DNA from: Gammaproteobacteria bacterium
GTDB taxonomy: Bacteria; Pseudomonadota; Gammaproteobacteria; Pseudomonadales; Pseudohongiellaceae
Length of the DNA: 24,801 nucleotides
Reading direction: 5' to 3'
NCBI GenBank assembly: GCA_016762995.1
Contig: JAESUT010000059.1
Coordinates: 14,891 to 39,691, forward strand
Of the stretch, positions 1-24,801 are shown piece by piece. The position numbers were made by a program, and so were the translations under genes. The first letter of the stretch is position 1; each line of letters starts with the position of its first letter. Under the pieces are notes generated by a model. That model saw only the letters and a program-made list of their open reading frames with translations, had not been told where the DNA came from and did not search any database.

Positions 1-1943
1 GCCAACACTCTCGCTATAGATTCGCCTATCTCAAGATCGCTACTATCGAAAGAAGTCTTGGGAAGCTGCCTTGACTGCACATCACGATGCATCTTCGGCG
101 GCTTACCGAAGAGAAGCTCCATCGGCAGGTCGATTGGGCTATTGGAGAAGTGCGAATCATCGAGACGGATATGCGCCTCGATGATAGTCTCGCCAACAAC
201 GGCGAACGGGCAACGCTCGCGCTCGCAGATAGCATTGAACCGAGGCAGGTGTTCAGGATCGACTGCAAGCACATAGCGCTCTTGCGCCTCATTGCACCAA
301 ATCTCCAAGGGAGACATCTGACTTTCGGCATTGGGGATATCGCGCAAATTGAATACCCCACCCCGCCCGCCGTCTTTAACCAACTCCGGCAGCGCATTGG
401 AAAGGCCTCCAGCACCCACATCGTGAATGAATGCGATAGGGTTGTCATCACCCAGCTGCCAGCACTGGTCGATGACTTCCTGACAGCGTCTCTCCATCTC
501 CGCGTTCTCACGCTGCACCGATGCAAAGTCCAGGTCTTCATTGCCCGAACCCGATGCTATCGAAGAAGCAGCTCCACCACCCAGACCGATCAGCATAGCT
601 GGCCCGCCTAGTACGATTAGTTGGGAGCCCACGGAAATTTCACTCTTCAGCACGTGCGGCTCACGAATATTGCCCATACCGCCTGCGATCATGATGGGCT
701 TGTGATATCCACGCACCTCACTCTCACCTGCCTCATTCGTAGCAACCTGCTCAAAACTGCGAAAATAACCGCACAAGGCAGGACGGCCGTATTCGTTATT
801 AAATGTAGCTCCGCCTATCGGTCCTTCGAGCATAATGTCGAGTGCTGAGGCTATATGAGCGGGCTTGCCTAACTCTTCTTCCCAAGGCTGAACAAATCCT
901 GGGATCTTTAGATTGGAAACACTGAAACCTGACAGCCCTGCCTTCGGCTTGGATCCGGTGCCGGTAGCGCCCTCATCGCGAATCTCGCCACCCGAGCCCG
1001 TCGATGCACCTGGGAAAGGTGCTATCGCCGTAGGATGATTGTGTGTTTCCACCTTCATCAAGATATGCACGGGCTCCTCAACAAAGCCGTACTGTTTAGA
1101 CTCAGGGTTTGGAAAGAAGCGCGCGCTATCGTGACCCACCATTACCGCTGAATTGTCAGAATAGGCAGACAGCACACCATCCGGAGACTGCTTGTGGGTA
1201 TTGCGAATCATGCCAAACAGAGAATGCTCTTGCGGCTCGCCATCGATAGTCCAATCTGCATTGAATATCTTGTGTCGACAGTGCTCCGAGTTAGCCTGAG
1301 CGAACATCATCAGCTCTATGTCGTTTGGGTTACGGCCAAGGTCGGTAAATTGCTGGAGTAAATAGTCGATCTCATCTTCGGCGAGTGCCAGACCTAACTC
1401 GGTATTCGCGTCACAGAGTGCGACTCTTCCCCTGCCCAGCAAATCCACAGAGGCAAGCGGTTGCGGCTCGGCGTGACGAAACAGACAACTGGCCTGATCG
1501 ACATCCTCTAGTATTGCTTGAGTCATGCGGTCATGAAGCATGACATCGAGCACTGCTAGTTCGGCTGCATCGAGGGCTGCATCAACGGCAACGGAGAATA
1601 AGGTGCCGCGCTCTACTCTATCCACTGCGGTCAGTCCGCAGTTGTGCAAGATATCGCTAGCCTTGCTGGACCAAGGCGAAATCGTGCCGGGCCTTGGTAC
1701 TACCACCCGAGTTAGCAGCAACGCTGAATCGGTCGCACTGTTTTCTGAACTAAAATCGGCACCATAGTGCAGTAGTGAGCAAACCACTTCAGAATCGTGT
1801 TTGCTCAATGCCTCCGTGCAGTCAAGGAAGTGAACAAACTGTGCGCTAAACGCTTTTACTTGAGGGAGTTTGGCCTGAAGGCTGAGTAGTAATTTGGAAG
1901 ATTTAAAAGCAGAAAGAGCTGCCGCTCCAAATATGACCTGCAT
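1..1943 (-). CDS. purL: Phosphoribosylformylglycinamidine synthase, N-terminal half (gene cut by window edge)
   Basis: FGAM synthase, the ATP- and glutamine-dependent fourth step of de novo purine synthesis in the cytoplasm. Reading from an ATG at 1943 the frame stays open to base 1, giving about 647 residues. The large single-chain proteobacterial enzyme has about 1290, so the second synthase half and the glutaminase domain lie outside the window. Recognisable parts are the N-terminal PurS-like region, the linker with [10 protein letters not shown], and the first ATP-binding synthase domain with [48 protein letters not shown] and [15 protein letters not shown]. The sequence GGGA at 8-11 bases before the ATG is a modest ribosome site. 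It sits alone, downstream of the lipoprotein gene on the same strand, separated by about 140 bases. Identification is secure; only the exact start is open. Confidence 0.96.
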
Positions 1944-2085
1944 CGATTGTATCCCAATTTGTGGCATGAATAGCTGAAGCTAAACCGCTATTATGGAGCA
2001 GCAATGATAAGTGATTTGGCTATTGAATTCAGGAAAATGTAAGAGAATTTGATCGGTTTAGTGCGGGAATAAGAACAGCAAAGAA

Positions 2086-2619
2086 CTACTGCGGCCGATA
2101 GCGCCCTGCTTCCTTAGAAACGACTTCGTTACCGTCTTCATTCACCACCCAAAAATCCACGTAAGATAAGGTCGTGATGTCGTGACGGCTGTCACTGAAC
2201 ACAGGATTCGCCATGACCGAGTAAGCCTCGCCGGCTCGCGCATTAAAGCGAAGCGTCCTGCTGATATTCTCTCGGGTTTTTGAATAGTCGACCATCGCCG
2301 GTGCTAAACCACGCAAATTGCCTAAATCCCATGAGAAATAGACCTTAATATCGTGAAACCCTGGCGCTATTTGAATTGAACGATGCTGGTCGCTATTGGT
2401 AACAGGTATCTCATCCACCTCGATAAAGCGAATAGTATCAATGTAACGATTCAACAGGTCGGTGCGAATAAAACTCCGCCCCTGCACTGTCGACAGCTGC
2501 ATAGCCTGCCGGGGGTCACCGAAATAGGCTTTATAGGGAGCCGGAGCAGCACATGCCGCCAGGGTCAGTAGCAGTGCAGAAAGCAGCAATGTCTTGCGCG
2601 CGCTTGTTGCGATCGTCAT
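2086..2619 (-). CDS. Hypothetical lipoprotein
   Basis: A 177-residue protein with a clear lipoprotein signal: a basic N-terminus, hydrophobic residues 10-20 and a lipobox ending LAAC, so Cys23 is the likely lipidated residue. The mature part is mostly polar and soluble-looking, with aromatic-rich strands (DIKVYFSWDLGNLRG; SYVDFWVVNEDGNEV), which suggests a small beta-rich periplasmic domain attached to a membrane. I do not recognise a named family. The phrase around residues 95-112 (IAPGFHDIKVYFSW) resembles proteins in which a small beta domain handles osmotic or envelope stress, but that is only an impression. It lies between tadA and purL on the same strand, about 65 bases after tadA, so it could be the last gene of the YczE-tadA transcript. 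Confidence 0.82.
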   Translation of the reverse strand: MTIATSARKTLLLSALLLTLAACAAPAPYKAYFGDPRQAMQLSTVQGRSFIRTDLLNRYIDTIRFIEVDEIPVTNSDQHRSIQIAPGFHDIKVYFSWDLGNLRGLAPAMVDYSKTRENISRTLRFNARAGEAYSVMANPVFSDSRHDITTLSYVDFWVVNEDGNEVVSKEAGRYRPQ

Positions 2620-2684
2620 AAAGATTACTTTGCCTTTAGTGTAGACGGGGGATTCTTATACAAGCTGGCCGCAAGTTTGGCAAG

Positions 2685-3167
2685 TTAGTTGCCTTTTCGC
2701 CTGCTTCTGAAGAAGTTTTGTAACAGTGTAGAGCATTCATCAGCCAACACGCCCTGGGTAAACGACAATTGATGGTTAAAATGACCTGCATCAATCAAGG
2801 AAGCCTGACTCACTATAACTCCAGCCCGCGGCTCAGTAGCACCAAAGACAAGCCTCTCTATACGGGCATGAATCATTGCCCCCAAACACATCGTGCAGGG
2901 CTCGATCGTAACATAGAGGGTTGTGCCGGGCAGACGGTAGTTATTGCGAAACTGTGATGCGTCTCTTATGGCAACTATCTCTGCGTGTGCAGTTGCGTCG
3001 CAGGTCCGGATCGGCTGATTGAAGCCTCTTCCAATTATCTCCCCATCCTGCACCACGATAGCGCCCACGGGCACCTCGTCGACAGCGCCCGCCTGCTCTG
3101 CAAGGGTGAGCGCCTCGCGCATCCAGCGTTCATGAATGATCGTGTCGGTATCTAATTCAACGGCCAT
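2685..3167 (-). CDS. tadA: tRNA-specific adenosine deaminase
   Basis: Deaminates the wobble adenosine (A34) to inosine in tRNA-Arg(ACG), allowing CGU, CGC and CGA decoding. The 160-residue length is normal for bacterial TadA. The zinc site is complete: His61-Ala-Glu63 (HAE, with Glu63 the proton shuttle) and PCTMC with Cys91 and Cys94. The N-terminal WMREALTLAEQAG and VPVGAIVV segments and the MIHARIERLVFGA stretch after the zinc cysteines are typical. The gene starts only 7 bases after the stop of the YczE-like membrane gene, so the two are very likely co-transcribed. Nothing unusual is visible. Confusion with a cytosine or guanine deaminase is possible in this fold, but the PCTMCLGAMIHARI pattern favours TadA strongly. 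Confidence 0.95.
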   Translation of the reverse strand: MAVELDTDTIIHERWMREALTLAEQAGAVDEVPVGAIVVQDGEIIGRGFNQPIRTCDATAHAEIVAIRDASQFRNNYRLPGTTLYVTIEPCTMCLGAMIHARIERLVFGATEPRAGVIVSQASLIDAGHFNHQLSFTQGVLADECSTLLQNFFRSRRKGN

Positions 3168-3174
3168 AACTGTG

Positions 3175-3834
3175 TTAAGTCGACCTCGTTGAGAAATAAT
3201 TGACCAGATAAAGACCCATAGAGACAGCGGGCCCTATCCCGAAGGCAAACAACACAGTTCCTAGCCCTATTGTTCCACCCAGCAGCGCGCCTAATATCAC
3301 GACGGTGATCTCTATAGCCGTGCGTACCCTCGCCACAGGCAAATTGCTTACTCGTTGCAATCCGGTCATGAGACCATCTCTCGGTCCGGGACCTAGATTC
3401 GCTATCAGGTAGAGCCCGCTTCCGAAACCAACCAGAAAAATACCGAAACCCGTTTCGGCGACCTGCAACAGGTAACTATCCGGCTGTGGTAGATACGGCA
3501 GGGAAAGTTCAATCGCTACAGAGATAATTACCGCGTTAAGGATAGTGCCTATTCCAGGCCTCTGTCTCAGGGGAACCCAGAAAATCAAAACCGCAAGACT
3601 CGTCAGAAAAGTAGTAACGCCTATGCTCCAGCCGCTGATCTGAGAGATCCCTTGAGACAGGACAGTCCACGGACTATTTCCGACTCCCGCAGCAATCAAA
3701 AGAGACTCACCTATTCCAAACACCGTGAGGCCAACACACAAGATGCTAAGTGTTATTAGGCGCGGCCGAAAATTCAGAGCATGATCGGAGCTCCACGAAA
3801 CGGTGGGTATACTTTTTACTGAGAAGATTTTCAT
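3175..3834 (-). CDS. YczE/YyaS-family inner-membrane protein
   Basis: A 219-residue multi-pass membrane protein with about five to six hydrophobic segments. After a short polar N-terminus the first membrane span (LITLSILCVGLTVFGIGESL) leads into AGVGNSPWTVLSQGISQISG, then FGSGLYLIANLGPGPRDGLMTGL. The repeated A-x-x-G-x-x-PWT and LGPGPRDGL motifs are typical of the YczE/YyaS (DUF6198-like) family of Bacillus-type membrane proteins. Their biochemical role is not established; some lie beside regulators or antibiotic loci and are guessed to be transporters. Here the gene is directly upstream of tadA (7-base gap) and probably shares its transcript. The start at 3834 is reasonable because the first hydrophobic segment follows about 30 residues later; a later start cannot be excluded. 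Confidence 0.85.
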   Translation of the reverse strand: MKIFSVKSIPTVSWSSDHALNFRPRLITLSILCVGLTVFGIGESLLIAAGVGNSPWTVLSQGISQISGWSIGVTTFLTSLAVLIFWVPLRQRPGIGTILNAVIISVAIELSLPYLPQPDSYLLQVAETGFGIFLVGFGSGLYLIANLGPGPRDGLMTGLQRVSNLPVARVRTAIEITVVILGALLGGTIGLGTVLFAFGIGPAVSMGLYLVNYFSTRST

Positions 3835-3938
3835 GACTGCAATTACTGCAACGGCGCAAGACCGAGATTAGGTTAATAGTCAGTGAGTTTTTGGAAAAAA
3901 ATAACCACTTAGATGAAGAGGCAGAGCTTGTTGCAATC

Positions 3939-5363
3939 TTAAATACTCACCAACTTGATCGCGACTTGTTTTGTGAAAAATGAAACTGCCAGTACCTCAA
4001 AGGTGTAATCGTTAGCAGCACAAAATTCAATAAGAGCTTTGTACTCGTCCTGCTCCCAATGCTCGTTTATTATGAATTCGTCAAAGATCAGTATCGTATG
4101 ACAATCGATAATTAACTTCGAGTTATTTAGAGCACAAATTGTAGAAGAATATAGATCGGCATCAAAATTGATCACTGAGGCCATAGGTCGAGGCTGCGCA
4201 AAAAAAACTGGGAGAGTATCCTCGAATTTTCCAACAATAAATTCCCCCCCGGCAATTTTAGGAATATTTCCTCTACTTGAATAGGAGCCCGCCTTCTCTT
4301 CGTGCCAGTCCGCAGGAAGACCTTCAAAAGTGTCAAAGCCAAAACCTTTTTTGAAGGTATTAATAAGATATTTAAACGCCCCACCTCTGAACACGCCAAA
4401 CTCATAGAATGGTCTATCTTGTCTGCTTAGCTCTATAATGCTATCGAAGAAGGCCCATCGATTGAAGTGCAGTTTAGGCAAGCTAGGTAATTTAGATATC
4501 CACTCTAGGGAGCGCATAGTTGGGTGATCTTTCAACGATGACTGCATCATATCGTTAAAAACTTTTCTGTCTCCGCCAAAAAATTTTAACACGCAAAATT
4601 GTATCTTTGCGTTTAGGTCGTTCTGGTCCGTCGCCAAACACCTTTCTACCCATACCTCTGCATCACAAATATGCTTTGTGGTACCCACCATATTCCATGC
4701 CGCAGCAGTATAATCAGGCTTGATCCTGAGAGCCTGCTCATAGCTATTTCTAGCTTGCTCTAGGTCTCCCTTATCCTGCAGGGCACTCCCCATATTATTA
4801 TAAGCCTCAGCATAGTCAGGATTAATCTGCAGAGCTTGCTTATAACTGCCTAAAGCTAGCTCTAGGTCACCACTATCCTTCTGTGCATTCCCGAGATTAT
4901 CATAAACCTCAGCGAAATCAGGCTCGATCTTGATAGCCTGTTTATAGCTATCTATTGCTTGCACAAGATCTCCCTTATCCTTCAGCGCATTCCCCATATT
5001 GTTAAAAGCAATAGCATAGTTCGGATCGATATTGATAGCCTGTTTATAGCTTCTAATAGCCGAACCCAGATCGCCCTTATGACCGAATGCAATGCCTATA
5101 TTAAAATGGGTCTTAGCATCGTTAGGGTTGATCTTGAGAGCATTGTTGTAGCTTTCTATAGCCGCATCGAATTGTCCGAGGCCAACATGTGTAGCGCCTA
5201 AGATGTTGTGAAGAAAAGTGGAGTTGGGAAAACTCCGGAGCAGTCGATCCACCTGCACCACGGCTTGGGGCAGGTTGTCTTCCGTGTACAGCTGCATAAC
5301 ATGCTGCACTTGTTGTTGAGAAGGATTCGTAGATCCGGGCGCTTTCAGGATGCTTCTTTGCAT
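3939..5363 (-). CDS. TPR-repeat protein fused to a TylF/MycF-like SAM methyltransferase domain
   Basis: A 474-residue soluble protein. Residues about 25-235 are tetratricopeptide repeats of 34 residues, five or six copies, with the consensus A-x-x-S-Y-x-x-A-L-x-I-x-P-D-Y-A-x-A-Y-x-N-M-G-x-A-L. They begin around residue 52 and degenerate after residue 222. Residues about 315-474 look like a TylF/MycF/NovP-type class I methyltransferase: FYEFGVFRGGAFKYL (SAM-binding loop, 319-333), GFDTFEGLP (342-350), INFDADLYSST (398-408) and ILIFDEF (424-430), the last two giving likely SAM and metal aspartates. The substrate is unknown; macrolide, aminocoumarin or surface-sugar O-methylation is known for relatives. 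The gene is visibly richer in A+T than purL, guaA or guaB nearby and has no obvious operon partner, which suggests acquisition by transfer. No secretion signal is seen. Confidence 0.88.
   Translation of the reverse strand: MQRSILKAPGSTNPSQQQVQHVMQLYTEDNLPQAVVQVDRLLRSFPNSTFLHNILGATHVGLGQFDAAIESYNNALKINPNDAKTHFNIGIAFGHKGDLGSAIRSYKQAINIDPNYAIAFNNMGNALKDKGDLVQAIDSYKQAIKIEPDFAEVYDNLGNAQKDSGDLELALGSYKQALQINPDYAEAYNNMGSALQDKGDLEQARNSYEQALRIKPDYTAAAWNMVGTTKHICDAEVWVERCLATDQNDLNAKIQFCVLKFFGGDRKVFNDMMQSSLKDHPTMRSLEWISKLPSLPKLHFNRWAFFDSIIELSRQDRPFYEFGVFRGGAFKYLINTFKKGFGFDTFEGLPADWHEEKAGSYSSRGNIPKIAGGEFIVGKFEDTLPVFFAQPRPMASVINFDADLYSSTICALNNSKLIIDCHTILIFDEFIINEHWEQDEYKALIEFCAANDYTFEVLAVSFFTKQVAIKLVSI
4739..5210 (-). 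repeat. Tandem 102-bp coding repeats of the TPR array
   Basis: Within the TPR-methyltransferase gene the 34-codon units recur at about 102-base spacing. The stretches reading (in reverse) as GGNALKDKGDL, GNAQKDSGDL and GSALQDKGDL are similar at the DNA level. This makes the array prone to unit gain or loss by recombination. Confidence 0.7.
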
Positions 5364-5663
5364 TTAGCGTCTCTCTTATTATATTTGAACTATTAGAGAT
5401 TATTTGACTATTGATACGGTATAAAATTCCTAGGCACTTTCCTCTGTTATTAAATAGTTCTGTTCATACACAGATGGCAAAACTCGATTATTTTTGAATA
5501 CGCGAACCTACTTCAGGATAGCGCTCTTGGTCTCGGGGCGTTTAAGTTCTCAAATCCTGCACGAAGATCCGCGTCTCTTTCTCGCATGGAGATGACGGAA
5601 AAAATAGGTATTACTTCTTCGCTGTAGATTTGTTTTCTGAGCACACAAGTATTCCTCAAATCA

Positions 5664-5688
5664 CTACCGCCTCCAGTGGAGGCAGTAG
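5664..5688. repeat. Inverted repeat with 11-bp arms and a three-base loop
   Basis: Bases 5664-5674 (CTACCGCCTCC) and 5678-5688 (GGAGGCAGTAG) pair with a single mismatch, which is a G-U wobble when read on the minus strand, around the triloop AGT. No T-tract follows on either strand, so it is not a standard terminator. It lies inside the possible decayed ORF. Confidence 0.6.
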
Positions 5689-5770
5689 CGTGCAATATGA
5701 AGTCCACTCTATGGGGGTAACGCAGCAAAATCAATGACTAATTTTGCAAGAAAAGGGTTTATGCAAGTAA

Positions 5771-5796
5771 CTAACCTATTAATTTCAATAGGTTAG
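5771..5796 (-). terminator. Perfect 10-bp hairpin after guaA
   Basis: CTAACCTATT (5771-5780) pairs perfectly with AATAGGTTAG (5787-5796) around a six-base loop, starting 10 bases after the guaA stop. On the minus strand it is followed by TTACTT, a poor U-tract, so it may be a weak terminator or an mRNA 3'-end stabiliser. On the plus strand it is followed by CTTTAT. Confidence 0.5.
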
Positions 5797-5806
5797 CTTT
5801 ATACGG

Positions 5807-7387
5807 CTACTCCCACTCGATAGTTGCTGGCGGCTTGCTCGAGATGTCATAGGCGACCCTCGACACATCTTCGATCTCATTCATAATCCGATTAGAAAGG
5901 CATTCCAACAAATCTGGATCGAGTCGTGCCCACCGCGCGGTCATGAAATCGACTGTCTCGACGGCACGCAAGGTGATGACATAGGAGTAGCGCCTCGCAT
6001 CGCCAACTACACCGACCGATTTTACCGGCAAAAATACGGCGAAAGCCTGACTGACTTTGTTATACACATCCCAGCGATGCAACTCTTCCATAAAGATCGC
6101 ATCGGCTTGACGCAAGATGTCGCAATATTCTTTCTTAACTTCGCCTAGCACACGCACGCCGAGGCCGGGGCCAGGGAATGGATGACGGTAAACCATGTCA
6201 TAAGGCAGACCGAGTTCTAAACCGATCTTACGCACTTCGTCTTTAAACAACTCTCGTAGTGGTTCGACTAGCTCCATCTTCATATCATCGGGCAACCCAC
6301 CTACATTGTGATGAGACTTAATCACATGGGCCTTGCCAGTTTTCGATCCGGCCGATTCGATTACATCGGGATAGATTGTTCCCTGTGCTAACCAATTTAC
6401 GTCTTTTAACTTAGTCGCCTCTTCATCGAATACATCGATAAAGGTGCTGCCAATAATTTTTCGCTTCTGTTCTGGCTCATCGACACCCGCGAGCCCACTT
6501 AGAAAACGCTCTGCCGCATCGACCCGAATCACGCGAACGCCCATGTTCTTAGCGAACATAGACATAACCTGATCGCCCTCGTCTAATCTCAGCAGTCCGT
6601 TATCCACAAATACGCAGGTTAGCTGGTCGCCAATGGCTTTGTGCAGGAGTGCGGCCACGACGGAGGAATCGACGCCGCCAGACAAGCCTAACAATACCTT
6701 GTCCTTGCCGACCTTCGCGCGCACCGTTGCGATCGCATCCTCGATGATATTCGCAGAAGTCCACAGCGACTCACAGCCGCAGATGCCGTGGCAAAACCGT
6801 TCGAGGATGCGCTGCCCCTGAACCGTGTGAGTTACTTCTGGGTGAAACTGGATGCCGTACAAGTCTCGAGACTCATCACACATCGCCGCGATCGGAGCGC
6901 TTTCAGTCGCCGCGATCAACGAAAAACCCGGCGGCACTTCGGTGACCTTGTCGCCGTGACTCATCCAGACATCTAACTGAGGCACATCGCTGTCGTTGAC
7001 TCGATCTTCGATACCATCAAACAGTCTATTCGGTACGACCACATCGACCTGCGCGGAGCCGAATTCGGACTTGCTCGAAGCTTCTACTTTGCCCGAGAAA
7101 TGTTCCGCCATGGTTTGCATGCCATAGCAGATGCCAAGTATCGGCCTGCCAAATTCATAAATAAACTCAGGCGGACGTGGCGACTCACCGTGATTCGCGG
7201 ACTCGGGGCTTCCCGAAAAAATTACACCTTGTGGATTGTATTCCCGAAACAATTCCTCATCGACCGCGTAGTCCCAGATCTCACAATACACACCCAACTC
7301 ACGAACGCGTCGCGCGATAAGCTGAGTGTATTGGGAACCGAAATCCAGAATAAGAATTTTCTGGCTATGAATATTAGCTGTTGTCAT
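5807..7387 (-). CDS. guaA: GMP synthase (glutamine-hydrolysing)
   Basis: Converts XMP to GMP using glutamine and ATP, the last step of guanine nucleotide synthesis. The 526 residues match the usual bacterial length. The N-terminal glutaminase domain has [18 protein letters not shown] (residues 13-30), the nucleophile Cys87 in GICYGMQ, and His182 with Glu184 in FHPEV. The ATP pyrophosphatase domain has the P-loop [10 protein letters not shown] at 233-242. The C-terminal dimerisation domain has [16 protein letters not shown] and ends in the near-invariant PPATIEWE. The start at 7387 ([19 protein letters not shown]) is the usual one. The gene follows guaB after 166 bases that contain a large nested palindrome, so the guaBA order is conserved but the spacer may separate expression of the two cistrons. 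Confidence 0.98.
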
Positions 7388-7444
7388 TTATCGTTTTCTT
7401 AAGAGTTGAATTGAATCTCTGCACCTACGATATCGAGAAGAGTT

Positions 7445-7548
7445 CTATAGGGGCAGAAGACGAGGCAAAGATAGCTACGAAAGCGGAGCGTACACGAAGT
7501 ACGTGAGCATTTTGTAGCTATCTTTAACGAAGGATTATGCTCCTATAG
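7445..7548. repeat. Nested palindrome between guaB and guaA
   Basis: Three concentric inverted repeats. The outer arms are 7445-7455 and 7538-7548 (CTATAGGGGCA against TGCTCCTATAG, one mismatch). The middle arms are 7467-7478 and 7514-7525 (AAAGATAGCTAC against GTAGCTATCTTT, perfect 12 bp). A small inner stem is 7489-7493 with 7499-7503 (CGTAC/GTACG). The structure is about 104 bases and would form in the guaB-guaA intercistronic RNA. It resembles the REP- or BIME-like intergenic elements of gammaproteobacteria, but only one copy is visible here. Confidence 0.8.
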
Positions 7549-7553
7549 GGCTC

Positions 7554-9023
7554 TTATGAAACCCTGTAGTTCGGTGCTTCTTTGGTAATACTTACGTCGT
7601 GAACATGGGACTCGTTTATGCCCGATGCCGTGATTTTTACAAACTGAGTCTTAGTGCGCATCTCTTCGATATTCGCAGATCCGGTATACCCCATGCTAGA
7701 ACGCAGCCCGCCCATCAACTGATGAACAATAGCTGACATCGTGCCCTTATAAGGCACTCGTCCTTCGATACCTTCGGGAACCAGTTTTTCCGTGCCCGAG
7801 TCCACATCTTGAAAATACCGATCACTTGAGCCCTGAGAGTGCGACATGGCACCCAACGAGCCCATGCCACGATAAGCTTTGTAGCTTCTACCTTGATAGA
7901 GCTCAACCTCACCAGGCGCCTCTTCAGAGCCGGCAAGCAAACTACCAACCATCACGACATGCGCGCCTGCGGCGATCACCTTCGCGATATCGCCAGAATA
8001 ACGAATGCCGCCATCGGAGATCACACAGACATCAGTGCCTTTCAACGCTTCGACAACGTTTGCTACTGCGGACATCTGCGGAACACCAACGCCCGTTACG
8101 ATACGCGTGGTACAGATCGACCCGGGACCGATACCCACTTTAACAGCGTCGGCGCCAGCCTTTGCCAAATCTCTAGCTGCGTCAGCCGTGGCAATGTTGC
8201 CACCGATGACAGAAATCTCTGGGTATTTGTCCTTTACGTATTTCACCTGATCCAACACAAATTGCGAGTGACCGTGAGCAGTATCGACGACGACGACATC
8301 GACACCCGCTTCGATTATCGCATCGATACGATCGGGAGAATCTGGGCCGGTGCCTATAGCTGCTGCCACGCGCAGCCTGCCCTGCTCATCTTTACAAGCA
8401 TTGGGATAGTCTTCGGACTTACGAATATCTTTCAGCGTGATCAGACCCTTGAGAACAAAGCCTTCATCGACAACCAAAATCTTTTCAATACGGTGTCGAT
8501 GTAGCAGTTCCTTTACATCGTCTAGCTCGAAGTTTTCTTTGACTGTTACCAGTGAATCCTTGACCGTCATGATGCTCGAAACTTTAGCATCGAGGTTCGC
8601 CTCGAAGCGTACATCACGACTAGTAACGATACCCGCTAGACCCGAGGAGTCTAATACCGGCATGCCAGAGATATTGTGTTCACTCATCAGAGCAACAAGG
8701 TCCCTGATACTGGCATTGCTTGAGATCGTAATAGGATCCTTCACTACACCACTTTCATATTTCTTTACGAGACGAACTTCCCGCGCCTGATTCTCGACAC
8801 TCATGCTCTTATGTAACACACCCAGACCACCCTCTTGAGCCATAGCAATCGCTAGACGGGACTCGGTAACCGTGTCCATCGCAGATGATATGAGAGGAAT
8901 ATTGAGCGCGATCGAACGCGTCAACTGGGTAGTTAGTGCTACTGTTTTAGGAAGAACAATGGAGTGCGCAGGCAGGAGTAGAACATCATCAAATGTTAAA
9001 GCCTCTTCAGCAATACGTAACAT
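7554..9023 (-). CDS. guaB: IMP dehydrogenase
   Basis: Oxidises IMP to XMP with NAD+, the rate-limiting step towards GMP. The 489 residues are the normal bacterial length. The protein begins [13 protein letters not shown], then [31 protein letters not shown]. The regulatory pair of CBS domains spans about residues 95-205 ([35 protein letters not shown]). The catalytic loop is [18 protein letters not shown] with Cys304, the Asp of [11 protein letters not shown] binds the IMP phosphate region, and the flap is around [11 protein letters not shown] strong ribosome site (AAGGTGG, 8 bases before the ATG) and a sigma70-type promoter at 9051-9079 support the start. It leads the guaBA operon. Confidence 0.98.
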
Positions 9024-9050
9024 GAGATTACCACCTTCTACAAAACGGGG

Positions 9051-9079
9051 ATTATACAGAGCGAGAGGCCGCTTGTATA
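9051..9079 (-). promoter_or_regulatory. Predicted sigma70 promoter of guaBA with GC-rich discriminator
   Basis: On the minus strand, -35 TATACA (9079-9074) and a perfect -10 TATAAT (9056-9051) are 17 bases apart. The -10 is followed by CCCCG, a GC-rich discriminator of the kind found at growth-rate- and ppGpp-controlled promoters such as the E. coli guaBA promoter. The leader to the guaB ATG would be about 20 bases. Stringent control is inference from the discriminator only. Confidence 0.7.
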
Positions 9080-9105
9080 GATTCTGGGCGGGGCTTTACT
9101 TAGAT

Positions 9106-9843
9106 TTAGTTGGCGCGCTGTAGATCATCTATACCGAATCTTTCGCGGTACTGATGACGCGCCAGCGGTATTGTTATAAAGAGCGAAAAGTACACGAGGC
9201 CCGACCATTCTATAGATTCTCCCAACATTGGAGCCGTTATAGAAGAGAGCAGAGCTGTCACCGCTACTATCGCCCAGGTTAGGCAAGCGAGCTTGCAGAA
9301 CGCGACTTCGTACTCGCTCAACACTAGCTGCTCCCGCTGCCTGAGCGAATTCTGATACAAGGCAATGAGGATAAAGCAAAGCGCCATGAGCCCGAGACCA
9401 AAATAGACCATCAGATTTATAACGTCGGATAGCTCCATTATCTGCAGGTTTTGCTGCAAAAATCCGCCAGATAAGAAAGCAATGGAGAGCTGAATCATTA
9501 GCTTAATTGGGTATACGAATATCAGCACCAGCATAACCAAACCAAGGCTCAAGTAGAGCGTGACTCGATCTTGCAAGCCAAAGGTCCTGCTCCAAACTGT
9601 GTGAGCCACCCAGATTGAGCCGATTATTGTTGCACTAATCAGGAAGGCAGGAATATCCTGCGAGAGATTAAGCAGCTCTGGCACGGTTTCAGGTATCTCA
9701 TCAATACTGATAACTAACATGGTAAAAGCAAAGGCAAAAGCCGCATCCACGAATGTCTCGATACGAGTCATATTCTCGCCGCGCAGGATACGCCCATCTT
9801 CGCGGCGACAAGAGTCGAGAAATTCAGTTGAGAGTTGTTGCAT
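9106..9843 (-). CDS. TMEM175/DUF1211-family membrane protein (putative K+ channel)
   Basis: A 245-residue protein with about six hydrophobic segments. It fits the bacterial TMEM175 (DUF1211) family, of which studied members are tetrameric, K+-leak-type channels lacking the classical selectivity filter. The family hallmark R-x-x-x-F-S-D-A-x-F-A-F-A appears at residues 28-39 as RIETFVDAAFAF, with Val in place of the usual Ser of the FSD motif. The hydrophobic LVISIDEIPE segment and the GSIWVAHTVW helix follow. The stop of the upstream GH43-like gene overlaps the AGGA ribosome site of this gene (gap 7 bases), so the two are translationally close. A start at Met25 is the alternative; the 9843 start has the ribosome site. 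Confidence 0.85.
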   Translation of the reverse strand: MQQLSTEFLDSCRREDGRILRGENMTRIETFVDAAFAFAFTMLVISIDEIPETVPELLNLSQDIPAFLISATIIGSIWVAHTVWSRTFGLQDRVTLYLSLGLVMLVLIFVYPIKLMIQLSIAFLSGGFLQQNLQIMELSDVINLMVYFGLGLMALCFILIALYQNSLRQREQLVLSEYEVAFCKLACLTWAIVAVTALLSSITAPMLGESIEWSGLVYFSLFITIPLARHQYRERFGIDDLQRAN

Positions 9844-9850
9844 GAGAATC

Positions 9851-10843
9851 CTATTCGAAAAATAGTTCTGCTATTGCTATTCCGTGCTCGCCTGCAATTG
9901 AGTAAAGCAAGTAGACCCTACCATCTTCCTCGAAAATCGCCGGATCTCGGAGCTGATTGACTCGCTCATCGATATGCCCACGCCGCGAGGCTGCGACCTC
10001 AAGCTCTGCACCCTCCCATTCTGTCTCTGGCCTAAGCACCTCTAGCGCAGTCGATTCCTGCCACTGCATCCAATCACCAGTCATGTCGATCGTAGAATGG
10101 AGGATACTTTCCGGCGCATGACCTGCCTGTGTCCAGAATACGTGCAGTTTATTGCCGCGAATTAACAGGGCATTGTGCCTCATATTGTCATTGAAGAAAC
10201 GCGGCCCTTCCTTGAAATCGCTGAGCCCATCATCCGATCGATACATAAATCCAGGCATGGACAGCCCATAGTAATAAGCACCGTGCTCGATAACGCGAAA
10301 ATAAGGCCGTCCCAGCACCTCGGCCGATCCCTCAAAATTTAGCCCGTCGCGGGATAAGGCCAACCGAGTTAGCTGCTGCCCTGCACCACGCCCGTGGATA
10401 TACATGACTATCTGCTGCTTCTCGTCATCCACGTGCACATCGGGAGAGGCAATGTGCGCATACAGAGAACCGGCAGCTCCGGGCGCCAATGAACAGGGTG
10501 GACAAGTTGTGGGGAAGAAGGAATCCTCTAGCTTCAGTGAACCCGCCTCATGCATGCGCCAAGGGCCGGTTAGCTCATCCGCATAGGCCAATCGAATATA
10601 GGTGCCACGGTGATCCGCGAAATAGAGGTAGTACTTACCCAATGGATTGTCTATCCAGTCTGGCACACGGATCAGCGAAGGACCCTGTATATTGCTGCCC
10701 ATGCGCGCATCCATATTTGGATTGATAATTGGCCCGTCGGCCAAGCGCACGACGGTTGGCGCTTGCCCTGACGCCACTTGCCCAATAAGCGCTGATGTAA
10801 GCAAACACACTGTCAACAGTACGCGCAGCAATCGCTTTCCCAT
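9851..10843 (-). CDS. Exported GH43-like five-bladed beta-propeller protein
   Basis: A 330-residue protein with a signal peptide (basic MGKR then a hydrophobic core to about residue 26, QVASGQA). The mature part looks like a five-bladed propeller of the glycoside hydrolase 43/62/32 type, with repeated YYLYFADHRGTYIRLAYAD, IASPDVHVDDEKQQIVMYIHG and LRDPAIFEEDGRVYLLYSI. Candidate acids are Asp45 in NPNMDARMGS, Asp135 in SPDV and Glu197 or later residues, but I cannot assign the three catalytic acids with confidence. Typical substrates in the clan are arabinan, xylan or other pentose and galactose polymers; a marine algal polysaccharide is plausible here. No sugar transporter or other glycosidase is adjacent, so no utilisation locus can be claimed. 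It is first in a two-gene operon with the TMEM175-like gene. Confidence 0.78.
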   Translation of the reverse strand: MGKRLLRVLLTVCLLTSALIGQVASGQAPTVVRLADGPIINPNMDARMGSNIQGPSLIRVPDWIDNPLGKYYLYFADHRGTYIRLAYADELTGPWRMHEAGSLKLEDSFFPTTCPPCSLAPGAAGSLYAHIASPDVHVDDEKQQIVMYIHGRGAGQQLTRLALSRDGLNFEGSAEVLGRPYFRVIEHGAYYYGLSMPGFMYRSDDGLSDFKEGPRFFNDNMRHNALLIRGNKLHVFWTQAGHAPESILHSTIDMTGDWMQWQESTALEVLRPETEWEGAELEVAASRRGHIDERVNQLRDPAIFEEDGRVYLLYSIAGEHGIAIAELFFE

Positions 10844-11016
10844 TTATCTGGCCTCATTTTATTGTTATCTGTTGCGACTCTTTTACTACAAGAACACCAT
10901 GGAACCTTATGTATGCACCATTTGCAAGATCGCATAGGCCTGCAGCCCGCTTACCGACGCTTGCATCCGCAGAAGACTAAAATTACTCTCTATCACGTAG
11001 GACAGTAGATAGAAGA

Positions 11017-11895
11017 GTGAACCAAAGACCCCAGCTAAAAGATACCCAGCCCATGACTATTGAAGAAGCAGCAATGTCTATGAACACGCCAGTCCTCAAA
11101 AAGCTGATGAGCGAGCCCACGGTACATTTTTTCATCATCGCCCTGATTATTTTCGCCCTCTATGCAATCACCCAATCGGGAAACGAGAACCTTCTGCTGA
11201 TAGATCAGCGTGAGATCGATGCGCGCATCTTCATGCAGGAGTTATCTCGCGGACAGGAACTTAACTTAGAGCAACGAGAGCGAGTCACTGCCTTCTACAT
11301 CGAAGAGAAGATCCTAGTACGTGAAGCGCTGTCCATGGAATTGGATAATGACGCACGCATACACGATATCCTCGCTCAGAAAATGCGCCATGTGCTGAGT
11401 GGAAGCATTATTCAGCCGACCGATGACGAGCTACAAAACTACTACGAAACAAACAGCCCCCGCTTCGAGACAGCCGCCTCGCTGACTCTCGATGAGGTGG
11501 TTTTCGATTCAAGAGACCCGCTAGCAGATTCAATAGTCGACTCCCTACAACGCAGTGCTGACACCGATACCTTGCTATCGATGTCAGAAGGTACGGCTAG
11601 CCCGCTACCGAACGTGAATAGCGTCGATCTGGCCAACATCTTCGACCAGGAGTTTGCAGATCGAGTTCTTGCCGCCGACCTTGGCCAATGGAAAGGCCCG
11701 TTTGTTAGCAACCGCGGACAGCACTGGCTGCGCATAGTAGAACGCAGCCCTGCAAGTATTCCTGCGCTGGAGCAGATTGCCGATCTCGTGCGACTCGAAT
11801 GGATCGCAGCTGAAGAAGAGACTCGTCTTCAGCTGGAGGTGGACAAACTCTGGGACCAGTACACCATCGTGATTAGCAATAATGAGTCTGATTAA
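11017..11895 (+). CDS. Membrane-anchored parvulin-type peptidyl-prolyl isomerase (PpiC/SurA-like)
   Basis: A 292-residue protein with one membrane span near residues 36-52 (VHFFIIALIIFALYAITQ) and a periplasmic remainder. Residues 64-145 resemble a SurA-type chaperone helix bundle (REIDARIFMQ, RERVTAFYIEEKILVREA). Residues about 150-245 fit a divergent PPIC domain ending WKGPFVSNRGQHWLRIVER, the usual last strand of the parvulin fold. The active-site histidines of parvulins are not clearly conserved, so it may act as a chaperone more than an isomerase. The start is uncertain: GTG at 11017 follows AGAAGAG, but ATG at 11053, 11074 or 11080 would leave a more usual short cytoplasmic tail. The HupE/UreJ gene follows at once, a pairing that recurs in marine proteobacteria. 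Confidence 0.82.
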   Translation: MNQRPQLKDTQPMTIEEAAMSMNTPVLKKLMSEPTVHFFIIALIIFALYAITQSGNENLLLIDQREIDARIFMQELSRGQELNLEQRERVTAFYIEEKILVREALSMELDNDARIHDILAQKMRHVLSGSIIQPTDDELQNYYETNSPRFETAASLTLDEVVFDSRDPLADSIVDSLQRSADTDTLLSMSEGTASPLPNVNSVDLANIFDQEFADRVLAADLGQWKGPFVSNRGQHWLRIVERSPASIPALEQIADLVRLEWIAAEEETRLQLEVDKLWDQYTIVISNNESD

Positions 11896-11901
11896 TTGAC
11901 C

Positions 11902-12921
11902 ATGCGCAGATTCATGCTAGAACCAGCTCGCCCCTGGTTGGCTTCCGTCTGCGCGCTCCTCCTCTCAAGCATACTGCTGTCTCCTACTGCCATGGCTCAC
12001 GACATTGATGTGACCGGCGTCGCCCGCGTATTTCTGGACGAACTCGATACCAATCAATACCAACTCTCCATTGTCGACCGACAGGTTCCTCCTCTTTTTA
12101 ATATAGAGCGCATTCTCCCGGAGCGCTGCACTGGACTACCACCGGGCAGATTCAGCTACCGCTTTCAATGCGAACCCGCACTGAGCACCGACGACGTGCT
12201 CACCTTCCCCTGGTCGTTAGAAGGATTGGTCCTCATTACCCGCTGGAGCGATGGCAGTGATGTGTCCGGATATTTTCCTGGAGATGGCAACATCATCGAA
12301 GTACCGATGGCGCAAATGAAGGCAGGGGCGTCCTCTATTGGCAACTTAGCGCGCCGTTATCTAGGGCTAGGAGGCGAGCACATACTGTTTGGTATAGATC
12401 ATCTGCTCTTCGTTCTTGGCTTGTTGCTACTACTGCAAGGGTTCTGGAAGTTATTGAAAACCATCACTGCATTTACAGTAGCGCACAGCATCACCCTTGC
12501 CTGCGCGGTACTTGGAATTTTTCCTGTACCCGGCGCCCCCATAGAAGTTTTGATTGCACTGTCTATTATATTTCTTGCCCGAGAAATCTTGATGGCCCAG
12601 CGAGGAAAAACCACACTAGTACATAAGAAGCCATGGGTAGTTGCCTTCGCGTTCGGCCTTATACACGGATTTGGTTTCGCTGGCGCGCTAGGTGAACTCG
12701 GACTCAACGATGCCGACATTCCATTGGCATTGCTGTTTTTCAATATCGGCGTGGAAGTGGGTCAGGTGGCATTTATTAGTACGTTGCTTATTCTGCACTT
12801 CGCGTTCACGAAATACTTTAGGCATCTTTGGCCAAGCCTGCAACGTGGGCTAGCCTATGGACTGGGCGGTATTGCCAGCTACTGGTTCATCGAGCGAATT
12901 CCCAGTCTATTCATCGTGTAA
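11902..12921 (+). CDS. HupE/UreJ-family membrane protein
   Basis: A 339-residue protein: signal peptide with basic MRRF and a hydrophobic core ending near TAMAHD (about residue 32), a periplasmic beta-type domain to about residue 145, then five to six membrane spans. Family hallmarks are GGEHILFGIDHLLFVLGLL (His160, Asp166, His167), ITAFTVAHSITLA (His195) and FGLIHGFGFAGAL (His255). HupE/UreJ proteins are thought to move Ni2+ or Co2+; this long form with a periplasmic domain is not tied to urease or hydrogenase, and the metal is unknown. No hydrogenase or urease gene is in the window. I chose ATG 11902 over the TTG at 11896, which directly abuts the previous stop. The gap to the PPIase stop is 6 bases, so they form an operon. 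Confidence 0.88.
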   Translation: MRRFMLEPARPWLASVCALLLSSILLSPTAMAHDIDVTGVARVFLDELDTNQYQLSIVDRQVPPLFNIERILPERCTGLPPGRFSYRFQCEPALSTDDVLTFPWSLEGLVLITRWSDGSDVSGYFPGDGNIIEVPMAQMKAGASSIGNLARRYLGLGGEHILFGIDHLLFVLGLLLLLQGFWKLLKTITAFTVAHSITLACAVLGIFPVPGAPIEVLIALSIIFLAREILMAQRGKTTLVHKKPWVVAFAFGLIHGFGFAGALGELGLNDADIPLALLFFNIGVEVGQVAFISTLLILHFAFTKYFRHLWPSLQRGLAYGLGGIASYWFIERIPSLFIV

Positions 12922-12969
12922 TACTAAACTGGCTAGAGCCTACCGAAATAAACCGCAATCAATCTCATT

Positions 12970-13404
12970 TCACCGCGTCTGGTATTGTTGGTGACAGGAT
13001 TCACAAGGCGGATATAGGGCATCGTTTCCTGCCGCCGACAATGCCTCCTCATCCTTATTATCTACGGCCGTGATGACTAGTCTCGCCGCCGCTATCATCT
13101 GCTGATTATAGGTTTTCCAATCTGCCTCGGCTGCAGTGGCTACTTCACCCTCGCCCGCGCCACCAAGGCGCAGCAAGTTACCTGCGGCTATGACCGAAAG
13201 CGCGGCATGCCTAACTTCCTGCCACTGCGCCTCTGTCTCTAACTGATAGGCACCCCATATCGTTGTCGTCGCTGGGGTGATCAAGCCATTCATGATTTCT
13301 TTCACACTGAGCAATGGCTGGCGCGCATCCGTCTGTGCGAGGCTCACACTCAAACAGAGCAAGCTAATAAGGCTGACAGCAATAACTGTAAATTTCTTCT
13401 TCAT
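12970..13404 (-). CDS. Cytochrome c'-like monoheme protein
   Basis: A 144-residue exported protein. Signal peptide with KKKF, a hydrophobic stretch and a cleavage region around SLAQT (about residue 24). The mature protein is mainly helical and ends in CESCHQQYQTR, with a c-type heme site (Cys134, Cys137, His138) only 6 residues from the C-terminus. That placement on the last of four helices is the layout of the cytochrome c' fold, though the family is usually slightly longer (about 130 mature residues). Cytochromes c' bind NO or act in redox stress; the function here is inferred. The ribosome site GGGAGTGATGAGAG precedes the start, and a 9-bp tandem repeat lies just upstream. Convergent with HupE/UreJ (48-base gap). 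Confidence 0.83.
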   Translation of the reverse strand: MKKKFTVIAVSLISLLCLSVSLAQTDARQPLLSVKEIMNGLITPATTTIWGAYQLETEAQWQEVRHAALSVIAAGNLLRLGGAGEGEVATAAEADWKTYNQQMIAAARLVITAVDNKDEEALSAAGNDALYPPCESCHQQYQTR

Positions 13405-13421
13405 CTCTCATCACTCCCATA

Positions 13422-13457
13422 GATACTTCAGATACTTCAGATACTTCAGATACCTCG
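13422..13457. repeat. Tandem 9-bp repeat upstream of the cytochrome c'-like gene
   Basis: GATACTTCA occurs three times in perfect tandem (13422-13430, 13431-13439, 13440-13448), followed by a degenerate GATACCTCG (13449-13457). On the coding strand the copies read TGAAGTATC and end 18 bases before the ATG. The array lies where the promoter or leader would be. It may be a binding-site array or a slippage-prone tract. Confidence 0.85.
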
Positions 13458-13530
13458 ACCGCCTAACAGCTGCTCATCATGGCATTAGATATGCCTCGCG
13501 TTAATGCGCTGCATCAACAACTAACAGCAT

Positions 13531-13560
13531 AAAAAAGCCGACTTCAGTGTCGGCTTTTTT
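13531..13560 (-). terminator. Bidirectional rho-independent terminator
   Basis: Six A, GCCGAC, the loop TTCAGT, GTCGGC and six T form a perfect 12-bp A-stem-T hairpin. It sits 15 bases after the stop of the exported protein gene (13576, minus) and before the cytochrome c'-like promoter, so it insulates the two minus-strand transcripts. Confidence 0.92.
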
Positions 13561-13575
13561 ATGAAACCTGCGCAG

Positions 13576-14568
13576 CTACCTCGCTTCTCTCTGTTCTTTT
13601 TCTTCCAATCTTGCTCCTGCTAAAATCCCAGGTAGCGCGTAGTTGCCCTCGTGACAAGCGTACTCGTAAATCCTGTCCTCAACGGCATTCATGGGAAGCT
13701 CACCCTTCCATGCTGTCGTATAAACCTTCGGGTCATCAACGGTAAATTGATACAGAAGAGTTTCATCTGCTACGCGGGTGAAACGTTCGGTCACCTTCGC
13801 GTCAGATGATAAAAAGAAGTAATGACGCAGCGCGCCTCGAAAACTCTGCTGTGGGTGATAATTGGTTGTCTCCACTACCAAAGTATCGCCCTCGTAATAG
13901 CCAATCGAATCGCCTAGCCACTTCGGTATATCTGAATGCTCATCGCTGCGCATCCGAATGATGCGCGCATCGTGGTTCATCTCAGCCATGATCATCACAT
14001 AGTCTTCAGTCTGCACAATTTGGCTGTGATTGTTATACAGAACCGGCAACATCGGCGGACCACCGGAGGAACCGAAACCCACCAGACAACGCTCGCCTAA
14101 GGGGCGCGCCTCAGGCCCGGCAAACGGGCCCGGCCCAGCTGCTCTAGCCCCGAAAATAGCGCTCTGCGCACCTTCCGCCCAAGGCAGGCGGCCGTTCTGC
14201 GGCTCCACCAGAATAGAGGTGCGGATCTCGCCATTGATCATGGCCATGCGCTCACCCGGATCCATCCAAAAAGTGTTATAGCCACCGACATCGGGTTCGC
14301 CATCGCTAGGCGCCGAGGTCAGGTCTTGAAGGTAGCTGTCACCTGTCTGACCAATTCTTGCTGCTTCTTCCTCTGTAATGGTGAGCCTTCCATTGAACTG
14401 CTCGCCACGCTCTAGCATCGTTACCGTCGCTATACTGTAGACACCCTGCAGATCTGGTGCTCCAAAGCTCAATCGAGGCGCTACATAATCCTGTGCCGCC
14501 GCTATCTGGCCGCCAGCCAAAACGACACCACTACCCAGAATTACCCACGCTAATTTTAATTTGGTCAT
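13576..14568 (-). CDS. Exported protein of unknown function (DLQGVY motif family)
   Basis: A 330-residue protein from the ATG at 14568, with GAGGGG about 8 bases upstream. The open frame extends further to 14712, but the extra N-terminus (MRSLMPNNFVPAY...) would bury the signal peptide, so the shorter start is preferred. The signal peptide is MTKLKLAWVILGSGVVLAGG with cleavage near AAAQD (residue 26). The mature part starts APRLSFGAPDLQGVYSIATVTMLERGEQFNG, followed by LTITEEEAARI. Such DLQG-V-W/Y proteins with a TxLER segment occur in many marine gammaproteobacteria and acidobacteria, often near dehydrogenases or hydrolases. No enzyme motif is clear to me and no function should be assigned. 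It is transcribed divergently from the epoxide-hydrolase-like gene (290-base gap). Confidence 0.75.
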   Translation of the reverse strand: MTKLKLAWVILGSGVVLAGGQIAAAQDYVAPRLSFGAPDLQGVYSIATVTMLERGEQFNGRLTITEEEAARIGQTGDSYLQDLTSAPSDGEPDVGGYNTFWMDPGERMAMINGEIRTSILVEPQNGRLPWAEGAQSAIFGARAAGPGPFAGPEARPLGERCLVGFGSSGGPPMLPVLYNNHSQIVQTEDYVMIMAEMNHDARIIRMRSDEHSDIPKWLGDSIGYYEGDTLVVETTNYHPQQSFRGALRHYFFLSSDAKVTERFTRVADETLLYQFTVDDPKVYTTAWKGELPMNAVEDRIYEYACHEGNYALPGILAGARLEEKEQREAR

Positions 14569-14858
14569 GTCCCTTGTTCCCCTCTCACTTATACAGACAG
14601 CGATTTGCTGCCTGCTCAATTCTGCGTCAATTCTAACATTCACACGCATTGACAGATACATGGGAAGAGTTAGATAGGCCGGAACGAAGTTGTTGGGCAT
14701 CAAAGAGCGCATCAGTCACAATACTCATCAACTTTGTCGCAGTAATCTGCTTTAATCAGCCAAGTCCACTCCATCAGCTCTGAACAATTATCTGCTGGAC
14801 TCCAGACTAACTGCACACGAAGTGACGCACTCAATTGGCACAACTAGCGGAGTAATTC

Positions 14859-15800
14859 ATGCGATTCTCAAAAAGCCTCAACCTCCCCAAACAGCTTATA
14901 ACTCTCACGCTCTTCATCGCATTCATCGCTACTGCACAGGCCGATATCCTGGACGAAGTCGAGCATGGCTACGCAGACAACAATGGCGTGAAGATACACT
15001 ACGCAACCGTCGGTGAAGGACCGCTGGTAATCATGATTCATGGCTTTCCTGACTTTTGGTATAGCTGGCGTCATCAGATGGAGGGACTAAAAGACAATTT
15101 TAAGGTCGTTGCGATCGATCAACGCGGCTACAACCTCAGTGACCAGCCAACTGATGAGTCCAGCTACGCTATGCCTAATCTGATCGGCGATATTGCCGCC
15201 GTCATTCGACACTTCGGCAAAGAAAAAGCCAACATCGTTGGCCATGACTGGGGTGGCATCGTCTCCTGGCAATTTGCCTTTGCCCTGCCCGAGATGGTCG
15301 AGAACCTAGTCATACTGAATCTTCCACATCCCAATGGTATGGCAAGAGAGTTAGCAAATAATAAAGAGCAACAGGAGAATAGCGGCTATGCCCAAACCTT
15401 CATTGCTGGCAAATCGACTGACCCAGATATTTTCTTTGGCCTGCCCATGAACCCACAGACCCTCTCAGGCTGGGTGACCGATCCTCTAGCGCGGGAGAAG
15501 TACGTAGAGGCATTTGGGCGGTCCAATTTTGATGGCATGCTCGCCTACTACAAGCAGAACTATCCGCGCGGCGGCAGCACGAATACCGCGCCCAGCGCTC
15601 CAAGGCTCAACATGCCTGTACTGGTATTTCACGGCCTAGCCGACACCGCACTGCATTCCGATGGCTTAAACAATACGTGGGACTGGATCGACGCTGACAC
15701 AACCATCGTTACCGCCCCTGGGGCGAGCCATTTCGTGCAACAAGACGCGGCGGAATTGGTAACCAACACCTTAAAGTGGTGGCTGATGGCACGCCAATAG
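14859..15800 (+). CDS. Exported alpha/beta-hydrolase, epoxide-hydrolase-like
   Basis: A 313-residue alpha/beta-hydrolase with a signal peptide (hydrophobic core about residues 11-27, cleavage near AQADI). The oxyanion loop HGFPDFWYSWRHQ is at 61-73, and the nucleophile elbow GHDWGG puts Asp130 as nucleophile, as in epoxide hydrolases and haloalkane dehalogenases. His291 in GASHFVQQDA is the catalytic base and Asp262 in FHGLADTALH is the likely acid. The cap contains MLAYYKQNYP (228-237), where Tyr230 or Tyr231 would be the ring-opening tyrosine. HGFPDFW is the usual signature of microbial epoxide hydrolases, so an epoxide substrate is favoured over a haloalkane. Export to the periplasm is less common for this family. 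The ribosome site GCGGAG lies 6 bases before the ATG. Confidence 0.88.
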   Translation: MRFSKSLNLPKQLITLTLFIAFIATAQADILDEVEHGYADNNGVKIHYATVGEGPLVIMIHGFPDFWYSWRHQMEGLKDNFKVVAIDQRGYNLSDQPTDESSYAMPNLIGDIAAVIRHFGKEKANIVGHDWGGIVSWQFAFALPEMVENLVILNLPHPNGMARELANNKEQQENSGYAQTFIAGKSTDPDIFFGLPMNPQTLSGWVTDPLAREKYVEAFGRSNFDGMLAYYKQNYPRGGSTNTAPSAPRLNMPVLVFHGLADTALHSDGLNNTWDWIDADTTIVTAPGASHFVQQDAAELVTNTLKWWLMARQ

Positions 15801-16227
15801 CGAGCAAGTATGGACAGCACAGGGCTGAGTTTGCCCTTTGTATTCGCTTGGGACTCCCAATCTCACGGTACCGCCCAGGCGTATTTATCACCTGCCTGAG
15901 CGGTCTCCAAGGTGTTGAAAAATTGGCAATTTCCCCCGCGGAGGTCATGAAGATCTAGCCATTGAACCTCTGAAGCCGCGTAAGTGTGGCCACAGAAAAC
16001 CACTCAATCGACAGATTTATTCATAATCGACGCATAAAACACTGCATTTTCAACACGGAACAGTAATTATTTTTGGTTAGATTCGGGCAAAAAACTAGGC
16101 TTGAATAGAAGCGAAACACGTACTTCTCAGATTACTAAGCCAGAAAACAGCTGAATTTGCGTTGCCGATAAAGGCTCCGAGCTGAAGCAAAACCCCTCAG
16201 AAATGCCAAACATAGCCAACTTTGGCG

Positions 16228-16243
16228 GGCCTGAAACCAGGCC
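16228..16243. repeat. Short GC-rich hairpin GGCCTG-AAAC-CAGGCC
   Basis: A 6-bp stem with a four-base loop. The same arms recur 15 bases further on with a longer loop (16257-16287). Confidence 0.6.
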
Positions 16244-16256
16244 AATGGCTAAACGC

Positions 16257-16287
16257 GGCCTGTTGATTCCCCGGGCTTCTACAGGCC
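16257..16287. repeat. Inverted repeat GGCCTGT ... ACAGGCC
   Basis: GGCCTGT (16257-16263) and ACAGGCC (16281-16287) are separated by 17 bases and followed by A-rich sequence. With the neighbouring hairpin it gives four copies of the same arm within 60 bases, so alternative pairings are possible. Confidence 0.6.
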
Positions 16288-16366
16288 AAAAAAATACAAT
16301 AAACCATTATATAACAATAACTTATAGATTCACCAAAGCCAATACCAAGCAATCATCCCCCTAGTG

Positions 16367-16815
16367 ATGGTGCACAAGCTGCGGCTAATTCAGAACATCG
16401 CATCAAACGTTAGTTTGGGCCCTGTTGGTTGGTACGAGCAGAAAAGCCTGATGGTGTGACAATGCGTCCTAACCCACTGAAGCGTGCCATTGCCACAGCG
16501 AATGGCAAGGTACCCGAACGCTTTAGTGACTGGCCTGAGGACCAACGCCTCTATGAATTTAGCGAAGAAAACTTTACACTGTGCCCTCAGGTCTGAAAAG
16601 GCGAAATGGGCCTGAATCGCTACATCGAGTAATTGTATGAATTTGCCTGTCGTGGAGGTAACCATTCCTTCTAAGGTATCGTTGCTGAAGTCCGTCACCA
16701 AGAATTAGACGGGCAGACAGCTCAAGACAATGGCAACGTAGAGCGGTAACAGAGAACGAAGTTTTGCCACAGAGCAGAAGAAGAATCGCAAAGAGGTTCC
16801 TATTCAGCAATTTGA
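16367..16815 (+). pseudogene. Possible decayed coding remnant
   Basis: Three successive plus-strand pieces read like protein in different frames. They are 16367-16459 (about 30 residues ending YEQKSLMV), 16462-16596 (MRPNPLKRAIATANGKVPER and on to CPQV) and 16606-16815 (GLNRYIE, LYEFACRGGN, EVRHQELDGQ), the last with three internal TAA codons. Spacing between pieces is 2 and 9 bases. I do not recognise the family. Overlapping minus-strand open frames (16390-16701, 16574-16810) are an alternative. Low confidence. Confidence 0.3.
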
Positions 16816-16852
16816 ACGTTAAAGAGCAATATATTTATATATCGAGGGTTAC

Positions 16853-17059
16853 ATGAGTAAAGGTACAGTTAAGTGGTTTAATGCAGACAAAGGTTTCGGT
16901 TTCATCACTCCAGCGGAAGGTGGTAACGATCTATTCGTTCACTACTCAGAAATTAAAAGTGACGGCGGTTTCGCCACGCTAAATGATGGCCAAGAAGTAG
17001 AGTACGAAGTTGGACAAGGTCAGAAAGGACCTTGTGCAAACAAAGTAGTCCCTCTCTAA
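16853..17059 (+). CDS. Cold-shock protein (CspA family), first copy
   Basis: A 68-residue single cold-shock domain that binds single-stranded nucleic acid and acts as an RNA chaperone. RNP1 KGFGFITP (residues 13-20) and RNP2 DLFVHYSEI are both intact, with [15 protein letters not shown] at the N-terminus and the usual [13 protein letters not shown] ending. The ribosome site GAGGG lies 5 bases before the ATG in an A+T-rich stretch. A TTGAAC ... TTATAT pair at about 16812-16840 could be a promoter but would leave a very short leader; a longer leader from an upstream promoter is equally possible. A strong terminator follows at 17085-17116. Paralogous to the copy at 17873. Confidence 0.95.
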
Positions 17060-17084
17060 GTATTGCCAGATAAGTTTTAGATAG

Positions 17085-17121
17085 TAGGCTGCCGACCCTT
17101 CGTGGTCGGCAGCCTAGTTTT
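17085..17121 (+). terminator. Strong rho-independent terminator of the first csp gene
   Basis: TAGGCTGCCGACC (17085-17097) pairs perfectly with GGTCGGCAGCCTA (17104-17116), a 13-bp stem with a six-base loop, followed by GTTTTC. It lies 25 bases after the csp stop. Confidence 0.9.
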
Positions 17122-17287
17122 CTACCCATACCCAAGCCCCCTATCCCCTTATTGCTCCGACAATAAGCGCATGCTGTTCTGTTGTGCCCAACACCCTGTA
17201 ATCTGAAACTAATTCCGCGCTAAACTACGATTCTGTCTGCTCAGCGCAGCAAGTCAGGTAAGCAGCGGTAAAATAGATTAATCCACT

Positions 17288-17647
17288 ATGATTAAGAAAC
17301 ACGATGCCACCGATGAATACTATTTCGAGGAAGGCTGCCACATTATCGAGACCTCTAACTCTGCCGACGACGAAGGCGTTTCGATAGCGCAAGCGAGAGT
17401 TGAGAAGGGTCACCGAACAAAGTGGCATTACTTGAAGAACACCACTGAACGCTACGTAATATTGTCAGGTTGCGCCCGGGTCGAGGTGGGGACAGAAGAG
17501 CCCTGCGATATTACCCCTGGCGACGTGGTCATAGTTCCTGCGAATACCCGCCAGCGAATCAAGAATACCGGCGAGCATGATTTACTGTTTCTAGCGATTT
17601 GCTCTCCTCGATTTCAGAAAAAAAACTACCGCGAAGGCTCAATTTAA
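17288..17647 (+). CDS. Small cupin-domain protein
   Basis: A 119-residue single-domain cupin (cupin_2 type). The first cupin motif is present as G-H-R-T-K-W-H-Y-x-x-x-x-x-E-R-Y-V-I-L-S-G, with His41 and His46 as likely metal ligands and Glu53 as the third ligand. The second motif is partial: GDVVIVPANTRQRIKNTGE has Arg in place of the usual final His, so the metal site may have only three ligands. The closest functional types are mannose-6-phosphate isomerase-like cupins, but no substrate can be inferred. No good ribosome site is seen before the ATG. It sits between two cold-shock genes without sharing a clear operon with either. Confidence 0.82.
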   Translation: MIKKHDATDEYYFEEGCHIIETSNSADDEGVSIAQARVEKGHRTKWHYLKNTTERYVILSGCARVEVGTEEPCDITPGDVVIVPANTRQRIKNTGEHDLLFLAICSPRFQKKNYREGSI

Positions 17648-17688
17648 GCCCTACTTTTGGCGCTCCAGAACAAGGCTATCTGACCGAA

Positions 17689-17722
17689 AAACCCTTGACA
17701 GGCAAGGGTTTGCCTGTAGACT
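17689..17722 (+). promoter_or_regulatory. Predicted promoter of the second csp gene overlapping two alternative hairpins
   Basis: TTGACA (17695-17700) and TAGACT (17717-17722) are 16 bases apart, a good sigma70-type pair. The same bases carry AAACCCTTG (17689-17697) with CAAGGGTTT (17703-17711), a perfect 9-bp hairpin, and CAGGCAA (17699-17705) with TTGCCTG (17710-17716), a 7-bp one. The two are mutually exclusive. Transcription would start about 150 bases before csp. Confidence 0.6.
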
Positions 17723-17728
17723 GCGCGT

Positions 17729-17872
17729 AGCTTGAAAGTAAGCATTTATTTATTCTCCCCCATTTCGAAGTCTTCCTAGTAACACCTCGTCATAAAAGTT
17801 TATAAGTACGCCGAATTTCTAGCACGACCCCTGCTTCGCAGGATTATTATATTTAAAATTTAGGTAACAAAA
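17729..17872 (+). promoter_or_regulatory. Long 5' leader of the second csp gene
   Basis: About 145 bases of untranslated leader if the promoter at 17695 is used, matching the long leaders of cspA-type mRNAs that refold with temperature. It contains CCTGC-TTC-GCAGG near 17829-17841 and ends in an A+T-rich stretch with AGGTAAC before the ATG. The thermosensor role is inference. Confidence 0.5.
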
Positions 17873-18082
17873 ATGTCAGATAAAATTACTGGTACAGTGA
17901 AATGGTTTAACGAGAACAAAGGTTTCGGCTTCATCGAACGTGAAGGCGGCCCTGACGTGTTTGCACATTTCAGTGCAATCCAAAGCTCTGGTTACAAGAC
18001 TCTTGCTGAAGGCCAACGCGTTGAATTCGTAGTAACAGATGGTCAGAAAGGACCACAGGCTGAAGAAATCGTCGCTGTTTAA
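17873..18082 (+). CDS. Cold-shock protein (CspA family), second copy
   Basis: A 69-residue cold-shock domain. RNP1 is KGFGFIER and RNP2 is DVFAHFSAI, with [15 protein letters not shown] at the N-terminus and [14 protein letters not shown] at the end. It resembles the first copy (16853) but differs at many positions, so this is an old duplication and not a recent repeat. The ribosome site AGGTAAC precedes the ATG by 6 bases. The long A+T-rich leader and the promoter at 17695 point to cold or growth-phase control at the RNA level; this copy is the better candidate of the two for cold induction. A hairpin and a terminator-like stem follow the stop. Confidence 0.95.
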
Positions 18083-18097
18083 ATCTAATACTGCCTA

Positions 18098-18116
18098 GCT
18101 AGCGCCTGTCGCTAGC
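18098..18116 (+). repeat. Hairpin GCTAGCG-CCTGT-CGCTAGC
   Basis: A perfect 7-bp stem 15 bases after the second csp stop, upstream of a more terminator-like stem. It may protect the 3' end of the mRNA. Confidence 0.65.
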
Positions 18117-18137
18117 AACGCTAACTAGATTTACTAA

Positions 18138-18177
18138 GCAAAAGGGGCAGATCCGCGAGGGCTTGTCCCTTTTTTAG
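18138..18177 (+). terminator. Rho-independent terminator of the second csp gene
   Basis: AAAAGGGGCA and TGTCCCTTTTTT form a stem of about 9-10 bp with one G-U pair around a 14-base loop, followed by a T-run. Confidence 0.75.
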
Positions 18178-18265
18178 TTTAAGTTACTCTACAGACCTAA
18201 GAAACTGCATCTGACGTAGCGCTGCTTAAGCAACAATCGGCTTTGAGAGGATAAAAGAGCGCCAA

Positions 18266-18829
18266 ATGACACTATTCGAATTTTTAATGGCACTGGCATC
18301 GGTGGTAATCGCTATCGCGCTGACGGAAATTTTCGCGGGCTGGGGCCGGTTGCTACGCACGCACATCGCACCCAAGATAGATTGGCTGCACTTGGGATGG
18401 ACCCTCGTTATCGTCCTGTATGCGATACAGTACTGGGTCGGAATCTGGCCCTATCGCGAAGTAGAATTTACGCTTATTTATCAGGTTTGGTTCTTGATAT
18501 TCCCTACTCTGTTCATCGTACTAGTCTCCTACGCGATAACCCCAGACATCAATCCGGAAACGAGCCTCGATCTCCGCGACCACTACATGTCGCGTCGCGC
18601 ACCGGTGTTTATAGGCCTCGCCGTCTTTTTAGCAACCGCACAACTGGCCGATGTCATAATTCTAGGCACAAGCCTTAACTGGATAAGCTTCGCAATAGTC
18701 GCCATAGGCATGCTTCCAGCCTTCACCCCGCGCGTAAGCATCCATACTGCCGTTATGGTTTTCAACCTGTACATCGTATTGGCTAATGGCTTCGGACTTA
18801 CGCCAACAAGTAACGGGCTTATTAACTAA
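18266..18829 (+). CDS. Unknown multi-pass membrane protein
   Basis: A 187-residue hydrophobic protein with about five to six membrane segments: residues 5-25 (LMALASVVIAIALTEIFAG), 42-60 (LHLGWTLVIVLYAIQYWVG), 70-92 (LIYQVWFLIFPTLFIVLVSY), 112-132, 136-152 and 160-178. A short polar loop DINPETSLDLRDHYMSRR lies between spans three and four. No family is recognised; it resembles small integral proteins of unknown function from marine bacteria. GAGAGGAT about 13 bases before the ATG is a usable ribosome site. It stands between a csp gene and the YtkA-like gene, on the same strand, but the 88-base gap holds a hairpin (AGCTAG...CTAGCT, 18837-18854), so co-transcription is uncertain. Confidence 0.8.
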   Translation: MTLFEFLMALASVVIAIALTEIFAGWGRLLRTHIAPKIDWLHLGWTLVIVLYAIQYWVGIWPYREVEFTLIYQVWFLIFPTLFIVLVSYAITPDINPETSLDLRDHYMSRRAPVFIGLAVFLATAQLADVIILGTSLNWISFAIVAIGMLPAFTPRVSIHTAVMVFNLYIVLANGFGLTPTSNGLIN

Positions 18830-18836
18830 TGCGAAA

Positions 18837-18854
18837 AGCTAGGCTTCTCTAGCT
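18837..18854 (+). repeat. Hairpin AGCTAG-GCTTCT-CTAGCT
   Basis: A perfect 6-bp stem 8 bases after the stop of the membrane protein gene, without a T-tract. Possible 3' stabiliser. Confidence 0.5.
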
Positions 18855-18917
18855 ACTCTACTCGTGCAATTTCCCGTATTATTGTCATCCCTATGTAATG
18901 CTTGATACCGACCCACT

Positions 18918-19319
18918 ATGAGACTATTTTTTGCCCTACCCTTTTTGCTTGTTATTTTCTCCGCTAACGCGGCCGATGTACCTCTGCCCGATCTAAGTGG
19001 CGTTACCGATAATGGCTTGAAGGTTGAGATCTATAGCGAGCTCTCGCCTCTTAGCATCAACCAAATACACAGTTGGCACGTCCGTGTACTGAATAGTGAT
19101 GACGAAGTACTAGAGCTAGAGCAACTGAGCGTATTCGGCGGCATGCCTGAGCACGATCATGGCCTGCCCACCCAACCTGAAGTGACAACACGACTCGACA
19201 ACGGCGATTATTTACTCGAGGGAGTGCGATTTCACATGCAAGGGCATTGGAAATTACAGATTGAGCTGCAATATAGCGGTGTTGTTGACACGGCCATTAT
19301 CGATTTCAACCTGCAATGA
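18918..19319 (+). CDS. Exported YtkA/FixH-like protein
   Basis: A 133-residue protein with a signal peptide (MRLFFALPFLLVIFSANAAD, cleavage about residue 19) and a small beta-sandwich domain. The sequence GGMPEHDHGLPTQPEVTTRL and the strand GDYLLEGVRFHMQGHWKLQIEL match the YtkA-like domain, in which M-P-x-H-x-H-G may bind copper or another metal (His and Met rich). FixH relatives are implicated in cbb3 oxidase maturation, but here no oxidase genes are seen. The stop overlaps the start of the next gene by four bases (ATGA), so it is translationally coupled to the di-heme peroxidase. A role in assembling or supplying that enzyme, or in metal delivery, is inference. Confidence 0.82.
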   Translation: MRLFFALPFLLVIFSANAADVPLPDLSGVTDNGLKVEIYSELSPLSINQIHSWHVRVLNSDDEVLELEQLSVFGGMPEHDHGLPTQPEVTTRLDNGDYLLEGVRFHMQGHWKLQIELQYSGVVDTAIIDFNLQ

Positions 19320-20575
19320 AGAGTCTGCTACTACCACTGCTCGCTAGTGCCACCTTAATCGCCGTAGTTGGCTGGAACTACTTGTCTATCCCTGGCGTAC
19401 CGGATTGGAGCGAGGAAGAGCTCACATTAATCGCCTCGTTATCATTGGATTCCCTTCCACCGCTGCCACTTGACCCCAGCAATCTAGTTGCGGACGACCC
19501 TGCGGCAGCGGAATTTGGTCACCGTCTCTATTTCGACACTCGCCTAAGCAGCAATGCACAGGTTGCCTGTGCGACTTGCCACAAACCTGAACTAATGTTC
19601 ACCGACGGACTAGCCCTCGCCGTCGGGGTCAGTATTGGACCGATGCACACGCCCAGCCTAGTGGGGCTCGCCTATAGCCCTTGGTTTTATTGGGACGGAA
19701 GGAAAGATAGCCAATGGGCACAGGCTCTCGCTCCCTTGGAAGCGAAGCATGAACATGCAACCGATAGAGTACAGTTACTACGCCTCATTTCTGGAGATGC
19801 CATCTATCGAGACATGTATGAGAATGTATTCGGGCCATTGAACCTGCCCGCGATGTTGCCAGAGTCTGGCATGCCAGAAGGCGACCCACAGCAACTGGCA
19901 AACTGGAATGCACTCGAGCGCGAAACACAGACAGACATATCTCAATTCTTTGCTAACCTGGGTAAGGCAATTGCTGCCTTTGAGCGCAAGATATTACCAG
20001 GCCGCACTCGCTTCGATGACTACGCCGCAGAAGTAGTTGCAGGTTCGGATAAAGACGACGCTCTAAACAATTCGGAGAAAGCTGGCCTAAAGTTATTCCT
20101 CGGAAAAGGCCAGTGCGTAACTTGCCACAATGGCCCCCTGTTCACCAATCATGAGTTTCATAACACCGGAGTGCTGGCAGTGCGCGGCCAAATGCCATCC
20201 ATGGGTCGGTACAATGGCGTACGAGTTTCTCGAGAGGATTCTTTTAATTGCCTTGGCGAGTTCAGCGACGCCTCTCCAGCAGAATGTATCGAACTGCGAT
20301 TTGCACGCGACGCTAACGATTTAGTCGGCGCACTAAAGACACCCACACTTAGAAACATCTCTCTGACAGCGCCCTATATGCACGGCGGGCAGATGGCGGA
20401 TCTTGCCGAGGTAGTGAATCACTACAACAAGGCACCAAGCTCCATGCTGAGTCACAACGAAGCAAAGCCTCTTGGTTTACGCATAGTAGAGAGACTTCAG
20501 CTGGAGGATTTTCTGCTAACGCTTAGCGCGCCCTTGGCCACAGAGCAGAAATGGCTAGTAGCCCCAGACTATTAA
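19316..20575 (+). CDS. Di-heme cytochrome c peroxidase (MauG/CcpA family)
   Basis: A 419-residue protein with an N-terminal hydrophobic anchor or signal (MKSLLLPLLASATLIAVVGW). Heme sites are CATCH at residues 85-89 (KPELMFTDG following) and CVTCH at 267-271 (NGPLFTNHEF following), spaced as in bacterial cytochrome c peroxidases. Further family motifs are GHRLYFDTRLS before the first heme, DGRKDSQWAQAL, and LKTPTLRNISLTAPYMHGGQM, in which the Met is a candidate sixth heme ligand. These enzymes reduce hydrogen peroxide in the periplasm; MauG-type relatives carry out protein modification. CcpA function is favoured by the YMHGG motif, but the two cannot be separated by eye. It is coupled to the YtkA/FixH-like gene by the 4-base overlap. 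Confidence 0.9.
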   Translation: MKSLLLPLLASATLIAVVGWNYLSIPGVPDWSEEELTLIASLSLDSLPPLPLDPSNLVADDPAAAEFGHRLYFDTRLSSNAQVACATCHKPELMFTDGLALAVGVSIGPMHTPSLVGLAYSPWFYWDGRKDSQWAQALAPLEAKHEHATDRVQLLRLISGDAIYRDMYENVFGPLNLPAMLPESGMPEGDPQQLANWNALERETQTDISQFFANLGKAIAAFERKILPGRTRFDDYAAEVVAGSDKDDALNNSEKAGLKLFLGKGQCVTCHNGPLFTNHEFHNTGVLAVRGQMPSMGRYNGVRVSREDSFNCLGEFSDASPAECIELRFARDANDLVGALKTPTLRNISLTAPYMHGGQMADLAEVVNHYNKAPSSMLSHNEAKPLGLRIVERLQLEDFLLTLSAPLATEQKWLVAPDY

Positions 20576-20628
20576 TGCCCATATCCAGACTTAGAAAATA
20601 AGTTAAGAAACTAAGGCTAGAAACGGCA

Positions 20629-21141
20629 CTACCCCAAGTAGCCGTGTTGCGCTAGCTGGACTCGAATACCATCTGGGTCACTAAAATACAGCTGATCACC
20701 GCCACTGGTTCTGTTCGCGGCATCGCGATTAACATCGGCATCTATACCGTGATCTTGGAGTTTCTCCGCAAGGACATCGGCATTGTAGTCATCTACTCCG
20801 ATACACATATGGTGCATGCCTCCGGGGTTCGGAAGGTTATACAGCCCCAGAAAACTCTCACTGCCTAGACCCATATTCAGACCACCGTTCGCCGGGCGGG
20901 AGATAATTTCCATGCCCAGCACACGGTTGTAAAACTCGGCCGAGCGGCTCACGTCATTCACCGAGAGCGAAACATGGTTCATCGATCTGCCGATGGCAAC
21001 AGGTGCCGCCGTCTGCGCGGAAACAGCAGGCACCGCCATTGCTGTGGTAGCAACAAGTAAGGAAGCCACTAGCTCTCTGCGCGTCATCTTTTTTTGCTCA
21101 AATTTTTCAACTAGATGTTCTATTGCGTTTAGGTTGTTCAT
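20629..21141 (-). CDS. Exported VOC-family (glyoxalase/dioxygenase-fold) protein
   Basis: A 170-residue protein from the ATG at 21141, with AGGG about 8 bases upstream; the longer frame to 21165 would need a TTG start. Residues 20-42 (TRRELVASLLVATTAMAVPAVSA) form a twin-arginine-like signal, preceded by an unusual 20-residue helical lead (NLNAIEHLVEKFEQKK). The mature part is one VOC module: MNHVSLSVNDVSRSAEFYNRVLGMEI, then GGMHHMCIGVDDYNADVLAEKLQDHG and DQLYFSDPDGIRVQLAQHGYLG. His56, His110 or His111, and Gln162 in place of the usual Glu are candidate metal ligands. Substrate is unknown. Same strand as, and about 100 bases downstream of, the PQQ dehydrogenase. Confidence 0.85.
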   Translation of the reverse strand: MNNLNAIEHLVEKFEQKKMTRRELVASLLVATTAMAVPAVSAQTAAPVAIGRSMNHVSLSVNDVSRSAEFYNRVLGMEIISRPANGGLNMGLGSESFLGLYNLPNPGGMHHMCIGVDDYNADVLAEKLQDHGIDADVNRDAANRTSGGDQLYFSDPDGIRVQLAQHGYLG

Positions 21142-21168
21142 CTTCTCTGCCCTGATTTTGTACAAAAA

Positions 21169-21199
21169 TAGTAGGTGCTAAATAGTAAGTACTAAGTAG
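21169..21199. repeat. Imperfect 14-bp direct repeat upstream of the VOC gene
   Basis: TAGTAGGTGCTAAA (21169-21182) and TAGTAAGTACTAAG (21183-21196), then TAG, match at 11 of 14 positions and lie just before the VOC start codon. Possible tandem operator. Confidence 0.45.
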
Positions 21200-21244
21200 A
21201 TTACTTTGTAGCAAGCGCCCTGCTCGCTGTGGTATTTCTTGGTT

Positions 21245-22954
21245 CTAGTCAGGTAGCGCAAACACCCAAATAACACCACCCTGCGGCACATAGTGACTCT
21301 CCCCCTTCACTATATTGAGCAAATTCTGCTCACGCTGTGCATCAACCCCCCAACCGGACTGGACGGCAATATATTGTTTGCCGTCTAAAGTATAGGTAAC
21401 CGGCACCCCGGTGATGCCGGAGTTTGTGCGTTGCTTCCAGAGAATCTCACCGGTTCTAGAGTCGAATGCACGAAAGTAGCGGTCATTTGTGCCACCCATA
21501 AAAACAAGATCGCCAGCGGTAGCCAACACCGGGCCCCAGTTCTGACTTTCGAATGTTGTTGTCCACACCCGCTCACCGGTATCTACGTTCCAGGCTTGCA
21601 GTTCACCGATGTGATCGGTGCCAGGTCGCACAAAAAAACCACCATTTTCGGACGTGCCGCGCCCCATGTAAGACCGACCGGGACTGTATTGAACCTCTTC
21701 TCCAACCATGGTCGAGCAAACATTGTCATTCGCCGGAATGAACATCAATCGTGACTTTGGGTCGAAAGCGGCGGGAGGCCAATCCTTGCCACCCCAAAGT
21801 GATGGACAGAAACTCGCCTCATAGCCGGTGCCCGGCTTCTTAGACATATCGTATTCGGGCCGCCCGGTAACTGGGTCGATGCTGGTAAAAACGTCTTGAT
21901 AGACATAGGGGTTCGCGTCGACGAAGTTAATCGCATCTGCCTCACGCTCGAGGTACCAGAGATAACCATTACGACCCGCATGGACCATACCGTTTATGCT
22001 ACGGCCATCGCGTTCGAAGTCGATTAGCAGTGGCGCGGAGACTTCATCCCAGTCCCACGAGTCATTCCAATGGTATTGATGGTGATTCTTGAGCTCGCCC
22101 GTCGTTACGTCCAAGGCGATAACAGAAGAAGAATAGAGGTTGTCACCCGGCCGGGTATCGCCCATCCAGGGGCCACCGTTGCCAGTACCCCAGTAGGCAA
22201 GATTCAATTCAGGATCGAAGGAACCCGTTAGCCACACCGGCACGCCACCGGTCTTCCAGGTATCTCCCGGCCATGACTCTGAGCCTGGCTCACCAGGAGC
22301 TGGAATAGTGTACGTCTTCCATTGTTCTTCGCCAGTTAGTACATCGTAGGCAGCAATGAAACCACGGATGCCAAGCTCTCCACCGGAGACACCCACCATA
22401 ACTTTGCCATCGGCTATGAGCGGGGCCATCGTCATATAATAGCCGTTATAGTAATCCTCAACGGCAACCTCCCAAATCAACTCGCCGGTCAATGCATCAA
22501 GCGAAACGAGGAAGGCATCTACCGTTGCCATGTAAACACGATCGCCATACAAGGCCACGCCACGGTTCGTTGGATGGAACTGCTGCAGATCATCTGGCAG
22601 GTAGCGCACATAGCGCCAGATCAGATCGCCCGTACGCGCATTGATAGCGAGAATATGATTCTGTGGCGTGGTCACGTACATGTAACCGTCGTTCACGATA
22701 GGTGGCGCCTGGTGTCCTTCTCTTAACCCGGTCGAGAAACTCCATACCGGCACAAGGCCATCGACATTGTCGGTGTTAATTTGGTCGAGGCTGCTAAAAC
22801 CATGGGAATCATAACTGCCACGGTACATCAGCCAGTTACTCTCCTCTGGGTTGAGAAGGCGCTCTGCGGTAACAGGATTGTAAGGTGGCAGATCCTGTGC
22901 AAATAGGAGACTGGAGACTAACGAACAACACAGAAAAATACTGGAGCGAATCAT
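21245..22954 (-). CDS. PQQ-dependent dehydrogenase (quinoprotein, probable lanthanide type)
   Basis: A 569-residue periplasmic eight-bladed quinoprotein of the methanol/ethanol dehydrogenase superfamily, using ATG 22954 (AGAGG ribosome site; the frame to 22996 needs a TTG and would bury the signal). Signal peptide residues 1-19. Repeated tryptophan-docking motifs include NARTGDLIW, DALTGELIW, DVLTGEEQW, DVDTGERVW and DSRTGEILW. Metal and active-site residues are Glu193 (SGGELG), Asn259 (WGTGN), catalytic Asp301 and Asp303 (SWDWDE). The extra Asp two residues after the catalytic one is the mark of lanthanide-type enzymes such as XoxF, ExaF and PedH. The vicinal Cys-Cys of methanol dehydrogenases is absent: the corresponding stretch is LQQFHPTNRGVALYGD. 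No C-terminal cytochrome domain is present. Substrate unknown. A Rieske gene lies directly upstream. Confidence 0.93.
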   Translation of the reverse strand: MIRSSIFLCCSLVSSLLFAQDLPPYNPVTAERLLNPEESNWLMYRGSYDSHGFSSLDQINTDNVDGLVPVWSFSTGLREGHQAPPIVNDGYMYVTTPQNHILAINARTGDLIWRYVRYLPDDLQQFHPTNRGVALYGDRVYMATVDAFLVSLDALTGELIWEVAVEDYYNGYYMTMAPLIADGKVMVGVSGGELGIRGFIAAYDVLTGEEQWKTYTIPAPGEPGSESWPGDTWKTGGVPVWLTGSFDPELNLAYWGTGNGGPWMGDTRPGDNLYSSSVIALDVTTGELKNHHQYHWNDSWDWDEVSAPLLIDFERDGRSINGMVHAGRNGYLWYLEREADAINFVDANPYVYQDVFTSIDPVTGRPEYDMSKKPGTGYEASFCPSLWGGKDWPPAAFDPKSRLMFIPANDNVCSTMVGEEVQYSPGRSYMGRGTSENGGFFVRPGTDHIGELQAWNVDTGERVWTTTFESQNWGPVLATAGDLVFMGGTNDRYFRAFDSRTGEILWKQRTNSGITGVPVTYTLDGKQYIAVQSGWGVDAQREQNLLNIVKGESHYVPQGGVIWVFALPD

Positions 22955-23020
22955 TTTTCTTGAACCTCTGACTGTTGATTGCAATTTAACATGCAAGAAT
23001 TGGCATCAAACTATTGCGAC

Positions 23021-23653
23021 TTAAAATTGCTGCGTAAATCCAACCCGACCTCGAAAGCCAGCAGCAACCATTACGATGCCATCAGCCACTTCAAGTGGCA
23101 ACATGGCAAGTGGCCTGGGCGCTGGACCGCCTACCACTTTGGCACCGTCGTAAATATCGAATTGCGATTCGTGACAGGGACAGGCCATGCGTAACCGGCC
23201 TGCATCCCAGTTAATCACGTCGCAGCCGGTGTGCGTGCACACGGCAGAGTAAGCGATTACGCCTTCAGCCGCATTCGCCTGATAGCGCGCACTCATCAAT
23301 TCAGGGTCGATACGCATGATCATCACGCGGTTCAGCCTAGAGCCGTCACGCAGCACCTCGGTCTCTGGATCGCGAGCGAGAGCCGACAAGGGCCTGGCTT
23401 CCAATTCGAGCAGTTCTGGCCGTACCAAAGCATCCTGATTGGGGCCCTCCTCAAATACCAGCTGGTCCCCCGGCTGTGGCCTAAGGCGATTGGGTGACTG
23501 GCCTAAGGCTGACATGGGTACAGCGATCCCAGTCGCTAAACCCATTTTAAATACGGTGCGCCGACTAATCGGTTTAGCTACTCGATTTTCTCTTTTGCAG
23601 CTCTTGTTGTCACTCTTACTATCGCTATTGCCGATGTCGGTATTTTTGCTCAT
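23021..23653 (-). CDS. TAT-exported Rieske [2Fe-2S] protein
   Basis: A 210-residue protein from the ATG at 23653 (AGGA 8 bases upstream). A polar N-terminus of about 28 residues is followed by a twin-arginine signal, ISRRTVFKMGLATGIAVPMSA (residues 29-49), so a folded cofactor-bearing protein is exported; an uncleaved signal would anchor it in the inner membrane. The Rieske site is complete: CTHTGC (Cys139, His141, Cys144) and CPCHESQFD (Cys158, Cys160, His161), with GGPAPRPL after it. Cys144 and Cys160 would form the stabilising disulfide. Unlike bc1 Rieske subunits it has no petB or petC neighbour here. It lies 66 bases upstream of the PQQ dehydrogenase on the same strand, so the two are probably one transcript and may exchange electrons. 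Confidence 0.9.
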   Translation of the reverse strand: MSKNTDIGNSDSKSDNKSCKRENRVAKPISRRTVFKMGLATGIAVPMSALGQSPNRLRPQPGDQLVFEEGPNQDALVRPELLELEARPLSALARDPETEVLRDGSRLNRVMIMRIDPELMSARYQANAAEGVIAYSAVCTHTGCDVINWDAGRLRMACPCHESQFDIYDGAKVVGGPAPRPLAMLPLEVADGIVMVAAGFRGRVGFTQQF

Positions 23654-23860
23654 GCCGTATCCTGAATCCTGAGACTGTTCTAAGGAATAGCCTATCTTAA
23701 CCATAGAAGGTATCAAAGAGCCGGAACCGCTGCAATCATGCCGCTTCGCTGGCAAATTGCTTAGCCTCAAGCCGAATGTTATGTTGTTGATTATGCTGGG
23801 ACAAAACAGCCAACAGGGCATAACCCAAACAGAAGCACCGATGACAGAAGAGAAACAACC

Positions 23861-24801
23861 ATGAACTCCTCCGCCCGCATACTCCTTGGACTCGCGCTTG
23901 GCCTAATCGGGGGCATTGGCTTTTCACTTCTCGATGCAAGCGCGGCCTCAATACTGCCAGCAATGATTGAGCCCATAGGAACGCTGTGGGTGAACGCCAT
24001 TCGTATGACAGTTATACCGCTACTAATGGCGCTCATGATTACAGCCATTGCCGGTCAAGAAACCACCGGCGTAGTTGCGGAACTCGGCGGCAAGACCATG
24101 GGTTTGTTCATAACGATGATTGTCGCTTCGAGCCTGTTCGTATTCCTCGTCGCCCCACCGCTCATCGCCATGCTGAGCATCGACCCCGAAGCGAGTCGCA
24201 GACTACTGGAGAGCACAGCCACGGAAAATGTAATCAGCAGTGAATTACCCCCCTTTCGTGACTGGCTTGTTGCACTCATACCGATCAACCCTATTCGGGC
24301 AGCTGCCGACAATGCGGTGCTTCCACTAATGATCTTTACTGGACTGTTTTCTGCGGCATTGTTAAAAATTGGCAACGAGCAGCGAGCGCATGTCGTCGGT
24401 TTCTTCTCTGCCATCAAAGAAACAATGTTCGTGTTAATTGCTTGGATCATGACACTCGCACCCATCGGTATTTTTGCCTTGGTATTTCCACTCGCTGCGA
24501 CACTCGGCATTTCTGCGATTAGCGTTCTCGGCTCATTCATCGTCATTGTGTGCGCGTTAATCACACTCTTCACCCTAGCGCTGTATCCACTCGCCACCTA
24601 CATGGGTGGAGTTGGACTGCGCGATTTTGCACGCGCACTTGCTCCGGCGCAGATTATTGGTTTCAGTACACGCTCTTCACTAGCCGCCCTGCCCGCCTGC
24701 TTCACGGCGACCGAGGCCTTGGGCATTCCCAGTAGAGTGTCGGGCGTAGTATTGCCAATTGCGGTGACACTTTTTAAATTCGCTTCACCTATCGCTAGAA
24801 C
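23861..24801 (+). CDS. Dicarboxylate/amino-acid:cation symporter (DAACS family), 3' end missing
   Basis: A secondary transporter of the GltP/DctA family, which couples uptake of C4-dicarboxylates or glutamate/aspartate to Na+ or H+. The 313 residues seen (family about 410-450) run from MNSSARILLGLALGLIGGIGFS, through IEPIGTLWVNAIRMTVIPLLMALMI (the IPL motif near residue 50), to GFSTRSSLAALPA, the serine-rich re-entrant loop (usually SSxATLP) that binds substrate and cation. The second re-entrant loop and final helix lie beyond the right edge. The start ATG 23861 has AGAAGAG about 14 bases upstream. A 7-codon frame (MTEEKQP, ATG 23841) ends by overlapping it; this may be chance. Divergent from the Rieske gene. 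Confidence 0.93.
   Translation, partial: MNSSARILLGLALGLIGGIGFSLLDASAASILPAMIEPIGTLWVNAIRMTVIPLLMALMITAIAGQETTGVVAELGGKTMGLFITMIVASSLFVFLVAPPLIAMLSIDPEASRRLLESTATENVISSELPPFRDWLVALIPINPIRAAADNAVLPLMIFTGLFSAALLKIGNEQRAHVVGFFSAIKETMFVLIAWIMTLAPIGIFALVFPLAATLGISAISVLGSFIVIVCALITLFTLALYPLATYMGGVGLRDFARALAPAQIIGFSTRSSLAALPACFTATEALGIPSRVSGVVLPIAVTLFKFASPIAR

Follow-up and report, generated by a model that had tools for sequence, protein, structure and literature searches.

A Rieske [2Fe-2S] protein as the probable electron acceptor of a type 6a PQQ-dependent dehydrogenase with a predicted lanthanide site

Main finding

A PQQ-dependent dehydrogenase of the methanol/ethanol family with a predicted lanthanide site, best read as a member of PQQ-ADH type 6a, probably passes its electrons to the Rieske protein encoded immediately upstream and not to a cytochrome. 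Both genes lie in the window, that is, the whole stretch of 24,801 nucleotides of gammaproteobacterial DNA (family Pseudohongiellaceae) that was analyzed (Table 1). In the route that we propose, the enzyme would oxidize an alcohol, probably not methanol, in the periplasm, at a site of PQQ and a metal, for which the Glu/Asn/Asp/Asp ligands predict a lanthanide. PQQH2 would give up its electrons singly to the Rieske protein, and not to a XoxG-, MxaG- or PedF-like c-type cytochrome. The Rieske protein, after probable export by Tat, would deliver the electrons to a terminal oxidase or to the pool of cytochrome c, a role comparable to that of the Rieske subunit in arsenite oxidase. With the loss of the cytochrome gene, this branch would also have lost the vicinal disulfide over PQQ. 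Passages of PMC8546591 and PMC11845868 describe MxaF, XoxF and ExaF as handing electrons to a dedicated c-type cytochrome, an arrangement that, according to the former, is the norm in MxaF and XoxF.

Table 1. Positions in the window of the dehydrogenase, the Rieske gene, their motifs and the neighboring genes
Feature	Position	Strand	Basis or remark
MauG-like di-haem protein	19316..20575	+	PF03150
VOC/glyoxalase-fold protein, Tat-like N-terminus, downstream	20629..21165	-	PF00903
PQQ-dependent dehydrogenase, methanol/ethanol family (TIGR03075)	21245..22954	-	569 aa from ATG
Asp301-Trp302-Asp303 codons (catalytic Asp and lanthanide-type second Asp, D-x-D)	22046..22054	-	
Asn259 codon, predicted metal ligand	22178..22180	-	alignment to PedH/XoxF/MxaF
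Glu193 codon, predicted metal ligand	22376..22378	-	alignment to PedH/XoxF/MxaF; position counted from ATG
Gln-Phe-His-Pro-Thr, codons 125-129; Gln-Phe at the MDH/EDH vicinal Cys-Cys columns	22568..22582	-	
Gap of 66 bp, Rieske gene to dehydrogenase ATG, genes in the same direction	22955..23020	-	coordinates
Rieske [2Fe-2S] protein, twin-arginine N-terminus, 210 aa	23021..23653	-	PF00355
Rieske cluster-binding motif CTHTGC-x13-CPCH, codons 139-161	23171..23239	-	
Twin-arginine codons of the Rieske protein, probable Tat signal	23558..23563	-	

The dehydrogenase and its predicted metal site

The dehydrogenase gene lies on the minus strand, the plus-strand reading of the same interval being interrupted by stops; an alternative TTG start 14 codons upstream of the ATG would give a protein of 583 aa. 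Membership of the TIGR03075 family is indicated by a score of 570.2 bits, above the NCBI curated cut-off of 480.05, and the match to PF01011 reaches 276 bits. The AlphaFold2 model of the protein (pLDDT 83, pTM 0.87) has PedH (6zcv, TM 0.88) as its nearest solved fold and includes a hydrophobic N-terminal helix, residues 2-17, which looks like a Sec signal.

A sequence-only reading of this DNA had proposed a lanthanide enzyme on the strength of Glu193, Asn259, Asp301 and Asp303 (E207, N273, D315 and D317 in P0001 numbering), and the observation itself holds up: all four residues are present and, in phmmer alignments to solved structures, Asp303 occupies the lanthanide-ligand column, the W-D-W-D of the dehydrogenase standing opposite W-D-F-D in PedH, W-D-Y-D in two XoxF proteins and W-D-Y-A in MxaF. 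Chance does not account for their presence, since neither the four residues nor DWD vary in any of the 80 related loci. In the AlphaFold2 model, residues 297-299 and 301-303 have pLDDT values below 50; the model therefore does not give the geometry of the metal site, which was left unused.

Lanthanide use by the dehydrogenase is plausible, since all four ligands align with those of PedH and XoxF. By itself D-x-D is neither rare nor new, the motif being widespread among ocean PQQ dehydrogenases (PMC11996626, published in 2025), and we rejected it as a sufficient mark of lanthanide use because it is also found in distant paralogues of the same genome that lack the Glu and Asn ligands. These paralogues lend some weight to the idea that D-x-D does not denote a lanthanide here and that the enzyme works with calcium or with either metal, as membrane glucose dehydrogenase seems to; the characterized membrane glucose dehydrogenase P15877 likewise has D-x-D, such enzymes taking Ca, Mg, Zn or Sr (PMC11996626), and a xoxF-type enzyme that was purified with Ca is cited in PMC8561711. 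We nevertheless regard the calcium explanation as unlikely, given that the match to PedH and XoxF covers all four ligands and not D-x-D alone. Furthermore, the calcium-type signature D-x-A, present in 7 of the 95 Rieske-linked enzymes, defines a subclade nested inside the Rieske branch, which suggests that the second Asp is under selection as a metal switch.

The missing disulfide and the placement of the enzyme

The vicinal Cys-Cys of methanol dehydrogenases, noted as missing in the earlier reading, is indeed absent: Gln-Phe fills both Cys columns of PedH, XoxF and MxaF and is followed by His-Pro-Thr-Asn-Arg-Gly. Cysteine occurs at the two disulfide columns in none of the 80 related loci, and the vicinal pair is absent in 94 of 95 Rieske-linked relatives; on these sequences, the missing disulfide is a family trait. 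It likely reflects a changed electron acceptor, a meaning that the earlier reading did not contain; a passage of PMC8546591 ties the vicinal disulfide to electron transfer to the cytochrome. As a cause or a mark of the Rieske partner, the missing disulfide is weakened by two cases, a Deinococcus pair that retains Cys-Cys and still has the Rieske gene, and the paralogue L011 of the same genome, which lacks Cys-Cys and yet has a cytochrome gene. Disulfide and partner type are therefore not tightly coupled. The loop variant (HPT versus HRT) was also considered as a Rieske marker and performs well within the host's family, but exceptions exist, with an HRT loop beside a Rieske gene in L171 and HPT loops without an adjacent Rieske gene in L074, L075 and L092.

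The separate branch that had been proposed for the enzyme is recovered in the tree, where 34 rows form a clade (SH-aLRT 99) that excludes XoxF, MxaF and PedH; XoxF and MxaF form a branch of their own (SH-aLRT 100), and the dehydrogenase falls outside it. The best reading of the clade is PQQ-ADH type 6a in the Keltjens classification, matched via a plasmid of Methylobacterium aquaticum and the number of genes on it. At E 1e-100, plasmid 1p of M. aquaticum 22A has two matching places, L157 and L185, each a family dehydrogenase with a Rieske gene just upstream, one pair being D-x-D and the other D-x-A; the dehydrogenase groups in the same clade as L157 in a tree computed without L185. The two matches fit the two type 6a genes, adh4 and adh6, both bearing 1p tags, that are described in PMC7356819 (2020), where the family is called not characterized. 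From the plasmid and the number of genes, we infer that L157 and L185 correspond to adh4 and adh6. The same paper reports deletions of adh4 and adh6 and strains in which single genes remain, and the word "Rieske" has 0 occurrences in its main text.

Pairing with the Rieske gene

The longest Rieske open reading frame starts at 23821, and homologues start near its M57. Two Cys and two His ligands together with a Rieske fold identify the product as a Rieske [2Fe-2S] protein; its AlphaFold2 model (pLDDT 87) is best matched by the Thermus Rieske protein 1nyk (TM 0.94 by target). The cluster Cys/His residues and the twin arginines are invariant in 36 of 36 aligned rows, the CxHxxC...CxCH pattern is intact in all 95 Rieske-dehydrogenase pairs, and in 94 of these the arginine pair lies inside the first 90 residues. 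The protein is probably exported by Tat, to judge from this N-terminus; the Tat model TIGR01409 is absent from the matches listed for it and, among the partners, is listed for the Deinococcus protein only. The protein reaches none of the nine NCBIfam cut-offs listed; of the models for bc1, b6f and arsenite-oxidase Rieske subunits, NF050121 is the best with 96.4 of 275, and TIGR01416 and TIGR02694 give 38.1 of 97.4 and 36.2 of 95.65.

A Rieske gene with the full motif is found upstream on the same strand in 76 of the 80 related loci, from five phyla by title, co-occurrence counts such as this one being drawn from related lineages and hence not phylogenetically independent. Among 99 genomes of Pseudohongiellaceae, 41 have the Rieske gene, 54 the dehydrogenase and 40 both; 40 of the 41 Rieske orthologues are situated 30-222 bp upstream of the dehydrogenase, and the remaining one is at a contig end. 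When 398 Pseudomonadota genomes were searched with the Rieske model alone, 11 matches were obtained besides the own genome, all outside the host's family and all 11 beside a family dehydrogenase. On plasmids, where 18 of 35 matching records were inspected, the Rieske gene accompanies 8 of 8 relatives with at least 45% identity, lying downstream of the dehydrogenase in 4. The more distant plasmid relatives (below 42% identity) are separate: 10 of 10 lack the Rieske gene and 10 of 10 have Cys-Cys, with a CxxCH open reading frame nearby in 9 and an annotated pedF in 1. In the D-x-A subclade, five loci (three from Paracoccus, one from Alteromonas, and L169) keep the two genes linked but in reversed order, and the Deinococcus pair falls outside the main branch of the tree.

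Within the same genome, none of the 25 other PQQ-domain open reading frames has a Rieske neighbor in the flanking sequence that was examined. The four best-scoring paralogues (L014, L013, L011 and L016) and the fragment L024 adjoin a gene for a two-haem cytochrome c, L022 adjoins one for a one-haem cytochrome c, and L018 and L019 carry CxxCH within their own protein. The Rieske gene occupies the place where the paralogues keep their cytochromes, upstream in 4 of 5. The 5.7 kb that surround the pair contain no dedicated c-type cytochrome gene; CxxCH occurs there in a single open reading frame, the MauG-like di-haem gene on the opposite strand.

The pairing has exceptions. Four of the 80 loci lack an adjacent Rieske gene: L085, with none in 570 bp upstream, is counted as a miss because that length would reveal most of a gene at the usual spacing, and L087 shows one within about 530 bp; L074 and L075 have a Rieske gene elsewhere in the genome; and for L092 a genome search gave only a 49-bit Rieske match. 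In addition, 13 relatives in the host's genus with the loop HRTNRG have no Rieske gene in the locus or the genome and no clear cytochrome c partner in the locus; the Rieske protein is therefore not strictly needed by the fold. This HRT clade is nested in the Rieske branch in one tree and sister to it in another. One HRT relative, L117, has an upstream open reading frame with one CxxCH. A natural fusion of the two proteins was sought with a joined probe scored only on its Rieske part, and the single match in 4107 candidates is a frameshift artefact on a metagenome contig.

The other neighbors were rejected as functional partners, being confined to close relatives. The VOC gene occurs in 15 of 80 loci, all with gammaproteobacterial titles, and the MauG-like gene, a lineage-specific neighbor, in 25 of 80; the latter also lies, on the opposite strand, beside 6 of the 13 HRT relatives without a Rieske gene. 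An Rfam search of the window gave no match. Aldehyde dehydrogenase genes in the clusters of Azoarcus and Paracoccus relatives and a molybdopterin-type oxidoreductase gene in that of a Roseomonas relative fit a primary alcohol as substrate, and the substrate is probably an alcohol other than methanol.

An ordinary lanthanide enzyme could instead donate to a general c-type cytochrome, with the co-transcribed Rieske protein acting elsewhere, for example as an alternative subunit of a bc-type complex. In favor of this explanation, the Rieske protein has its closest solved relatives among the Rieske proteins of bc complexes (Thermus 1nyk, 170 bits), and some relatives of the dehydrogenase have no adjacent Rieske gene. 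The explanation is made rather improbable by a pairing that persists in different phyla, with either gene order and also on plasmids, by seven annotated plasmid pairs beside which no cytochrome b gene is annotated, and by a Rieske orthologue that occurs without the dehydrogenase only once in the 99 family genomes, at the contig end; in addition, none of the five partners tested reaches the cut-off of the NCBIfam models for bc1, b6f and arsenite-oxidase Rieske proteins. We consider it very improbable that the Rieske gene remains beside the dehydrogenase as a leftover from common descent of one operon, or that its product serves in maturation or protection and has no redox contact with the enzyme. 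Most pairing counts do come from related lineages, and the HRT clade and L092 seem to have lost the gene while keeping the dehydrogenase; but linkage persists through the reversed order of the D-x-A loci, the gene stands in the place of the paralogues' cytochromes, the Deinococcus pair lies outside the main branch and the cluster motif is intact throughout the 95 pairs.

Implications

On balance, we lean towards extending the Rieske acceptor to type 6a enzymes in general, which would use a dedicated Rieske protein instead of cytochrome c. The choices between D-x-D and D-x-A and between Rieske protein and cytochrome would then vary independently, in all four combinations, and marine Pseudomonadales with dozens of PQQ enzymes would run one lanthanide enzyme via an iron-sulfur wire. 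Beside the dedicated c-type cytochrome, PQQ alcohol dehydrogenases would then have a second kind of acceptor, one that differs in potential and is probably exported by another route (Tat, with a pre-folded cluster). A Rieske acceptor would also help to account for the dispensability of the disulfide over PQQ in this branch. PMC11996626 names ADH type 6a among the dominant types in PQQ-DH transcripts of the deep-water regime, so that the question concerns the missing partner of an abundant enzyme. The proposal is directly testable in M. aquaticum 22A, where a D-x-D and a D-x-A enzyme each have a Rieske gene and mutants have been reported.

Comparison with known systems

XoxF and MxaF resemble the dehydrogenase in fold and PQQ site, and XoxF also in D-x-D, but they have the vicinal Cys-Cys and, according to a passage of PMC8546591, a dedicated c-type cytochrome. 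PedH/ExaF (PQQ-ADH type 2b) is closer, PedH being the nearest solved protein in sequence as well as fold and having the same Glu/Asn/Asp/Asp set; unlike the dehydrogenase, it has the vicinal Cys-Cys and belongs to a separate branch, and six plasmid relatives of the PedH kind have an annotated pedF cytochrome gene nearby. On the acceptor side, the structure search relates the upstream protein to AioB of arsenite oxidase, which shares the Rieske fold, although in sequence the upstream protein is closer to the Thermus bc Rieske protein and its TIGR02694 score is under the cut-off. Among the matches of the structure search is 8ed4, titled as a complex with cytochrome c552. AioB accepts electrons from a periplasmic enzyme and passes them to cytochrome c, much as we propose for the upstream Rieske protein, and it does so in the service of a molybdenum enzyme.

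The dehydrogenase and its metal site

The sequence-only reading had placed Glu193, Asn259, Asp301 and Asp303 in the PQQ dehydrogenase, and all four are found in the minus-strand product. Alignment to solved structures puts Asp303 at the lanthanide-ligand column, where W-D-W-D aligns with W-D-F-D of PedH and W-D-Y-D of two XoxF proteins, whereas MxaF has W-D-Y-A. The vicinal disulfide is indeed missing: Gln-Phe replaces the Cys-Cys of PedH, both XoxF proteins and MxaF, and is followed by His-Pro-Thr-Asn-Arg-Gly. The enzyme scores 570 bits against TIGR03075 (cut-off 480), and its AlphaFold2 model, built from a 36-sequence alignment (pLDDT 83, pTM 0.87, with the metal loop as the low-confidence part), has PedH (6zcv) as the nearest solved fold, with a TM of 0.88 and 36% identity. 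The metal is predicted to be a lanthanide.

Features of the dehydrogenase locus
Feature	Coordinates	Strand	Remarks
YtkA-like protein, PF13115	18918-19319	+	stays near dehydrogenase in close relatives
MauG-like di-haem protein, PF03150	19316-20575	+	stays near dehydrogenase in close relatives
PQQ dehydrogenase	21245-22954	-	ATG start, 569 aa; alternative TTG start 14 codons upstream
Rieske [2Fe-2S] protein	23021-23653	-	directly upstream of dehydrogenase, 66-bp gap

Of 234 relatives in genome_contigs, the best 80 were retrieved: E, N, D, W and D occupy the five site columns in 80/80 and cysteine the two Cys columns in 0/80. Of 8000 candidates scored in the protein database, 7884 match the dehydrogenase at E 1e-60. 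The 3.05-Mb host genome encodes 25 other PQQ-domain ORFs, fragments included, with the second-Asp column holding Asp in 20, Gly in one and a gap in four, and the metal-ligand columns holding Glu in only 5 and Asn in only 7. Because 20 of these 25 paralogues have the Asp while few have the Glu or Asn, D-x-D on its own carries little information outside the methanol/ethanol group; it is not very special. Passages of PMC11996626 report D-x-D in 61% of 6,328 ocean PQQ-DHs, unusually many PQQ-DHs, up to 70 in a single genome, in fifteen Pseudomonadales UBA9145 genomes and three Acidobacteria, and D-x-D also in characterised mGDH, such enzymes using Ca, Mg, Zn or Sr.

The host genome has about 25 other PQQ-domain ORFs, yet no pqqE above cut-off; pqqE was found in 12 of 39 family genomes and in only one of eight from the host's genus, seven of those being 99-100% complete. 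A pqqC gene was likewise not found, but the pqqC control gave no match in any genome. The host bacteria may rely on imported PQQ.

A Rieske gene paired with the dehydrogenase gene

The upstream protein carries the cluster motif CTHTGC...CPCH, and its model adopts the Rieske fold (pLDDT 87). Its closest fold is 1nyk, a bc-type Rieske protein from Thermus (TM 0.94 by target, 40% identity; 170 bits by profile), arsenite-oxidase AioB standing further down the structure-match list. Neither this protein nor any of four other partners tested reached the cut-off of an NCBIfam Rieske model. The twin arginine is invariant across 36 aligned partners, and the Tat-signal model scores above cut-off for the Deinococcus partner and is not listed for the other four partners tested; the protein would probably be exported via Tat. 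The host genome encodes three PF00355 proteins.

The pairing is conserved. Among the best 80 of 234 related loci, a Rieske gene lies upstream on the same strand in 76, with the full motif in 76/76, and in 66 of these the two genes are less than 300 bp apart and do not overlap to any large extent; the others are L083, with 948 bp, and nine overlaps that arise from over-long dehydrogenase ORFs. By record title the paired loci belong to Pseudomonadota, Acidobacteriota, Rokuibacteriota, Binatota and one Myxococcota-assigned bin. Four loci lack the pairing: no Rieske gene was seen in the 570 bp upstream at L085, the genomes of L074 and L075 have one at another place (227 and 244 bits), and that of L092 gives only a 49-bit match. 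Neighbour clustering of the 80 loci, which used a stricter rule, gave a Rieske cluster of 54 loci; gammaproteobacterial and other loci are mixed in three of the 14 largest clusters, namely the Rieske protein, the dehydrogenase and an ORF set led by L052_5191_5940 that runs antisense over the Rieske gene. One candidate Rieske-PQQ fusion (P0122) was rejected as a frameshifted read-through of two adjacent genes.

We surveyed 99 genomes of the host family with the dehydrogenase (E up to 1e-150) and the Rieske protein (E up to 1e-15), finding the former in 54, the latter in 41 and both in 40 (Fisher p = 1.8e-14, relatedness ignored). The Rieske gene lies 30-222 bp upstream of the dehydrogenase in 40 of the 41, and the 41st runs into a contig end; among the 14 dehydrogenase-only genomes, G172 is cut by a contig end and the other 13 belong to a Rieske-less clade with an HRTNRG loop. 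When 145 genomes were drawn more widely from the order, the Rieske gene turned up in 2 and the dehydrogenase in 3, all of the host's genus. In a forward test, the Rieske model alone was run against 398 Pseudomonadota genomes, with at most 8 candidates scored per genome; it gave 12 matches at E 1e-25 including the host's own, and 11/11 of the others adjoin a dehydrogenase of the same family.

Of 35 plasmid records matching at E 1e-100, 18 were inspected, and the remaining 17 include one above 45% identity. A Rieske gene is present in 8/8 inspected relatives of at least 45% identity (Roseomonas, M. aquaticum 22A, Azoarcus KH32C, P. alcaliphilus, P. yeei, Paracoccus Arc7-R13, A. macleodii and Deinococcus aetherius), lying downstream of the dehydrogenase in the three Paracoccus and the Alteromonas loci. 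Below 42% identity it is found in 0/10 inspected relatives; 10/10 have Cys-Cys, nine have a nearby same-strand CxxCH ORF, and the tenth has an annotated pedF at the stretch edge. In the host genome, 0/25 of the other PQQ-domain ORFs have a Rieske neighbour within the examined stretches, which are short at contig ends. A cytochrome gene of about 270 aa with two CxxCH motifs adjoins the four best-scoring paralogues (L014, L013, L011, L016) and fragment L024, upstream in 4/5; a gene for a one-haem cytochrome accompanies L022, and CxxCH occurs within the sequences of L018 and L019 themselves. Across 95 Rieske-linked pairs (76 plus 19), the site reads ENDD in 88 and ENDA in 7, and Cys-Cys is absent from 94 and present in 1.

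The MauG-like gene occurs near the dehydrogenase both with and without a Rieske gene. The region 15801-18265 of the window (about 2.4 kb) holds only two ORFs of at least 80 aa, the longer of 119 aa, the rest of the window being dense; it has no Rfam match. L096 (CAMDML010000001.1) is titled Klebsiella pneumoniae, a label that is probably wrong, since L132 (G159), from the window's own GTDB family, has an identical dehydrogenase.

Phylogeny and a change of metal signature

A quick-method tree of 51 selected rows, which include cultured and cytochrome-linked relatives, bears out the proposal of a separate branch: 34 rows including the window enzyme, 29 Rieske-linked and 5 without Rieske, form one clade (SH-aLRT 99). 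All 15 cytochrome-linked rows fall on the opposite side (support 90), with the Deinococcus protein, which has both Rieske and Cys-Cys, at the base of that side (94). The Rieske-less HRT rows nest within the 34-row clade (97), so that the Rieske partner would have been lost there. An earlier 69-row tree placed the HRT clade as sister to the rest (91); because the two trees disagree, and long branches meet in the earlier one, the order of Rieske gain and loss is not fixed. Thirteen relatives (L113, L117-L128) have HRTNRG instead of HPTNRG and no Rieske gene; a MauG-like di-haem gene adjoins 6 of the 13, and several have an ORF that by eye resembles another PQQ protein.

Rieske-linked dehydrogenases with D-x-A (W-D-W-A), a signature of the calcium type, occur at L159, L160, L169, L170, L171, L172, L173 and L185. 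Those present in the tree nest inside the D-x-D clade, in a subclade (support 100) of two Paracoccus, Alteromonas and three more genomes, for which calcium is the predicted metal. This would be a switch of metal that parallels the one between XoxF and MxaF.

Relation to type 6a enzymes and to known systems

Plasmid 1p of M. aquaticum 22A matches the family at two places, of which the first (449 kb) has D-x-D and the second (about 144 kb) D-x-A; a Rieske gene lies immediately upstream of both. Sections of PMC7356819 describe six MDH-like genes in this strain, with adh4 and adh6 (both 1p tags) as PQQ-ADH type 6a, a type that had not been characterized, and the making of deletion and single-gene-remaining strains; growth on methanol or ethanol via adh4 or adh6 is not mentioned in its section 3.2. 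Together, the 1p family genes and the type 6a assignment of adh4 and adh6 indicate that the window enzyme, by clade, is of type 6a. Excerpts of PMC8561711 mention that some minor members of groups 7 (type 6a), 8 and 9 lack Cys-Cys, and a part of PMC11996626 counts type 6a among the dominant types in the deep-water transcript regime.

Annotation pipelines already put Rieske and dehydrogenase names side by side in genome records. A literature search found no paper joining the two by title or abstract start, and the main texts of PMC11996626, PMC7356819, PMC8561711, PMC6028718 and the 2024 review PMC11845868 never use the word Rieske. The pairing is likely new to the literature, though not proven so.

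We infer that the substrate is an alcohol, because of the family and because the clusters of Azoarcus and Paracoccus contain aldehyde dehydrogenase genes and that of Roseomonas a molybdopterin-type oxidoreductase; no gene of either kind was seen beside the Rieske pair in the window. The Rieske protein would be the electron acceptor of the dehydrogenase. As described in part of PMC8546591, MxaF and XoxF have a dedicated c-type cytochrome as electron acceptor, and this transfer is linked to the disulfide ring above PQQ (there citing Mennenga 2009). In contrast to MxaF and XoxF, the window locus has neither the cytochrome gene nor the disulfide ring, and a Rieske protein stands in the cytochrome's place.
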